Shown here piece by piece: positions 1 to 64,000 of a stretch of 64,000 nt of DNA. Within the stretch, counting starts at the first letter, position 1; each line of letters starts with the position of its first letter. This stretch comes from Bdellovibrionales bacterium CG12_big_fil_rev_8_21_14_0_65_38_15 (lineage in GTDB: Bacteria; Bdellovibrionota; Bacteriovoracia; Bacteriovoracales; Bacteriovoracaceae). A program made the position numbers and the translations under genes. The stretch spans positions 1 to 64,000 of the forward strand of contig PCUW01000040.1 in the NCBI GenBank assembly GCA_002787775.1, written 5' to 3'. The notes beneath the pieces were generated by a model. That model saw only the letters and a list, made by a program, of their open reading frames with translations. It had not been told where the DNA came from and ran no database searches.

Positions 1-68
1 GCGGCGGTATTTATATCGGCGGCGGCATCGGTGGGCGGCGGTATTTATATCGGCGGCGGCATCGGTGG
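1..68. repeat. 34-bp perfect tandem direct repeat
   Basis: Bases 1-34 and 35-68 are identical (each starts gcggcggtatttatatcggc). The unit is not a multiple of three, so the glycine-rich reading frame seen in the second copy is shifted in the first. Either the window edge carries an assembly slip inside a low-complexity gene, or the gene really has an out-of-frame duplication. Confidence 0.9.
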
Positions 69-642
69 CGGAATACCAGGCGGTGGCATCTACGGTGGCC
101 CTGGAATTGGTGGCGGTATTTACGGTCAACCAGGTGGCATCTATGGCGGCGGCGGCGTTATGAACTGTATTCAAGCTCCTTGCCCTGGTGCAGGCGGTGG
201 TGGACTGTATGGTCCTTACTACGGCGGTGGTGGCGGTATCAATGGTGGTATCGGTGTTGGCGTTGGTGGAGGCTTAGGCCCTTACGGCGGCGGCGGCTAT
301 TATGGAAATACTGGTGGTGCTTATGGTGGTGCTGGTGCGAATGCATATTGGCAACAACAACAAGCCTATATGCAACAACAACAACAGATGCAACAGACTG
401 CTTTTGCACTAAACTCTCGTGGACAAGCAGTGACTCAGGCACAACAAGCGACTTGGCAGTCATTACAACAAAATGCTTATGGAGCGCAACAGGCGCTTTA
501 TGCTAACGGAAATATGTATGGAGCTGGAGGACAAGGCTACTATACGGGTGGAGCCCCTTACGCAGCTGGAAACTTAGGATTTCAATTTGGAATCGGGTTT
601 GGCGGCGGAGCAAATTACGGTGGCGGATTCTCATTTAACTAA
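31..642 (+). CDS. Glycine-rich repetitive protein, 5' end uncertain
   Basis: Low-complexity protein. Residues 1 to about 100 are built of Gly-Gly-Gly-Ile-Tyr and Gly-Gly-Tyr type repeats. A Gln-rich stretch follows (about 105-125, AYWQQQQAYMQQQQQMQQ), then a Gly/Tyr/Ala-rich tail ending GGGFSFN. No catalytic motif is visible. Such composition is typical of secreted or surface structural proteins, but no signal peptide can be seen because the true N-terminus lies outside the window or is hidden by the 34-bp repeat. The GTG used by the ORF track lies inside that repeat and is probably not the real start. A strong terminator follows the stop codon. Function unknown. Confidence 0.6.
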   Translation: MGGGIYIGGGIGGGIPGGGIYGGPGIGGGIYGQPGGIYGGGGVMNCIQAPCPGAGGGGLYGPYYGGGGGINGGIGVGVGGGLGPYGGGGYYGNTGGAYGGAGANAYWQQQQAYMQQQQQMQQTAFALNSRGQAVTQAQQATWQSLQQNAYGAQQALYANGNMYGAGGQGYYTGGAPYAAGNLGFQFGIGFGGGANYGGGFSFN

Positions 643-668
643 AAATTTTTCTTAGCGAAATAGATAAG

Positions 669-695
669 GCGTGCTCAGTGAGCACGCTTTTTTTT
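669..695 (+). terminator. Rho-independent terminator of the glycine-rich gene
   Basis: Perfect 8-bp stem gcgtgctc/gagcacgc with a 3-base loop (agt), followed directly by a run of T (688-695). It abuts the stop codon of the converging minus-strand gene. Confidence 0.9.
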
Positions 696-1116
696 ACATA
701 TTATGAACGAGAGTTTTTATAGAATGGCGGAAGATGACTTCAATTTTATTGCCATCAATAATCTTATCAATAACACCTGGGCCGAACTTAGGATGATCGA
801 CGATATCACCTTTTAAGAAAGTTGCTTTCGGTGAGTAATCTTTAGATTTAGTTTTAGCGTTACCAACAGCAGTTAACCAAAGATCAGAAATTGATTCTTG
901 AGAGTTGGCTTTTTTGCTAACAGTTCTAGTACGAGTAGAAACTTTTTTAGCTTTAACTTTAGAAGGGTCTTTGTAAACATGAGTTGCATTGCAAGTTTTG
1001 CACTGAACTTTGTTAATTGTATCACCAGCTTTCATAGTGATAATAATATGGGCAAGAGTAAGTTTGCACTTTCCACAGAAGGAAAGAACCTCTTTGCCGA
1101 CGCCTAAAGAACTCAT
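694..1116 (-). CDS. Zinc-ribbon protein with C-terminal SH3/Tudor-like domain
   Basis: About 140 residues. Two Cys-x2-Cys pairs (FCGKC near residue 14 and CKTCN near 40) form a probable zinc ribbon. A basic linker (KVKAKKVSTRTRTVSKK) follows. The C-terminus has the pattern FLKGDIVDHPKFGPGVIDKI, which resembles the SH3/Tudor-like tail that binds nucleic-acid machinery in UvrD/PcrA and CarD-type proteins. The ORF track runs on to 1206, overlapping uvrC. I prefer the ATG at 1116 (MSSLGVGKE), which removes the overlap and leaves a 61-bp divergent promoter region. Being divergent from uvrC fits a role in DNA repair or transcription, but that is inference; no specific function is known to me. Confidence 0.75.
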   Translation of the reverse strand: MSSLGVGKEVLSFCGKCKLTLAHIIITMKAGDTINKVQCKTCNATHVYKDPSKVKAKKVSTRTRTVSKKANSQESISDLWLTAVGNAKTKSKDYSPKATFLKGDIVDHPKFGPGVIDKIIDGNKIEVIFRHSIKTLVHNM

Positions 1117-1177
1117 AATGGGGGCCTTTTTGGTTGTATGGTAAAATCGACGAACGCTGCACACAATACGAGGAATA

Positions 1178-3034
1178 GTGGATAAAGTAAAGGAAAAGCA
1201 CCCCATTGCACTAGGGAAGTTACTGGATAAAGCTCGCAGTTTACCTACTTCTGCAGGTTGTTACCTGATGAAAAATCATTTAGGTGACATTCTCTATGTT
1301 GGTAAAGCAAAACAGTTAAAACCACGCGTAACATCGTATTTTAACGCGTCCACCAAAAGCCCTAAAACTGAAATCTTAGTCTCAAAAATTTTTGATTTTG
1401 AATTTATTGTGACCGGCAATGAAGCTGAAGCTTTAGTTTTAGAAAACAACCTAATTAAAAAACATTCTCCTAAATATAATATCAGGTTAAAAGACGATAA
1501 GTCCTATCCTTACATTATCGTCGACACTAAAGAACCTTTTCCAAGACTTGTTTACGCCAGAAAATTTAAGCGTCGATCTGGCCTTGAAGTTTATGGGCCT
1601 TTTCCAACAGGAACAAATATTGGAGAAGTCCTAAGACTACTAAATAAATCTTTTACGCTTCGAGATTGTACTCTTCGAGAATTTAATTCAAGAAAAGAGC
1701 CTTGTCTTCTTTATCAGATTCATCAGTGTAGCGCTCCGTGTGTCTCTAAAATTAGAGATGAAGAATATAAAAAAGATCTTAAACTCGCTTTAGCATTCTT
1801 ATCCGGCAATGCGAATAAATCTCTCAAGTCGATAGAATCAAAGATGTTAAAGGCTGCAGAAGATGAAAAGTTTGAACTAGCAGCAATCTTGCGTGACCAC
1901 TTAGAAGTTTTAACGACGTTTAATGATAGTGATCAGCAAAAAAATGCCGAGCTTAAAGGCAAAGATAAAGATGTTGATGTGGTCGCTTATCACCAAGGTG
2001 ATGTTGAAGTTGATATTGCTATTTATATGATTAGAAATGGTCTGCTTTTAGGGCATAAGAATTTTAACTTTCCTGTTGTAGATATGAGTGATGATATTGC
2101 ATCCGAAACCTTACAGTTCTTGTTTCATTATTATAGCGAATCTAACGATACTCTTCCTTCGCTCGTAGTGGCACCATTTGATAACGAAGGACGTGAGCTT
2201 TTATCTCAAGCCTTTTCCCTTCAAGATAAAAAAATTAATGTTGATCATCCAAATAAAAAATTCTCCTCGATGTGGCAGTTGGCCTATGATCAATCTGTTG
2301 AACATCAACGAGTTCGAATTAATAATCAAGAAAGTGTTTTTGTAGGACTTAATAAGTTGAAGGAACTTTTGAGTCTAAAAGAAAGACCTGTGACTCTTGA
2401 GTGTTACGATATCGCCATCTTTCAAGGAAGTTCACCGACCGCCGCTAGGATTACCTTTCACGATGGCAAAGCTGATAAGAAAAACTATCGTCACTACCAT
2501 CTTAAAGAATTACCTGAGGGAAATAATGACTTTGCCATGATGGGAGAAGTCGTGCAGAGGCGTTTGAAAGATGGCGATCTACCAGATGTGTTTGTGATTG
2601 ATGGTGGTATGGGACAAGTTAATATTTGGAGAGCCGTCTTAGCCGAGAATAATATCGAAGTCCCTGTGGTTGGTATTGCTAAAGCCAAAAGCGCCAAGGG
2701 AACTGAAGAAAGGCTTGTTATTCCCAATCGAACGAATCCTTATCTTTTGCACAAAAATTTATCACTGTTTAGAATCCTAGTTCAAATGCGTGATGAGGCC
2801 CACAGGTTTTCAAGGCGACTGCACCATAAGCAGGAAAGTAAAAGAACCTTTAGCTCATGGATTGATGAAATTTCAGGTATTGGACCTAAAACGAAAAAGA
2901 CCATTCTTACTAATATTAAGATTTCCAAAGATGAGTTATCGGAATTGTCAGAAGATCGAATTGCGCTTGAGCTAGGTGTAGATAAAAAAATAGCGCGAAA
3001 AATTCGCGCCTATTTTGATTCAATTTCAGATTAA
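1178..3034 (+). CDS. uvrC: UvrABC excinuclease subunit C
   Basis: Nucleotide-excision-repair nuclease subunit that makes both incisions around a lesion recognised by UvrA/UvrB. The 618 residues show the N-terminal GIY-YIG nuclease domain (about 20-100, AGCYLMKN...ILYVGKAKQLK), a Cys-rich stretch CLLYQIHQCSAPC, the UVR motif that binds UvrB (about 210-245), the RNase H-like UvrC homology domain (from about 400, with FVIDGGMGQVN), and a C-terminal helix-hairpin-helix region (ISGIGPKTKKTIL). Length is normal for the family. The start is GTG at 1178 with aggaat just upstream. It is divergent from the zinc-ribbon gene. Confidence 0.97.
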   Translation: MDKVKEKHPIALGKLLDKARSLPTSAGCYLMKNHLGDILYVGKAKQLKPRVTSYFNASTKSPKTEILVSKIFDFEFIVTGNEAEALVLENNLIKKHSPKYNIRLKDDKSYPYIIVDTKEPFPRLVYARKFKRRSGLEVYGPFPTGTNIGEVLRLLNKSFTLRDCTLREFNSRKEPCLLYQIHQCSAPCVSKIRDEEYKKDLKLALAFLSGNANKSLKSIESKMLKAAEDEKFELAAILRDHLEVLTTFNDSDQQKNAELKGKDKDVDVVAYHQGDVEVDIAIYMIRNGLLLGHKNFNFPVVDMSDDIASETLQFLFHYYSESNDTLPSLVVAPFDNEGRELLSQAFSLQDKKINVDHPNKKFSSMWQLAYDQSVEHQRVRINNQESVFVGLNKLKELLSLKERPVTLECYDIAIFQGSSPTAARITFHDGKADKKNYRHYHLKELPEGNNDFAMMGEVVQRRLKDGDLPDVFVIDGGMGQVNIWRAVLAENNIEVPVVGIAKAKSAKGTEERLVIPNRTNPYLLHKNLSLFRILVQMRDEAHRFSRRLHHKQESKRTFSSWIDEISGIGPKTKKTILTNIKISKDELSELSEDRIALELGVDKKIARKIRAYFDSISD

Positions 3035-3036
3035 GT

Positions 3037-3249
3037 TCAGTTTATAGAGTGAACCTTCTTACCATTGTCACAGCCGCAATCAGCACAGCGTGCGCTTTCT
3101 TGGACGAGTAGGTGACCATAGTCAGAGATATGTGAGTGGACCAAAGAAGAGCCGCAGATCTTGCATGAGCTTATCATCTTTCTAACTTGCTCAGCGTCAC
3201 CAAAGTATTCTTCAAAACTTTCAAATTTAAAATCAGCGTCAAAGGACAT
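3037..3249 (-). CDS. Small zinc-ribbon protein, function unknown
   Basis: 70-residue protein. The acidic, aromatic N-terminus (DADFKFESFEEYFGDAE) is followed by two Cys-x2-Cys pairs (SCKICGSS and CADCGCDNG) that could hold one zinc ion. The start ATG at 3249 has a good ribosome-binding site (gggag on the minus strand), which supports real expression. It converges on uvrC with only 2 bases between the stop codons. No function can be given. Confidence 0.65.
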   Translation of the reverse strand: MSFDADFKFESFEEYFGDAEQVRKMISSCKICGSSLVHSHISDYGHLLVQESARCADCGCDNGKKVHSIN

Positions 3250-3375
3250 GCAGGTTCTCCCTTTTAGTGGCTAAGTCCCTACGAGTACGTAGAGTAACTT
3301 TGCTTGTAATACTTTTTCGGGACAAATCGCTTAAGCTTTATTAAGTTTGGAGAAACCTAGGATAAGGGGCAACCT

Positions 3376-4164
3376 TTGCAGCATAGTGATTTTTATCAGC
3401 ACCTCAGAGGGCTTAAGCCAGAAGGCGCGGGAGTGCTTGCTTCTAGGCTGTTTCAAGGTACTGAGTGGTACACAGAAGGTGTGCTTAACCTCTCAACCAA
3501 AGAGCCCTTAGCCTCTAAATATGTGCCTAAGGTTATCCCTACAGATCATAGTGAAAAAGCCAAAACGATTGAATCGCTTAAGAAGTTTGCTGACACCAAG
3601 CTTGAGCAGGCAGCTGGTGGTAAAATCCAAATTCCAGGTGGTGAAGTTGCGGTCAAAGAGGGTGTTTCTTTAGGTCGTAAAATAGTAATTGAGTCAAATC
3701 CTCAGACTCCAGCATGGGTTAATTCTGATATCAAAATCATCTTTTTTGGCGAATCTTCAAAGCTTGGTGATGCTAAAGAAAACCAAGAAGACCTAAGGGC
3801 TTCTGAACTCTTAGATAAGATGATCTCTGCCATGAAGCTTGAAGCCAACTCTGTTGTAAAATTATTTAATCAATCAAAACTGGCCAGTTCCGGTAGTGAG
3901 TTTGATGAATTAATGAAAGGCTTTATTGAATCAAAGCCAGACTACATCGTCTCTCTTGGCGCTATAGCCACAAACACTTTACTTGGTAGGAAAGAGAAGT
4001 TGACTAAAGTTCATGGTCAATTTTTCCCTTTAAAGATTCATCAAAATGAAGAGTTTCATGAAGTAAAGCTCATGCCACTTTTCCATCCAGACTTTCTTTT
4101 GATCAATCCCAACATGAAAAGAGCGGCTTGGATTGATTTACAAAAAATAATGTCATCACTTTAA
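3376..4164 (+). CDS. Uracil-DNA glycosylase superfamily-like protein
   Basis: 262 residues. The C-terminal half fits the family 4/5 uracil-DNA glycosylase fold: a first strand ending in a GES motif (IIFFGESS, about 122-129), a central PDYIVSLGAIATNTLLG segment, and a last motif LFHPDFLLINPNMKRAAW that resembles the HP-S/A...NP..+...W signature of UDG family 4. The N-terminal 100 residues are unlike classic UDG. The whole protein has no cysteine, so the 4Fe-4S cluster of family 4 enzymes cannot be present. Activity is therefore uncertain; a structural or DNA-binding role is possible. The start is TTG at 3376 with aagggg 6 bases upstream. Confidence 0.65.
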   Translation: MQHSDFYQHLRGLKPEGAGVLASRLFQGTEWYTEGVLNLSTKEPLASKYVPKVIPTDHSEKAKTIESLKKFADTKLEQAAGGKIQIPGGEVAVKEGVSLGRKIVIESNPQTPAWVNSDIKIIFFGESSKLGDAKENQEDLRASELLDKMISAMKLEANSVVKLFNQSKLASSGSEFDELMKGFIESKPDYIVSLGAIATNTLLGRKEKLTKVHGQFFPLKIHQNEEFHEVKLMPLFHPDFLLINPNMKRAAWIDLQKIMSSL

Positions 4165-4174
4165 TTTCAATCTC

Positions 4175-4203
4175 TTGAGTCATCATATTGCTTTGTGTAG
4201 AAT
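4175..4203 (+). promoter_or_regulatory. Sigma-70-type promoter of the spoIID-like operon
   Basis: ttgagt, 17-base spacer, tagaat. Both hexamers are close to the consensus and spacing is ideal. Predicted transcription start is near 4210, giving a leader of about 94 bases. Confidence 0.6.
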
Positions 4204-4209
4204 GAAGTT

Positions 4210-4303
4210 GTCTCATGATTGAGGCAACCGGGTTCCCATGACGGGAACGACACAGCTCATGGATCTCACTTTGTGAGACCACCGGAACCCCGCGGGGAAG
4301 TTC
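4210..4303 (+). promoter_or_regulatory. Structured 5' leader with alternative folds around the ribosome-binding site
   Basis: Several exact pairings are visible. Hairpin A: gttccc (4232-4237) with gggaac (4243-4248). Hairpin B: tctcac (4264-4269) with gtgaga (4273-4278), loop ttt. A long-range stem P1, gggttcc (4230-4236) with ggaaccc (4284-4290), excludes hairpin A. The ggaaccc strand can instead fold onto the ribosome-binding site (gaac 4285-4288 with gttc 4300-4303, cc with gg of the gggg at 4294-4297). Thus P1 would free the site and hairpin A would let it be hidden. I do not recognise a known riboswitch class. Confidence 0.5.
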
Positions 4304-5530
4304 ATGGTGTGGAGTCGAATTAAATTATCGATCGCTGCTTTCGTATTGCTATTTCCTCTGCTTGGAAATTCAGCTATTAGCTTCACTGAAATTGCGGAAA
4401 AAATACGACTCAAAACAGGTACTCCACTTTTGCGTGTACGAGTTGCGAAGGCACTCCAAGCGATTCAAGTTAGCGGTACTGATCTTGCTCGTACCCTACA
4501 CTTAACAAAAAATTCAAAAAGTTATGCGGGTAAAAAAACAATAAAATTCGAATGCGCAAATGTTGCGAGAAGAAATACGACTTCACCACTTCTATTGGCT
4601 TCATTGGGTTCACCAACGGGATTATTGTCTGTCGATAAAGATGGCGAGCAAGGTAAATATTTAGGAAAAATACTTATTTCGACTTCAACAGATCAAAAGC
4701 GTTGTGATGTTATTAACGAAATTGATATGGAAAGTTATCTTTCAACTCTTTTAGCAAAAGAGATGAATTCGAAATGGCCTGTTGAAGCCTTAAAGGCTCA
4801 AGCCGTTGCTGCTAGAACCTATGCTCTTCATAAAATTTATTCAAAAGAAGTTTCAAAAGTCTTCGGCTCAGAAGTTCCATTTGATCTGGAAAGTTCAGAA
4901 AAGCATCAAGTCAGTGGAAAGTTTTCTGATGAAACCCCCAATACTAGACTTGCCGCCGTATCAACGGCTGGAGAAGTCTTAGTAAATAATGAGGGCGAGT
5001 TAGCCCCAGTCTTTTTTCACGCCAAGTGTGGTGGACGAACAAGACTTCCTGAACAAGTTTGGCAAAATCCAGTTAAAGGTTATGAGTCAGTCAATTGCCC
5101 TTTTTGCAAAGACCATGGAAAACCTGGTTGGCAAAGTGAAATTTCGACGGAGCGATTAGAAAAATTTGTTCGATGGGCGACAAATAAAGGATATTTTCAT
5201 CCAAAGAGAGTTGTTCAAACAGGTGAACTGATTAAAGTTGCTGATGATCGTTGGAGCGCTAATCGTCTGCGCATCAGTTATGGAAACATAACCGCCTTAA
5301 TGGAAAAATCTGTTCTTCGAAGATATTTTGGTCGCGTTGAACTTAGATCGAATAATTTTCATATCCGTTATGCTTCGACAGGAGATTTGATTCTTGAGGG
5401 TAATGGTCATGGCCACGGAGTGGGTTTGTGCCAGATGGGCGCACTTGAAATGGCGCAACGTGGATACGATCACAAAAAAATATTATCTTACTACTTTCCC
5501 AACATGAAACTTGTTAAGGTTTATCAGTAA
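4304..5530 (+). CDS. SpoIID/LytB-domain protein (probable lytic transglycosylase-type)
   Basis: 408 residues with a signal peptide (hydrophobic stretch to about residue 24, ending GNSA), so it acts in the periplasm. The SpoIID signature is clear: EIDMESYLSTLLAKEMNSKWP, then ALKAQAVAARTYAL, and near the end GHGHGVGLCQMGALEMAQRGY. In Bacillus, SpoIID cleaves peptidoglycan glycan strands freed of stem peptides, which is the product of amidases. The next gene here is an amidase, one base after the stop, so the two probably act in sequence. Not a sporulation marker by itself. Start ATG at 4304 follows cgcgggg-aag; expression is probably controlled by the leader upstream. Confidence 0.9.
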   Translation: MVWSRIKLSIAAFVLLFPLLGNSAISFTEIAEKIRLKTGTPLLRVRVAKALQAIQVSGTDLARTLHLTKNSKSYAGKKTIKFECANVARRNTTSPLLLASLGSPTGLLSVDKDGEQGKYLGKILISTSTDQKRCDVINEIDMESYLSTLLAKEMNSKWPVEALKAQAVAARTYALHKIYSKEVSKVFGSEVPFDLESSEKHQVSGKFSDETPNTRLAAVSTAGEVLVNNEGELAPVFFHAKCGGRTRLPEQVWQNPVKGYESVNCPFCKDHGKPGWQSEISTERLEKFVRWATNKGYFHPKRVVQTGELIKVADDRWSANRLRISYGNITALMEKSVLRRYFGRVELRSNNFHIRYASTGDLILEGNGHGHGVGLCQMGALEMAQRGYDHKKILSYYFPNMKLVKVYQ

Positions 5531-5531
5531 A

Positions 5532-6293
5532 ATGATAAGAAAGCTCTTAGCCATATTCCTCTTTGTTTTTTCTACAAAGCTTTTAGCTGTGACAGTTTTA
5601 ATTGATCCAGGTCACGGCGGCGATGACCATGGAGCTAAAGGAAATTATAAGTCTGGTAAAAAAAGTTTAGAAGTCTTAGAAAAGGATCTAACTCTATCCA
5701 TAGCTAAGAAAGTCAAAGATCTTTTATCTCCTCATTGCCATGCCTATTTAACTAGAAGTATCGATAAAACACTTAGTCTTGAAAAACGAGCTGAAGTAGC
5801 GGAAACGATTAAGGCAGATTTATTTATTTCCATTCATGTCAATTCAAGTCGAACAGCTGGCGCTCATGGCTTTGAAACTTATTATCTTGATAATCACGAC
5901 GATGCAGCAGTCAGAAAAGTTGAAGAAGTTGAAAACAAAATGTCAGGTGGAGAAGGTGAAGAGATCATCATCAGACAAATTCTTACTGATTTAGTTGTTT
6001 CAAGAACAGTGACTAGCTCTAAAGCGTTAGCCAATTCAATTCACGGCGAGCTTAAGAAAACATTGCCAAGAAAGTTTAAGTTAACAGATAGAGGAATCAG
6101 ACCTGGTTTATTTTATGTTTTAGCCTTATCAAAACGTCCAGCAGTCCTTCTTGAGGCCGGCTTTATGTCTAATGATGTTGAGCTAAAAAAAATGTCGAGT
6201 GAGAAATTTCAAGATGAATACGCCAAAGCAATCGCTCAAGGCGTTCGAGACTTTATCAAAGTTCGTTTTAAACCTTCAGTTTCATTGTTTTAA
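5532..6293 (+). CDS. N-acetylmuramoyl-L-alanine amidase (Amidase_3, AmiC type)
   Basis: Zinc hydrolase that removes stem peptides from peptidoglycan. The start is the ATG at 5532 (MIRKLL), not the ORF-track start inside spoIID. Residues 1-19 form a signal peptide. Family motifs are present: first zinc ligand in LIDPGHGGDD (His28), a Glu ligand in the following ...EKDLTL segment, the second His in LFISIHVNSSRT, and the catalytic Glu in AVLLEAGFMSND. There is no AMIN domain or LysM repeat, so it is a minimal catalytic protein. Translationally linked to the SpoIID-like gene, giving a denude-then-cleave enzyme pair. Confidence 0.95.
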   Translation: MIRKLLAIFLFVFSTKLLAVTVLIDPGHGGDDHGAKGNYKSGKKSLEVLEKDLTLSIAKKVKDLLSPHCHAYLTRSIDKTLSLEKRAEVAETIKADLFISIHVNSSRTAGAHGFETYYLDNHDDAAVRKVEEVENKMSGGEGEEIIIRQILTDLVVSRTVTSSKALANSIHGELKKTLPRKFKLTDRGIRPGLFYVLALSKRPAVLLEAGFMSNDVELKKMSSEKFQDEYAKAIAQGVRDFIKVRFKPSVSLF

Positions 6294-6314
6294 AAAACTT
6301 TCCATCAAACAAAA

Positions 6315-6358
6315 AGGAAAGGGTAGATCCGTTTTTTAGACATACCTATCCCTTTCCT
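6315..6358. terminator. Hairpin after the amidase gene
   Basis: aggaaaggg-tag pairs with ctatccctttcct with one bulged base and a 19-base loop containing gttttttag. A second, perfect 10-bp hairpin lies at 6387-6416 (atcctgcact/agtgcaggat) just past the end of the converging lipoprotein gene. Neither has a good T run after the stem, so termination is probable but not certain. Confidence 0.45.
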
Positions 6359-6428
6359 CTTGGAGGAGGGAAAACTTTATAAATTCATCCTGCACTCTTT
6401 TAATTAAGTGCAGGATAAAGTCTATGTC

Positions 6429-6935
6429 TTAGTAAGTTCCAGAAGCAGCGAACGTTGAGCGTTCTTGCGTTCCGTATTGAGATACGAAGTCTAGGTTACC
6501 AGCTGCTCCATTCACGGTTGGTGTTACACCAATATAAGTGACTTGAGCCATTTGTAACGGTTGACCGTTGTTAAGCGGACAGATCGAAACCTGAAGGTTA
6601 TAGATCTGTTGGTTTACTTTTTCGATCACGATAATATCTGGATATTCTGCAGAGTTTTGAAGCCCTACATAATAGTTACCAGATCCTTGAAAACCACCAC
6701 CTTGAGAAACCTGACCATTATTAATCGTTAGATTTTGAATGGTGGCAGCTCCATAGCGGCATGGTGCTTGGCTTCTAAGATTGTTAACCTGGTTTGCGGC
6801 CTGTGGGTTACCAATATTACTAAAGCCTGATGTACCGGTAATATTACTACCAGCTTTGTTGTCTTTTCCGCAGCTAGCTAAGCTTAAGCCTATGGCTAAT
6901 ACGGATACTAAATGAATTGCCTGTTTCGTTTTCAT
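6429..6935 (-). CDS. Secreted lipoprotein, function unknown
   Basis: 168 residues. A type II signal peptide ends in the lipobox LASC with Cys22 as the acylation site. The mature part is rich in Asn, Gly, Gln and Ser, with two further Cys (APCRYG and ISICPL-like segment) that could form a disulfide. No family recognised. The start ATG at 6935 has a very strong ribosome-binding site (ggaggag on the minus strand). Residue after the Cys is Gly, so outer-membrane sorting is plausible. Confidence 0.8.
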   Translation of the reverse strand: MKTKQAIHLVSVLAIGLSLASCGKDNKAGSNITGTSGFSNIGNPQAANQVNNLRSQAPCRYGAATIQNLTINNGQVSQGGGFQGSGNYYVGLQNSAEYPDIIVIEKVNQQIYNLQVSICPLNNGQPLQMAQVTYIGVTPTVNGAAGNLDFVSQYGTQERSTFAASGTY

Positions 6936-7221
6936 CTTCTCTCCTCCTCGATGAAATCAGTCCTAAAAAGGGTTTGCCCTAATTAATGCATGAATAATGC
7001 CAAGTGTTATAACTAGGGGGACTAGGCTTGATCTACTGTATTATTAGGTATTTACAAGTTTTATTAAGGAGCCAGCAACTCGCAATTTTGTAAGTTCTTT
7101 AGCATGTGTCTAATAACTAGACACAAATCATCAAATTGGCGGCATTTCTTGACCCTCTCTAAGCGATTGATATTCTTAGTTTATAATCAAGTTGAGTTAA
7201 CAATTTTTACGAGGAGTCCCC

Positions 7222-8211
7222 ATGTCTGGAGGGCCAACACATGATCAAGGCGATAAAGGTGTTCTATCTTTAAACAACACCTCTGATTGGATGAATAAAA
7301 TTAAGACGATCTTTATATCTGCGTTTAAGGACGATCAGGTTAAGTTCAGGCTAGGTATAGCGTTTAAGCTCATGATGTTGCCGTGTTTTACCTTAGCTAT
7401 TGCAATGGGCTTTTTTTGGACCTTCTTAAAGATGGATCTGTTTTTCTTTGAAGCTTATAACATTAGAGAAGTAGGTAACTTTCAAGAAATCTATTTTGAT
7501 TATATTCTCTCGACAGTTATCGGTCATACTCCCTTATTACTAGCTTTTATAGCCGGAACTCTTCTTTTGGGTCTTTATATATCGAATATGGTGCTTAGAC
7601 CGTTTAGGACTATTGGCAACTACTGTGAGGATATTGTTGAAGGTAGAGTCTCTAGTTATGATCCAGACTTTTTCTCAGAGCTAAGGCTACTAACAAGATT
7701 TTCAGATTACTTTTTTGTGATTATGCAAAATATGACCAAAAAGGGGAAACTAGAAAATATAGATATACCTGAAAAATATTCTAGAATTCATCAGCCTGTT
7801 TTTGAGAAATCATTTTTCATTCAATTTTCGCTTTTTGTAACAATAACTTCAATCGCAACAGGTATTGCTGTTTTTGTCGCGACGGTTGATATTCATAGTC
7901 AGATTTTTTCACTCGCTGAAAAAACTATTAAAATGACTCCAGCAATTAATTATTTCTTAGAGCGTCAGGAAAATACTCTGTTTGATATTATGACTGGAAT
8001 TCTAGTCGCGCACTTTATCCTACATATGGTTTTCTGCTTTCACCTTTATAATAAGGTGGCTGCACCTGCCTTTGGCATCTTTGCGACCTTTAGAGGATTC
8101 CTAAAAGGCAACCACGAAGCTCGGATACATTTGATTGGATATTACTATTTAAGGCCTGAATGTCGAAAAATTAACAGATATTTGACGTGGCTACAAAAAA
8201 AATACACATAG
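7222..8211 (+). CDS. Membrane protein with HAMP-like segments, no output domain
   Basis: 329 residues with four likely membrane spans in two pairs (about 50-70, 100-122, 197-220, 253-275). Each pair is followed by a HAMP-like stretch: MVLRPFRTIGNYCEDIVEGR after the second span, and KVAAPAFGIFATFRGFLKGN after the fourth. HAMP units normally pass a signal from a sensor to a kinase, cyclase or chemotaxis module, but no such output domain is present. It may partner with another protein. Start ATG at 7222 has gaggag upstream. A tataat lies at 7182-7187 without a convincing -35. Unrecognised beyond this. Confidence 0.75.
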   Translation: MSGGPTHDQGDKGVLSLNNTSDWMNKIKTIFISAFKDDQVKFRLGIAFKLMMLPCFTLAIAMGFFWTFLKMDLFFFEAYNIREVGNFQEIYFDYILSTVIGHTPLLLAFIAGTLLLGLYISNMVLRPFRTIGNYCEDIVEGRVSSYDPDFFSELRLLTRFSDYFFVIMQNMTKKGKLENIDIPEKYSRIHQPVFEKSFFIQFSLFVTITSIATGIAVFVATVDIHSQIFSLAEKTIKMTPAINYFLERQENTLFDIMTGILVAHFILHMVFCFHLYNKVAAPAFGIFATFRGFLKGNHEARIHLIGYYYLRPECRKINRYLTWLQKKYT

Positions 8212-8275
8212 AATCAACCGATACGGGTTATTATGGACGAAATATATTGTCCCTAAGAAACAAAGGATTTCTCTC

Positions 8276-9070
8276 ATGCGTTTTAAGATTTTTTCATTAC
8301 TAATGGTTTCTTCTCTTTTGACTGGCTGTATGTCTGAAGGACAACTCAAAGACAAAATGGCTAAAGTCTTAGCTGAAAATCCAGAAGTCTTAACTCAAGC
8401 GATTGAGAAAAACCCAGATAAATTTGTAACTAGTCTTCAAAAAGCTATTAAAGATGCGCAATCAACAATGGCTAAGAGAAAAGAAGAAGAAGAAAAGAAG
8501 CAATTTGAAGAGTTTTTCGAAAACCCTCTAAAGCCTGAAATTAATAAATCAATGGCTTCAGTTGGTTCTGAAGGCGCTCCAATTGTCTTGGTTGAATATA
8601 GTGACTTTGAATGTCCATTTTGTAAGCGTGGTTACGATACTGTAAACCAACTGCTTGAGCGTTATAACGGCAAAATTCAATTTGTTTATAAGCATCTTCC
8701 ACTTTCATTCCACGCGAATGCTATGCCAGCAGCTCAATACTTTGAAGCTTTAAAACTACAAAGCGATAAATTGGCTTTTGCTTTTCATGACAAAATTTTC
8801 GACAACCAAGGTGCTCTTAAGAATGGTGAAAAATTCTTAAAGAAAATTGCAAAAGAAGTTGGCGCCAATATGACCAAGCTTGAAAAAGATATCAAAAGCG
8901 AAGTTGTTCAAAAGCGTATTGCTGAAGATCAAGCTGAAGCAGCTCAGTTTGGCATTCAAGGAACTCCTGGTTTTGTTATCAACGGTGTACCAGTTAAGGG
9001 TGCTTATCCTGTTGATGAGTTCGAAAGAATTATTGAAGAACTTAAAAAACGTGGAAAATTAGAAATCTAA
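8276..9070 (+). CDS. DsbA-family thioredoxin-fold lipoprotein
   Basis: 264 residues. A lipobox LLTGC gives Cys18 as the lipid anchor. Residues 20-85 are a charged helical stretch (many Lys and Glu). The DsbA-like domain then follows: VLVEYSDFECPFCKRGYD with redox pair Cys113-Pro-Phe-Cys116, a helical insertion, and the cis-proline loop in FGIQGTPGFVINGVPVKG. It should make, isomerise or reduce disulfides in envelope proteins, as for BdbD/DsbA-like proteins elsewhere. A strong terminator follows, so it is transcribed alone or with the gene before it. Confidence 0.92.
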   Translation: MRFKIFSLLMVSSLLTGCMSEGQLKDKMAKVLAENPEVLTQAIEKNPDKFVTSLQKAIKDAQSTMAKRKEEEEKKQFEEFFENPLKPEINKSMASVGSEGAPIVLVEYSDFECPFCKRGYDTVNQLLERYNGKIQFVYKHLPLSFHANAMPAAQYFEALKLQSDKLAFAFHDKIFDNQGALKNGEKFLKKIAKEVGANMTKLEKDIKSEVVQKRIAEDQAEAAQFGIQGTPGFVINGVPVKGAYPVDEFERIIEELKKRGKLEI

Positions 9071-9100
9071 GACGCAAGGCCCAAATTAAAAATCTTAAAG

Positions 9101-9126
9101 CCCTTCTGAAAAGAAGGGTTTTTTTT
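9101..9126 (+). terminator. Rho-independent terminator after the DsbA-like gene
   Basis: cccttct/agaaggg stem (7 bp), gaaa loop, followed by eight T. Confidence 0.95.
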
Positions 9127-9205
9127 ATCAATTAGGCCTTGTCAGGCCGCAAAAAATGAGCAACCATTCTAGTTAACCATTCACACATTTTTCATGGAGA
9201 GACAC

Positions 9206-9484
9206 ATGAACCGTAAAGACCTTATCGAAAGCGTACTAAGCGACAAAAACCTTTCACATCTTACTAAAAAAGATGCTGATAACTTCGTTGCATCACTAAT
9301 TGAAACAATCAAGAAGACTGTTAAAAAAGGTGAAGACGTATCTCTAGTTGGTTTCGGTACTTTCACAAAAGCCAAGCGCGCTGCACGTATGGGCGTAAAT
9401 CCTTCAACTGGCGAGAAAATTAAAATCAAAGCGAAAACTTTGCCAAAGTTCCGCCCAGGGAAGGCTTGGAAAGAATTAATGTAA
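9206..9484 (+). CDS. HU/IHF-family DNA-binding protein
   Basis: Small nucleoid protein that bends DNA as a dimer. The start is ATG at 9206 (MNRKDLIESV) with ggaga upstream; the ORF-track start 12 bases earlier lacks a ribosome-binding site. The family core is present: VSLVGFGTFTKAKRAARMGVNPSTGEKIKI, then TLPKFRPGKAWKELM. The length (92 residues) is standard. It sits between two terminators and is probably a single-gene unit. HU and IHF subunits cannot be told apart here. Confidence 0.95.
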   Translation: MNRKDLIESVLSDKNLSHLTKKDADNFVASLIETIKKTVKKGEDVSLVGFGTFTKAKRAARMGVNPSTGEKIKIKAKTLPKFRPGKAWKELM

Positions 9485-9512
9485 TTCTTTAACCATCAAG
9501 GATGATGGGTGA

Positions 9513-9540
9513 AGCCCTGACTTAGGTCAGGGCTTTTTTA
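9513..9540 (+). terminator. Rho-independent terminator after the HU gene
   Basis: agccctgac/gtcagggct stem (9 bp), ttag loop, followed by TTTTTT. Confidence 0.95.
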
Positions 9541-9627
9541 TTTGAAAAATATCTGATTAATAGAGTTGGGGATGGTGCCAAACTGTCTACTTTTTGACGG
9601 TAAGCATTTGTCAGGTGGTAGAAGCTG

Positions 9628-9649
9628 CCGATTTTGCAAAATAAATCGG
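9628..9649. promoter_or_regulatory. Dyad upstream of the flagellar operon promoter
   Basis: Perfect 7-bp inverted repeat ccgattt/aaatcgg around tgcaaaat. It lies about 30 bases upstream of the predicted -35, where an activator or repressor of the flagellar operon could bind. Inference only. Confidence 0.35.
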
Positions 9650-9678
9650 AAGAAAGTGCCACAATTATTACCTCCCCC

Positions 9679-9707
9679 TTGAAGGCGCTGCATATGGAAT
9701 GTATAAT
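9679..9707 (+). promoter_or_regulatory. Predicted sigma-70 promoter of the flagellar operon
   Basis: ttgaag, 17-base spacer, tataat. The -10 is perfect. Start of transcription would be near 9714, leaving a leader of about 60 bases before fliL. No clear sigma-28 or sigma-54 promoter was found in this region. Confidence 0.55.
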
Positions 9708-9772
9708 TTTTGACGTAGGGGCGGAAAAAAAATCTCTACAAGCCTTTAACCAACCATGGATGGTGGACTAGT

Positions 9773-10312
9773 ATGGCAGAAGCCGAAGAACTCGCAGGAA
9801 AACCCTCGGGTCAATCATCAAAGAATCCTTTATTAACCATCTTGGTTTTAGCCAATACTTTATTAGTGTTAGCAGTTGGATATTTCCAATGGCAAACACA
9901 TCAAAAGATAAATAGTACTCCTAGTGTTCAAGATATCGTCGCTGCTGAAATGAAAAAAAATGTTGGTGAAGATGGACAGGCATTAGAGGGGCAAGCTGTT
10001 GAACAAGATGGAATTTTATTTCCACTTGAAGGCTTTACAGCCAACCTTGCACAAGGTGATGGGCCAAGAAGATTTGTTCGTCTCAATGCAGTTTTAAAAT
10101 TAAGTAAAGATAGTAGTGAAAAAGAAGCGCAGGCTAGAAAGCCTCAAATTCGTGACACTATTATTAGTACGTTAAATTCAAAGCGCCCCGAAGATTTATT
10201 GCAACTCGAAGGGAAAGCTTTTTTAAAAGAAGAGATTAGAAGTGCCATCAATGCTTTTTTAGTTGATGGCCGTGTTATTGATGTTTTTTACGTCAATTTT
10301 CAAATTAATTAA
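9773..10312 (+). CDS. fliL: Flagellar basal body-associated protein FliL
   Basis: 179 residues with one N-terminal membrane span (about 19-39, LLTILVLANTLLVLAVGYF) and a periplasmic domain, the standard FliL layout. The domain begins with FPLEGFTANLAQ and ends with VIDVFYVNFQIN, matching the family's closing pattern. FliL surrounds the stator units and helps the motor turn under load. First gene of the operon that continues without terminators to fliA. Confidence 0.92.
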   Translation: MAEAEELAGKPSGQSSKNPLLTILVLANTLLVLAVGYFQWQTHQKINSTPSVQDIVAAEMKKNVGEDGQALEGQAVEQDGILFPLEGFTANLAQGDGPRRFVRLNAVLKLSKDSSEKEAQARKPQIRDTIISTLNSKRPEDLLQLEGKAFLKEEIRSAINAFLVDGRVIDVFYVNFQIN

Positions 10313-10365
10313 GCCCTTTTCTCAGGAAGAGACAGGGTGGCATGAGATCCCAGGAGGGGATGAAT

Positions 10366-11367
10366 ATGGCCCAAGTACTAAGTCAAGACGAAGTCGACGC
10401 CCTATTAAACGCTGTTAACGATGGCGATGCTGATGATCTTCTAGATGAAGGTGGAGCAGGTGGATTTGGCGCTGATGAAGAAGATGACAATATTCAGACC
10501 TATGATCTTACCAACCAAGACCGCGTTATTCGTGGTCGAATGCCGATTCTTGAAATCATCTACGAAAGATTTATCAGAAGTTTCAGAGTTTCACTCTCAA
10601 ACTCACTGAGAAAAATTTCAACTATCTCGATGATCTCAACCGATCTTCTAAAGTTTGGTGAATTCGTTAACACACTTCCGATTCCAAGTTGTATGTGTAT
10701 CATGCGCTTCAACGAACTAAGAGGCCCTGCGCTTTTAGTTTTTGAAAGTAAGCTTGCTTACGCCATCATCGATTCATATTTTGGCGGAACAGATCGTCCA
10801 TTTACGAAAATTGAAGGAAAAGAATTCACTCAAATTGAATTGTCTTTCATGAAAAAAGTCATGGATATGGCCATCTCTGATCTTGAAGAGTCATGGGCGC
10901 CAGTTCATAGAATTGATGCTCAATATTTACGTACTGAAATTAACCCACAATTCGTTGGTGTTGTTCCTCCATCAGACGTGATTATCGCTACAACTCTTGA
11001 AGTTGAATTTGAAAGTGCTTCAGGCACCATCATGATCGTTGTTCCATATTCAACGATTGAACCAATTAAGCAAAAGCTTTCAAGTAGTTTTCAAACTGAT
11101 AACGACATGGCCGATAGTATTTGGACTAAGGCCATGAATGAACACATTAAAGATGCTCGAGCCACTCTTGTTGTAAAACTTGGAGAAGCAGAGATGACAG
11201 TGGGAGACCTTGTGACTCTTGAGAAGGGAGATATTATTCCTCTTAATCAGGAAGCATCAGGCGAAGTCACACTTGCCGTTGAAGGTGTGGAAAAAATGAA
11301 ATGTTTAATCGGCGTGCATAAAGGCAACCGTGCAGTACAAGTAACTAAACTCATCAGTAGAGATTGA
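10366..11367 (+). CDS. fliM: Flagellar motor switch protein FliM
   Basis: C-ring protein that binds CheY-P and sets rotation direction. The true start is the ATG at 10366 (MAQVLSQDEVDALL), six bases after aggagggg; earlier in-frame starts overlap that site. The N-terminal LSQDEVDALLNAV is the conserved CheY-binding peptide. The middle domain (from about 60) has the CheC-like fold, and the C-terminal SpoA/FliN-like domain (about 255-333) includes VGDLVTLEKGDIIPL. Followed by fliN after 12 bases. Confidence 0.97.
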   Translation: MAQVLSQDEVDALLNAVNDGDADDLLDEGGAGGFGADEEDDNIQTYDLTNQDRVIRGRMPILEIIYERFIRSFRVSLSNSLRKISTISMISTDLLKFGEFVNTLPIPSCMCIMRFNELRGPALLVFESKLAYAIIDSYFGGTDRPFTKIEGKEFTQIELSFMKKVMDMAISDLEESWAPVHRIDAQYLRTEINPQFVGVVPPSDVIIATTLEVEFESASGTIMIVVPYSTIEPIKQKLSSSFQTDNDMADSIWTKAMNEHIKDARATLVVKLGEAEMTVGDLVTLEKGDIIPLNQEASGEVTLAVEGVEKMKCLIGVHKGNRAVQVTKLISRD

Positions 11368-11379
11368 TAAGGGGATCAT

Positions 11380-11778
11380 ATGGAGAACGAAGTGGGTCAA
11401 AATTCAAATGAAGGAAAAAAACCAGGACTACGCGCCATTGATGATCTAGAGCGTGTTCAGGTTCAAGAGATAGCCGACGAAATTCGCGCCGGTGATGATG
11501 CTCTTAATAAACTTAAAGTTCAAAACCTAGACTTTATTCTAGATATTCCACTCAAAGTAACAGTGGAACTTGGAAGAACATCGATCATTATTAAAGATCT
11601 TCTTCAGCTTGGTCAGGGTTCTGTTCTCGAGCTTGATAAGCTTGCAGGTGAACCATTAGAGATTTTAGTGAATGGAAAACTCGTCGCCAAAGGCGAAGTT
11701 GTTGTGGTGAATGAAAAGTTTGGTATCCGCCTTACAGATATCATTAGCCCAATCGAACGTATCGAAACTTTGAAATAA
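11380..11778 (+). CDS. fliN: Flagellar motor switch protein FliN
   Basis: C-ring subunit. 132 residues: an N-terminal extension of about 50 residues rich in charged residues, then the SpoA domain ([33 protein letters not shown]...[24 protein letters not shown]), which matches the family closely. It pairs with FliM in the switch and also serves as a docking site for export substrates. Confidence 0.97.
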
Positions 11779-11807
11779 GTCCCAGCATTTTTGGGAAAGG
11801 ACAGAAG

Positions 11808-12965
11808 ATGAAAGCCTTACGCTTAACACTAGCACTGATCACCGCTCTTCCATTGTTGGCCATGGCAGCAAATGGCATGACAAAAATTGAGGATATCGCT
11901 TACACACCTCAAGCAGAGGGTGGACGTGGAAGTGTCATCATCAAGCTTGCTTCCCCCATTAACGAAATCCCAGAGCTGACAATTAAAGACAATATGGTTC
12001 AGGTTTCAGTTCCTGGTACATTTGTATGGCCAAAAATTGAAAAAAATATCTCTGTCGGCAGTGCTGATGCAACATTGATGGCTTATCAGTTCAACAAAGA
12101 CCTTGTACGCGTAAGAACAGTTCTTCCTTACTCTCTACAAGGTCGTGAAAAGCAGGTTAGCCTAGTTGTAGGTGAAAACTCTGTAGAACTAACTTTTCCT
12201 GTAGAACAATCAAGAAAGACAGCTTCTGCTCCAATAGCAGCCCCAAAAGCTAAGAAAAATTCAGATCAAAATTACGATACAAAATATTTAGAAAAGCTTC
12301 TTTCTGATAAAGAGCTTAAGCAAATTGCCGCAGAAGCTAATAATAGAATTGAGCTTAAGGCCGGTGACAAAAAAGCGGTGTCGGCCCAGGCTGCAAACCA
12401 GCAAGATGAGGTCAATGTGACCCTTTCTGCGACTGATAAAGACGTCAACGCCCCGTTTTCTATTGCTAACTACCTTGGCAAGTTTGTTGCTTTCTTAGGA
12501 TTAGTGCTCTTGGTGTTTTACGCCGCAGCAACCTTAATGAAGAAGGGTGTTTTGAAAAAAGGGAAGCTTGGATTTTTAAACTCTACAAAACCTGTTGAAG
12601 TTCTTTCAACAACTTTTATTGGTCCTAAGAGAAGTGTTCTAACGATTAAAGCTAATGATCAGATCTTTTTAGTTGGCTCATCTGAATCAGGTCTGCAACT
12701 TATCTCTGAGCTTAAAAATCCGGCAGGATTTTTAAAAGAAGGCGAAAGAAAAATCGCTGGCGATAATTTCGATACACAATTAAGAACAACTCCAGAAAAA
12801 GAGTTTCGTTTAAAAGAAACTGTTTCAGCAAACCGCGAAGCAGCAGCAAGTGATTTGAATCTTGATAGTTTTCTTGATTCAAAAACAACTTCAAAAGTAA
12901 AAGATAAGGTCAGATTTTCTGATCAAATTAAAAGTAAAGTTAAAAACTTAAAGCCACTTCAGTAA
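11808..12965 (+). CDS. fliO: FliO-like protein with large periplasmic N-terminal domain
   Basis: FliO helps assemble the FliP ring of the flagellar export gate. Here it has 385 residues, much longer than the usual 100-200. A signal peptide (1-20) precedes a beta-rich domain (about 25-130) resembling an AMIN domain, then a Lys/Ala-rich linker (135-215), one membrane span (about 224-243, FVAFLGLVLLVFYAAATL) and the cytoplasmic FliO core with VLSTTFIGPKRSVLTIKANDQIFLVG. A charged tail follows. The position between fliN and fliP supports the call. AMIN-like domains often bind peptidoglycan or secretin-like partners, so the extra part may link the gate to the cell wall (inference). Confidence 0.85.
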   Translation: MKALRLTLALITALPLLAMAANGMTKIEDIAYTPQAEGGRGSVIIKLASPINEIPELTIKDNMVQVSVPGTFVWPKIEKNISVGSADATLMAYQFNKDLVRVRTVLPYSLQGREKQVSLVVGENSVELTFPVEQSRKTASAPIAAPKAKKNSDQNYDTKYLEKLLSDKELKQIAAEANNRIELKAGDKKAVSAQAANQQDEVNVTLSATDKDVNAPFSIANYLGKFVAFLGLVLLVFYAAATLMKKGVLKKGKLGFLNSTKPVEVLSTTFIGPKRSVLTIKANDQIFLVGSSESGLQLISELKNPAGFLKEGERKIAGDNFDTQLRTTPEKEFRLKETVSANREAAASDLNLDSFLDSKTTSKVKDKVRFSDQIKSKVKNLKPLQ

Positions 12966-12974
12966 GAATTGGCG

Positions 12975-13757
12975 ATGGTAAAGGATACCTTTGTGACTTA
13001 TAAAGCAGGAAGCTTAAGCACAATCATAAAACTTCTAACCTTTGGGCTTGGAAGTTTTTTTGCGTTAAATGCACAAGCTCAAAACACGGCCAGCCTTCCT
13101 GGCATCGCCGTTAATTTCGGACAAGGTGCAGACCTTGTCGATACTCTAGAAGTCTTAGGATTATTTACTGTTTTAACATTGGCACCAGCCGTATTAATTC
13201 TGTGTACATGCTTCACAAGAATTATCGTTGTTCTTTCATTTATGCGCCAAGCGATTGGTACACAAAACCTTCCACCAAACCAACTTCTTATTGGCTTTGC
13301 CATGTTCCTTTCAGTTTTCGTGATGCAACCAACGGGAAAATTAATTTGGGAGCAAGCAGTTCATCCGTATATGGAAAGAAAAATCTCAACAGCTCAAGCC
13401 GTTGATAGAATTGAAATTGGTCTTCGCGCATTTATGAGTAAGCAGACAAGAAAGTCTGATATCCAATTATTTTATGATGTAACTGGAGAGGCAGCAGCTC
13501 AAACTGTTGATGATGTTCCAATCCATTATTTGATTCCAGCTTTTATCATCAGTGAATTAAAGACAGCCTTTCAAATTGGCTTTTTACTTTATATTCCGTT
13601 TTTGATTCTAGATATGGTTGTCGCCTCGGTTCTTATGGCCATGGGGATGATGATGTTACCTCCTGTTGTGGTTTCACTTCCGTTTAAGCTTTTACTCTTT
13701 GTTTTGGTTGATGGTTGGCAGTTAGTTACGGGTTCAATTTTGAGATCATTTCACTAA
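12975..13757 (+). CDS. fliP: Flagellar export gate protein FliP
   Basis: Core pore subunit of the flagellar type III export gate. It has an N-terminal signal sequence ending near NAQAQ, then LPGIAVNFG, and the FliP body with CFTRIIVVLSFMRQAIGTQNLPPNQLLIG, FVMQPTGKLIWEQAV and VPIHYLIPAFIISELKTAFQIGFLLYIPFL. The start is uncertain: ATG at 12975 is used here, although a TTG at 12969 is also in frame. Followed by fliQ after 10 bases. Confidence 0.95.
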   Translation: MVKDTFVTYKAGSLSTIIKLLTFGLGSFFALNAQAQNTASLPGIAVNFGQGADLVDTLEVLGLFTVLTLAPAVLILCTCFTRIIVVLSFMRQAIGTQNLPPNQLLIGFAMFLSVFVMQPTGKLIWEQAVHPYMERKISTAQAVDRIEIGLRAFMSKQTRKSDIQLFYDVTGEAAAQTVDDVPIHYLIPAFIISELKTAFQIGFLLYIPFLILDMVVASVLMAMGMMMLPPVVVSLPFKLLLFVLVDGWQLVTGSILRSFH

Positions 13758-13767
13758 GGGGTGAGTT

Positions 13768-14046
13768 ATGGGCTTTGACGCTTTTACAGAAGTATCTAAT
13801 CAGGCCATTAAGGTCACTCTTTATATTGCATCACCAATGCTTATTGGAGCTCTTTTAATTGGTATCATGGTTTCAATTTTTCAAGCGGTAACTCAGATCA
13901 ACGAACAAACGTTATCGTTCATCCCTAAGATCGTTGTTATCGTTGGAGCTTTAGTTATCTTCGCTCCATGGATGAGTGAGACTTTAACCAGCTTTACTAA
14001 AGACTTGATTATTAACATTCCTGCCATGGTTGCAGTAGGAAACTAA
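13768..14046 (+). CDS. fliQ: Flagellar export gate protein FliQ
   Basis: 92 residues with two membrane spans, the normal size. Typical motifs include PMLIGALLIGIMVSIFQAVTQINEQTLSFIPKIV. It packs against FliP in the export gate. The start ATG has aaggggtgag upstream. Confidence 0.96.
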   Translation: MGFDAFTEVSNQAIKVTLYIASPMLIGALLIGIMVSIFQAVTQINEQTLSFIPKIVVIVGALVIFAPWMSETLTSFTKDLIINIPAMVAVGN

Positions 14047-14064
14047 AAAAGGAGAAGACTAGCC

Positions 14065-14844
14065 GTGCTTAATATCACAGTTACCGACATGCAGGTTCTT
14101 GTGGCTTTTTGGTTAACGTTTACTCGTTGGCTTGCGGTTATGTTTCAAATTCCTTTATTTGATAATTTATCTGTTCCAACAATTGTTAAAGTGCTTGGAA
14201 CTCTTGTCATTACTTACGCCTTTTTTCCATTCGTTCAACAAAGTGTTCTTGCAGATGTAAAACTTTATGGACCTGATGCCTTTTGGTGGTTAACAGCTTT
14301 TCATGCGATCGCTGGATTGATCATCGGCTTTCTCGTTAAAAGCATCATGCTGTTATTTACAGCAGCTGGTAGCATGATTACTCAACAAGTTGGTTTTTCG
14401 GCTATCCAATATTTTGACCCTCAAAGTGGTGGTCAAGCGGGTCCATTCGAAAAGCTCATTCAGTGGACAATCCTTATTATGGTTGTAAGCTCTGGTGCAC
14501 TTCTTCCAATGTTTAAAGGCATCACATTAACGTTCTTTAGTATTCAGGCGTCTTCGATTGGTAACCTTTCAACATCGCCAGACTTCTTTGTTTATTTTTT
14601 TAAATCATTATTCATGGGAGCTCTATTACTTTCAGCCCCGCTAATTTTTATGAACCTTCTTATCAATAGTATTTTAGGAATTGTTTCAAGATCAGTTCCT
14701 CAAATGAATATCATCATGGTCAGTTTCGTGGTGAACATTGGAATGGGATTATTAGTTTTTGCAGCTACTTCGAATGAATTTTTCCAAGTAGGTTTTAAAT
14801 TATATACAGAAAGACTGGGCGATTGGTTCCAGTTTGTTAGTTAA
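14065..14844 (+). CDS. fliR: Flagellar export gate protein FliR
   Basis: 259 residues, polytopic, with the family pattern FTRWLAVMFQIPLFDNLSVPTIVK near the N-terminus and FAATSNEFFQVGF near the end. Completes the FliP5Q4R1 gate complex. The start is GTG at 14065 with aggaga upstream. Confidence 0.96.
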   Translation: MLNITVTDMQVLVAFWLTFTRWLAVMFQIPLFDNLSVPTIVKVLGTLVITYAFFPFVQQSVLADVKLYGPDAFWWLTAFHAIAGLIIGFLVKSIMLLFTAAGSMITQQVGFSAIQYFDPQSGGQAGPFEKLIQWTILIMVVSSGALLPMFKGITLTFFSIQASSIGNLSTSPDFFVYFFKSLFMGALLLSAPLIFMNLLINSILGIVSRSVPQMNIIMVSFVVNIGMGLLVFAATSNEFFQVGFKLYTERLGDWFQFVS

Positions 14845-14858
14845 CGTAAAGGAATAAA

Positions 14859-15956
14859 GTGGCAGACGATTCCGATCAGGATGAAAAGACCGAAGAGCCC
14901 TCCGCCAGAAGGATTGAAGAATCCCGTAATAAAGGCGAAGTTGCTAGCTCAAAAGAGCTAAGCAGTGTTCTTGTGCTCGCCGGAACAGCTTTTGCTCTTA
15001 TTTTGTCACTTTCTTATATTTGGGAGAGTTTCGAATTGTATATGGAATGGTTATTTAACCAAGATCTAGCCATTCTTTTTGGTAATCCAAAAGCTTTTCA
15101 AGCATTTGTTGAAAAGAGTGCGATGACTGGATTTAAGTGTGCCATGCCAATCATGCTGGCCAGCGCTTGTGTAGGTGTTTTCGTCAATGTTGCACAGGTT
15201 GGACCTTTATTTGCTGCTGAAGCTTTAAAATTTGATCCAGAAAGAATTAATCCTATTAGTGGATTTAAGAAATTGTTCTCGATGAAAAGTGTGGTTGAAG
15301 CGATTAAAGGAATTATGAAGTTTATCTTTCTTTTATCGATTATTTATATGTTTATGAAAGATCGCTTGATTAGTTTTAATGGATTTCTTCATACTGACTT
15401 TGTCGCAGGTTTTTCTTATGGGAAAGAAATTATTGTTCAACTAACTTTCTTCTTGTTAATCGGGTTATTGATCATCGCGATTGCTGATTTTGCTTATCAA
15501 AAATATAGCTACAGAAAGAAAATGATGATGACTAAAGAAGAAGCTAAGCGCGAACATAAAGAGCAAGATGGCTCTCCTGAAGTTAAACAGCGTATTAAAG
15601 CTCTTCAAAGAGAAATGAGTCAAAAGAGAATGATGTCTGATATTCCAAAAGCAGATGTTATCATCACTAACCCAACTCATATCTCAATTGCTCTTCGCTA
15701 TGATCCTGAAACTATGATTTCACCAGAAATCATTGGCAAAGGTGCTGATAATGTTGCTTTTAGAATTCGAGAAATTGCCAAAGAACACAACATTCCTTTA
15801 GTCGAGAATGTTCCTTTAGCAAGATCACTTTATAAAACAGTAAAAGTGGGACAACCCGTACCACGTGAAATGTATAAAGCAGTGGCAGAAGTTTTAGCTT
15901 TTGTCTTTAGATTAAAAAGAAAGAAAAAGGCTTTCTCGCAGGAAGCGAGATATTAA
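14859..15956 (+). CDS. flhB: Flagellar export switch protein FlhB
   Basis: 365 residues: a short charged N-terminus with the family sequence KTEEPSARRIEESRNKGEVASSKEL, four membrane spans, and the cytoplasmic domain with the self-cleavage site Asn271-Pro272-Thr273-His274 (DVIITNPTHISIALRYD). Cleavage between Asn and Pro switches export from hook to filament substrates. The start is GTG at 14859. Confidence 0.97.
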   Translation: MADDSDQDEKTEEPSARRIEESRNKGEVASSKELSSVLVLAGTAFALILSLSYIWESFELYMEWLFNQDLAILFGNPKAFQAFVEKSAMTGFKCAMPIMLASACVGVFVNVAQVGPLFAAEALKFDPERINPISGFKKLFSMKSVVEAIKGIMKFIFLLSIIYMFMKDRLISFNGFLHTDFVAGFSYGKEIIVQLTFFLLIGLLIIAIADFAYQKYSYRKKMMMTKEEAKREHKEQDGSPEVKQRIKALQREMSQKRMMSDIPKADVIITNPTHISIALRYDPETMISPEIIGKGADNVAFRIREIAKEHNIPLVENVPLARSLYKTVKVGQPVPREMYKAVAEVLAFVFRLKRKKKAFSQEARY

Positions 15957-15968
15957 AAGGAATAAGCT

Positions 15969-18044
15969 GTGAATAAGTTTTTCGAGCGTTTTAAATTCCT
16001 CAACGAAAATAGTGACCTTGCCGTAGCGATAGGTTTGCTACTCGTTATGGTGGTGATGATTGTTCCAATCCCACCATTACTACTTGATCTTTTGGTTGCT
16101 GCTTCGTTAGCAATTGCGATTCTTGTGATGCTTGTTTCTGTGTATACAAAGCGTCCATTAGACTTCTCAACTTTTCCTTCAGTCCTACTTGTAACAACTT
16201 TATTTAGATTGTCTTTAAACGTAGCTTCAACTCGTAATATTCTTCTTCGCGGTGGTAGTGAGGGAACAGCGGCTGCTGGTGAGATCATTCGCTCGTTTGG
16301 TGAGTTCGTTGTTGAAGGGAATTACGTTGTTGGTATCGTTGTTTTTATCATCCTCGTCATCATTAACTTTATCGTGATCACTAAAGGTGCTGGTCGAGTC
16401 GCTGAAGTTGCAGCCAGATTCACCTTGGATGCTATGCCTGGTAAACAAATGGCGATTGATGCTGATTTGAATGCTGGTCTCATTAATGATGAACAAGCAA
16501 AAAAACGTCGTAAAGAAGTCGCAGAAGAAGCAGATTTTTATGGTTCTATGGACGGTGCTTCGAAGTTCGTTCGCGGAGATGCCATTGCCGGTATCATGAT
16601 CACCGCGGTGAATATTGTGGCAGGTATCATTATTGGTGTTTCTCAAAATAATATGGATTTTTCTCAGGCCGCCGAAACATTCACTCTACTAACAGTAGGT
16701 GATGGTCTGATTTCACAAATTCCAGCACTAATTATTTCTGTTGCCGCCGGTATTATCACCACAAGAAATACTGAAGATACCAATCTAGGAGATCAGGTAA
16801 GTAAACAATTTAGATTGCATCCAAAAGCCTTATACGTTGCAGGTGCGGTTTTATTTGTTTTCGCTATGATACCAGGGCTTCCACAACTTCCATTCATCGC
16901 TGTTGGTCTCATGCTGTGCTTTGGCGCCTACAGAATGGAACAATGGAATGAAGATGATATTAAAAAGGCATCAGTAGCGAAAACAGATGAGAAGAAAGCA
17001 ACTCCTGAAAATCTCGAAGATCTCCTTACTCTTGAGTTAGTTGAGCTAGAAGTTGGATATGGCTTAGTCAATCTTGTTGACTCAGAGCAAAATGGTGATT
17101 TACTTGAAAGAATTACTCATATTCGCAAACAGTTCGCTTTAGACTGGGGAGTTATCATTCCTTCTGTTAGAATTAAAGATAACCTCGAGCTTAAGCCCGG
17201 TGGTTACAGCGTTAAAATCAAAGGAATTGAAGTGGCGCGCGGTGAACTTATGTCCGATCATTTTATGGCCATGGACCCTGGCTCAGTGATCGAAAAAATG
17301 GACGGAATTGAAACAGTTGAACCTGTCTTTGGTTTACCTGCTGTTTGGATTACTGAAGATCAAAGAGATGATGCTCAATACAATGGGTACACTGTCGTTG
17401 ATCTTTCAACCGTTGTTGCAACTCACTTAACTGAAATATTAAAAACAAATCTTCATGAACTCTTTGGTCGCCAAGAACTTGTTCGTGTTCTTGATAATTT
17501 CAAAGAGCATTATCCAAAAGTGGTTGCGGATCTTGTGCCAGATATTTTACCACTTGGAATTGTCTTAAAAGTGATTCAAAACCTTTTAAAAGAAGGCGTA
17601 TCGGTTAGAGATCTTCGTACCATTCTTGAAAGCTTAGCTGAGTATGGTGGAACAACAAAAGATCCAGACTCACTGACTGAAAATGTTCGCCAATCACTTT
17701 ACAGAACAATTACTGAAAGTATTCGTAGTGAACAAGGTGATATTCCAATCTTTACTCTTGATCGTAAGATTGAAGAAAGTATTGCTGGAAATATTATTCA
17801 AGACGGAGCTAATCAACAGCTTTCTCTTGATCCAAAAATCACTCAATCAATCTTGGCTTCTCTAAATGAAAAAATTGAAGAAGCGACAGGAATGGGCGAG
17901 AAGATGGTTGTGCTTTGTAGCCCAGTTATCCGTCATCACTTTAAACGATTAACAGAGAAATTTATCCCAAATCTCGTTGTCATTAGTCACAACGAGCTTA
18001 GCCCTGATACTCATATCAGATCTCTTGGAACGGTGAGGTTGTAA
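15969..18044 (+). CDS. flhA: Flagellar export gate protein FlhA
   Basis: 691 residues, normal for the family. The N-terminal membrane domain has the conserved segment RPLDFSTFPSVLLVTTLFRLSLNVASTR and the cytoplasmic loop ATRFTLDAMPGKQMAIDADL. The large C-terminal cytoplasmic domain (from about 340) binds substrate-chaperone pairs. It includes LKVIQNLLKEGVSVRDLRTILE near residue 535. The start is GTG at 15969. Confidence 0.98.
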   Translation: MNKFFERFKFLNENSDLAVAIGLLLVMVVMIVPIPPLLLDLLVAASLAIAILVMLVSVYTKRPLDFSTFPSVLLVTTLFRLSLNVASTRNILLRGGSEGTAAAGEIIRSFGEFVVEGNYVVGIVVFIILVIINFIVITKGAGRVAEVAARFTLDAMPGKQMAIDADLNAGLINDEQAKKRRKEVAEEADFYGSMDGASKFVRGDAIAGIMITAVNIVAGIIIGVSQNNMDFSQAAETFTLLTVGDGLISQIPALIISVAAGIITTRNTEDTNLGDQVSKQFRLHPKALYVAGAVLFVFAMIPGLPQLPFIAVGLMLCFGAYRMEQWNEDDIKKASVAKTDEKKATPENLEDLLTLELVELEVGYGLVNLVDSEQNGDLLERITHIRKQFALDWGVIIPSVRIKDNLELKPGGYSVKIKGIEVARGELMSDHFMAMDPGSVIEKMDGIETVEPVFGLPAVWITEDQRDDAQYNGYTVVDLSTVVATHLTEILKTNLHELFGRQELVRVLDNFKEHYPKVVADLVPDILPLGIVLKVIQNLLKEGVSVRDLRTILESLAEYGGTTKDPDSLTENVRQSLYRTITESIRSEQGDIPIFTLDRKIEESIAGNIIQDGANQQLSLDPKITQSILASLNEKIEEATGMGEKMVVLCSPVIRHHFKRLTEKFIPNLVVISHNELSPDTHIRSLGTVRL

Positions 18045-18045
18045 G

Positions 18046-19461
18046 ATGCATGTTCGTAAATTTGAAGCTGAAACATTAGAACAAGCGCTTAAAGATATTA
18101 AGCGCGAACTTGGCCCTGATGCCATTATTCTAAAAACAATCAGTAATGCTGGTATTAAGGGCGCTTTTAAGAAAAGTAAAATTGAAATTACAGCTGCAAT
18201 TTCAGAAAAAAACTACACTAAAAAAGCTAGAGTCGATACGGTTCTTGATCAAGGTCAAAAGGATTCGTTTTATGGCAATCAAGCAGGTCATATTTCGAAT
18301 ATGATTGATCGCCATGATGAATCACATAAGGCTTCTCATCAAGGTATGACACAAGGTTATGGCAAGGCAGCGCTTAATCGCACAGTCAAAACAACTGTGG
18401 ATAAAATTAAGGGCGGACTTGATGACTTTTTAAGTCTTGGAACTAATGAGCAAGCAAAGCCAGCTAAAGCGTCAAATTATAATGAAGAAACAGATGAGTT
18501 TGAAGTCGCGATGGCATCAGCAGCTCCTCAAGAAAAAACTTATACGGAAAAGAAAATTGAACAACCCTCACCAGTTGTTCAAGATCAGCTTCCGTCTCAA
18601 GCCTATGATGATGGAAAAGTTGAAGAACTTGAAAAACGTCTTTGGGAACTTTCTCGCAGTGTTGAAAGAATTGAGAGAAAAGAGCCAGAAGGAATTTACC
18701 AGCTTCGTACAATCTTAAGAAGTCTTGATGTAAGTGATACAGCGATACAAGAAATTATTCGTGGTGCGATGTTTGAACTTTCAAAAGATGAAACTCAAGA
18801 CCCAGATACAGTTTTAGAATATGCTCTACGTTTAATGGTTGATGATATTAAAACTGGAATGCCATTATTTTCTACGGCCGAAGGCTCTGAAAAACCGGTT
18901 GTTACAGTTCTAATTTCTGAAAGCTCATGTGGACAATCTTCAATGGCCAGAAAAATTTCTGCGCTCAAAGAAGGATCAGTTTTAGTTCGTTGCAGTGAAA
19001 GTGAAGATCAACCTTTTACTGAAAGAGTTCTTGGTATTACGGTTCAAAATGCTAAAGGTGTTCCAGATATTATTGGGCAAACACGTAAGGCTATTGAAGC
19101 TAATAAGAACGTCTTTATCGACTTTAGAAATTCATCAGAAGAAGTTCAAGAGGTGAAAAGATTTGTGGATGGTCTTCGTCGCTCTTTTGACAAGGTGGAA
19201 GTCCTTGTCTCTCTTTCCGCCATTCACGCAGAAATCTATAATAGAAAGATAGCAGCTCGTTACCAAGGAATTGCTAACGGAGCAGTGGTGAGTCACCTTG
19301 ATCTATGTTTAAACTTTGGTGCTATTTATAATGTCGCAAGAGATTATAAGACTATGCCACTTAAGTTTTTTGGCACTGGTGAAGTGGTTCCAGATGATAT
19401 TGAATCAGCTACGGCGGAGCGCATCCTGGCAGGGATGTTCCAGCTAGAATCTGAGGCCTAA
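18046..19461 (+). CDS. flhF: FlhF-like protein with degenerate SRP-type GTPase domain
   Basis: FlhF places the flagellum at the pole. The N-terminal B domain is typical (MHVRKFEAETLEQALKDIKRELGPDAIIL), followed by a long linker and an N domain (about 200-275). In the G domain every nucleotide-binding motif is altered: the P-loop position reads SESSCGQSS (291-299) instead of GPTGVGKTT, the DTAGR position reads DFRNSS (359-364), and the TKLDE position reads SHLDL (416-420). The C-terminal family motif is kept (FFGTGEVVPDDIESATAERIL). It should therefore not bind or cleave GTP like normal FlhF. It starts one base after flhA ends, next to an intact flhG. The call rests on position, N-terminus and the last motif. 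Confidence 0.88.
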   Translation: MHVRKFEAETLEQALKDIKRELGPDAIILKTISNAGIKGAFKKSKIEITAAISEKNYTKKARVDTVLDQGQKDSFYGNQAGHISNMIDRHDESHKASHQGMTQGYGKAALNRTVKTTVDKIKGGLDDFLSLGTNEQAKPAKASNYNEETDEFEVAMASAAPQEKTYTEKKIEQPSPVVQDQLPSQAYDDGKVEELEKRLWELSRSVERIERKEPEGIYQLRTILRSLDVSDTAIQEIIRGAMFELSKDETQDPDTVLEYALRLMVDDIKTGMPLFSTAEGSEKPVVTVLISESSCGQSSMARKISALKEGSVLVRCSESEDQPFTERVLGITVQNAKGVPDIIGQTRKAIEANKNVFIDFRNSSEEVQEVKRFVDGLRRSFDKVEVLVSLSAIHAEIYNRKIAARYQGIANGAVVSHLDLCLNFGAIYNVARDYKTMPLKFFGTGEVVPDDIESATAERILAGMFQLESEA

Positions 19462-19529
19462 GATCGGTTAGAATATTAGTTAAGTTTGAATTGCTAGGAT
19501 GGTAATTCATAAAAAGGGACAGGACGTCT

Positions 19530-20414
19530 ATGAAGCAAGCGAGCGAATGGCTCATTTCTCAGAATAAATTTCATCGTGACGCGAGATCTCTAGGCCGTAA
19601 GGCACACACTGTATCAATTACAGGTGGAAAAGGTGGCGTAGGCAAAACCTCAATTGCACTTAAGATGGCGCGTATGCTGGCAAAGCAAGACTTCAAAGTT
19701 TTGCTTATCGATTGCGATACTAACCTTTCAAATACTGCAGTTAAACTTGGTTTACCGCTTAACGATCACTTTATGGATCTTGTGACAGCGAAGAAAAGTT
19801 TTGAAGAATGCCTAACTATTGATGGCAATTTCCATCTTCTTTCTGCCTGTAACGGCAATATGGAACTCTTTGAAAAAGAATTAGAATTTGATCGTCTACT
19901 CATCGATGTCATGAGTGCGCACGAAAAAGATTATGATTATATTTTATTAGATTGTCCGGCAGGACTTTCAAAAACATCACTGACGCTGAACGCTTATAGT
20001 GACCAACGCATTGTCGTTGTCACTCCTGATCGTTCATCTATCACTGATAGCTATTCCCTCATGAAAATTCTTAACACTCGTTACGGAGTGAATGAGAACC
20101 ATTTATTGGTTAATAAAGTATCAACTCTTGCTCAATACCAACGTATGGTCAGAACGCTTGGTGAGACAGTTGAGAATTTCTTAACAGCACGTTTAAGAGT
20201 CCTAGGATTCGTGGCCTTTGAACGTGGTGCAGTCGATCGTTTCGACCAGGAGCTACTTGGAGGGGCAAATTCTGCCCTCGAGAGAGACTTCGCTAAGGTC
20301 CTAACTCGCTTCACCGAAGAGACAGTAGGGGCCAACGTAAGCGCGCATGGCCCTGCCCGCCCATATAACTCAATGAGGGTGCGGGAACAGGATGTTCAAC
20401 CCGCTATCTGTTAA
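19530..20414 (+). CDS. flhG: MinD-like ATPase FlhG (flagellar number regulator)
   Basis: 294 residues. The deviant Walker A motif is intact (SITGGKGGVGKTSIALKMA, Lys34 and Lys39), as are LLIDCDTNLSNT and DYILLDCPAGLSK. FlhG limits flagellar number by opposing FlhF and by acting on switch proteins. The N-terminus MKQASEWLIS resembles the DQAxxLR activator helix that inserts into FlhF. Its presence is notable because the FlhF here lacks GTPase motifs. The C-terminal tail beyond residue 255 is low in recognisable features. Confidence 0.93.
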   Translation: MKQASEWLISQNKFHRDARSLGRKAHTVSITGGKGGVGKTSIALKMARMLAKQDFKVLLIDCDTNLSNTAVKLGLPLNDHFMDLVTAKKSFEECLTIDGNFHLLSACNGNMELFEKELEFDRLLIDVMSAHEKDYDYILLDCPAGLSKTSLTLNAYSDQRIVVVTPDRSSITDSYSLMKILNTRYGVNENHLLVNKVSTLAQYQRMVRTLGETVENFLTARLRVLGFVAFERGAVDRFDQELLGGANSALERDFAKVLTRFTEETVGANVSAHGPARPYNSMRVREQDVQPAIC

Positions 20415-20423
20415 GGAGTCCAA

Positions 20424-21209
20424 ATGTCGTCTCTCTCTCAAAAATTGAAGAATCTTAAAGACTATAAAACGCATATTGATGCGAAGACGAAAGATCAGAT
20501 CATTGTTGAATATGCTCCTTTGATTAAGTTTATTGCGCAAAAAATTGCGTCAAGATTACCTTCAAATATTGAGTTAGATGATCTTATTTCTTGTGGTGTC
20601 ATTGGACTAATGGATGCTATCGATAAATTCGATCCTACTCGTGATAATAAATTTAAAACATACGCAGAATTTAGAATTCGTGGTGCGATTCTTGATGAAC
20701 TTCGCGCACAAGATTGGGTTCCTCGCTCTGTTCGTGAAAAAGCCAAGACTGTTGAAAAAGCTTATACAAAGCTTGAGTCTGAACTTGGACGTCCAGCCAC
20801 TGATGAAGAAATGTGCGCAGAACTTAACTGCTCACAAGAAGAGTTTCATGATCTACTGAATAAAAGTAAGTCTGTTTCTCTTTTAAATATTGATGATAGT
20901 GCAACATTTAACCGCGGCGATAAAAAGCTTATGGCCGGTTTGATGGAAGATAGTCGCACTTCAAATCCATTTACAATGGTGTCTCATCAAAACCTTCGTG
21001 AAAAAATTAAAGACGGAATTAAGGGATTGCCTGAAAAGCAACGTCTTGTTCTATCATTATATTATTTTGAAGATCTTAACCTTAAAGAAATCGGACAGGT
21101 TTTAGACGTAACTGAATCTCGTGTTTCTCAGCTTCATACTCAAGCGATTATGAAACTAAGAACTAAGCTTCGTACAGTTATTGACTCGCCTGAAGATTTA
21201 GCCAGTTAA
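20424..21209 (+). CDS. fliA: Flagellar sigma factor FliA (sigma-28/WhiG type)
   Basis: 261 residues with all expected regions: region 2 (LIKFIAQKIASRLPSNIELDDLISCGVIGLMDAIDKFDP...FKTYAEFRIRGAILDELRAQDWVPRSVR), region 3 (LGRPATDEEMCAEL) and region 4 (LPEKQRLVLSLYYFEDLNLKEIGQVLDVTESRVSQLHTQAI). It directs transcription of late flagellar and chemotaxis genes. Start ATG with aaggag upstream, 9 bases after flhG. Confidence 0.97.
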   Translation: MSSLSQKLKNLKDYKTHIDAKTKDQIIVEYAPLIKFIAQKIASRLPSNIELDDLISCGVIGLMDAIDKFDPTRDNKFKTYAEFRIRGAILDELRAQDWVPRSVREKAKTVEKAYTKLESELGRPATDEEMCAELNCSQEEFHDLLNKSKSVSLLNIDDSATFNRGDKKLMAGLMEDSRTSNPFTMVSHQNLREKIKDGIKGLPEKQRLVLSLYYFEDLNLKEIGQVLDVTESRVSQLHTQAIMKLRTKLRTVIDSPEDLAS

Positions 21210-21221
21210 TTCGGAGGCGCT

Positions 21222-22070
21222 TTGGAAGAAACATTACGTGATATCCGACGCGCCTATGGCGACAGCCTCAGACAAATTGAAGATTTAAGAAAAATCGGAG
21301 GAGCTTCAATGGCTCCTCTTGCTAATCAAATTCAATATTACCTAACCAGTATGCTTGATTCGGCACAGTCTCAAGGTCCACTACCAGTTCAATATAAAAA
21401 CCTAACTCAGGTTTTTAAAAATCAAATAAACTCGACTTTAGCTAAGGCCTTTCCAACAGGAGACAGCGTAAAGAGATTAAGTTCTTATTTTGAGCAGACA
21501 GCAGGCTTTTATATTTGGGAAAATGCATTGGCCCATACTGAAAGACTTACTACTATCGCTAATTCTTTTGCACCGACACAAGTGGATTTTAGGCTTGAGA
21601 ACGATGGTATTGTTATAAAACTTAATCCATCTGATCAAGCTAATATCAGTGCTTGTCGTGTAGAGGCTTATAAATTTACTCAAGAACTCTTTAAGCAAAA
21701 ATCAATCCTCTCTTACACAATATGTGAAAAAAGTGAATTAAGCGTTGAACTTCGAATTCGTTACTCAGTCTTAGAAGACAGAGACATTAGTTTTAACGTG
21801 GATTCTCTATGCTTAAACCCAATATTTTCAAATTATGTGACTACAATTGATGCTTTAAAAAACATTGGTGAACATCACGTGGTAATGATTGATCAAAATG
21901 CTAATGTTAAATTATTAAATTCTATTCCTGACCAGGATACTTTAAATTCTACAATGATTCATTTACCCTTTCTCTTTCGTCCTCTCTCGCTCATAATATT
22001 TGGAGAGGGGAGCCTGCAGGCAAAACACGCGAAGAATTCTCGTGTTGAGCTTTTTGAACTCTTTAGATAA
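21222..22070 (+). CDS. Unknown protein of the flagellar operon
   Basis: 282 residues, start TTG at 21222 with cggagg upstream, 12 bases after fliA. Soluble by appearance: no signal peptide or membrane span. The N-terminal 100 residues look helical; the C-terminal part has more strand-like hydrophobic patches. I recognise no family. Its place after fliA and before a sensory-type membrane protein suggests a role in motility or its control, but this is inference from position only. Confidence 0.75.
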   Translation: MEETLRDIRRAYGDSLRQIEDLRKIGGASMAPLANQIQYYLTSMLDSAQSQGPLPVQYKNLTQVFKNQINSTLAKAFPTGDSVKRLSSYFEQTAGFYIWENALAHTERLTTIANSFAPTQVDFRLENDGIVIKLNPSDQANISACRVEAYKFTQELFKQKSILSYTICEKSELSVELRIRYSVLEDRDISFNVDSLCLNPIFSNYVTTIDALKNIGEHHVVMIDQNANVKLLNSIPDQDTLNSTMIHLPFLFRPLSLIIFGEGSLQAKHAKNSRVELFELFR

Positions 22071-22106
22071 ATTCCCCTAAAAACAACTTCAGGATGAGGT
22101 TTTAGT

Positions 22107-24458
22107 ATGTCCATACGTGCGTCTCGCTCTTCATTTTATTTCTTCACAACCATTATTATTGCCTCTGTCATTAGCTTAGTTGCTGGCTCATATTGGTTTT
22201 GGACTCAAGGGCCATCACAGGGTTCAAAACTTGCAGAAGTCTTTGAAGCAGGCTTAGTCATGGATCGCCTCCTTGATGAAAAAAATATTAATGAACTAAA
22301 CGAGCTTGTATCAAACGATCAAGTTCGATTGGCCACAAAGAAACTTTCAACTATTGAAAGTGATACAAAGATGATTGAAAGATTAACAAATAACGATTCA
22401 GCTGAAGAATTTCTTGAGGCATCAACAAAATTAAGAAGCCAAATGAACTCGCTAATTGAATATCCTGAACTTTCGTCAATATTTTCTGTACTCACAAATA
22501 AAATGTCTGCCTTTGAATCATTTGTTGTCCAAAGTCAGTGGAGAACATTATCAAGACTATCGAAAAAAGTTGGAGCAAGGCTAGAGCCCGCTCAAGCCAA
22601 GTCCCCTGGTGCATTTTCATACGCAAAGCTAAAACAGACCGTTGAAGGTACGACTGACGATATCGAGATGATGAAGAAAGTGACCACGAACTCAGTTTTA
22701 TCAAGTGTCGACAAAAATACAATTCTTAATCGTTTGATAACAATGGAAAGTGAACTTGATATGCTTAATAGGTATGTCAAATCTCTTGCCGAGTTTAATC
22801 CAATTTTTAATAACTATAAGAAGACTTGGCAACAATGGACAAAAGCAGCTTCACCAAATTTGGCTAAACTAAGGCTTGATCAAGAAAATGTATCTCAATG
22901 GCTTCTCTATGGTGTTGTTCTTGTCATTACCTTTTTAATGATTGGTTTATTTGTAGGTGTTGGAATTAGTCAAAGTGAATACAAAACGAATTTAAAAGCA
23001 TGGGAAAAAGACTCTGTTGAAATGCTTCGTGATCGACTCCTTCCAACAGATGGTAAAGAATCTAAAGAATGGAGCAAAGAATTTTCTTTAGAATTCTCAA
23101 AGTACCGCGAGTATTTTCATAAGCGCATGAGTTTTGGAACGATCTTTCAAGAGGCAACTCCTTTTAGTGCATTCTTGCTTGATTCAAATCTAGGTGTGGT
23201 TTGGGCCAACGATCTCTTCTCTAAATGTTGGAATATCGAAGCCCAGCAAGACAATGAAGCGAATTTGACTTGGGATTACCTTTCAGGATTTACCAATCTT
23301 GGTGAAGATGATCCTGTTATTTTGGCCCTTCGCCAAGGTATTGCAGGAATATATCAAATCCAAATTAAAGCCTTTGGTCTTGAAGAAACAGCTCCATATG
23401 AAATGTATGTTTCACCAGTGGATTATGCAGGCCAAAAACGAGTGATGATTTTCCTTTACCCATTACATACGGTTGAAGAAAGTTTAGCAGAGCAAACAAA
23501 AGCTGTTGTAGGCCCTGCGATCAAAGCTCTTGAAGCTATATCTGCCAGAGAGTTTGAAGGTGAAGTGCTTGAAAAACTTGAATCACAATTTTCAAGTGCA
23601 GGTATCGCTGATCTTTATTCACAATTTGAAAAATTTAACTCCCATGTTGGTGATCGTATCGAATCTCTTGAAGGCGAAATTAATTACTTAAGACAGGAAC
23701 TTATTAAAGCAAAAAGTCAGGTTAGTCTTCATGAAGCCAGCTTAAAGCAAAATATCAATCTTGTTGAACAAACAGTTCAAAGTTTTGATCAAGTTAAAAC
23801 AAATATTATCTCTTCAGTTGATTACCGTTATGAAGTTGAAAAACTTTACGCTGATACGGTAGCCACCGCAAAAATCTTATTTAAAGAGGAAGATGATCTT
23901 TTAACAGATTCAATGAGTGTTTACGATCTCTTAGGCGAAAACCAAAAAGCTACCGCCTCTGTTTCTAAAATACGTGAGCAACTTAAAGATATTAAACGTG
24001 ACTTTGATGATACACGTTCAAGATTAAATCAAAGTATTGATCAAGCCCTTGTTTTTTCAAAGCGTGATCAAGATGGTGGAGTGCTCGAAGCGCCTCTTCA
24101 TAAAATTCGCGGTGAAGTTAAAGCCTTTGATCTGACTCAGGCCAATCTTACAAAAACTTTAAAATCTCTTGATGTTTCTCTATCAAAAATGGAGATGATT
24201 CTTGATGATCACAGACCACCTTCTTTTGAAAAACTAAAACTTAACTTTAGTGATGCTAGAGCGAGAATTGAAAGTGATATGTTCAAAGTCAGTAAACTTG
24301 CTAGAGAAGGCGAGGTGATTGATGAAAAAGTTATTACATCGCTTAAGAAACTCTTTAGTGATTTCAAACATTCAAGACAGCATTCGTTTGTTTCATTAAA
24401 TTCAACAAGTGAAAAGATGAAGTCAAATCAGGGCGAGAGCTTACAGCAGCAGGTCTGA
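22107..24458 (+). CDS. Membrane PAS/coiled-coil protein, chemoreceptor-like layout
   Basis: 783 residues. Membrane span 1 is at about 9-31, a helical periplasmic domain at about 32-265, span 2 at about 267-290 (WLLYGVVLVITFLMIGLF), a PAS-like domain at about 345-455 (FSAFLLDSNLGVVWANDLFSKC), then coiled coils to the end. This resembles a chemoreceptor, but the highly conserved signalling hairpin that binds CheA/CheW is not visible, and there is no kinase domain. It may act as a structural or localisation factor for the motor (inference). The last 18 bases overlap the end of coaE on the other strand. Confidence 0.75.
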   Translation: MSIRASRSSFYFFTTIIIASVISLVAGSYWFWTQGPSQGSKLAEVFEAGLVMDRLLDEKNINELNELVSNDQVRLATKKLSTIESDTKMIERLTNNDSAEEFLEASTKLRSQMNSLIEYPELSSIFSVLTNKMSAFESFVVQSQWRTLSRLSKKVGARLEPAQAKSPGAFSYAKLKQTVEGTTDDIEMMKKVTTNSVLSSVDKNTILNRLITMESELDMLNRYVKSLAEFNPIFNNYKKTWQQWTKAASPNLAKLRLDQENVSQWLLYGVVLVITFLMIGLFVGVGISQSEYKTNLKAWEKDSVEMLRDRLLPTDGKESKEWSKEFSLEFSKYREYFHKRMSFGTIFQEATPFSAFLLDSNLGVVWANDLFSKCWNIEAQQDNEANLTWDYLSGFTNLGEDDPVILALRQGIAGIYQIQIKAFGLEETAPYEMYVSPVDYAGQKRVMIFLYPLHTVEESLAEQTKAVVGPAIKALEAISAREFEGEVLEKLESQFSSAGIADLYSQFEKFNSHVGDRIESLEGEINYLRQELIKAKSQVSLHEASLKQNINLVEQTVQSFDQVKTNIISSVDYRYEVEKLYADTVATAKILFKEEDDLLTDSMSVYDLLGENQKATASVSKIREQLKDIKRDFDDTRSRLNQSIDQALVFSKRDQDGGVLEAPLHKIRGEVKAFDLTQANLTKTLKSLDVSLSKMEMILDDHRPPSFEKLKLNFSDARARIESDMFKVSKLAREGEVIDEKVITSLKKLFSDFKHSRQHSFVSLNSTSEKMKSNQGESLQQQV

Positions 24459-25088
24459 GATAAAGCCTTGAACATTATGTTCTAGCTGTTCTAAATTTGA
24501 ATCATTCATAATAACGAGATCACTTTGATCTCGTTTTTTATTGATATCCCACTGTCTGGTTAGAATCTTTAAGCTCAACTCTTCGCTAATACCATCGCGA
24601 TCCATAAGCCGCTTTACTTGTTTCTCTGGAGAACTCCAAACGCAAACCTTTAGATCGACAAGTGGGGCTAATTTTTTTTCAAAAAGTAGGGGAACATCAT
24701 AAATGATAAAATCTTGTTTTTTTGAATCTTGTTTCTGGTAAGCTTCTTTAAAAGCCTGGGGCATTCTTTGATAAATGATGCTCTCAATCTTGGCCTGAAG
24801 CTGTGAATTACTAAAGAAAGCTTCTCTTAGGATTTTAAAATCAATTTTTTGATCAACGATACATTCAGGATGTGCCGCTTGTATTTCTGAGATCACTTCA
24901 TTTTTTTGATAAACGCTTTTGACTAATTGATCAGCGTCGATGATGGAAAAACCTTCTTTTAGAAGAATCTTACTGACAGTTGATTTACCAGTTGCGATTC
25001 CACCAGTTAAACCAATCACTGGTACTGGCATTTGATAGAGCCTCGAAGGCACACTAAGAGAGATCAAATCTGGGCGAATATTTTTCAC
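24441..25088 (-). CDS. coaE: Dephospho-CoA kinase
   Basis: Last step of coenzyme A synthesis: phosphorylates the ribose 3'-OH of dephospho-CoA with ATP. P-loop GLTGGIATGKSTVSKIL, then DADQLVKSVYQ and VPLLFEKKL match the family. Two starts are possible: GTG at 25088, one base after the mazG stop, giving a 19-residue extension, or ATG at 25031 (MPVPVIGLTGG), the usual position, with gagg upstream. The coupled GTG is listed. The other CoA genes of this window (coaBC, panC, coaX) lie about 36 kb away. Confidence 0.95.
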   Translation of the reverse strand: MKNIRPDLISLSVPSRLYQMPVPVIGLTGGIATGKSTVSKILLKEGFSIIDADQLVKSVYQKNEVISEIQAAHPECIVDQKIDFKILREAFFSNSQLQAKIESIIYQRMPQAFKEAYQKQDSKKQDFIIYDVPLLFEKKLAPLVDLKVCVWSSPEKQVKRLMDRDGISEELSLKILTRQWDINKKRDQSDLVIMNDSNLEQLEHNVQGFISDLLL

Positions 25089-25089
25089 C

Positions 25090-25869
25090 TTATTTTTCCT
25101 CGCCTTTAGCTAAGTTCCAATAATGATCTAATTGCATCTGATCAAAGTCGTTAAATGTTTTATTTTCAGCTTTAATCATATCTTCAATTCGATTAAAACG
25201 TCTGACAAATTTCTTGTTAGCGTCTCTTAGCGCTTCTTCTGGATCGACATCAAGATGTCTGGCAAGTTGAGCAACGGAGAAAAGAAAATCACCAAGCTCT
25301 TCTTTAACTCTATTTTTGTTGATCTTACTGACCATTAACTCTTCTTTTAATTCTTGCCACTCTTCTTCGACCTTATAAGAAACTTGGGCAGCATCATCCC
25401 AATCAAAATTAAGATCTTTTGTTTTAGCACCAATCTTAAAACTGCTCGTCAGCGCTGGAGCAGCTAGATCATTTGTATCAATCGAGTACTTTTTTTGCTT
25501 TTCGGCGGCTTTGATCTCTTGCCACTTAACTTTCACTTCTTCAGAGGTTTTTGCGTCTCCGTCGGAAAAGACATGAGGATGGCGGCGCACCATTTTGTCT
25601 GAGAGCTTCTTGGCCACTGATTCGAGATCAAATTGTCCCTTCTCGCTGGCGAGTTGGGAATGCAAAACAACCTGGAGCAAAACATCACCGAGCTCTTCTT
25701 CCATTTCGCTAGTATTTTGATTTTCGACTGCCTGCACGAATTCGTATGATTCTTCAATGAGAAAGGGCAAAAGTGATTCATGAGTTTGTTTCAAATCCCA
25801 TGGACAGCCACCGTTTGGGTCACGAAGCTGTGCGACAACTTTTTTGAGTCTAGAGATTTCTTCATTCAT
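25090..25869 (-). CDS. mazG: Nucleoside triphosphate pyrophosphohydrolase MazG
   Basis: Hydrolyses NTPs to NMP and pyrophosphate, clearing damaged nucleotides. Two MazG repeats are visible: the first with CPWDLKQTHESLLPFLIEESYEFVQAV and EELGDVLLQVVLHSQLA, the second with VEEEWQELKEEL and EELGDFLFSVAQLARHL. The start is ATG at 25869 (MNEEISRLK) with aaggaag upstream on the minus strand; the longer ORF start is not supported. The gene is followed at once by coaE. Confidence 0.96.
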   Translation of the reverse strand: MNEEISRLKKVVAQLRDPNGGCPWDLKQTHESLLPFLIEESYEFVQAVENQNTSEMEEELGDVLLQVVLHSQLASEKGQFDLESVAKKLSDKMVRRHPHVFSDGDAKTSEEVKVKWQEIKAAEKQKKYSIDTNDLAAPALTSSFKIGAKTKDLNFDWDDAAQVSYKVEEEWQELKEELMVSKINKNRVKEELGDFLFSVAQLARHLDVDPEEALRDANKKFVRRFNRIEDMIKAENKTFNDFDQMQLDHYWNLAKGEEK

Positions 25870-25879
25870 AAGTCTTCCT

Positions 25880-25909
25880 TTGCCCATAGCAAGTCATTTC
25901 CGCTATGAT
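25880..25909 (+). promoter_or_regulatory. Possible promoter of ybeY
   Basis: ttgccc, 18-base spacer, tatgat, overlapping the mazG start on the other strand. Transcription would begin at about 25916, only 2 bases before the ybeY ATG, which has no ribosome-binding site. This suggests a leaderless transcript. Confidence 0.4.
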
Positions 25910-25917
25910 AGCTAACA

Positions 25918-26475
25918 ATGCAAAGGGATACCATAGCTTCAGACATTTCTAAAATTACTCTTCATTTAAGCTTGAGCGTCAAACTTATGCCTAAAGAGTA
26001 TAAAAGCCTAAAACAGGCTTTAGTGGCAGCAATTGATGTTTGCTCGAAGTTTACGTTCGCTAAGAACGCAAAGCACGGAGTTAAACTCAAGAATGTTAAT
26101 GAAATAGATCTATCTTTGCTGATTTGTGGAAAACAGAAAATCAGATCACTTAATAAATCGTGGCGTCAAAAAGACTATGCCACTGATGTTTTAAGCTTTC
26201 CGGTTCATGATGATTTAAGAGACAGTCCTTTTGGCTTACCGCCAGAATTAGAACTTGGTGATATGTTTATCTGTCATCAAGTGGCCCAGTCTCAAAGTAA
26301 AGAATACAAAGTTACGTATGAGCAAGAGATTGTTCATCTGTTTATTCATGGTTATTTACACCTTCTTGGGTTTGACCATGAAATTTCAAAATCTGAAGAA
26401 AAAATAATGCAAGGCCATGAGCAAGCTTTAGTTAAAAAAGCTTATGACAAAATTGGCTGGGGGAAGAATGGATAA
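25918..26475 (+). CDS. ybeY: Endoribonuclease YbeY (rRNA maturation factor)
   Basis: Metal-dependent RNase needed for 16S rRNA processing and ribosome quality control. The zinc-site motif H-x3-H-x5-H is present in HLFIHGYLHLLGFDHE near residue 142, and the family segment DYATDVLSFPVHDD precedes it. The first 60 residues are longer than usual. The ATG at 25918 lacks a ribosome-binding site; a later ATG at 25987 (MPKEYKSL) is an alternative. The 3' end overlaps the start of prfB by 8 bases. Confidence 0.93.
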   Translation: MQRDTIASDISKITLHLSLSVKLMPKEYKSLKQALVAAIDVCSKFTFAKNAKHGVKLKNVNEIDLSLLICGKQKIRSLNKSWRQKDYATDVLSFPVHDDLRDSPFGLPPELELGDMFICHQVAQSQSKEYKVTYEQEIVHLFIHGYLHLLGFDHEISKSEEKIMQGHEQALVKKAYDKIGWGKNG

Positions 26476-27617
26476 TTCGATTAAAATCAAACTCGACGAA
26501 ATGAGATCCGAGATGCGTGACTACGAAAATCGCTTGGAGGATCTACGGAGGTCGCTTTGACGTTTCTAGAAAAACTAATCGTATCAATGAAATAAATGAT
26601 ATGGAAGCCCTTGATGGCTTTTGGGAAGATGCTACCCACGCTTCAAAAATTCAAAAAGAAAAATCAGTTTTAAAAGATGTCGTTGATACCTACGTGGAAT
26701 TAAAAACAGCTTATGATGAGTTTGAAGTTCTCGTTGAATTTGCAGCAGAAGGTGATGAAAATTCGGCGAGTGAAGGTATTTCAACCGCTGAACAATTTTT
26801 GGCTTTATTTTCTAAGGCCGAGCAGAAAGTCCTTCTGTCAGACGAGGTTGATCCGAATAATGCCATCGTAAGCATAAATGCTGGTGCAGGTGGTACAGAG
26901 TCCTGTGATTGGGCCAGTATGCTAGAGCGTATGGTGATTCATTGGGCCGAACATAAAAAATTCAAACTAACTATGATGGATGAGCAGCCAGGTGATTCCG
27001 CTGGAATTAAAAGTGCAACAATTCTAGTTGAAGGCAACTTTGCTTACGGCCAATTAAAAAGTGAGTCTGGAGTTCACAGGCTTGTTCGAATTTCTCCTTT
27101 CGATTCGCAGGCTAGACGGCACACTTCTTTTGCTTCGATCTATGTAACACCTGAAGTTGATGATTCAATTAATATTGAAATTTTAGATAAAGACTTACGT
27201 ATTGATGTCTTTAGATCTTCAGGAGCTGGTGGACAGTCGGTGAACACGACGGACTCTGCTGTTCGAATTACCCATATTCCAACAAATATCGTCGTTAACT
27301 GCCAAGCCGAACGCTCTCAGCTGAAAAACAAAGAGCGAGCCATGGGTGTGTTAAAATCAAGACTCTATGATCTTGAGATGGCCAAGCGCCGTGAAAAGCT
27401 AGACGAAGCTGAAGCTGGTAAAAAAGAAATTGGTTGGGGCGCACAAATTCGCTCTTATGTTTTACATCCCTATAAAATGGTTAAAGATCATCGTACAGGA
27501 TTTGAAAGTTCAAACACTGATAAGGTGTTAAATGGTCATATCGATGGCTTCATGGATGCCTTTCTGCGCTGGAGTGTTAGTGGCGAGTCTATTCGTGATG
27601 ATGGTGATCTCGAGTGA
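26468..27617 (+). CDS. prfB: Peptide chain release factor 2 (programmed +1 frameshift)
   Basis: Terminates translation at UGA and UAA. The ORF track lists only the second part (26517 on). The gene starts at ATG 26468 and reads 30 codons to cgg agg tcg ctt tga c, where TGA (26558-26560) is the in-frame stop. A +1 slip at CTT gives the main frame from base 26559, a 382-residue protein. The Shine-Dalgarno-like cggagg lies 3 bases before CTT, just as in E. coli. Motifs: SPF in VRISPFDSQARRHTSF (stop codon recognition) and GGQ in RSSGAGGQSVNTTDSAVR. Regulation is by RF2 level itself. Confidence 0.96.
26545..26560 (+). promoter_or_regulatory. RF2 programmed frameshift site
   Basis: cggaggtcgctttga followed by c: internal ribosome-binding-like element, slippery CTT, stop TGA. 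Low RF2 favours the +1 shift. Confidence 0.95.
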
Positions 27618-28789
27618 TCAATCTGCTTAAAATCTTAATGTCCGGCAAAGCTTCATTAAAATTCGCTCTTGGCGTTATTTCAGGCTTAGCTTTTTCCATG
27701 GCCGTTATTTTGGCGACGATTGGACTGATGGATGGATTTGAAACCACCATGCGCGAAGGCCTTAGAAAAACCACAGGGGACTTTTCGATCTATTCACGCG
27801 ATGGTTTCTTTACTCCGGATCAAAACCTTATTGATTCTCTTTCAGACGTAGGTGTTGAGGCCTATAGCGGATTGTTGCAACTCGAAGCTTTTGCTTTAAA
27901 AGAGGGTGTCGGCAAAGGAATTTTACTTCGAGGAATTGAAAAATCAGATTTCTTAAATGTGACCAATCTTGAACTACCATCAATGAGTGGGGGAGTGGTT
28001 CTAGGAAAAGTGTTAGCTGAATCTCTTAATGCTAAAGCAGGAGATCAGGTTGTTTTATCTTTTGCCCAAGGAAATTCTTCGTTGGCAGCACTTCCGACAT
28101 TAACACCGTTTAATATTGAAGGGACTATTTCCCACGGCATTTATCAAAAAGACGAGCGCTTTGCTTATACCGACTTAAATTCTTTGCAAGAAACACTTGG
28201 TTTATCAAATGCAGTGAACTCGATGATTGTTAGACTTAATCCTAACGTCACCACAGAGCAAATTAGCCAAGCGATTGAAGATCTGCGCTCAAGAATTGGT
28301 ATTAATTATACCATTAGGCCTTATTGGTCGGATTTTAGAACGTTACTTCAAGCCGTCAAAGCTGAAAAAGTTATGATTGGTTTAGTATTACAAGTCATCG
28401 TCGTCATTGCCATTATCAACGCGGCAGCTTTCATTATTTTCTTATCTGAGAGTCGCTCACAGGAATTATTTTTATTTAAAGCACTTGGAATGTCTCAAAA
28501 TGCTTTGGCCAAAGGGATGAAGATACTCGTTGCACTTCTTTGGGCGATCTCTAGCTTACTGGCCTTAGTCTTTGAGCGCTTCTTTAGCTTTCTCATTGCT
28601 AATTACGGTGCCAGCTTTTTACCTGGTGATATCTATTATGTTTCTTCAATTGAGCCAGTCCTAAGATGGCAAGACTTTGCCCTCGTCTCTTTGGGTGCAC
28701 TCGTTTGGGTTGCGATCATTTTAAGTTTTTCTTTAAGACAACTTAGAAAAGCACCTGTACTGCAAGGACTTAGAAAGGAGTTCTCTTAA
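27614..28789 (+). CDS. LolC/LolE-type ABC transporter permease (FtsX family)
   Basis: 391 residues. Membrane span 1 (about 16-40, FALGVISGLAFSMAVILATIGL), a periplasmic domain of about 200 residues, then three spans at about 255-280, 300-325 and 355-375, the MacB/FtsX layout. With the following ATPase it probably extracts lipoproteins from the inner membrane for sorting to the outer membrane. Only one permease gene is present, so it would work as a homodimer (LolF-like). The start is GTG at 27614, overlapping the prfB stop by 4 bases. Confidence 0.88.
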   Translation: MINLLKILMSGKASLKFALGVISGLAFSMAVILATIGLMDGFETTMREGLRKTTGDFSIYSRDGFFTPDQNLIDSLSDVGVEAYSGLLQLEAFALKEGVGKGILLRGIEKSDFLNVTNLELPSMSGGVVLGKVLAESLNAKAGDQVVLSFAQGNSSLAALPTLTPFNIEGTISHGIYQKDERFAYTDLNSLQETLGLSNAVNSMIVRLNPNVTTEQISQAIEDLRSRIGINYTIRPYWSDFRTLLQAVKAEKVMIGLVLQVIVVIAIINAAAFIIFLSESRSQELFLFKALGMSQNALAKGMKILVALLWAISSLLALVFERFFSFLIANYGASFLPGDIYYVSSIEPVLRWQDFALVSLGALVWVAIILSFSLRQLRKAPVLQGLRKEFS

Positions 28790-29455
28790 ATGTCACAAAA
28801 CTATATTGAAATTCAAACGGTCGCTAAACATTACGGAAAAGTTAAAGCTCTTAACGGGGCTACACTCGCCTTTGAAAAAGGTGGTCAGTATGCTTTGACG
28901 GGCGCTTCAGGTTCAGGCAAGTCAACGTTGTTATATTTGATTGGCGGGCTTGATCGCGCTGATGAAGGAAGTGTTTTAGTTGATGGTAAAAATTTAAATA
29001 CTTTTAATGATGAAGAACTCGCAAAGTACCGCGGTAATGAAGTTGGATTTGTTTTTCAATTTCACTTTTTATTAAACTCTCTTAACTGCATTGATAATAT
29101 TTTACTGCCCTCAAAAATCTCGGCGCAAAACTCAAAAGAAGTCGAAAAGCGTGTGGCCGATCTCGCAAATCAATTAGGTGTTTCTAATTTACTTGAAAAA
29201 TATCCTTATCAGCTTTCTGGCGGAGAGCAGCAAAGAATAAATATTATTAGAGCTCTCTCTTTAAAGCCTAAACTTTTGCTGTGCGATGAGCCAACTGGAA
29301 ACCTTGATTCCAATAATACTGAGATCGTCGTTAATCTGCTTATGAAACTTGCCTCTGAAAACGGAACAACTTTAATCGTAGTCACTCATGATCGAAGCGT
29401 TGCATCGCGTTTTAGTCATCAAGTTGAGATGAAAGATGGTCAAATTGTGCATTGA
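28790..29455 (+). CDS. lolD: LolD-type ABC transporter ATPase
   Basis: 221 residues. Walker A GASGSGKST, Q-loop region VFQFHFLLNSLNCIDNILLP, signature LSGGEQQRINIIRAL, Walker B LLLCDEPTGNLD, and H-loop VVTHDRSVA are all intact. It starts directly after the permease stop codon. LolD drives lipoprotein release; MacB-like alternatives have similar sequences, but the setting next to bamA and lipid A genes favours lipoprotein sorting. Confidence 0.9.
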   Translation: MSQNYIEIQTVAKHYGKVKALNGATLAFEKGGQYALTGASGSGKSTLLYLIGGLDRADEGSVLVDGKNLNTFNDEELAKYRGNEVGFVFQFHFLLNSLNCIDNILLPSKISAQNSKEVEKRVADLANQLGVSNLLEKYPYQLSGGEQQRINIIRALSLKPKLLLCDEPTGNLDSNNTEIVVNLLMKLASENGTTLIVVTHDRSVASRFSHQVEMKDGQIVH

Positions 29456-29469
29456 TTCAAGATCTTGAA
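29456..29469. repeat. Perfect 14-bp palindrome between lolD and bamA
   Basis: ttcaagatcttgaa is a perfect palindrome directly after the lolD stop. Could be an operator or part of a weak terminator; no T run follows. Confidence 0.4.
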
Positions 29470-29565
29470 TATAGGAAAAATCCTTTAAAGATCGTGGGGT
29501 TCTTGCTACTTTTTCCAGACTAATTTCGTTTTAAATACAGTTGACTGTTTTGAGGATCATACGCA

Positions 29566-31911
29566 ATGCCATACAAAGGCCAAACTGGTTACAAATCTCT
29601 GCCAGTTTTTATCCTATGTATTTTTATAATATGTTTATCCATTGGTATGGTGGCTTCTTCTAATACAGCTTTTGCTCAATCAACTAATATCCAAGATTTA
29701 GGCCCAAGAAAAAACCTCTTTAAAATTGATGGCATCGAAGTTCGTGGACTTAAGAAAGTTGAAAAAGAAGCTGTGCTTGAAAAAATAAGTGCACGTAAAG
29801 GCATGAAGCTTGATAACTATCTCTTAAAGCGCGACCTTGAAAAAATTTATAGCATGAAGTTTTTTGAGCAAGTCGAAGCTCACCAAGAAAAGAAAGGTCG
29901 ACGCGATATTCTAGTTTTCAAAGTTAAAGAAAAACCAATCATTACCAAAATTACTTATAAAGGTAACGATGAACTTTCTGAGGATGATTTCAAGGACAAG
30001 GTTAAGACTAGGCCTTTCGCCATTCTTGATGTCAGTACCATTCAAAGTGATGTCATCGCTCTTCAAAAACTCTACGAAGAAAAAGGCTTTTACCTAGCTT
30101 CAGTTCATTTTAGAGTCGTTCAGATTAATGATGAAAACGTTGAGCTTGTTTACGATATTAAAGAATACGACAAAGTTCGCGTGAAGAAAGTGGCTTTCCT
30201 TGGAAACAAAGCTTTTAGCGATTCTCAGCTTAAAGATATTATGGAAACCAGAGAAGAGAGTTATTTCTCTTGGATGTCTGGGTCGGGTAATTTTAAAGAG
30301 TTTAACTTTCAAACAGATATTGAGCGCCTTAAGTATTTCTATAAAACTAAAGGCTATCTTCAAATCAACGTTGCAACACCTGAGATTACTGTTTCAGACG
30401 ATAAGAAATGGGTATTCATCACCGTTAAGGTTCAAGAAGGTCCTCAGTTTAGCGTCAATAGAGTGAAGTTCTTGGGCGAAGTCTTATTTCCGGAAGATGA
30501 TCTTAGAGAAAAAATTAAGCTCAAGGGTGGCGCGACTTATTCGGAAGAACTGTTAAGACAAGACATTCAGTTACTTACTGAAATGTACCAAGATGAAGGC
30601 TACGCTTTTGCCAACGTACTTCGTACACTTGAAGTCGTTCCAGGTGAGAACAAAGTTGATATCGAATTCTCATTTGAAAAAGGTAAAATCGCTTATTTTG
30701 GTAAAATTATTGTTAAAGGTAATACCAAGACAAGAGATAAAGTTGTTCGCCGTGAACTTAAAATCAAAGAAGGCGTCAGGTTCTCTGGAACGGCCCTTCG
30801 CGAGTCGAAAGAAAATGTGAACCGTCTTGGCTTCTTTGAACAGGGAAGTGTTGTCTTTACAACAGTAACTCCTCCGGGGCGCGACGACGTTCTTGACGTG
30901 GAAATTTCAGTAAAAGAGAGAAATACCGGACAAATCTCACTTGGAGCTGGTTATTCAACAGCGACTGGTGGATTCCTTCAGGCTTCGATTGCACAAAATA
31001 ACTTTAGAGGCCTAGGTCAAAACCTGTCGTTTAGTCTTTCTCTTGCTGATCAAAACCAAACGTTCAACGTAGGATTCACTGAACCATATTTGATGGATAC
31101 AAAGTGGACTGCCGGTTTTGATATCTTTAGAACCAACAACACAACCTCAGACAGCTTTAGTTATAAGCGTAAAGGCTTTGATGTTCGCGTTGGTTACCCG
31201 ATCTTTGATTACACAAGATTGTTCTTAACTTACAAGCTTGAAGATACTCAAATCAGCGCTAAAGAAGACCCAACAATTGATGAAGCTGTAGAAAATGGTA
31301 TTGCTTCTTCAGTGAGAACAACATTGCTTCGTGACCGTAGAAATAATACTTTTGAGCCGACCGAAGGATACTATGTTTCTGCTTCAACAGAATATGCTGG
31401 TGTTGGTGGCGATAAAAAGTGGTGGCTTAACGAAGTTGATGGAAGGCACTACTGGAACTTGGTTGGGGATCTGGTCTTTAGATCAAGGCTTTACGCTGCC
31501 AAACTAGAGCGAGTAGGAAACCAGGCAATCCCAAGAACTGAAAAACTAACCCTTGGTGGAGCTAGAAACCTTAGAGGTTATGACTTTGAGGCCATTGGGC
31601 CAAAAAGAACTGTGCCAAACGTCACGACAGGTCAAAATGAAACCTTCAATGCTGGGGCTTTATTTGCGACTTATACAACCTTCGAATTTGAACACCCATT
31701 AGCTCGTGAAGCAGGTCTTAAATGGGTTGTATTCTTTGACGCAGGCGATGCTGGAAAGATTGACCAAATTGATCTGAAAATGGACTACGGTTTTGGATTT
31801 AGATGGTTCTCTCCAATTGGTGTACTAAGATTTGAATTTGGATACCCAATCAACCCATCAAGCACAGATGCTGGTAGCCAATTCCACTTCGATATTGGAC
31901 AATTATTTTAA
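29566..31911 (+). CDS. bamA: Outer membrane protein assembly factor BamA
   Basis: 781 residues. Signal peptide to about residue 38 (ending TAFAQS), five POTRA repeats (about 50-400; e.g. KNLFKIDGIEVRGLKKV at the start of the first), then the 16-strand beta-barrel. Late barrel motifs are clear: LGGARNLRGYDFEAIGP (loop 6 RG-type motif) and the C-terminal strand ending FHFDIGQLF with terminal Phe. Inserts beta-barrel proteins in the outer membrane. The gene order bamA-skp-lpxD-fabZ-lpxA is conserved in many Gram-negatives. Confidence 0.97.
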   Translation: MPYKGQTGYKSLPVFILCIFIICLSIGMVASSNTAFAQSTNIQDLGPRKNLFKIDGIEVRGLKKVEKEAVLEKISARKGMKLDNYLLKRDLEKIYSMKFFEQVEAHQEKKGRRDILVFKVKEKPIITKITYKGNDELSEDDFKDKVKTRPFAILDVSTIQSDVIALQKLYEEKGFYLASVHFRVVQINDENVELVYDIKEYDKVRVKKVAFLGNKAFSDSQLKDIMETREESYFSWMSGSGNFKEFNFQTDIERLKYFYKTKGYLQINVATPEITVSDDKKWVFITVKVQEGPQFSVNRVKFLGEVLFPEDDLREKIKLKGGATYSEELLRQDIQLLTEMYQDEGYAFANVLRTLEVVPGENKVDIEFSFEKGKIAYFGKIIVKGNTKTRDKVVRRELKIKEGVRFSGTALRESKENVNRLGFFEQGSVVFTTVTPPGRDDVLDVEISVKERNTGQISLGAGYSTATGGFLQASIAQNNFRGLGQNLSFSLSLADQNQTFNVGFTEPYLMDTKWTAGFDIFRTNNTTSDSFSYKRKGFDVRVGYPIFDYTRLFLTYKLEDTQISAKEDPTIDEAVENGIASSVRTTLLRDRRNNTFEPTEGYYVSASTEYAGVGGDKKWWLNEVDGRHYWNLVGDLVFRSRLYAAKLERVGNQAIPRTEKLTLGGARNLRGYDFEAIGPKRTVPNVTTGQNETFNAGALFATYTTFEFEHPLAREAGLKWVVFFDAGDAGKIDQIDLKMDYGFGFRWFSPIGVLRFEFGYPINPSSTDAGSQFHFDIGQLF

Positions 31912-31952
31912 TTTGAAGAAAGTTATCTACTAAGACGGATTTGGAGATAGAG

Positions 31953-32459
31953 ATGAAAATTATATCAGTAGCATTATTGGCCATAACTCTTGCAGCACCA
32001 GCGGCTCACGCTCTTGTTCTTGGCAAAGTTGATATTCAAAAAGTTCTTTTAACAGTGAAGCAGGGACAAAAAGTTCGTGAAGAACTCAAAAAAGAATTTG
32101 ATAAAAAACAAGGTTCTCTTCAAAAAGAAGAGGGTTCTATAAGAAAAATGCAAGAAGACTTTCAAAAGCAAGGCGTTGTCATGAATGACAAAGCTAAAGC
32201 TAAGAAAGAGCAAGAGATTCAAGAAAAGATTATTCTTCTTCAGCAAAAATCAATGAGCTATCAAAAAGAAATTCAAGAAATGGAAAACAAACTTAAAAAG
32301 CCAATTCTTGAGCGCGTAAAAGAAGTGATTGATGAAGTCTCTAAATCAGCTAGTGTTGATATGACTTATGAATCATCAACAGCTCCTATCGTTTATGCGA
32401 AAGATGAAAAAGATTTAACAGATGATGTTGTTAAGGCTTACGACAAAAAGTTTAAATAA
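31953..32459 (+). CDS. skp: Periplasmic chaperone Skp/OmpH family
   Basis: 168 residues. Signal peptide to about residue 21 (AAPAAHA), then LVLGKVDIQKVLLTVKQG at the core and a long, highly charged helical hairpin (tentacles), as in Skp. It holds unfolded outer-membrane proteins for BamA, the gene before it. The start is the ATG at 31953 with ttggag upstream, not the ORF-track start 12 bases earlier. Confidence 0.92.
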   Translation: MKIISVALLAITLAAPAAHALVLGKVDIQKVLLTVKQGQKVREELKKEFDKKQGSLQKEEGSIRKMQEDFQKQGVVMNDKAKAKKEQEIQEKIILLQQKSMSYQKEIQEMENKLKKPILERVKEVIDEVSKSASVDMTYESSTAPIVYAKDEKDLTDDVVKAYDKKFK

Positions 32460-32499
32460 GAAGAACTTTTCTAAGCACTACGTTTAAGTTTTATAAATA

Positions 32500-32528
32500 G
32501 GGAACGACGAGTGCGTTCCCTTTTGTTT
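32500..32528 (+). terminator. Terminator or attenuator between skp and lpxD
   Basis: gggaacg/cgttccc stem (7 bp) with a 7-base loop, followed by ttttgttt. Only 12 bases before lpxD, so read-through probably feeds the lipid A genes at a lower level. Confidence 0.75.
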
Positions 32529-32539
32529 ATGGACAAACC

Positions 32540-33550
32540 ATGAATTTAGATGAAATTTTAAAATCAGAAAAAAATATTGAAGTCTTAATTCCTGCTAAGT
32601 CTAAGGAAGTGACGTTTTTAACTGATCTGGATCATCTAACAGACAATGCTCTAGTCATCCTTGGTGATAAAAAGTTCTTAAGTAAATTTTCTTCTCTTAA
32701 GTCCAAACCTAAAGTTCACGTCATCGTTAATGAAAAAATAGCCACCGAAGCTAAGAGTCTAGAAAATGATATTCTTTCTCTTTCGGTTTCAAAGAATGTA
32801 CCGCTAACAATTTCTCTATTATCAAAAATATTTTTCGATCAAAAAACTAAAAGCTTAAATCATTGGCATGATGGCAGACAAAATGGTTCAGTCTCCCTTG
32901 ATCCTTCAAGCTTTATTGCTCAAGGAGTTCACCTCGGTCACGATGTCGTGATAGAGGCCAATGTTAAAATCCATTCAGGTTGTGTGATTGAAGGGCCATG
33001 TACAATTGGCGAAGGCTCTGAGCTTTTTGCAAACGTAACTGTTTATCCTTTCACTAGTATTGGTAAGAACGTCCGAATCCATTCAGGAACAGTTATTGGT
33101 GCTGATGGGTTTGGTTATAATTTTGATAGCGGAATTCATCATAAAATTTGGCATTTTGGTGGAGTGACGATTGGTCACAACGTTGAGATTGGAGCCAATT
33201 CGTGTGTTGATCAGGGTACTTTTTCTCCAACAACAATTGGAGATGGAACCAAGGTTGATAATCATGTTCAAATCGCTCACAACTGTAAAATTGGTCGTGG
33301 GGTTATTATCTGCGGGCATGTTGCTTTTGGTGGAAGTGCAGTCATCGGTGACTTCACTGTCCTTGGTGGCAAAGCGGCAGTTGGAAATGGAGTGATTGTT
33401 GGCAAAGCCTGCCAGGTTGCTGGAAATGCCATGGTAAATTCAGATATTGAGGATTCGAGTGTTGTTGCCGGTCACCCTGCTAGACCATTAAAAGAATGGC
33501 TTCGTGGAGTCGCTTGGCTAAGACAGCAATCTCTAAAATCGAAAGGATAA
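32540..33550 (+). CDS. lpxD: UDP-3-O-acylglucosamine N-acyltransferase
   Basis: Third step of lipid A synthesis. 336 residues: an N-terminal uridine-binding domain (about 1-110), a left-handed beta-helix of hexapeptide repeats (about 120-290; e.g. HLGHDVVIEANVKIHSGCVIEG), and a C-terminal helix. The catalytic His region reads VDNHVQIAHNCKIGRG. Forms a trimer. Confidence 0.96.
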   Translation: MNLDEILKSEKNIEVLIPAKSKEVTFLTDLDHLTDNALVILGDKKFLSKFSSLKSKPKVHVIVNEKIATEAKSLENDILSLSVSKNVPLTISLLSKIFFDQKTKSLNHWHDGRQNGSVSLDPSSFIAQGVHLGHDVVIEANVKIHSGCVIEGPCTIGEGSELFANVTVYPFTSIGKNVRIHSGTVIGADGFGYNFDSGIHHKIWHFGGVTIGHNVEIGANSCVDQGTFSPTTIGDGTKVDNHVQIAHNCKIGRGVIICGHVAFGGSAVIGDFTVLGGKAAVGNGVIVGKACQVAGNAMVNSDIEDSSVVAGHPARPLKEWLRGVAWLRQQSLKSKG

Positions 33551-33554
33551 ATCT

Positions 33555-34049
33555 ATGTTAGTCACAAAAGAGAATGTTTTAAATTTTTTACCACACAGAG
33601 ATCCGTTTCTGTTTATTGATGGAGTTGAGAAAGTTCAACCAGCAAACCCTATCACTGAAGGGCAGCTACTAACTCCAAAAGAAATCATTGATTCTGTGGT
33701 CACAGCAAATTGGCACGCTAGAGCAGATCATCCAATTTTTGAAGGTCACTTTCCAGGAAAGCCAATTCTTCCAGGCGTCGTTCAAGTTGAGATGATGGCA
33801 CAAGCTGCAAGCTTCTCTTATTTTCTTGTATGTGAGGATCCTTATAACCAAGATATGGATGTAGCGCTTCTAGGTGTAGATAAGGCTAGATTTAGAAAAC
33901 CAATTCTTCCAGGAATGGACTTAGTTATTACCTGTAAGGCGACAAAAGTACGAGGACCTATCAATAGCTTTGATTGCCAAGTTCATGTTGCTGGAGAGTT
34001 AATGAGTGAATGTTCTGTTTTGGCCCAAATTGCATTTAAAAGGAAATAA
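33555..34049 (+). CDS. fabZ: 3-hydroxyacyl-ACP dehydratase FabZ
   Basis: Dehydrates 3-hydroxyacyl-ACP in fatty acid elongation and so competes with LpxA/LpxD for the same acyl donors. Hot-dog fold motifs: LPHRDPFLFIDGVEKV at the start and FEGHFPGKPILPGVVQVEMMAQAA, with the catalytic His in GHFPG and a Glu in QVEMMAQ. 164 residues, slightly longer than usual because of an insertion after residue 25. Confidence 0.96.
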   Translation: MLVTKENVLNFLPHRDPFLFIDGVEKVQPANPITEGQLLTPKEIIDSVVTANWHARADHPIFEGHFPGKPILPGVVQVEMMAQAASFSYFLVCEDPYNQDMDVALLGVDKARFRKPILPGMDLVITCKATKVRGPINSFDCQVHVAGELMSECSVLAQIAFKRK

Positions 34050-34052
34050 CAT

Positions 34053-34844
34053 ATGAGTGTTTCGATTCATCCATCCGCCATCGTATCTCCTGAAGCGAAG
34101 ATTGCACCAAATGTTTCGATTGGACCTTTTTCTATTATTGGTCCAAATGTTGAAATAAGCACGGGTTGTATAATCGGAGCCCAGGTTCATATCGATGGCC
34201 ATACAAAAATTGGTGAAAATAATCGTTTCGAATCTTTCTGCAGCATAGGTGCAGCTCCACAAGATACTTCTTATAAAGGTGAGCCAACTCAAACCGTGAT
34301 TGGTAGTGGGAACACTTTTAGAGAATATGTCTCGGTTCACCGTGGGACATTAAAAGATAACGGCATCACGAATGTAGGAAATAATTCATTATTTATGGCC
34401 TATGTACATCTTGGTCACGATGTTCAGTTTGGTAGCAATTGCGTCGTCGCTAACTCAACTAACTTTGCAGGACACGTTAAAGTTGGTGACAGAGTTATTA
34501 TTGGTGGTGGAAGTCAGATTAGCCAATTTGTTTCTATTGGTAGAGGCGCTTATATCGGTGGTGCGACTGCGATCGATAGAGATATTCCAATATTTTGTAC
34601 GGCCTATGGAAATAGAGTGAAGCTCAAAGGCGTTAATATTATCGGGATGAGAAGACAGGGTGTAGAGAAAGCCGCCATTAGCGAAGTCTTAGACTTTTAT
34701 AGAACAATGGAAGCCTCGGCGCTTTCTCCTAGAGCATTCGTTGAACATGAAGAACATATGGCGGAGTTTAAAGACAACGTTATTATTAGTGAAATGGTTT
34801 CATTTATTAGAGTAAGTGAAGTCGGGATTGCACCATTTCTATGA
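34053..34844 (+). CDS. lpxA: UDP-N-acetylglucosamine O-acyltransferase
   Basis: First step of lipid A synthesis. 263 residues, hexapeptide beta-helix (about 5-190) with the catalytic His in LFMAYVHLGHDVQFG, the characteristic APQDTSYKGEPTQTVIGSGNTFREYVSVHRGT segment, and the C-terminal helical domain beginning with GVEKAAISEVLDFYR. Overlaps the next gene by 4 bases. Confidence 0.97.
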   Translation: MSVSIHPSAIVSPEAKIAPNVSIGPFSIIGPNVEISTGCIIGAQVHIDGHTKIGENNRFESFCSIGAAPQDTSYKGEPTQTVIGSGNTFREYVSVHRGTLKDNGITNVGNNSLFMAYVHLGHDVQFGSNCVVANSTNFAGHVKVGDRVIIGGGSQISQFVSIGRGAYIGGATAIDRDIPIFCTAYGNRVKLKGVNIIGMRRQGVEKAAISEVLDFYRTMEASALSPRAFVEHEEHMAEFKDNVIISEMVSFIRVSEVGIAPFL

Positions 34845-35779
34845 AGGCAATTAATACAGCACTTATCGGTTATGGTCACCTTGGACGTTTTCACGCACAA
34901 AAAATTGTTGCGCTCGATTTATCTAACTTAGTTGCTATCGTTGAGCCATCAAAAGCTGGTCAACAAACAGCTAAAGATGCTCATCCTAATGTTTTAATTG
35001 TGAACTCTATTGATGAGCTTCCAGCCAATGTGGAAGCAGCCATCGTGGTCACTCCCACATCATTTCACTTTGATTTATGCAAAAAACTCATTGAAAAAAA
35101 TATTCATATTTTCTGTGAAAAGCCAGTCACAGATAAACTCGAAGATTCTTTAACCCTTCAAAGCTTAATGAAAGATAAGAAATTAGTTTTTCAGGTAGGA
35201 CATAGTGAAAGATGTCATGAAGCTTGGGAGCAAAAAGGCTTAATGTCTCCTTATCTAGGAGCAGGAGCTCATCTTCGACTTGATCGTTACGCTGCCTTTA
35301 AAGGCAGAGCGACAGATGTTGATGTGGTTAATGATCTCATGATTCATGATCTTGATTTGCTTCGATATTTATTAGGTCAAGATCCTGTTAATGTCAGCGC
35401 GACGGGATTTAAACAAAGAACAAACAAATGGGATCACGTGGTGGCTCATTTCACTTTCACCAACGGCTGCGTCGCTGACATCACAGTCGGTCGCGGGCAT
35501 GTTCACGAAGTAAGATCACTTGAAGGCTCAAGTGAGCATGGCGTCCTTCGAGTTGATTTAATGAATAGTCAGATTCAGATCGCTCATAAAGAAGCCAGCG
35601 AGATTAAGGTTATCAATTATACAAAAAGAGACCATTTATTAATGGAGCAAGAAAATTTTTATCGCTCTATTAATGAGGGAAGCACTCCGATGGTTACTCT
35701 TGAAGATGGCGTTAAAGCAGTTAAATTAATTGATGCCGTTCTTCGCTCTCTTGAAACAAAAAATGTGGTTAATCTCTAA
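34841..35779 (+). CDS. Gfo/Idh/MocA-family oxidoreductase in the lipid A operon
   Basis: 312 residues. N-terminal Rossmann fold (TALIGYGHLGRFHAQKI), the family motif IFCEKPVTD with Lys and Pro, and the C-terminal substrate domain with VNDLMIHDLDLLRYLLG (catalytic His). It overlaps lpxA by 4 bases and lpxB by 1, so it belongs to the pathway operon. A related enzyme, GnnA, oxidises UDP-GlcNAc to supply the diamino sugar of some lipid A; its partner GnnB is not in this window. The substrate is unknown. Confidence 0.85.
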   Translation: MKAINTALIGYGHLGRFHAQKIVALDLSNLVAIVEPSKAGQQTAKDAHPNVLIVNSIDELPANVEAAIVVTPTSFHFDLCKKLIEKNIHIFCEKPVTDKLEDSLTLQSLMKDKKLVFQVGHSERCHEAWEQKGLMSPYLGAGAHLRLDRYAAFKGRATDVDVVNDLMIHDLDLLRYLLGQDPVNVSATGFKQRTNKWDHVVAHFTFTNGCVADITVGRGHVHEVRSLEGSSEHGVLRVDLMNSQIQIAHKEASEIKVINYTKRDHLLMEQENFYRSINEGSTPMVTLEDGVKAVKLIDAVLRSLETKNVVNL

Positions 35780-36918
35780 TGAAAGAATGGTGCCTGTTAA
35801 TTGCCGGAGAAAAATCAGGTGAGGAACACGCACTAAGCTTTTTACCTGCCTTAAAAAAACTTAATCCGAATTTAGAATTCTTTGGTGTTGGTGGTGATGA
35901 ACTTCAGGCCCAGGGAATGGAGTTAAGTTATCATCTTAAGGATTTTTCAAGCTTTGGTTTTTCTGAAGTTGTGAATAAGATTCCTTTTTACCTAAAAGCT
36001 TTAAATAAACTCACACAAGAAGTTAAAGATCGTCAGTGCAAAGTTGCTATTCTTATCGATTTTCAAGATTTCAATTTGAAACTGGCAAAAAAACTAGCTA
36101 AGCAAGGGGTACAGATTTTATATTATGTCGCTCCTCAAGCATGGGCGTGGAAAGCTTATCGCGCTAAAGTCTTACAAAATACTGTTCATACACTATTTTC
36201 GATCCTGCCCTTTGAGAAAAAATGGTTTAATGATCGGGGTGTTTCGAAAATCATCTCCGTACCGCACCCATTATTGATTAATTATGCAAAAGCTTTAGCA
36301 GATCTTGAGACAAGAACATATGAGTCAATGAATGAGAAGGTTCGACTTTTGTTACTTCCTGGAAGTCGAAATGATGAAGTGAGATTCTTGCTTCCAGAAT
36401 TTGAAGAAACGGTAAAGCATTTAAGAAAAACATTGAATAAGAATGTTGAAGTTGGAATTGTTTATTCTTCAAACGTAAAACAAGAGCATTGGAATTCTTT
36501 TAAACAAAACATTGATCATTCTTGGACAAATACAGATTTAGAAAAAGCCATGAAATGGGCCGATATTGCATTGGCGACAAGTGGTACTGTGACACTTGCC
36601 ACGGGTTTATTTCAGTTACCAACAGTAGTTGCCTATAAAGGGTCACTTTTGAATCAATATATTTTCGAGACCTTTGTTAAGTACGATAAACCAATTTCAC
36701 TTACCAACCTAATCCTTGATCAAATTGTTTTTCCAGAGTTTATACAAGAAAGAGCCACTTCTTTTAACATGACAAAAGCTTTGTTAAAATTAATTCAAGA
36801 TCCCAATGAATTTAATAGAGTAAAGATGAGCTTGACCAAACTTCCCAATTTACTTTCAGGAGACGGTGAGCCCGCAGAGCATATGATGAAAGCTTTTCAT
36901 TTGAAGGAGTCTGTATGA
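35779..36918 (+). CDS. lpxB: Lipid A disaccharide synthase
   Basis: Joins UDP-diacylglucosamine and lipid X to form the lipid A disaccharide. 379 residues with the family motifs LIAGEKSGEEHALSFLPAL, FFGVGGDELQAQGMEL, YYVAPQAWAWKAYRAKVL, FSILPFEKKWF and LLLPGSRNDEVRFLLP, then LATSGTVTLATGL. Overlaps lpxK by 4 bases. Confidence 0.97.
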   Translation: MKEWCLLIAGEKSGEEHALSFLPALKKLNPNLEFFGVGGDELQAQGMELSYHLKDFSSFGFSEVVNKIPFYLKALNKLTQEVKDRQCKVAILIDFQDFNLKLAKKLAKQGVQILYYVAPQAWAWKAYRAKVLQNTVHTLFSILPFEKKWFNDRGVSKIISVPHPLLINYAKALADLETRTYESMNEKVRLLLLPGSRNDEVRFLLPEFEETVKHLRKTLNKNVEVGIVYSSNVKQEHWNSFKQNIDHSWTNTDLEKAMKWADIALATSGTVTLATGLFQLPTVVAYKGSLLNQYIFETFVKYDKPISLTNLILDQIVFPEFIQERATSFNMTKALLKLIQDPNEFNRVKMSLTKLPNLLSGDGEPAEHMMKAFHLKESV

Positions 36919-37973
36919 TAGCTCTTTCAAAAATTTTCCAATATCTCTTAATGCCACTGGCTTTTCTTTGGGAAGCTTACTACCGTGTTAGACGTTTCTT
37001 TTATACGTATGGTTATTTAGATCAAAATATCTTCCAAGTTCCAATCGTATCCATCGGAAATCTGACCTTTGGTGGAACTGGTAAAACACCTTTTACTTTA
37101 TGGTTATCTGAGTTTTATGCACGTCATGACTTAAAAATTATGATTTTAATGCGTGGATATAAAGGAAAACTTGAAAAGAGTAGTGGGATTTTACGTGGTG
37201 GACGTAAGCTTGGTTATAATCCTTTTGATTACGGTGATGAACCACTTCTTTTGGCTAGACGTCTTGAGCAAGCAAGTATCGTTGTGGGTAGAAATAGAAG
37301 TGAAAACCTTCGCTATTATTTTGCGAACGAAAAGCCGGACGTGGTGCTGTTAGACGATGGCCATCAACATCTTAAACTTTATCGAGATATAAATATCGTT
37401 TTATTTGATGCCTTGATGCCAATTGATCGCTACAAAGTCGCTCCGCTGGGTTATATGCGAGAGGGTTTCTCTGCACTAAAAGCTGCTGATCTTGTCGTTA
37501 TTGGCCGAGCTGACCAAGCTCTTCGTGAAAATATTGATGAACTTAAAGTTCTTGTGAAGAAATTCTCCCCACCAGGAACTGTTTTTGCTGAAATCGGTTA
37601 TCGTCCGACAGGCGTCTTTAATGCCAGAACTTCAGTTAAAGAAGATATTCAAACTTTGCAGGGAAGAAAAGTTATCTGTCTTGCGGGTATTGCATCTCCC
37701 GTATCATTTTACGCTCTTGTTGAATCTCTCGGAGCAGACCTTATTGAAAGACATACATTCCCTGATCATCATTATTTTACAGGCGAAGAAGTTAAGGAAA
37801 TTATTGATCAAGCTAAAGAGCGCGATGCTCTTGTTTTAACCACTGAAAAAGATATGGTTAAGCTTAGAAGGGTTAGTGATGATGAAGCGATTCATTACCT
37901 TGAAATCAATGTTGTGTTTTTAGATGGCGCCAAAGAAACAGAAGCGCTTCTTCTAAAGGCGGCTAAGAAATGA
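36915..37973 (+). CDS. lpxK: Tetraacyldisaccharide 4'-kinase
   Basis: Phosphorylates the 4' position of the lipid A precursor at the inner membrane. 352 residues: N-terminal hydrophobic helix (about 5-20), the P-loop-containing segment VSIGNLTFGGTGKTPFTLWL, then MRGYKGKLEKSSG, FLLDDGHQH-type motif (DVVLLDDGHQHLKL), and HTFPDHHYFTGEEV near the C-terminus. Overlaps the next gene by 4 bases. Confidence 0.97.
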   Translation: MIALSKIFQYLLMPLAFLWEAYYRVRRFFYTYGYLDQNIFQVPIVSIGNLTFGGTGKTPFTLWLSEFYARHDLKIMILMRGYKGKLEKSSGILRGGRKLGYNPFDYGDEPLLLARRLEQASIVVGRNRSENLRYYFANEKPDVVLLDDGHQHLKLYRDINIVLFDALMPIDRYKVAPLGYMREGFSALKAADLVVIGRADQALRENIDELKVLVKKFSPPGTVFAEIGYRPTGVFNARTSVKEDIQTLQGRKVICLAGIASPVSFYALVESLGADLIERHTFPDHHYFTGEEVKEIIDQAKERDALVLTTEKDMVKLRRVSDDEAIHYLEINVVFLDGAKETEALLLKAAKK

Positions 37974-38992
37974 AATCTGCAATGATTTTATTTTTCGTTT
38001 TCTTATTTGGTTGTGCAACACAGAATGATCGACCCGTTCCAGCCGATGGAGAAGCTTTACTTAAAGAGTTTGAAGTTACAAAAGAAGAACAAGAAAAGTT
38101 TTCATTTGAGGCCATTAAGCCAACTCCAGCGCCAGCTCCTGAAGTCAGAGACACCGTTAAGAAAATAAAATTAAAAAAGCCTATTACTGAAAAGAAAGAA
38201 GTTATAAAGAAGAATACCGTTACGAAAACGGCGAAGGTATATCCCGAGGATTATCCCGAAGCTTTTAAAGAACTTTTTAAAGACGCGCATAAAACTTGGT
38301 CAAAGTTTAAGCCACTTATTCGTGTCGGCGAAAGTATTAATTTTGAAATTACTTATTTAGGAATCAAAGCCGGCAATATTAAATTCATGGTCTTAGATAA
38401 TGGTAAACGCGGAGATGATCTTATTCACCATTTTAAAGCGACCTTATCTTCAGCTGATTATTATAAATATATTTATAAACTTGATGATTATGTTGAAAGC
38501 TTTATTCTTGCTGATTCATTCTTACCGCTTAAATACACATTAATTCAGCGTGAAAGTGGACAAAGTGTAGATGAACTTCAACTCTTTGATCACGATAAAC
38601 TTCAAAATAAGCAGTGGTTTAAAAAATTAAAAGATGGAAAAACGAAGAAGGACGATAAGGTTGGCTTTATTCCGGAACTCTTTTTAGACCCTCTTTCACT
38701 TCTTGCTTTTTTTAGAGGACTTCCACTTCAAAAAGGTGATGTTTACTCTGTTCCAGTTATTGTGAGATCTAAAGTGTTAAAAGTAACTGCAACTGTTATC
38801 GACTATGAAAAAATTGAAGTACTAGATAAAAATCGTGATGCTGTCAAAATATCTGTCTATGTTGAACCTACAGAAGAGGGCAAGAAACCAACTACGATGA
38901 ACCTTTGGTATAATAGAGATGAATCACGTGAACTGCTTAGATTTAATGCTGAATTAAAGTTTGGTAGTGTTGAGGGCGAGTGGGTCCCTTAG
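37970..38992 (+). CDS. DUF3108-type lipoprotein
   Basis: 340 residues. Short type II signal peptide with lipobox LFGC (Cys15), a Lys/Pro-rich linker (about 45-80), and a beta-rich domain opening with ESINFEITYLGIKAGNIKFMVLDN, the DUF3108 pattern. The family is envelope-associated but uncharacterised; position at the end of the lipid A operon fits a role in surface glycolipid handling (inference). Confidence 0.85.
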   Translation: MKSAMILFFVFLFGCATQNDRPVPADGEALLKEFEVTKEEQEKFSFEAIKPTPAPAPEVRDTVKKIKLKKPITEKKEVIKKNTVTKTAKVYPEDYPEAFKELFKDAHKTWSKFKPLIRVGESINFEITYLGIKAGNIKFMVLDNGKRGDDLIHHFKATLSSADYYKYIYKLDDYVESFILADSFLPLKYTLIQRESGQSVDELQLFDHDKLQNKQWFKKLKDGKTKKDDKVGFIPELFLDPLSLLAFFRGLPLQKGDVYSVPVIVRSKVLKVTATVIDYEKIEVLDKNRDAVKISVYVEPTEEGKKPTTMNLWYNRDESRELLRFNAELKFGSVEGEWVP

Positions 38993-40134
38993 TTGATACA
39001 CCAAAACCTTCGGTTTTGTTTTTTGGACCATTTATTGGTTGGGGCCCAAAAGAGCGCGGACTTTTAAGAGAAGCCAAGGAAGTCACCTCTATTGGTATTA
39101 AAGTTGTCATTTGTTGTCCGCTTGATTCCTATATCCATGTTGAAGCAAAAAATCTTGGGATTGAAACTCAAGCTATAAGAGTCGTAAGTGGCGCAAGATG
39201 GATGAATGCTTATAAAGATGTTTTTAAACTACTCATTAAAAGACATCAGTTAACGCATTTTCATTGTTTTGATAATATCTCTCTTTTTATTTGCTCCTAT
39301 TTTTTAAGACCTTATCCGCAGATTGCTCTTATTTGGTCGATTCACGGAACGCCTCCAACGCTTAAAGGTAATTGGCTTGAAAAAATTCTTCTTAAAAGAG
39401 CTGATCGTTTTCTACTTCCTTCAAGTTTGTCTGTTTCTAAGTTAACTGAACAATTAAAAATCCCTACTCATAAAGTTGCTCGTGTGGGATTAGCGATTGA
39501 TTCTAAAAGTATCTCTAATCATGAACCAAGTTTGCTTGATGGATTTAAGATTGGTCTTTCACTGGTTGATGGTGAAGAGTCACTCAAATCAACTGAAGTC
39601 GTGGCACGAAGCTTAGCTCTCGTCTTGGCCAGAGGTATTGATAATGCCAAATTATTGCTTCACACACCAAGAGATTGGAATACTTCTGTTTGGCGCTCGG
39701 GCCTAGAATCGGTGATAGACTCCTTAGATTTAAAACCTTATGTCACCTTTGTTTCAGGTGTGGATTTTTCAAGCTTTATAAGCGACATCCATATAAGTAT
39801 TGCGATTGAAACTAGCACAGTGCCCTATGATCAGTTAGAGACAAGTTTTTTGGCAGGTGTGCCGGTCATTTATCCTAGAAACCGCTCTTACAGAGACCTT
39901 TTATATGGTGTTGAGGTAGGTGCATTCTCTTATAAGCCTCGTGATTCTAGGGAGATGGCAGAGAAAATCCTTAAGTTGTACTCGACCTGGAGTGAGCAAC
40001 GTCAGGCCATGCAAGGGCTAAAAGAAGAGCACTCAAAGTGGCATGAGCCAGCGTTAGTAAGGTCTCAACTTGAGCAGGTTTATAAAAAGACGATGCTTCG
40101 TCGTGCTAAATATTGGCTACAATATAACAAGTAG
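38980..40134 (+). CDS. Glycosyltransferase (GT4-like), probable surface glycan synthesis
   Basis: 384 residues. GT-B fold pattern: N-terminal VLFFGPFIGWGPKERGLLREA, a central linker with SIHGTPPTLKGNWLEKILLKRADRFLLPS, and a C-terminal segment FLAGVPVIYPRNRSYRDLL...GVEVGAFSYKPRDSREMAEKIL that matches the nucleotide-sugar-binding end of family 4 transferases. The usual E-x7-E pair is not clearly visible, so the exact donor cannot be inferred. The start is GTG at 38980, overlapping the preceding gene by 13 bases. Confidence 0.78.
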   Translation: MGPLVDTPKPSVLFFGPFIGWGPKERGLLREAKEVTSIGIKVVICCPLDSYIHVEAKNLGIETQAIRVVSGARWMNAYKDVFKLLIKRHQLTHFHCFDNISLFICSYFLRPYPQIALIWSIHGTPPTLKGNWLEKILLKRADRFLLPSSLSVSKLTEQLKIPTHKVARVGLAIDSKSISNHEPSLLDGFKIGLSLVDGEESLKSTEVVARSLALVLARGIDNAKLLLHTPRDWNTSVWRSGLESVIDSLDLKPYVTFVSGVDFSSFISDIHISIAIETSTVPYDQLETSFLAGVPVIYPRNRSYRDLLYGVEVGAFSYKPRDSREMAEKILKLYSTWSEQRQAMQGLKEEHSKWHEPALVRSQLEQVYKKTMLRRAKYWLQYNK

Positions 40135-40167
40135 CATTAAAAACAAGTTCTTCCAAGGTCTTATCCC

Positions 40168-40196
40168 TTCACAGATAGTAATCCATAGAGTAATCT
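40168..40196 (+). promoter_or_regulatory. Possible rpsA promoter
   Basis: ttcaca, 17-base spacer, taatct. The -35 is good; the -10 is weak. Predicted start near 40203 is exactly where the paired leader described next begins. Confidence 0.35.
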
Positions 40197-40204
40197 CGCC
40201 CCTC

Positions 40205-40266
40205 AAATCCGTCTTTGACGGTACTTAATGAAACCGGATTTTACTGACGTAAAATCCAAAAAGGGG
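40205..40266 (+). promoter_or_regulatory. rpsA leader with competing hairpins
   Basis: Hairpin 1: ccgtc (40209-40213)/gacgg (40217-40221). Hairpin 2: ggattttac (40236-40244)/gtaaaatcc (40249-40257), tgac loop, ending 3 bases before the ribosome-binding site aagggg. A competing stem, aaatccg (40205-40211) with cggattt (40235-40241), would break both hairpins. Ribosomal protein S1 is known to control its own mRNA in other bacteria, so this may be the autoregulatory site. Confidence 0.5.
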
Positions 40267-40272
40267 TGTCTT

Positions 40273-41997
40273 ATGACACAACAAGAATTAATGCAGAAGT
40301 GGATGAAAGACTTTGATGTTGTAATCGGCGAAGACGTTGATACACATGATGAGACTGAATTCGAAAAACTTCTCAATGCTACCGAAACCAAACAGTTTAC
40401 TGAAGGTGAGGTATTTAACGGTAAAGTCATTTCTATCGGACCTGACTACGTTATGGTTGATATCGGTTACAAGCAAGAAGGACTAGTTTCTACTCGCGAA
40501 TTCCAAAATTTTGATGGAACACTCAAAATTAAAGAAGGCGAAACTATCGAGGTTTACCTTGATAAGTTAGAGTCTGCGATGGGTAACCTTGTTCTTTCTA
40601 AAGACAAAGCTGAAATTCTAAAAGCATGGGATAAAATCTCTGATGCTTGTGAAAAAGGTTTAGCAGTTCAAGGTACAGTTGTTGCTAAGGTTAAAGGCGG
40701 CCTTTCTGTCGATATCGGCGTTAAAGCTTTCCTTCCTGGTTCACAAATTGACCTTCGTCCAACTCGCTTCCTTGATAAGTACATTGGTAAAACAATGGAA
40801 TTCAAAGTTATTAAGTTTAACAAGAAACGTGGGAACATCGTTCTTTCACGTCGTGCTATTCTTCAAGAAGAGCGTGGTAAACTTCGTAACGAAATCCTTT
40901 CTCAGATCCAAGAGGGTATGATTGTTAAAGGTATCGTTAAAAACATCACTGATTACGGTGCGTTCATCGATCTTGGTGGTATTGACGGTTTATTGCACAT
41001 TACTGATATGTCTTGGGGACGTGTGAAGCACCCATCTAATCTCCTTGGTATTGGTGATGAAATCGAAGTTAAGATTCTTAAATTCGATCAAGAAAAAGAG
41101 CGCGTATCTCTTGGTCTTAAGCAAGTTCAAGCTAACCCTTGGGAAACTGCTGATCAAAAATACACAGCTGGAACTAAAGTTTCTGGTGAAATCGTTTCTG
41201 TTAAAGACTACGGAATCTTCGTTGAACTTGCTGACGGTATCGAAGGCTTGATTCACGTTTCTGAAATGTCTTGGACAAACAAAATCAAAAACCCTGCTAA
41301 GCATTTCAATGTTGGTGAAAACCTTGAAGCAGTTGTTCTTGATGTTGATACTGAAAACAAGAGAATCTCTCTTGGTGTTAAGCAACTTGAGCCAAATCCT
41401 TGGAACGCTCTTGAAGCAAAATACAAAATCGGATCAAAAGTTACTGGTAAAGTTAAATCAATCGTCGACTTTGGTGTATTCGTAGACCTAGGTGAAGAAG
41501 TTGATGCTCTTATCCACGTATCTGACCTTTCTTGGACTCGCAAAAACATCAACGTTAATGATGAGTTTAAAGAAGGCCAAGACGTAACTGCTATGGTTAT
41601 CGCTCTTGATAAAGAAAACCAAAAGTTCTCTTTAGGTATGAAGCAACTTGAAGAAGATCCATGGAAGAAGATTGAAGAACGTCTTCCAGTTGGTTCTGTT
41701 CTAGAAGCTGAAGTTGTTCGTGTTACTGAGTTTGGCGCATTCGTTGAACTTGAAACAGGTATCGAAGGTCTAATTCACATCTCTGAAATGTCAGAAGAGC
41801 GTGTTGAAAAGCCAGAAGATGTTGTTAAAAAAGGTGACACTCCAAAAGTTATGGTTATCTCAGTCGACAAAGAAGCTAAGAAAATTGGTCTTTCGATGAA
41901 GTCTGCAGCTAACTCTGCTAATGGAGCTGGTACAACTGATTCAGCTAAGAAAAGCACAATGGCTGATAAGTTAAAAGATTTCCAAGTTAAAGAATAG
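40273..41997 (+). CDS. rpsA: 30S ribosomal protein S1
   Basis: 574 residues. Brings mRNA to the 30S subunit. Six S1 (OB-fold) repeats can be followed, e.g. FNGKVISIGPDYVMVDIGYK in the first, VQGTVVAKVKGGLSVDIGVK in the second, VKGIVKNITDYGAFIDLGGIDG in the third, and three more of the same type up to EFGAFVELETGIEGLIHISEM. The Ser/Ala/Thr-rich tail ends DFQVKE. The start is the ATG at 40273 six bases after aagggg, not the ORF-track start. Part of its 3' end is copied 1.08 kb downstream. Confidence 0.97.
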   Translation: MTQQELMQKWMKDFDVVIGEDVDTHDETEFEKLLNATETKQFTEGEVFNGKVISIGPDYVMVDIGYKQEGLVSTREFQNFDGTLKIKEGETIEVYLDKLESAMGNLVLSKDKAEILKAWDKISDACEKGLAVQGTVVAKVKGGLSVDIGVKAFLPGSQIDLRPTRFLDKYIGKTMEFKVIKFNKKRGNIVLSRRAILQEERGKLRNEILSQIQEGMIVKGIVKNITDYGAFIDLGGIDGLLHITDMSWGRVKHPSNLLGIGDEIEVKILKFDQEKERVSLGLKQVQANPWETADQKYTAGTKVSGEIVSVKDYGIFVELADGIEGLIHVSEMSWTNKIKNPAKHFNVGENLEAVVLDVDTENKRISLGVKQLEPNPWNALEAKYKIGSKVTGKVKSIVDFGVFVDLGEEVDALIHVSDLSWTRKNINVNDEFKEGQDVTAMVIALDKENQKFSLGMKQLEEDPWKKIEERLPVGSVLEAEVVRVTEFGAFVELETGIEGLIHISEMSEERVEKPEDVVKKGDTPKVMVISVDKEAKKIGLSMKSAANSANGAGTTDSAKKSTMADKLKDFQVKE

Positions 41998-42025
41998 TCC
42001 TTAGTATTACTAAGTTTTATTGATG

Positions 42026-42053
42026 AGGCCCAGGTTTATCCTGGGCCTTTTTT
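42026..42053 (+). terminator. Rho-independent terminator of rpsA
   Basis: aggcccagg/cctgggcct stem (9 bp), tttat loop, TTTTTT. Preceded by a smaller dyad cttag-tatta-ctaag. A near-identical copy lies at 43111-43138. Confidence 0.95.
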
Positions 42054-42324
42054 ATTTTAGAATAACAATTTTGCCCGCAAAGTACTCCGGTGCTCTCGAG
42101 TCTATCCCTTGCCCACACTGCTTATGATGGCTAACTATAAATTTACCGTGAGACTCAAGTCGTTTTGTCGTTTCATCAAGTTTTAGTTGGCACTCAGATT
42201 GAGACTCTTGAGAATAAACAAGAAGTTCAACCACATCAGATCCTCTTGATGTTGTAAGTTGAGCGTTAGCATGAACGATTGATGGAATGATAGATAAAGA
42301 TACAATAAAGAATAAAGCTCTCAT
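42052..42324 (-). CDS. Small secreted protein, function unknown
   Basis: 90 residues. A signal peptide (about 1-20, FFIVSLSIIPSIVHANA) is followed by about 70 residues with two Cys (SQSECQL and HKQCGQG) that could form a disulfide. The start ATG at 42324 has gagggc upstream on the minus strand. It ends inside the T run of the rpsA terminator. No family recognised. Confidence 0.65.
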   Translation of the reverse strand: MRALFFIVSLSIIPSIVHANAQLTTSRGSDVVELLVYSQESQSECQLKLDETTKRLESHGKFIVSHHKQCGQGIDSRAPEYFAGKIVILK

Positions 42325-42649
42325 AAGTATTGCCCTCTTAGAGTTTGATTGGTTTTGATCAATGTAATTGAAGCTTTAATTTTTCCAATTAAACTAGATT
42401 AAGATGTGAATATTTTACAAAAGAGTATCAAGTCAAGAAATAATAATCACTTCAAAATTCATCCTTTACCTAATTGAAAGCATATATTGGATTTTATAAG
42501 AGTGTCTAAATTGCCTAAACAGAGACATTTAGAAGTGTTTTTGTTTATAAGTCCTGTAAATCTTACCCTTAAGACATTTTTTTATGTAACAGACACCTTT
42601 TGGGGATGAATAGGTCACTTTCGTTACCGAGACCAAAAGGGGAATTTGA
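42325..42649. other. 325-bp gene-free stretch before the protease pseudogene
   Basis: AT-rich. Its last 70 to 100 bases resemble the region before the intact protease gene at 46528 (shared ttatg.aacagac...cttttgggg blocks), so it holds the dead copy's promoter and leader. The first 20 bases contain the ribosome-binding site of the small secreted protein. Nothing else recognised. Confidence 0.6.
42596..42640 (+). promoter_or_regulatory. Leader hairpin of the protease pseudogene
   Basis: Perfect 8-bp pairing ccttttgg (42596-42603)/ccaaaagg (42633-42640), overlapping the ribosome-binding site. Counterpart of the hairpin at 46474-46520 before the intact gene. Confidence 0.5.
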
Positions 42650-43080
42650 ATGAATATGCAACTAATCGCTTCTTGCGCGATCCTGGCTACAAGCTCTATC
42701 TTTTCTTAGGATATGGGAAGTCTTATGCTTAAAGTTATTTATGGTGAAGATGATCGCGTTGGCATGATTGATTCAAATAATCCACTTTTTATCAAGCTTG
42801 CTAGCTAACGGCAGCACAAATTTAAACGAAACTAACCATAAGAGGTTCTGATGCTGTACTAAGCTTCGGATCTTTAGAAAATGGAATGGGTGTATGCCCT
42901 ACTGAGAAATTTGCGGCACAAAATAGTATCGCAAAATGTTCAGTCTTTTTAGTTGCTAAAGACTTGCTTGTTACGGCCGGTCACTGTGCAAGATCTCCAG
43001 AAGAATGTGAAAGATACGCTTGGCTTTTTGACTATAGAGAAGGAGAGGTTGATGACGGTAAAATCCCAGTTAAAGAATAA
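42650..43080 (+). pseudogene. Truncated and decayed trypsin-like protease gene
   Basis: Clearly the same gene as 46528-47448 over its first 140 codons: ATGaatatgcaactaatcgcttcttgcgcg at the start, then matching blocks through GVCPTEKFAAQNSIAKCSVFLVAKDLLVTAGHC. It has an in-frame TAG at codon 20 (42707-42709), a second stop near 42806 and small indels. It keeps the catalytic His region but lacks the Asp and Ser regions. Its last codons (PVKE-stop) and the terminator after it are a copy of the end of rpsA. The ORF track shows only the last 64 codons (42886). Confidence 0.9.
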
Positions 43081-43144
43081 ATCTTAGTAAAATACTAGGT
43101 TTTATTAATGAGGCCCAGGTTTATCCTGGGCCTTTTTTCATTTA
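43065..43144 (+). repeat. Second copy of the rpsA 3' end and terminator
   Basis: About 80 bases, from agttaaagaata through aggcccaggtttatcctggg and the T run, match 41982-42061 with few differences. It is fused to the interrupted protease copy. Confidence 0.9.
43111..43138 (+). terminator. Duplicate terminator after the protease pseudogene
   Basis: aggcccagg/cctgggcct, tttat loop, TTTTTT; stem and loop are identical to the rpsA terminator. Confidence 0.95.
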
Positions 43145-43228
43145 GCCTTGTCATATAGAAAATAACTGTAAATTGAGCCCACTTGCTCCTATAATTCTAT
43201 TTAGTAAAACTTAAAACGAAGGCTTGGT

Positions 43229-44953
43229 TTGTACTCGCTTGGCATTATTGCTCTTCAGGGGCATTGCTCCACCATATCCTTGTATAAAGACGACGAATTA
43301 GTATTCGCTCTATCTGAGGAGCGATTATCTCGAATTAAAGAAGACTCAAACTTTCCTGAGTTCGCCATCAAAGCCTGTTTAGATAAATTCAATTTAAAAA
43401 TGCAAGATATCGATTCAATTTCCTTTGCTTGGAATCCATGGAGTAGCCTGTGGTTTTATTTATTAAAAAATTTAAAGCACACAACATTTGATTTCTTGTT
43501 CGGTAAACGAATAAACGGAAAGCGCTCAAGAGTTAAAAAGTTTTTAGAGATGATCTTTATTAGATCATATATCAAAAAGACATTTGGCCATTGTCCTAAG
43601 CTTAGTTTTAAAGATCACCATACATGTCATTCTTTAACTTCGATCTTTCATTCAGGTTTCACAGACCCATTGAGTCTCGTCATTGATGGTTACGGCGATA
43701 GAGCAACCATAAGCTTATACAAATTAAATGGCCGTCATCATCAATTACTTCAAGAAACTTTTTTTCCTGATTCTCTTGGTTTATTTTATTCAATGTTTAC
43801 ACAATTCTTAGGTTTTACTTCAGATATAGATGAATATAAGTTCATGGGACTTTCTTCATATGGTGAACCAAGTCTTGTCGATAAAATTAATCAAGTCATC
43901 TCCTTTGATGAAAATAACTTTGTTAAACTGAATTTGACATATTTTACATTTCAAAAATCATCCAATGTTTTTTATTCTGATAAACTCATTGAGCTTTTAG
44001 GTGATCCAAAAACTTATGATTTCAAACAAAGAACAGATTTAGCTAAAAGTGTTCAAGTTGTTTTCTCTCAAGTGATTTTAAAAATAATAAAAAATATCAA
44101 ACAAAAGTACGGACAAGAAACACAGAGCATTTGTTTTTCTGGCGGAGTTTTTCAAAATTGTGTTTTAAATAAAGATATTAGAGATAGTAAGATATTTAAA
44201 AATGTATTCTTTACTCCACTTTGTTCTGATCTTGGTACTGCCATTGGAGCTTGCTTGAGCGAGCGTTTATCAAAAGGCTTAAGTCTCAAAAAGCTCAGTC
44301 ATTTGTATTTAGGTAGTTCTTTTTCTGACACCGAAATTGAAAAGATTCTGAAATTCTTTAATTTAAACTACACGACCTCTGAAAACCTTACAAAAGATAC
44401 GGCAAAAATTCTTGAGCAAGAAAATATTATTGGTTGGTTTCAAGGGGCGAGTGAGCTTGGTTATAGAGCTTTAGGTGCACGCAGCATCTTAGCTGATCCT
44501 AGAAAACAAGAAATGAAAGATAAGGTTAATCACAAAATAAAAAAACGAGAATCATTTCGTCCTTTTGCTCCTGCTACGACCAATGAGTTTGTTCATAAAT
44601 TCTTTGAAGTCAGCGGCCAAGAGCTTGGTTATATGATTGAGACTGTTGATGCTAAAAAAGAAATGGCAAATGAAATAGCTGCAGTTGTTCATGTTGATTC
44701 ATCCTCTAGAGTACAAGTCGTTAGCGAGCAGGATAATAAGATTTTTTATGATCTGCTCTTAGAATTTGAAAAACAAACAGGCGTTGGCGTTCTCCTTAAT
44801 ACATCTTTTAATATTAAAGATGAGCCTATCGTGAACTCCCCTCAGGATGCCTTGATCTGTTTTGCTCGTGCCAATCTTGACTACCTCGTTATGGGTCGTT
44901 TCATTATACCTGCAAATAGTAATAATCATTTTATATCGAGATATCAGTCGTGA
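43229..44953 (+). CDS. Carbamoyltransferase, NodU/CmcH/TobZ family
   Basis: 574 residues. Transfers a carbamoyl group from carbamoyl phosphate, via an adenylate, to a hydroxyl group, typically of a sugar or secondary metabolite. N-terminal Kae1-like domain: LGIIALQGHCSTISLYKDDE, ALSEERLSRIKEDSNFPEFAIK, and the metal site FKDHHTCHSLTSIF with VIDGYGDRA. C-terminal domain: GWFQGASELGYRALGARSIL, then KKRESFRPFAPAT and LLNTSFNIKDEPIVNSPQDA. The start is TTG at 43229 with gaagg upstream. AT-rich compared with the flanking genes. The next gene overlaps by 4 bases. A modifier of a surface polysaccharide is the likeliest role (inference). Confidence 0.92.
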   Translation: MYSLGIIALQGHCSTISLYKDDELVFALSEERLSRIKEDSNFPEFAIKACLDKFNLKMQDIDSISFAWNPWSSLWFYLLKNLKHTTFDFLFGKRINGKRSRVKKFLEMIFIRSYIKKTFGHCPKLSFKDHHTCHSLTSIFHSGFTDPLSLVIDGYGDRATISLYKLNGRHHQLLQETFFPDSLGLFYSMFTQFLGFTSDIDEYKFMGLSSYGEPSLVDKINQVISFDENNFVKLNLTYFTFQKSSNVFYSDKLIELLGDPKTYDFKQRTDLAKSVQVVFSQVILKIIKNIKQKYGQETQSICFSGGVFQNCVLNKDIRDSKIFKNVFFTPLCSDLGTAIGACLSERLSKGLSLKKLSHLYLGSSFSDTEIEKILKFFNLNYTTSENLTKDTAKILEQENIIGWFQGASELGYRALGARSILADPRKQEMKDKVNHKIKKRESFRPFAPATTNEFVHKFFEVSGQELGYMIETVDAKKEMANEIAAVVHVDSSSRVQVVSEQDNKIFYDLLLEFEKQTGVGVLLNTSFNIKDEPIVNSPQDALICFARANLDYLVMGRFIIPANSNNHFISRYQS

Positions 44954-46350
44954 TAAATAAAAATGTAGCTTTTTGGGGGCAAACCCTAATGTGGATACTT
45001 CTAGCCTTTTTGATGTCTGTATTCATGTATGAGCATATTTCTTCTCATTATATTTTTTGGAAAGATCCTACGATTTGGTTTTTTCCTATTTTAATATCGA
45101 AGAGCTATATTAATTGGGACTTATCACGTGTTGTTGCCCACCTGCTAAATGATGCTCCTCTTCTATTGTGGATGCAGATGTCCTCAAATATTAAAATCTT
45201 AGCCTATGTTTTCTCTGCTACAGTTTGGTTTTGGTATTTTGTAAGTTTTCTGTTTTCATTTCTTTATATTTTGAAAAGAGATGAAAGATATCTTTTAGTT
45301 CTCTTTCCCATTATCTTAAGCGCCTCTATAAAAGCTTTTCTTTATACGGAAATTCATTTTATCGCTATTTTAGGTCTTCCAGCTTTATTATTGCTTTTAA
45401 GCGAGAAAGAAAAAAGTACTGTTAGACAGATTTTTTTAAGTATTTTGCTGATCGCATTGGGCTTTACGCACCAGTCAGTCATTTTTTATTACGCCAGTGT
45501 AATTTTATTTCTTTTTATTTCTAAAAATATAAAAATTTTTCCAGGCCTAACGCGGATCATTCCTCTGTTAATTTCTCTTGCCATGCTTATCTATAACTTA
45601 TTAGTCATTTTTAAACCTAATGATGAAGTATGCGATGCCTGTATCAGTGATTTTAGAACAACATTGTTTTATATTGGTGGGTATTGGAGCGTTTGGGTGT
45701 TTTTAGCTTTCTTTGTTCCTCTTTTTTATCTTTCGCGCAAAGGATACAAATTCTTAATTCCATTTCTAGCTTTGTATGGGTATTTCTACTCAGTTTCGCT
45801 TCAAAAATATAACTACACTGAGCTCTTTGTACAATGGAATGGTCGTATTCATATAATTCTTATCTTTAGTATCATGTGTTTTTTAGTTCTTTTGTTGAAA
45901 TTCCTAAGCAAGATAAATCTTTTAAAAAGAATTAACGCCTTAACTCCAATATATTGTTGTTTATGTATTGTGAGCTCATTTAGTTATATAAATGTTTGGA
46001 AAGATATCAAAATGGATCTCTCGAGCGTTTCAAATCGAGTTGACGAAAATAAACCACTAGTGATGCTAACCCTTTCAAATCCTGAATTTAAAATGGCGCC
46101 AGTTAATTATAATGCAGTTTTAGCGGCCCGTAATATTCAGGATCTCAGTCTCTTTTTTCAGTTAGTTGAAGGCAAGCAGGTCATTCATCGTCTTATAGTT
46201 AGAGATTATGACTATAAAAATACCCAAGAAGCCTTTGATCGACTTGCTCGACTTGAAGATTTGGGGATAACTTTTTCTAAGCCTTTAAGCGATTGTATTG
46301 AAGAGTTCGAAGTTAATTTAAAAGATGCCAGCTGCGTACTTAACTTTTAA
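44950..46350 (+). CDS. Polytopic membrane protein, function unknown
   Basis: 466 residues, rich in Phe, Leu and Ile, with about 10-12 membrane spans over residues 10-345 and a soluble C-terminal domain (about 355-466) with Cys near the end. The layout recalls membrane glycosyltransferases or O-antigen-type proteins, but no motif proves it. The start is GTG at 44950, overlapping the carbamoyltransferase stop, so the two are translated together and probably act on the same glycan (inference). Strongly AT-rich. Confidence 0.75.
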   Translation: MINKNVAFWGQTLMWILLAFLMSVFMYEHISSHYIFWKDPTIWFFPILISKSYINWDLSRVVAHLLNDAPLLLWMQMSSNIKILAYVFSATVWFWYFVSFLFSFLYILKRDERYLLVLFPIILSASIKAFLYTEIHFIAILGLPALLLLLSEKEKSTVRQIFLSILLIALGFTHQSVIFYYASVILFLFISKNIKIFPGLTRIIPLLISLAMLIYNLLVIFKPNDEVCDACISDFRTTLFYIGGYWSVWVFLAFFVPLFYLSRKGYKFLIPFLALYGYFYSVSLQKYNYTELFVQWNGRIHIILIFSIMCFLVLLLKFLSKINLLKRINALTPIYCCLCIVSSFSYINVWKDIKMDLSSVSNRVDENKPLVMLTLSNPEFKMAPVNYNAVLAARNIQDLSLFFQLVEGKQVIHRLIVRDYDYKNTQEAFDRLARLEDLGITFSKPLSDCIEEFEVNLKDASCVLNF

Positions 46351-46473
46351 ACACATATCTATGATTGATCTAAGTGTTTGATTTTACGAAGATAATTATC
46401 GCTAAAAAATATTTAGAGATCCATCAATACCTATAAACTTTACACTTAAACTAACTAATTATGACACAGACCG

Positions 46474-46520
46474 TCTTTTGGGGGATGTATAGCTAAATCT
46501 GTTGCCAATAGTCCAAAGGG
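46474..46520 (+). promoter_or_regulatory. Leader hairpin hiding the protease ribosome-binding site
   Basis: tcttttgg (46474-46481) pairs with ccaaaggg (46513-46520) through 8 pairs with two G-T wobbles. The gggg before the ATG is partly inside the stem. The matching hairpin before the dead copy keeps the pairing with different bases. Confidence 0.5.
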
Positions 46521-46527
46521 GTCTTTA

Positions 46528-47448
46528 ATGAAAATGCAACTTATCGCTTCTTGCGCGTTAGTTTTAACCAATGCATCTATCTTCGCTCAAGACATGAGCA
46601 TACCAAAAGTCATCTACGGTGAAGATAATCGTGTTGATGTTGCCGATTCGAATAACCCACTTTTTATTAAACTTGCTATGTCGACAGCAGCTCAAATTGA
46701 AAAGAGTAAGCTCACAGTAAGAGGTTCAGATGCTATTTTGTCATTTGAATCACTTGAAAATGGCATGGGTGTTTGTCCAACTGAAAAGTTTGCGGCCCAA
46801 AATAGTATCGCAAGATGTTCGGGCTTTTTAATTGCTAAAGACCTTCTTGTTACAGCAGGACATTGCGTTCGCTCACAAGATGAATGTGATAAATACGCTT
46901 GGGTTTTTGACTACAGAGAAGGTGAAGTTAATGATGGAAAACTTCCTTCATCAAGCGTTTACTCTTGTAAGAAGATTATTCGCCAAGCTCTTGATCCAAT
47001 ATCAGAAGCTGACTACGCTCTGATTCAACTTGATCGTAAAGTTAAAGACAGAAAGCCACTTAAGTTTAGAAAAAGTGGAAGTCCAAGTGTTGGTGACGAG
47101 TTAGTTGTGATTGGACATCCTTCAGGATTAACAACCAAGATATCTGATGGTGCTAAGGTTATTGAGAACAGCGCTGATCAATATGTCTTAACTGATTTAG
47201 ATACATATGGTGGAAACTCAGGTTCGGCCGTATTCAATGCCACTTCAGGAGCTATTGAAGGTATTCTAGTTCGTGGTGCTAAAGACTATGTCTATGATTG
47301 GCAGCAAGGCTGTTACGTTTCAAACGTGTGTGAGTCTGTTGGCGGCGCAGGTTGTGAAGGTGAAGAAGTTAGCCGTATCAGTAAGGTAAAACTCGGTAAA
47401 TTTACAGGAATTATTGGATTCTTTAAAAGACTGTTTGGTCTTCTATAA
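46528..47448 (+). CDS. Secreted trypsin-like serine protease
   Basis: 306 residues. Signal peptide to about residue 20 (ASIFA). The catalytic triad is visible: His112 in LLVTAGHCVRS, Asp162 in EADYALIQLDR, Ser231 in TYGGNSGSAVF. Cys pairs around the active site suggest disulfides. The segment GHPSGLTTKISDGAKV fits the V8/glutamyl-endopeptidase side of the chymotrypsin superfamily. A secreted protease would suit a predatory or saprophytic life (inference). A broken half-copy lies 3.9 kb upstream. Start ATG at 46528 after aaagggg. Confidence 0.93.
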   Translation: MKMQLIASCALVLTNASIFAQDMSIPKVIYGEDNRVDVADSNNPLFIKLAMSTAAQIEKSKLTVRGSDAILSFESLENGMGVCPTEKFAAQNSIARCSGFLIAKDLLVTAGHCVRSQDECDKYAWVFDYREGEVNDGKLPSSSVYSCKKIIRQALDPISEADYALIQLDRKVKDRKPLKFRKSGSPSVGDELVVIGHPSGLTTKISDGAKVIENSADQYVLTDLDTYGGNSGSAVFNATSGAIEGILVRGAKDYVYDWQQGCYVSNVCESVGGAGCEGEEVSRISKVKLGKFTGIIGFFKRLFGLL

Positions 47449-47471
47449 TTCATAATGGTTTGGAGATTGAT

Positions 47472-47762
47472 ATGATCGCGAATATTAAAAAATTCAAGTT
47501 ACTACAAGATAAAGAAGATAGCCTCGTCGAGGGTCTTGGTGTGACAATGCTTATCAATCTCGCTCACCTTGTATCAGTAAAGCCAATTAATGTGGCTACT
47601 CAAGCGGGAGTCGTTCAAGCTTATTGGATTAGACTCTCTAATGGGAAAAAGTATAAAGCGACAGAAATCCCTGAAGAACTGTCAGAGCTTTTAAAAAATG
47701 ATGTCATGAATTTTGCGCAACTTAATGGAAGTGAGATTGATTCCATTAATGATGTTCACTAA
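47472..47762 (+). CDS. Small conserved-looking protein, function unknown
   Basis: 96 residues, start ATG at 47472 with ggag six bases upstream, 23 bases after the protease stop. A soluble, mixed protein without signal peptide. It may be co-transcribed with the protease. No family recognised. It converges with the gene at 47765. Confidence 0.65.
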   Translation: MIANIKKFKLLQDKEDSLVEGLGVTMLINLAHLVSVKPINVATQAGVVQAYWIRLSNGKKYKATEIPEELSELLKNDVMNFAQLNGSEIDSINDVH

Positions 47763-47764
47763 AA

Positions 47765-48889
47765 CTAGTGATCGAATCTTAGAGTAATTAGATTATTCTC
47801 TTCTTTTTCTTCAATTGCTGAAATACTAGCAGGAATCGGCTTTTTTAAAGAGTTACCGTATAAAATGGTAATCAAGACTTTATCTAAGACTTTAAATTCA
47901 CCTTTTCGTTTTTCGATAAGGTGAACTTCTTGCGTCGTAATTTCTTCTATTTGATAAAAAACCTCACTAGAGAATTGTTCCTCTGCAAGCTGACGTTTCA
48001 ATCCAATTTTTTCTTTTGGCTGATTAAAAAGAACAGGCGAGTTAAGGCTGATATCAAATTTAGCTTCGACGTACCAATATTTTGCATATTCAGAGGGCTT
48101 ATTAAATACAGTTATTTTGGCACTTAATGGTGAGCTAAGTGAGCTATCTAAAATAGAATGGACGATGATAGAATCGCCCAGTTTAAATTCATTTTTTACA
48201 AGTGTTTGAAAAGAAACTCCATGTGTTTCAACTTCGCTCAAGATATATGTCGATGGCTCTGTAGAAGGCTTTCCTAAAACAACTCTCTTGGTTTTTGTCG
48301 TTAATTCACTCAAACCTTCATTTGAAGTCTCTTTAACAACACCTTTATCTGAGAATGCTAGAGTCGAAGCAGTATCTTTAATTTCTGGTTTTTTAGCAAA
48401 AACATAAGAACCAGTTTTTTCTGCAGAGTCTTCATCTTTAGGTATGTCTGAGATAGATGTTAGATCCGTATTTATAACTTGAAGGACCTGTGAAATAAGA
48501 TCTAAATCAGCTTTGTCCATATCATTAGAGTCAGCATCTGGAGCAAGATCTGATGGTGAAAACTCAGAGAGCTTTAAGACAGTCGTTGGAGCTGATAAAA
48601 TAATAGCTTCTTTTTCTACTCGCTCAATTTTACATTTAAATATATTCAAAAGGTCTTCGTGAAAGCAGTTGAGGTCTTTAATATTTTTAAGGGCATTTTG
48701 ATTGGCAGATTTATCAAGCCTAAATTTGAGTTGTCTTTTATCTTTATCCCAATGAATCAATAAAGAATGCAAAATAATAAGGCGTCCTTCTAAGTGGGTC
48801 CAAAGATAACAAGACTCAATAGATTGAGATAACTCATCGAGCTGTTGATCAATTTGAGGAATGTCGGCAATCTTATTTTGAAATCTCAC
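47765..48889 (-). CDS. Unknown protein, possible PilZ-like C-terminal domain
   Basis: 374 residues. Helical N-terminus, an acidic low-complexity middle (about 125-190), and a beta-rich C-terminal half with segments such as YILSEVETHGVSFQTLVKNEFKLGDSIIVHS that resemble PilZ barrels, though the RxxxR and NxSxxG c-di-GMP motifs are absent. Last gene of the minus-strand signalling operon; a downstream effector is plausible but not shown. Confidence 0.6.
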   Translation of the reverse strand: MRFQNKIADIPQIDQQLDELSQSIESCYLWTHLEGRLIILHSLLIHWDKDKRQLKFRLDKSANQNALKNIKDLNCFHEDLLNIFKCKIERVEKEAIILSAPTTVLKLSEFSPSDLAPDADSNDMDKADLDLISQVLQVINTDLTSISDIPKDEDSAEKTGSYVFAKKPEIKDTASTLAFSDKGVVKETSNEGLSELTTKTKRVVLGKPSTEPSTYILSEVETHGVSFQTLVKNEFKLGDSIIVHSILDSSLSSPLSAKITVFNKPSEYAKYWYVEAKFDISLNSPVLFNQPKEKIGLKRQLAEEQFSSEVFYQIEEITTQEVHLIEKRKGEFKVLDKVLITILYGNSLKKPIPASISAIEEKEENNLITLRFDH

Positions 48890-48934
48890 TAAAAGAGTAT
48901 AGCAAAACTTCTAGGTCTTTAATATCAGGGTAAA

Positions 48935-49324
48935 TTATTTTTTACCTAAGGCCTTGATCACCGCTTTTAAAAGACCTTGGCGAGTGAAAGGCTTAATTAA
49001 AAAGCATTTAACTCCCAAATTAATGGCTTTAAGGGCATGCTCGTTTTGCATGGCCCCAGACATAAAGATAATCTTATGCTTTCTAGAGCCAAGAGTCATT
49101 ACGAGGTTTTCAATCATATTAAGACCATCTTTATCTGGCATTTGATTATCAATAATTAAAAGATCAAATTCTTGATTTCGAACTTTTTGAAGCGCAACCG
49201 TTGAAGAAGTCGAGGAGACAATAAAAGAGAAAATATTAAAGCTTTTAAGCATGACTTCAATGAGGTCACAGATATGCTGTTCATCATCAACAACTAGAAC
49301 AGAGAGCTTTTTACTTTCACTCAT
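48935..49324 (-). CDS. Single-domain response regulator (CheY-like)
   Basis: 129 residues, receiver domain only. Acidic pair Asp13-Asp14 (VLVVDDEQ), phospho-acceptor Asp59 (LLIIDNQMPDKDG), Ser in IIFMSGAM, and Lys in FLIKPFT. Overlaps the end of the histidine kinase gene by 8 bases, so the two are very likely partners. Confidence 0.93.
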   Translation of the reverse strand: MSESKKLSVLVVDDEQHICDLIEVMLKSFNIFSFIVSSTSSTVALQKVRNQEFDLLIIDNQMPDKDGLNMIENLVMTLGSRKHKIIFMSGAMQNEHALKAINLGVKCFLIKPFTRQGLLKAVIKALGKK

Positions 49325-50837
49325 TTGAGGCTCCTAGGACTTTAGAAATGGCTTCTAAAACTTGGGAATTATTAAATGGCTTGGTAATAAAAGTTGAGAT
49401 GTTTAATGTCTCTTTATCTTTTTGGAATGTTTCTTTTCCATTAAGCGCACCACTTAAATAAATAATAGGAATATCTTCTTCAAGAGCTCTAATTTTTTGT
49501 GCCAGCTCACTACCTGAAAATTTAGGCATGGCTAGATCTGTGATGACAAGATCAATCTCCGTTTGAATGAGAATATGAAGTGCATCATCACCACCTGTAG
49601 ATCCTACTACAGAATAGCCTGCAGCTTGTAGCATTTCATCGAGTTCATTTAGAACTGCTGGATCATTATCGACGATAAGAATCTTCTTTTGATCACCTTC
49701 TCCGATTTCAGGCCCAAAACCACCAGAAGTAATCATACTACTCATTTCCATCGTTGGAAGTTGAATAGAAAAACAGACACCTTGCTTTTGATTCTCGAAG
49801 GTGAGTGTGCCTTGATGCTTTTCAATAAGTCTCTTGCTGATAGAAAGTCCAAGTCCCGAACCCTTTCCTATATCTTTTGTCGTAAAAAAAGGCTGGAAAA
49901 CATTATCTCCAATTGATGAATCAATTCCTGGGCCGTTATCAGTAATAGAAAAGCCTACAAAATGATCAGCTTTAGTAAAAGAAATAGTAACGCTGGGATT
50001 TTTAACTTGGTTATCTAAAAGTGCATCAAATGAGTTTTTCAAAAGATTAACAATCACTTGTTCAAGCTCAACTGGATTCGCTTGAATGATTAATGGTTCA
50101 TCGATTTCATTAATCTCCATTTTAATTAAGTCTTTTCGAGATCCTGTATGTGTAAGTTCACAGGCACCTTTTGTCACTTTCTGTAGATCACAAAATTGAC
50201 GATGATCATCATTTGTTCGAACATAGGATTTCATATTATTGATAATCGATGAAATTTTTTCAAGAGATGTCGTAACTCTATTGATAGAGGTAATAACTTC
50301 TTCTTTATTCAAACTCGCATTCTCTTTTAATTCCCATTCAATATTTTGAGCATACCCATAAGCGACTGTTAAAGGATTATTAATTTCATGTGAGATGCCA
50401 GCAGAGAGTTCACCTAACGTGGCTAGCTTATCTGTTTGTAGTATCTTTTCATGTGTTTTCTTGATCTCTTCAAGTTGAATCTTGTATTTATCATATAGAT
50501 TACGTTCAACAGTAAGGTCATTGAAGGAGAGTATGATGTTATCCTCTTCCTTAATCGCCTTTATTACAACTGTAATGGGACCATAACCTTGAGTTGTAAA
50601 CAGAATTGATTCTTCTGAGATGCCAGTTGTATTTTTTTGAGCTCCCTCAAAAACTTTGGTAATGACTTCTTTTTTATCAAAAAGCTCTGAAAATTGCTTT
50701 GTATTCTTAAGAACACGAGGGGATGACTGGATAAGAACTAAAAAAGCTTGATTGAAATATACGATGGATTGATTGTTATCGATAACAACGACTCCAGATA
50801 ATAGATCATCAAAAAGTTTATACTTTTCTGTACTCAT
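49317..50837 (-). CDS. Hybrid histidine kinase with PAS and receiver domains
   Basis: 506 residues. PAS domain (about 8-115), HisKA with phospho-acceptor His150 (LGELSAGISHEINNPLTVAYG), HATPase (VEQVIVNLLKNSFDAL; SITDNGPGIDSS; GKGSGLGLSISKRLIEKHQG) and a C-terminal receiver (about 383-500; KILIVDNDPAVLNELDEML and DLVITDLAMPKFSG). No membrane span, so it senses a cytoplasmic signal. Lies between the STAS gene (5 bases) and the response regulator. Confidence 0.94.
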   Translation of the reverse strand: MSTEKYKLFDDLLSGVVVIDNNQSIVYFNQAFLVLIQSSPRVLKNTKQFSELFDKKEVITKVFEGAQKNTTGISEESILFTTQGYGPITVVIKAIKEEDNIILSFNDLTVERNLYDKYKIQLEEIKKTHEKILQTDKLATLGELSAGISHEINNPLTVAYGYAQNIEWELKENASLNKEEVITSINRVTTSLEKISSIINNMKSYVRTNDDHRQFCDLQKVTKGACELTHTGSRKDLIKMEINEIDEPLIIQANPVELEQVIVNLLKNSFDALLDNQVKNPSVTISFTKADHFVGFSITDNGPGIDSSIGDNVFQPFFTTKDIGKGSGLGLSISKRLIEKHQGTLTFENQKQGVCFSIQLPTMEMSSMITSGGFGPEIGEGDQKKILIVDNDPAVLNELDEMLQAAGYSVVGSTGGDDALHILIQTEIDLVITDLAMPKFSGSELAQKIRALEEDIPIIYLSGALNGKETFQKDKETLNISTFITKPFNNSQVLEAISKVLGASNE

Positions 50838-50842
50838 GAAAC

Positions 50843-51304
50843 CTACTTTATAAAATTAAAATACTGAGCTTCAAGAGCATCAAACTCAAGTTCAGTTCCC
50901 GAATCATTTTTCTTAATGGGTGCTTTTTTGTTAGAAACTTCCTGAATTCTTAGAAGAACTTTAATCTCCTCGTCAGCGTCAGGATCAAAATAGGGAGCGT
51001 AAAAGCTTTCAATTGAAGCATTTGCTGGCAAAAAGCCTTCAACCATATTCATCTGCTCAATCATAATTTGCGGGCAGCTTTTATAAATAATCTTCGCCTT
51101 TTGATTTAGAGCAGTAACGAGATTAATGAGCTCTCTAACGCCACAAGAATTAATTAGGTTTACACCTGAAAAATTCAAATGAAATACGTTCGCCTCACAA
51201 GATGTTAATGCCTCAAAATTAGCATCTTCATCAATTCGTCCCGTCAAAATGACTTCAGCAACATTATTTTCTAGATTAACTTTAATATCCAGACCTGAAC
51301 TCAT
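50843..51304 (-). CDS. STAS-domain protein (anti-anti-sigma-like)
   Basis: 153 residues. STAS fold at about 5-105 with FHLNFSGVNLINSCGVRELINLV; Ser53 is at the usual phosphorylation position, although the preceding Asp of the family is Asn. A 45-residue tail has no visible motif. It overlaps the phosphatase/kinase gene by 4 bases (ATGA), as expected for the substrate of that enzyme in a partner switch. Confidence 0.85.
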   Translation of the reverse strand: MSSGLDIKVNLENNVAEVILTGRIDEDANFEALTSCEANVFHLNFSGVNLINSCGVRELINLVTALNQKAKIIYKSCPQIMIEQMNMVEGFLPANASIESFYAPYFDPDADEEIKVLLRIQEVSNKKAPIKKNDSGTELEFDALEAQYFNFIK

Positions 51305-53748
51305 GAAATCTCCCTAACCTTGAAATGAAAAGAGGTGACTCTTCCCTTAAAATTCTTGTATCGCTTTGTAGCTTCTAAAACACATTTAATCGTAGTTGAT
51401 TGATTCTTATGAATATCAATCCAAATTTGATTAGTGGATTGATAGACGAGGTATAAGCCTAATCCGGCTCCACGACCATCTTGCTTTGGAGATTGTGTTT
51501 CTTTTGCTCTTTTAAAGGCCTGTAATATCTGGTCTTTTGTCAGCATACCCTTGTTGTCTTGGACTTCAATCATAATGAAAGAATCATCGACACTGAGGTT
51601 AACTGAAACGATGGAATCTTTATCGCTAAAGGCATTAGTAACAAGCTCGTCTCCAATTAAAGAAAGATAGTCTCTTGGACTTTGAAACCATCCAGGAAAT
51701 TCTTTTGTTTTTAAAAAGAGATCAATTTCATTTCTATATTCTTCTAATTTCTGGCCCTGCCAAGAAAATAGTGGGGTTCCTATTGACGGAGCATTGAGTT
51801 CAATTTCGTGACTTAAAATTGGTGAGTTATGTCCAATTAAATGATCAACGTTTGTATTCTCACAAAGAAAGTCGATACTTTCTTTTGCATCGAGGTGACT
51901 AATGACAGTGTTGTTATTAATAAATTCAATGTCTTTAGTCGTATGGGTAGAAACCAAACGACAAAGGACTAATGTAACATCGTCATCACTTGGTGTGCCG
52001 CCACTAAAAGTCAGAGCTTCACTACTTATAGCACTTTGCCATAACTTAAGATTAGAATTCTTATTCTGTGTAATACTGGTGTGGAACTTACGATCACCAT
52101 ACGGCTTATTTTCTTTATTTGTGTTTTCAACAATTCCATCGGTATACAAGACGAGAAGGTCACCTTCTTCATATGAAATCTGCTTATTCTCAAAGGTTGA
52201 ATGATGCTCTTTTCCTAGGTGAGCAGATGGCTCACTTAAAAGAGGAATAAGATCTTGCCTAGAAGGTTGATCGATTTTCGCACTCAAAAGATAAGGAGGG
52301 TTGTGAGCTGCATTTGACCAAGTTAGTGTTTTCGTCTCTTTATCAACCACTGTACATAGCATTGTCATATACAATTGTTTACCAGCACCGCAGATGGCCT
52401 TATTAAACCACTCAAGCATGGCATTGGGCTTAACTATCAGTTCTGGTTGTGTCTTTAACAATTCTTCTAGCGTATGTAGGGCGCAATTAGCTGTCGCTGT
52501 AATCAGAGCAGCAGGAACGCCATGTCCAGTTGCATCAGCGATAAAAATAGCACTTTTACCGTTTGATTCTATATATCCCCACCAATCTCCGCCGCATTCA
52601 GATGCTGGCGCATAGAAAGCCGAAAACTCAGCACCTTGAATAGTTCCTTCAAAATTGGGAAAAAATGAATCTTGAACTAATTTTGCAACTTCAACTTCTC
52701 GCTCGAGGCGTACTTTCTCTTTCATTTGCTCCATGAATTGAACAATTTTTTTCCCCATATAATTAAAGGAATCAGAAAGGGCACCAATCTCATCTCTAGA
52801 CTTTACTTCAACACTATTTTCAAAATCTCCAGCGACAAACTTTTGTGTACCTTCAAAAAGTGTTTCTAAAGACTTGGTTAATGATCTTGAAAAAAGAATA
52901 CCGATGATAATGGCTAAACTTAAGAGGAAGACAGCGTAAATATAAGACTGCTTAATCAGTTTATCGGCTACTGAAAAAGCTGCTGATTTTTTTATGATAG
53001 ATATTGAAATCGGATTCGTAAGATTTTCTTGTTCAAAAGAGATAAGGCTTAATTGGTCGTTGAAGTTTGCTTCGAAAACACCTTTTTTGATGCCTTTAGC
53101 GAGATATTCATCTTTAAGCTGCTTTAAAATACCTGGGGCTGATTGATCTGTTAATGTTTCAAATCCTGGAGACATGATTAGATTATCTATTTCGTTATTC
53201 TTTTGAACTAAGCTTTCGACTAGAGAAATTTGTGCAATTTGTATGGATTCATTGAGTTTTGTTACGATGGTAATAACGGGTTTATTTTTAAAAAAGTAGA
53301 AAAATGTTTTGTCAGCTGATGAAGTTATTTGTCCCCAGTTTTGATCAATCGCTTTATCAATATCCTGCCTAGAAAGAGATAATTTAGATAAGCCGGTATG
53401 ATCAAGGATTCCAGTCGTAAATTTATTTTTTGAAAGATCAAAGATACGGTAATCAATAAAAGAGGGAGAAGAATCAAAAATATTCTTAATATCCTCACTC
53501 TTAGTAAGTAGTCCCATGATATGTAATGTTCTTTTTGATTCTTGAATTGTATTTAAAATATCTCTTGAGATAGACCTTGAAGAATCTTGAACTGAATTAA
53601 AAATATATGCAGATTTATCTTCGATGAACTTAGTTAAAGCATATTGTGCATAAGCAGCAAGGCTTATAAGTAATACCAATGAGAATAAGCTTATAAGCTT
53701 GAGTTTCAAAGGAAAGAGAATAGGTCTTTGAAGTTGTTTAATTTCCAT
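51301..53748 (-). CDS. Membrane SpoIIE-type phosphatase fused to RsbW-like kinase
   Basis: 815 residues. Two membrane spans (about 15-33 and 255-275) enclose a periplasmic sensor domain; a HAMP domain follows (SLETLFEGTQKFVAGDFE). Then a PP2C/SpoIIE phosphatase with ASECGGDWWGYIE and IFIADATGHGVPAALITATAN, and TPSDDDVTLVLCRL at its end. After a linker, a GHKL ATPase of the RsbW type (LIGDELVTNAFSDKD, VQDNKGML, GRGAGLGLYLV). Thus the enzymes that add and remove phosphate on a STAS protein appear fused in one sensor chain. Confidence 0.9.
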   Translation of the reverse strand: MEIKQLQRPILFPLKLKLISLFSLVLLISLAAYAQYALTKFIEDKSAYIFNSVQDSSRSISRDILNTIQESKRTLHIMGLLTKSEDIKNIFDSSPSFIDYRIFDLSKNKFTTGILDHTGLSKLSLSRQDIDKAIDQNWGQITSSADKTFFYFFKNKPVITIVTKLNESIQIAQISLVESLVQKNNEIDNLIMSPGFETLTDQSAPGILKQLKDEYLAKGIKKGVFEANFNDQLSLISFEQENLTNPISISIIKKSAAFSVADKLIKQSYIYAVFLLSLAIIIGILFSRSLTKSLETLFEGTQKFVAGDFENSVEVKSRDEIGALSDSFNYMGKKIVQFMEQMKEKVRLEREVEVAKLVQDSFFPNFEGTIQGAEFSAFYAPASECGGDWWGYIESNGKSAIFIADATGHGVPAALITATANCALHTLEELLKTQPELIVKPNAMLEWFNKAICGAGKQLYMTMLCTVVDKETKTLTWSNAAHNPPYLLSAKIDQPSRQDLIPLLSEPSAHLGKEHHSTFENKQISYEEGDLLVLYTDGIVENTNKENKPYGDRKFHTSITQNKNSNLKLWQSAISSEALTFSGGTPSDDDVTLVLCRLVSTHTTKDIEFINNNTVISHLDAKESIDFLCENTNVDHLIGHNSPILSHEIELNAPSIGTPLFSWQGQKLEEYRNEIDLFLKTKEFPGWFQSPRDYLSLIGDELVTNAFSDKDSIVSVNLSVDDSFIMIEVQDNKGMLTKDQILQAFKRAKETQSPKQDGRGAGLGLYLVYQSTNQIWIDIHKNQSTTIKCVLEATKRYKNFKGRVTSFHFKVREIS

Positions 53749-53785
53749 TATTTAATTCGTAGATATTATCTCAAAGACCACTATA

Positions 53786-56227
53786 ATGAACAAGAAGACA
53801 CTTTTTGACGAAGGGAGAATGAAAAGTTCCAAGTTAGACTGGATATTAGTCGGATTTTTTTCCATCGTGGCCGTATGGAGCGCTAAAATTTTATACTGGC
53901 CATCATCGCTAGACTCGTCTGGCACGGGCTCTTTCGCTAAAATTGAAAGCTTGAGTAATATTGTTAAGAGTAAATCAGTTGGAAATTTAGCTTGGAATGA
54001 TGTGCAAGTAGGACAAACCTTTAAGCGGAAAGATTTACTTTTTACCTATGATAAATCACGCGCCAAGTTAATTCTTGAGCGCGGTGAGAACCTTGAGCTC
54101 TTGCCAAATTCCTTAATCGAGCTTGATCAATTCTCCGGTGGCTTAGCCATTCAAGTTAAAGAGGGACTAATTTATCTTGATATTAAAGAAGGTGAATCAG
54201 TTAAAGTGAATTTAGGTGGCAAGCAGATTTCTTTAAGTTCAAAAAATGCAAAGGTGAAGTTATCCACTTCAAATGGAATTTCAAAACTTGAAACTTCTAA
54301 TGGCGATGTATCAGTTCAGTCTTCAACTGGTGAAACTTTTAAACTAGATCAAGATAACCAAATCGAAGTTAATGATTCTAGTGAAATTAAACTTAGTGAA
54401 AAGTTCGTAAAGCTTCTTTCTCCAAAAGATGGAGCGCAGATATCTATTGATGAAGATGCCATTGAAGTTGAATATCAATGGGAGTTTACTAGCCAGTCTT
54501 ATCGCACTAATCCTGAGATAGAGATCTCGCAAAGTTCAATATTCGAATCAGAAAAATTGATCGATGATGATGATGATATTGGAGTTGGAACATATTTTTG
54601 GCGTGCCGTTAATGATGAAGGTGTCGTTTTATCAAGCACCAATACTTTTGAAATAATAAAAAATCAAAAGATTGAAAAGATCGATCCAGCTCCTGTTTTA
54701 CAACTTCTTACCCCTGCTGATTTGGCCGAAATAAATGTAAGTCGCCCCGGAGATAATGTTGAGTTTAGCTTTTCTGGGCAAGCAATCATTGAAATTGCCA
54801 AAGATCAGAAATTTGACGACATTGTTGTTTCAGCTGACGTAGACAATTCATTCTTATGGAAAGTTGAAAGCTTGGGGCGTTTTTACTGGCGAATCAAAAA
54901 GGATTCAATTTATTCAGAGATTAGAGAAATCAATATTAAGCCTGGTGCTATTTTACCCGCACCAGATCTGGAGCGAGCTCCAAGTGAGTTAAAACTTATC
55001 CCACTGAAACCTCAAAGTTTTATTTATTCATTAATAAGCAATGCCTATGCTCAAGATTTTTCCGCTGAGTTTGAATGGAGTGAAGTTGATGGTGCACAGG
55101 CTTATATCATTGAGATCTTTGCTGATAAAAATCAAAGTAAAATTCTCAGTAGACAAAAAGTTAATGATAACCAATTCATTTGGATTGGAGCACCTCTAAG
55201 ACAAGTTTGGTGGCGTGTAAAGGCGATTGATCAGTGGCAGCGCGAGGGAGTTCCAAGTGCATTAGTGCAAACGGCGTTAATCCCACCAAATGGTTGGGAA
55301 GAGACAGAGATTGAGCTAGATTCACCAAGGCATCGAAGCGAGTTTAAGCAAAATAATTCCGTAGAATTTGAATGGGACAGTAAACCTGGTGTAAAGGATT
55401 GGATATTTTTATTATCAAAGGATTTAGATTTTAAGAAACCCGTTAAATCTCAAAAAATATCTTCAAATGAAATTGTCTTAAATGATCTGCCGGTAGGTGA
55501 GTGGTATTGGAGAATTAAAGCCTTTGATAGCTTAGGTAGAGAACTTTTAAGTAAAAGAAGAAAAATTATTATAACTGCATTAGATGTCGTTGAGGTGGCC
55601 AAAGAAGAAACAAGAGTGAACGAATATAAACTTAGACTCAATCTAAGGTCTCCTTTTGATATTGATATCGGATTACAAGCTTCCAAGCCCAATTATGAAC
55701 TTAAGAAGGGAAGACAGGATTTTAATCTGACAGGGATGACGGCCAGTGGTTTTAATTTAAATCTATCACGCGAACTAAGTCACTATCGCCTTTTTTCTAA
55801 TCTAAGTTGGGTCAGTGGTAAGGCCTTTGATTCGCTTGGTTACCAAGACAGTTCATTAAATCTTGGTCTTCAAAAAAGTTATGATTGGAATTTATCTTTT
55901 CCTGTTTGGGTTGGAGCTGGTTTATCGCTAAACAGGCTTTCATCTTATGAGCGAGCAGCCAATTCAAATACGTTGTCAGATTCAACGATTTCAACCTTTT
56001 CATTGCACTCATCTTTATTAGCTCAGCCCTTTGTCTGGGATAATAAATATATTGAAACTCAACTCGATCTAAGTCTTCTGGGTCAAATGGCTTTTGGTCT
56101 TCACGCCAAATATTTTGTCGGAAAATGGTTTTATGGTGTTGGTTTTAAAAATCAGACGATTGAAAAAGAAGGTGATTATAGCGTTACGACTTTAATGCTT
56201 CACTTTGGTTATCGTTGGCAGCGCTAA
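53786..56227 (+). CDS. FecR-domain surface protein with fibronectin-like repeats
   Basis: 813 residues. N-terminal membrane anchor (about 18-38, LDWILVGFFSIVAVWSAKILYW), a FecR-like beta domain (about 60-190: ELLPNSLIELDQFSGGLAIQVKEGLIYL), then repeated Ig/fibronectin-like units with recurring aromatic motifs (FYWRIK, WWRVKAID, WYWRIKAFD at about 365, 475, 575), and a C-terminal beta-barrel-like region ending LHFGYRWQR. A tataat at 53782-53787 overlaps the first ATG, so the start may instead be ATG 53819 (MKSSKLDW), which has aagggag upstream. Overlaps the end of the converging gene by 36 bases. Confidence 0.8.
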   Translation: MNKKTLFDEGRMKSSKLDWILVGFFSIVAVWSAKILYWPSSLDSSGTGSFAKIESLSNIVKSKSVGNLAWNDVQVGQTFKRKDLLFTYDKSRAKLILERGENLELLPNSLIELDQFSGGLAIQVKEGLIYLDIKEGESVKVNLGGKQISLSSKNAKVKLSTSNGISKLETSNGDVSVQSSTGETFKLDQDNQIEVNDSSEIKLSEKFVKLLSPKDGAQISIDEDAIEVEYQWEFTSQSYRTNPEIEISQSSIFESEKLIDDDDDIGVGTYFWRAVNDEGVVLSSTNTFEIIKNQKIEKIDPAPVLQLLTPADLAEINVSRPGDNVEFSFSGQAIIEIAKDQKFDDIVVSADVDNSFLWKVESLGRFYWRIKKDSIYSEIREINIKPGAILPAPDLERAPSELKLIPLKPQSFIYSLISNAYAQDFSAEFEWSEVDGAQAYIIEIFADKNQSKILSRQKVNDNQFIWIGAPLRQVWWRVKAIDQWQREGVPSALVQTALIPPNGWEETEIELDSPRHRSEFKQNNSVEFEWDSKPGVKDWIFLLSKDLDFKKPVKSQKISSNEIVLNDLPVGEWYWRIKAFDSLGRELLSKRRKIIITALDVVEVAKEETRVNEYKLRLNLRSPFDIDIGLQASKPNYELKKGRQDFNLTGMTASGFNLNLSRELSHYRLFSNLSWVSGKAFDSLGYQDSSLNLGLQKSYDWNLSFPVWVGAGLSLNRLSSYERAANSNTLSDSTISTFSLHSSLLAQPFVWDNKYIETQLDLSLLGQMAFGLHAKYFVGKWFYGVGFKNQTIEKEGDYSVTTLMLHFGYRWQR

Positions 56228-57265
56228 ACTTAAAAACAAAATTAAAAAAAATGTTAAAAATTGATCGCCTGAAGAATTATGATCACTATCAATTGAGCCG
56301 CATCCAGTGGCAAGTTTTCCTTGAAATGAATTGGTAAACAGATCAGAGGTCTCAACGTTAACTCCTGAAGTAATTGTAATACCTGAAGTGTTGATATTTG
56401 AGCCACCGGAAGTTTCAATGCGGATTCGTCCAACACCACCAGCCCCACCAGCGTTGGCACTTGGCCCAACACCCGCAGTTCCACCAGCCAAATTAACAGT
56501 GCCGTTAATATCCACTCCACTTAAAGCTTGAATCAGAATTGTTCCACCAGAGCCGCCGCCGCCGCCGCCAGAACGTGTATCTCCGTTTCCACCATTTCCA
56601 CCATTCGCATTAATTGTTCCGGCAACGCTAATTGAAGTGGCCGATCGTAAAGTTAAGAAACCACCGCCACCACCGCCAACACCTGGTGCATAACTAAAGA
56701 CACTGTCGTCTCCAGCTCCACCAGCTCCACCGCCAGAGCCACCAGCTAGTGAAGAAGAAGAGCTTCCTCCACTACCAGCGATACCACTTCCAGCAGCTCC
56801 TGAAGTACCGGCACTACCGTTACCGCCACCACCTGCTCCGGCGCCAGAAAAAACGACTGAAATTTGACCTGTACCGCCGCCGCCGGGAGTATTTCCATTA
56901 CCAGCGCGGCCACTTCGTTCACCATTACCAATCCCACCAAGGTAACTGCCGCCAATATTTCCACCAGCACCACCTAGAGCTCCACTAGTATCAATAGCCG
57001 CACCATTGGCACCGTTAGCACCGTTGAGTCCGTTTAAACTAATTGAGCCTGTAATGTCGATTGAAGATCGAGACAAAATAACAACAGCTGATTGGCCTGC
57101 ATTAAAAGTAACGGCGCCAGTAATGGTTACGCTATCGCATTGATAGGTTCCACCATTTCCAGCTGCAAACGTGGCGTTAGTACAACTACCAAGAGAGCCG
57201 TTACCAAAATCAATGGCAAACGCCATTATTGGAAAGAAAAGAATGATAAGAGATAATTGCTTCAC
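56192..57265 (-). CDS. Secreted glycine-rich protein with hydrophobic C-terminal tail
   Basis: 357 residues. Signal peptide (about 1-17, LIILFFPIMAFA), a conserved-looking domain (about 20-75) with one Cys pair, then a long Gly/Asn/Ala/Ser-rich part (about 75-280). The end is CGSID...QFLTFFLILFLSLALPTITKVKH: a Cys, a hydrophobic stretch and a short basic tail, like C-terminal sorting signals. No LPXTG or GlyGly motif is present. Probably a surface-exposed structural protein. Confidence 0.75.
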   Translation of the reverse strand: MKQLSLIILFFPIMAFAIDFGNGSLGSCTNATFAAGNGGTYQCDSVTITGAVTFNAGQSAVVILSRSSIDITGSISLNGLNGANGANGAAIDTSGALGGAGGNIGGSYLGGIGNGERSGRAGNGNTPGGGGTGQISVVFSGAGAGGGGNGSAGTSGAAGSGIAGSGGSSSSSLAGGSGGGAGGAGDDSVFSYAPGVGGGGGGFLTLRSATSISVAGTINANGGNGGNGDTRSGGGGGGSGGTILIQALSGVDINGTVNLAGGTAGVGPSANAGGAGGVGRIRIETSGGSNINTSGITITSGVNVETSDLFTNSFQGKLATGCGSIDSDHNSSGDQFLTFFLILFLSLALPTITKVKH

Positions 57266-57303
57266 TCTTAAAGTGTATCAAGAGTGAAGCGAGCTTGAAA
57301 ATC

Positions 57304-58887
57304 TTAATTAAGTTTGACGATTTTGATCTGACTATAGACTTCGTTTTCACCAAACCCAGAGGCATAACCAAAACCATAAGCGTGAGAGCCACCACAACGA
57401 TGTTCAAGTCTAATAATCGTCTGCTGCGTCAGGGTAAATGTTCCCTTAAGTACAGACTGAGTCATTGAAGCAGCACCATTATTACTAAAGCCAGTAGCAC
57501 CAACTAAAACAGTCCCACCGCTAATAGAATCGACTAATCTTGTCTTGTGTTGAGAACTTAAAAAAGCTGGAACGATTCCATCAATTTCGTATTTACCTGG
57601 CTCAAGAACAAAATTACTTCCACTAAGACTTACAATGGAAGAATCACCTTCAACAGTATTGAGATCTCTCGTGATCCAAGAACCAGCAGTACAAGCTCCG
57701 CCGTGAACACCTGAAGCCTTAATATCTTTTACGTAAGCAATCGCCGCTGATCCACCACCTGCGCTATCAGGAAGTAAGCTTGCTGCAATTTTTCCATCCA
57801 CGCCAACTTGAACAATTTGACCAGGACCAGTTCCAATATCAACAACAGCATCACTACCTGCCGGACCTTGTAATCCTTGAAGACCCTGTAAACCTTGAGG
57901 ACCCATTGGACCCGCAACACCTGCAGGACCTTGCGCGCCAGTATCGCCTTTATCACCCTTGTCGCCCTTATCACCTTTTAGGCCTTGAGGACCTTGTGCT
58001 CCAGTAGCACCGGCAACACCAGCAGGACCTTGAGGTCCAATCGCACCGGTTGCACCAACTGCTCCCGTAATACCAGCTGGACCTTGTGGACCGACTGGAC
58101 CTGCAACCCCAGCGGGACCTTGCGCACCTGTGTCGCCTTTATCACCTTTTAATCCTTGAGGGCCTTGAGCACCATCTGCTCCCGCAATACCAGCTGGACC
58201 TTGAGGACCAACGGCACCGGCCGCACCGGCAGGACCTTGTGCTCCCGTATCACCTTTATCACCCTTGTCGCCCTTATCACCTTTTAAGCCTTGTGGACCT
58301 ATTGGACCTTGAGCACCAACAGAACCATTCACACCCGCTGGACCTTGTGGACCGGCCGGACCTTGAATTGTTGTCGCCGCTGTATTTTGAACAGAGCCAT
58401 CAGGAAAAATAATACCGTCACCGCTAACTAAGAAACCATCAACGGCCATATCGCCATCATCATTGATAAATGGAATCTGCCCCGCACTCGTTCCGATATT
58501 AACTTCTAAAACACCTTTTTCAGTAATAACTCCACCTGCTTGACCGTTAGCAAGTAAACCAACTCCAGCAGTAATTTCTAGATCAGAACCACCGCCATGA
58601 CTTGGACGATCGATCCAACGATGACCATCCCAAACAAGTTGATCGCCAGATTTATTGCCGCGACCTGGGTTATCCCAATAAGCATATTGCACTGGAACCC
58701 AACGAAATCCATTCCAAGTAATAATCTGTCCTGCCTTAGGACGACGAACTAGCGGTCTAAAAATTTTCGCTAGAGCTGAAGCGATAGATTTCTTGTGATC
58801 TTTATGATCTTTGTGATCATCTTTAGCGCTCACTGTGTGAGAAGTGAGTAAAAGCATCATTGTCATGAATAGGCTTAATGTCTTCAT
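57304..58887 (-). CDS. Collagen-like protein with N-terminal and C1q-like C-terminal domains
   Basis: 527 residues. The start is ATG 58887 (MKTLSLFM), preceded by aaagg; the GTG at 58896 is too close to it. Signal peptide to about residue 21, a Lys/His-rich stretch, a domain with two W-x-G-x-R-W segments ([20 protein letters not shown]), then Gly-X-Y collagen repeats (about 175-345, e.g. [29 protein letters not shown]). The C-terminal domain (about 380-527) has a TNF/C1q-like beta pattern ending [10 protein letters not shown] and would trimerise the chain. Probably an extracellular fibre or adhesin. Confidence 0.88.
57864..58365. repeat. Collagen-coding DNA repeats
   Basis: Near-identical DNA blocks recur, such as tatcacctttatcacccttgtcgcccttatcacctttta at about 57942-57980 and 58248-58286, and a shorter version near 58134. 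They code for [15 protein letters not shown] units. Slippage or recombination here would change fibre length. Confidence 0.85.
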
Positions 58888-59034
58888 ACGTACCACGCCT
58901 TTATATATTTCAATTAGGATAACCCCTGAACTTCAAAGAAAATTTAACTGTTTGAAATTAGGAAGGAGCTAAACAAATAAGCAGTACCTAAATGGCTATT
59001 TCACAAGAAAAGGTGGCGATTTTTTAAGTGAGTT

Positions 59035-59394
59035 TTAAGATTTTGGGTACTTAGCTGGATCGATATCAAGATCATTCTCGCGCTTGAACTCTTCGCGAAA
59101 ACTATCTGGTATGACATCAATACCAATTCGTTTTCCAAAGGTAACGAGAAATGGAATCGTTAATGGAGCGAATGGAAGAACAGCAAAAACACCAAGACCA
59201 ATAGTTTTTAAAAAATCTTGAAATTGAAGATTAGCATCCTTCATTTCTTCTTCAGTCGCTAAACCTCTAGAGAATTTTAGATAGGTCATGATCATATCTT
59301 TTGTTTCGATACTTTCACGCTCAAGAGCTCTTCTTATTTTTTTTAAAACAAGAACGAGACGTCTGGGAACAAAGACCGGCTTTTGTTTTTCCAT
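59035..59394 (-). CDS. LETM1-like domain protein
   Basis: 119 residues. Charged helical N-terminus, then a hydrophobic segment VFAVLPFAPLTIPFLVTFGKRIGIDVIPDSFREEF that resembles the LETM1-type signature (LPF.P...P...+..+.G.....P..F). In bacteria such proteins are short and of unknown function; mitochondrial LETM1 acts in ion exchange. One or two membrane spans are possible. It lies 3 bases after the next upstream gene on the same strand. Confidence 0.65.
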   Translation of the reverse strand: MEKQKPVFVPRRLVLVLKKIRRALERESIETKDMIMTYLKFSRGLATEEEMKDANLQFQDFLKTIGLGVFAVLPFAPLTIPFLVTFGKRIGIDVIPDSFREEFKRENDLDIDPAKYPKS

Positions 59395-59397
59395 GTT

Positions 59398-59655
59398 TTA
59401 ATCTTGATCTTGTTTGTTACAGCAGCCCACATGAGAGTCGAGTTCATCTTCTAGTTCGTGGCGAAGTGTTGCTAGATCTTCTTCGTTAACACCTAGGCTT
59501 TTGGCCAAGGATTCAGGAAGACTAGGGGAGACAATTCTAACTTCAATACCAATGGCTTCCATATCGCGGGCATAGTTCCAGGCTTTTTGCGCATCTTGCA
59601 AACTACACTGGAACAGAACCTGGTCTTGCTCATCGAGCACTTTGACGTCAGACAT
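59398..59655 (-). CDS. Small acidic protein, function unknown
   Basis: 85 residues from ATG 59655 (MSDVKVLDEQ); the longer ORF overlaps the divergent gene. Mixed domain to about residue 55, acidic helical tail, and a Cys-Cys pair near the end (HVGCCNKQ) that may bind metal. Followed within 3 bases by the LETM1-like gene, so probably one operon. Confidence 0.6.
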   Translation of the reverse strand: MSDVKVLDEQDQVLFQCSLQDAQKAWNYARDMEAIGIEVRIVSPSLPESLAKSLGVNEEDLATLRHELEDELDSHVGCCNKQDQD

Positions 59656-59709
59656 AACCAAACTGTACCATCGCTTTAACAAAAAACCATCAGCTATTGG
59701 GAGACAAAG

Positions 59710-60042
59710 ATGCAAAAGAAGATGGTTGTCTACGTCGAAAAAGAAAAATTTCTTCGAGAATTAATGGAAAAAGCGATTAGTGGCGCTGGTTTTGATATTT
59801 ATAGCTACCCAGATCACGATTGCATGCACTTTATCGATGATTTAAAACCAGATCTTCTCATCCTTGATGGCCAAACAATTTCTAAAGAATTTATTGAACG
59901 ACTAGATGCGCATATTCCAGTGATTCTTACTGGTGATCTTCCTGCGCTAGAAAGCCTTTCAAGGCCGATTCACACCCATATAGAAAAACCATTAGGTCCA
60001 TTTGATTTAGTGGCAATTGTCTCTAAAATTTTACAACAGTAA
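59710..60042 (+). CDS. Pseudo-receiver domain protein
   Basis: 110 residues with a receiver-like fold: Asp53 at the usual phosphorylation position (LLILDGQT), Thr in VILTGDLP, and Lys in HIEKPLGPFD. The acidic metal-binding pair normally near residue 10 is reduced to VYVEKEKF, so phosphorylation is doubtful. Start ATG 59710 has gggag upstream. It might bind a partner without phosphate (inference). Faces the small acidic gene divergently. Confidence 0.72.
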   Translation: MQKKMVVYVEKEKFLRELMEKAISGAGFDIYSYPDHDCMHFIDDLKPDLLILDGQTISKEFIERLDAHIPVILTGDLPALESLSRPIHTHIEKPLGPFDLVAIVSKILQQ

Positions 60043-60200
60043 TTCTTCAAAACTGTTTTAGAATAACGCTCGAAGCACCGATGGATACTGGTCTTTGAAA
60101 CAATTTTACAATTGGAGTAGAGCTTTGGATCATCGAGAATTTTTCCAATTCTGTTTTAATTTTTCGATGAGTGTCGCGGTGGTTCTCGGTTCGTATTGGT

Positions 60201-61544
60201 TTAAGTACTACTATCTGAGTTGAAGTCCATGTGGTTGTAGATTTCACTATCAGGCGCCAAGATATATTTATTCATTCTTAAAGAATCAAAAATAAAAGCT
60301 GGCACTCTCACGCGATAAAAAATACCTGTTTCATGGTTATGTGTTGAGAGAATATTCGTTTTTCCTGCCACAACTGAGTGAGCTTCACCGTCTTCATATG
60401 GCACGAAAAGATCATACTTATTTTGTTTTTCTAAAAACCAATTCACCACATGGCTACGAAGCGCTTTGATATCTTCAGGATTAAAAGAACTGACAACAAA
60501 AGAGCCGGCGTGACTTCTTTTAATAATCTTCTCTTTGATCGGATCATTAAGGAGATCTTTTTTATTAAAGACAATCAGCTGTTCTTTATCGTGAACACCC
60601 AGTTCATTTAAAACTTCACGAGTGACTTTAAGCTGTTTCTCATAATGAGGATCGCTAATGTCTGCGACCAGAATAAGAAGATCAGCTTCTAGAGCAGATT
60701 CTAATGTGGTTTTAAAACCTTCAATTAATGTATTAGGAAGATTTGAAATAAATCCCACCGTATCAATCAAAATCATTGGTGGGTGAGTGTCAGGATTTAA
60801 TGTTCTAAAGGTTGAGTCTAGCGTGGCAAATAGCTTATTCTCTTCAAGAATACTTACTCGACACATTCTATTCATCAAAGAGCTTTTACCAGCGTTGGTA
60901 TAACCAACAAGGGCCGCTGTAACAGCTTTGTTTTGGCGCTTCTTTTTTTGTTGTTCACGAGACTTTTTAATCGTTTCTAATTCTTTTTTATGAAATTCAA
61001 TTCGATCGCGAATAATACGACGATCCAGCTCGATTTGTTTTTCACCTTCACCGCCCAGAACACCAACACCACCACGCTGACGGTTTAAGTGGGACCAAAA
61101 GCCCATAAGTCGCGGAAGAAGATATTGAAGCCTGGAAATTTCAATTTGAATCTTGGCTTCTCTGGTTCTTGCGTGTCTGGCAAAAATTTCTAAAATAACG
61201 TGAACGCGATCGATGACTGACATACCAGTAATCTTTCGAATATTTCTTACCTGCGACGCTGACAGTTCGAAGTCAAAAACTAATAAGTCTGAGCCTTCGT
61301 CTTTGGCCTGCTTGGCCACTTCTTCAAGTTTTCCAGAGCCTAAGAAAGTTGCCGCATCAATTTGTTTTTTATTTTGAATAATTTCACTCATGGCCTTAAT
61401 GCCAAGGGTGCGAAGGAGTTCTCTAAGCTCTGTTAAAGAGCGCTGACTTTCTTGAATCGTTCGATGTTCATCGAGCTGTGGAGCGACTAAAGAAACTAAT
61501 GTTGCCTGAGACGAGATATTAATATGAAATTCGTTATCTAACAT
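60201..61544 (-). CDS. hflX: GTPase HflX
   Basis: Ribosome-associated GTPase that splits or rescues stalled 70S ribosomes. 447 residues: N-terminal domain with LLRTLGIKAMSEIIQNKK and AATFLGSGKLEEV, the subdomain II sequence RLQYLLPRLMGFWSHLNRQRGGVGVLGGEGEKQIELDRR, then the GTPase domain with GYTNAGKSSLMNRM (P-loop), LIDTVGFISNLP (G3) and IVFNKKDLL (G4). The C-terminal 90 residues are a variable tail. The start is ATG 61544, four bases after ggag; it overlaps panC by 11 bases. Confidence 0.96.
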   Translation of the reverse strand: MLDNEFHINISSQATLVSLVAPQLDEHRTIQESQRSLTELRELLRTLGIKAMSEIIQNKKQIDAATFLGSGKLEEVAKQAKDEGSDLLVFDFELSASQVRNIRKITGMSVIDRVHVILEIFARHARTREAKIQIEISRLQYLLPRLMGFWSHLNRQRGGVGVLGGEGEKQIELDRRIIRDRIEFHKKELETIKKSREQQKKKRQNKAVTAALVGYTNAGKSSLMNRMCRVSILEENKLFATLDSTFRTLNPDTHPPMILIDTVGFISNLPNTLIEGFKTTLESALEADLLILVADISDPHYEKQLKVTREVLNELGVHDKEQLIVFNKKDLLNDPIKEKIIKRSHAGSFVVSSFNPEDIKALRSHVVNWFLEKQNKYDLFVPYEDGEAHSVVAGKTNILSTHNHETGIFYRVRVPAFIFDSLRMNKYILAPDSEIYNHMDFNSDSST

Positions 61545-62373
61545 TGAGCTCCACAATTTTATTATCTAAGAGTCGGGTTTTGCCCATAAAGACAGCACCG
61601 ACTAAGACAAAAAATTTATCACCGCTTTGAGGTGCTCGCAAGCTATTAGCCTCGAGTATTTCAAGGTAATCCCAGACAGGATTCTTGGTAATGTCGTTAA
61701 TCTGACTTAAAACAGCGCTTAGACCCTCTTGATTTAAGACAGAGCTCAACTGCTCGATGGTTCTTGGCAATATAAGGGCATCTTGGCGTTGATTGTCATT
61801 GAGATATTGGTTTCGCGATGAAAGCGCCAAACCGTCGTGGTCTCTTATGATTGGTAGCATCTTAATATGGGCCGTAAGTCTAAGATCTTTAGTCATGCGC
61901 TCAATGATTTTAACTTGCTGATAATCTTTTTGACCAAAGTAAGCTAGCTCAGGCTTTACTAAAGTAAAGAGCTGATAAACAACTGTGGTCACACCAGCAA
62001 AATGAGTCGGTCTAGATTTTCCACAGAGAATTTTAGAAAGTTCTGGAAGTGCAATTTGAGTTTGAAATCCTTCAGGATAAATTTCACTATTATCTTTTGG
62101 GGCAAAAACAATAATGTCACCGTCAAGTGTCTTAAGTTTTTCTAAATCGTCATCCAAAGTTCTTGGATATTGCTCATAATCTTCACCGGGTCCAAATTGT
62201 TTTGGATTAACAAAGATGGTGACAACAGTACATTCATTTTCTTTTACCGACTGTTCAACAAGGCTTAGATGACCAGAATGAAGATTACCCATGGTTGGAA
62301 CAAGGCCAACAGAGCGACTAATAGAATTTCTCCACGAAATAAATTCAGACGTGGAGGCTATGAGTTTGATCAT
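61534..62373 (-). CDS. panC: Pantothenate synthetase
   Basis: Joins pantoate and beta-alanine using ATP. 279 residues from ATG 62373. Family motifs: VGLVPTMGNLHSGHLSLV with the HxGH-like ATP site, VTIFVNPKQFGPGEDYEQYPRTLDDD, YFGQKDYQQVKIIERM, and HDGLALSSRNQYL (KMSKS-like site). The start overlaps the end of coaBC by 29 bases. Confidence 0.97.
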   Translation of the reverse strand: MIKLIASTSEFISWRNSISRSVGLVPTMGNLHSGHLSLVEQSVKENECTVVTIFVNPKQFGPGEDYEQYPRTLDDDLEKLKTLDGDIIVFAPKDNSEIYPEGFQTQIALPELSKILCGKSRPTHFAGVTTVVYQLFTLVKPELAYFGQKDYQQVKIIERMTKDLRLTAHIKMLPIIRDHDGLALSSRNQYLNDNQRQDALILPRTIEQLSSVLNQEGLSAVLSQINDITKNPVWDYLEILEANSLRAPQSGDKFFVLVGAVFMGKTRLLDNKIVELNVR

Positions 62374-63583
62374 GCCTAATTGATTCCAAAATTTTATGAG
62401 CAAGTTGCTCTTTTGTTAATGTACCCTGAAATACGATATTCTGATTACCGCGATAAAAAATATATTCAGGCGCAGTATCACCAAAGCCCTGATTAAAACC
62501 AACTTTCGTGCCAATCAATAAATCAACAGGCTTATCGTTCCATTTCTTATCAAGCGTTGTCACAGAGAGATCTGTTTCTGCTGCAAAACCAATCATGGTC
62601 TGCTCAGAACTTCTAAGACTTAAGAGATGTTTTAAAATATCTTGAGACTTTTCAAAGGGGAGTGATCCACTAAGTTGATCTTTTTTTAATTTTGATGCGC
62701 TTGTGTGAAAAGCAATGTCACCAATGGCCGCACTTGAAATATAAGCACTCGCGTCTTTAAAAGAAGCTGTAACGGTTTCAAACATCTCTTGCGTAGTTGC
62801 TACTCTATCAATCAAGACTCGTGGATGATCAATAAGCAAATCAATTTTTGAAGTAGAGTATTTCGCGCCGACTAAGTGGACTTGATATCCAAGGCGTAAA
62901 GCTTCAACGGCAAGCCAATAACCAGTTTCTCCAGAACTCGCGTTGGTCACAAATCGAACAGGATCAATCGGTGCAATCGTGGCACCTGTTGTGATTAACA
63001 CTTTCTTTTGAAGTGCTTTATGCTCAAAACTTTGAATCAACGTTAACATTTCTTCAACGCTTGCTAGTTTACCGTCCCCATTTTCACCACAAATCATTTC
63101 ACCACTCATCGTTGAGTGCATATAAGTGAGTGGAAGAGAACTTAGTGTTTCACGGTTCTTTTTAACAATGGCATTGTCCCACATAGCAGGATTCATGGCC
63201 GGAAATAAAAGAACAGATACTTCAGGTTTTAAAGCTAAAAATAAACACGAAAGTAAATCATCAGCTAGACCATGACCTAATTTGTTTAATGTATTAGCAC
63301 TCAGTGGAGCGATAACAACTTTTTGCGCCCATCTGGCCAGAGCGATATGTAAGACTTGATCATGCTCAAGTCCGTTGAACATTTCTTTTGTAGGGTTGTG
63401 ATCATCTTGAGGTAAGTAAACATAGTCAGCACCCAAGTGCTTAAAAATTTCTGGCTTAATAAAATCCAGAGCACCCTGAGTTAAAACAACTCGTACATTA
63501 TGTTTAAGCTTAGTCAGTCCTCGAACAAGATCGAAGGCTTTATAGCAGGCAATGGATCCGGTAACGGCCACAATGATATTCAT
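62345..63583 (-). CDS. coaBC: Bifunctional CoaBC (phosphopantothenoylcysteine synthetase/decarboxylase)
   Basis: Two CoA-synthesis steps in one protein of 412 residues. The CoaC (decarboxylase) half has VAVTGSIACYKAFDLVRGL, the FMN/substrate region NTLNKLGHGLADDLLSCLFLAL, PAMNPAMWDN and GEMICGENGDGKLA with the catalytic Cys. The CoaB half starts near 190 with LITTGATIAPIDPVRFVTNASSGETGYWLA and includes TDLSVTTLDKKW near residue 345. Start ATG 63583 lacks a clear ribosome-binding site. It lies 22 bases after coaX. Confidence 0.97.
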   Translation of the reverse strand: MNIIVAVTGSIACYKAFDLVRGLTKLKHNVRVVLTQGALDFIKPEIFKHLGADYVYLPQDDHNPTKEMFNGLEHDQVLHIALARWAQKVVIAPLSANTLNKLGHGLADDLLSCLFLALKPEVSVLLFPAMNPAMWDNAIVKKNRETLSSLPLTYMHSTMSGEMICGENGDGKLASVEEMLTLIQSFEHKALQKKVLITTGATIAPIDPVRFVTNASSGETGYWLAVEALRLGYQVHLVGAKYSTSKIDLLIDHPRVLIDRVATTQEMFETVTASFKDASAYISSAAIGDIAFHTSASKLKKDQLSGSLPFEKSQDILKHLLSLRSSEQTMIGFAAETDLSVTTLDKKWNDKPVDLLIGTKVGFNQGFGDTAPEYIFYRGNQNIVFQGTLTKEQLAHKILESIRHDQTHSLHV

Positions 63584-63605
63584 AAGGGCGAGAATCGCAT
63601 AATCC

Positions 63606-64000
63606 CTACATTATTCCTAGTTCATATGCTTTCTTAAGGCAGAAGTGCAGGGAGTGATGGATAAGGTGTGGCTCACTCATACAACCGGGAAACAGGGGTT
63701 TAAGCAGTTCGCCGTGGCCACCGGTGATCATAATGCTTTGCGCATCATTGTCCTTAAGCTCGTCTTGAATTTTATGCAGTAAAAAATTGTAGCCCTGGGC
63801 AATAGCATCAAAGGTGTTAAGCGCTTTAATCGTAGGCTCCGCCTGAATGTTAACTTGATCAAGACTCAGTCTTGGAAGCTTGGCTCCTTTAAGTTTGAAC
63901 ACATCAAGATAGGTTTCAAAGCCTGGAATAATAATTCCACCGCTGTGACCATTTTCACTGAGTAGATCAATCGTCGTAAAGGTACCAGCATCAATCACGG
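63606..64000 (-). CDS. coaX: Type III pantothenate kinase, N-terminus outside the window
   Basis: First step of CoA synthesis. Only the C-terminal 130 or so residues are in the window; the frame stays open to base 64000. The ASKHA-type motifs DAGTFTTIDLL and GGIIIPGFETYLDVF, and IMITGGHGELLKP near the end, match CoaX. Together with coaBC, panC and (elsewhere) coaE it covers most of the pathway. Confidence 0.93.
   Translation of the reverse strand, partial: VIDAGTFTTIDLLSENGHSGGIIIPGFETYLDVFKLKGAKLPRLSLDQVNIQAEPTIKALNTFDAIAQGYNFLLHKIQDELKDNDAQSIMITGGHGELLKPLFPGCMSEPHLIHHSLHFCLKKAYELGIM

Follow-up and report, generated by a model that had tools for sequence, protein, structure and literature searches.

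The described systems closest to the leader analysed here are translational riboswitches, leaders controlled by CsrA/RsmA and RNA thermometers. Translational riboswitches, such as the E. coli moaA (Moco) leader, resemble it in having a multi-helix leader, a joining strand that does not vary and a hairpin that covers the Shine-Dalgarno sequence; unlike them, the present leader has no Rfam match or known ligand and occurs in two genomes only. CsrA recognises ANGGAN in the loops of hairpins, with RUACARGGAUGU as its selected consensus, and its precedents on structured leaders in E. coli include the moaA riboswitch leader and the Shine-Dalgarno-masking ymdA hairpin (PMC7652899). As in the CsrA/RsmA target leaders of E. 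coli glgC, ymdA and moaA, GGA motifs are present in the leader, one of them overlapping the ribosome-binding region; CsrA is encoded in this genome, and orthologs in the family have GGA-in-loop hairpins upstream. Unlike these targets, the genus studied here lacks a stable GGA-loop hairpin, and the invariant domain is far larger than a CsrA site. RNA thermometers also hold the ribosome-binding site in a hairpin; in contrast to them, the hairpin here (P4) consists of a few G-C pairs and lacks the weak, U-rich stem that is usual, and no Rfam thermometer family matches.

The locus lies in a stretch of 64,000 nucleotides (hereafter the window), part of a 3.3-Mb draft genome. Upstream of the leader, a uracil-DNA-glycosylase-superfamily gene ends at 4164. 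The gene downstream, annotated at first pass as a SpoIID-like cell-wall gene, was identified as SpoIID by Pfam, and the N-terminus of its product reads as signal-peptide-like. An amidase gene follows, and the two probably form one operon. Transcription is predicted to start at about 4210. The locus was compared with that of a relative of the same genus, the Halobacteriovorax sp. SP4097 MAG (G001; locus L074, contig PBCC01000025.1). The features are as follows.

4175-4203, plus strand: promoter-like -35 and -10 hexamers found by scan, TTGAGT (4175-4180) and TAGAAT (4198-4203), separated by 17 nt, 9/12 matches.
4208-4227, plus strand: P0, the 5' hairpin UUGUCUCA-UGAU-UGAGGCAA, from fold prediction and comparison with the relative.
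4228-4231, plus strand: 5' strand of P1, CCGG, pairing with CCGG at 4282-4285, from fold prediction; invariant in the relative.
4230-4236, plus strand: GGGUUCC, 5' strand of the long-range helix (partner 4284-4290), overlapping P1 and P2.
4232-4248, plus strand: P2 hairpin GUUCCC-AUGAC-GGGAAC, GTTCCC at 4232-4237 with GGGAAC at 4243-4248.
4249-4263, plus strand: joining strand J2/3, GACACAGCUCAUGGA, invariant in the relative.
4264-4278, plus strand: P3 hairpin UCUCAC-UUU-GUGAGA, from alignment with the relative.
4284-4290, plus strand: GGAACCC, 3' strand of the long-range helix, whose CCC also pairs with GGGG over the ribosome-binding site.
4288-4297, plus strand: P4, CCCC-GC-GGGG (CCCC at 4288-4291), folding as three pairs with loop CGCG and masking the Shine-Dalgarno-like GGGG.
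4294-4297, plus strand: Shine-Dalgarno-like GGGG, read from the sequence, 6 nt before the ATG and kept in the relative.
4304-5530, plus strand: SpoIID-domain protein gene, 408 aa, PF08486 (Pfam), 73.5 bits.
About 5532-6293, plus strand: N-acetylmuramoyl-L-alanine amidase (Amidase_3) gene, next after spoIID.

The 94-base leader and the four strands reported for it at first pass (GGGTTCC, GTTCCC, GGGAAC and GGAACCC) were recovered base for base and in place, as was the near-consensus promoter. Locally the promoter is at chance level, with one promoter-like site found in the region against 1.9 expected, but both hexamers are identical in the relative, and such sites are enriched upstream of spoIID orthologs (45/90 against 24.4 expected). 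As an unpaired strand J2/3 reads GACACAGCUCA, and its UGG runs on into the base of P3. The sole ANGGAN core of the leader, AUGGAU (4259-4264), lies in J2/3.

The window and the relative are syntenic across most of the aligned 48 kb. Their SpoIID proteins are about 77% identical, and the four-fold sites of spoIID are identical at 48/142 (34%), close to saturation. In the leader, not one base differs in the blocks 4228-4267 and 4275-4291. The most similar 60-nt stretch of the leader region is 97% identical, second only to the region before fliL among alignable intergenic regions. The conservation reaches into the gene: the first 22 nt of spoIID are 95% identical against 57% over the next 75 nt, and codons 1-7 are nearly unchanged. 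The first-pass reading was open to refutation by a lack of conserved pairing in relatives; every pairing strand of the leader is retained. The sequence of P0 drifts with its hairpin retained, the P4 loop changes from GC to AAC, and in P3 the A-U pair 4268-4274 is G-C in the relative, a compensatory change accompanied by one base added to the loop. Formal counting of pairs for covariation gave a single compensatory pair, which lies outside the alternative pairings and comes from two sequences, a sample with no statistical power; the doubly used strands are invariant between the two, which leaves no variation in the competing helices from which covariation could be read. Strands with two partners would be expected to stay invariant if double use forbids compensatory change, and this is the pattern seen: P0, P3 and the P4 loop drift but keep their pairing. 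In two sequences it is suggestive only.

Other differences and similarities between the two genomes were recorded along the window. The region at 9674-9772, before fliL-fliM-fliN-fliO-fliP, is even more conserved than the leader, with a 67-nt identical run at 9674-9740, and ACCATGGATGGT (9753-9764) just before the fliL ATG is another CsrA-type GGA palindrome. Over 100 aligned bases, the region at 3250-3375, which separates a 70-aa minus-strand ORF from the uracil-DNA-glycosylase gene, has 89% identity. About 3.8 kb at 42554-46440 is extra relative to G001, both ends aligning to the same place there (42.6-43.2 kb), a pattern suggestive of duplication or insertion of a segment containing the ORFs 43229-44953 and 44950-46350. 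A putative HU-like DNA-binding protein of about 92 aa, shorter than the ORF cut-off used, is readable at 9206-9484.

Three helices of the leader are mutually exclusive, namely GTTCCC/GGGAAC, GGGTTCC/GGAACCC and CCCC/GGGG, and this three-helix logic was found in 0/3000 dinucleotide shuffles under a criterion fixed post hoc. In addition, UCAUGG of J2/3 is complementary to CCAUGA of P2/L2 over 6 nt (shuffle p 0.005), and CAUGA/UCAUG (4237-4241 with 4257-4261) would stack on GGGUUCC/GGAACCC to give a three-way junction with P3. Folding energy is modestly better than that of shuffles (z -1.7 here, -2.5 in the relative). Of the two mutually exclusive folds described at first pass, the competing strands are present and all kept in the relative, but the folds are not near-isoenergetic. 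Energy models prefer the local fold of P2 and P4, with long-range pairing about 6-9 kcal/mol worse; when the long-range helix is imposed, the penalty is about 9 kcal/mol here and some 7 kcal/mol for the relative. In the full leader P2 has a predicted probability of 0.98 here and 0.89 in the relative, against about 1e-5 for the long-range pairing, which would need a helper. For a transcript ending just past CCCC the long-range helix reaches 0.67 here and 0.05 in the relative; since it is transiently favoured in only one of the two, a purely kinetic switch is unsupported. The minimum-energy fold additionally pairs J2/3 with the start codon, and masking of the start codon by J2/3 was rejected as a special feature because the duplex is no better than in shuffled sequence (p 0.17-0.21). 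The riboswitch-like logic of a translational switch, as first proposed, is partly supported, as regards the SpoIID gene, the conserved structured leader and the exclusive pairings at the ribosome site, and is weakened by the dominance of local P2 in the predicted ensemble; sensing of a metabolite would be a further assumption.

Searches for the leader elsewhere gave a narrow distribution. Rfam 15 at the gathering score gave no match in the window; around the leader, a permissive threshold of E up to 10 gave only snoRNA-like chance matches, and at E up to 1 the leader of the relative had no match, in agreement with the original statement that no known class was recognised. When 129 genomes from the family and 369 from the phylum were scanned with a covariance model built from the two leader sequences, the leader appeared in these two genomes only (at order level the scan comprised the same 129 genomes as at family level). 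Weak model matches at L075 and L076 fall inside long open reading frames and were rejected, as were the remaining weak matches of 13-20 bits. DNA search and covariance model found no second copy in the genome of the window; a GTDB pattern scan gave seven matches, with the leader only in L074, the same relative; and an IMG/VR pattern scan and a phage BLAST gave no match. A narrow literature search found no description of this leader. With no third member of the model, no further copy in its own genome and no Rfam match, the domain is limited to one genus and one gene in the genomes examined. A scan found no intrinsic terminator in the leader, where P4 is followed by AAGUUC with no U run, and the leader thus does not have the form of a transcription attenuator. 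As a leader-peptide candidate, the ATG at 4238 opens a frame of 12 codons here, with the frame shifted downstream in the relative; leader-peptide and antisense reading-frame explanations were rejected because 1-nt insertions in the P3 and P4 loops shift the frame there.

SpoIID is present in 117 of the 129 family genomes, and a total of 90 spoIID upstream regions, both of the window's genus included, were compared. GGA-in-loop hairpins of at least 5 pairs were found in 47/90 of these regions, against 5/53 for other genes of the window and 15/75 for neighbouring genes; with at least 4 pairs and a narrower region the count was 55/90 against 13.4 expected from shuffles. At least 4 pairs enclose a GGA loop in 30/43 genera, with stems that differ around AGGA/TGGA. 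Examples are TTAATTTCC-AAGGATAA-GGGAATTAA, CACTGAC-AGGACG-GTTAGTG and AAATCCTC-AGGAT-GAGGATTT; one ortholog leader carries the hairpin TTTCCAAGGATAAGGGAATTA. The hairpins were noted family-wide among the spoIID upstream regions of loci L035-L062 and L077-L136, and by eye many of the family hairpins lie close to the start codon. Because the orthologs share ancestry and the search itself selected for pairing, the evidence is the enrichment over controls and not the count, and with a control rate of 9-20% part of the family list is chance. On these sequence comparisons spoIID is likely a CsrA/RsmA target across the family. In the window's genus there is no stable GGA-loop hairpin, one species having an unstable 4-pair candidate and the other none. 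As a separate observation, 5' hairpins of the form GTCTCA-loop-TGAGAC, like P0, occur near the predicted transcript start in other genera (L044, L088, L036, L037).

The family-wide enrichment is one argument for a leader controlled by CsrA/RsmA. Under that explanation the GGA site that would control spoIID near the ribosome site in the family has here become part of a larger structure (AUGGAU in J2/3), in which CsrA might either free or cover the ribosome-binding site. The genome encodes one CsrA (PF02599, 91 bits), the ANGGAN core lies in an invariant strand, the leader has 5 GGA against 2.3 expected (p 0.05), and the published consensus and the E. coli moaA and ymdA precedents fit; however, most GGA of the leader are in predicted stems, which reduces CsrA-type binding (PMC7652899). 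The missing stable GGA-loop hairpin in this genus, the chance component of the family list and 57 unchanged bases, more than CsrA binding alone requires, also count against it, and we regard it as a rather unlikely account of this leader. The invariance of J2/3 and L2, both unpaired, would suit a riboswitch of a new class for a metabolite or ion, in which P1-P2-P3 with an L2/J2-3 pseudoknot would form the ligand pocket. The domain is compact and multi-helix, P4 resembles an expression platform and no Rfam family matches. Most riboswitch classes are more widely distributed and recur before related genes, whereas this leader stands once per genome upstream of one gene in two genomes, and spoIID suggests no ligand; we regard this explanation, too, as rather unlikely. 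Its more specific form, a new class that would respond to a molecule from the cell wall or from prey and turn on the peptidoglycan-remodelling operon in predatory bacteria, is doubtful.

Dominance of the local fold in the predicted ensemble (P2 at 0.98 and 0.89) is what a static, non-switching leader would show, one that shields the mRNA or serves as the partner of a trans-acting small RNA. A 5' hairpin at the transcript end is typical of stabilised leaders, and P0 sits right at the predicted end. A static structure alone, however, leaves the invariance of single-stranded J2/3 and the triple complementarity at the ribosome site unexplained, and we consider it unlikely. It is very improbable that the conserved block acts as DNA, as an operator with the inverted repeats GTTCCC-N5-GGGAAC, or consists of chance palindromes: a perfect 6-bp inverted repeat, GTTCCC/GGGAAC, does follow closely downstream of the promoter, but the block is about 75 nt long, starts past the promoter and reaches codon 7, and P3 pairing is kept through a double change and a loop insertion, as in RNA.

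The near absence of evolutionary change in the leader, together with exclusive pairings that cover the ribosome site, makes it probable that these two marine bacteria of Halobacteriovorax type share a regulatory RNA outside all catalogued classes. The data allow no stronger statement than that of a candidate cis-regulatory leader, structured and acting on the initiation of translation; translational control with a CsrA-like or small-molecule trigger is its most likely role. In our best explanation, to which we give an even chance of being correct, the RNA is specific to the genus, acts in cis and governs how translation of the spoIID-amidase operon is initiated, through a proposed OFF/ON refolding. 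In the resting fold that we infer, P0, P1-P2-P3 and P4 would form, and P4 would hold the Shine-Dalgarno GGGG (OFF or low). An effector, for which we take two candidates seriously, a CsrA-type protein and a small molecule, would bind the invariant L2 and J2/3 (CAUGA and GACACAGCUCAUGGAU) and shift the leader to GGGUUCC/GGAACCC with CAUGA/UCAUG stacked upon it; the long-range pairing would pull CCCC out of P4 and leave the ribosome-binding site free (ON). The transcription start, the direction of control and the effector are those that we infer, and the refolding explanation is weakened by having only two sequences, by a long-range fold 6-9 kcal/mol less stable and by the modest folding z-score.

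To our knowledge, post-transcriptional control has been little studied in Halobacteriovorax-type bacteria. If the leader is a switch, it would link peptidoglycan remodelling in these organisms to a leader RNA that no catalogue lists. The results also give a testable idea for the family, namely that the spoIID-amidase operon may be CsrA-controlled family-wide and that one genus may have replaced or elaborated the site into a larger regulated RNA.
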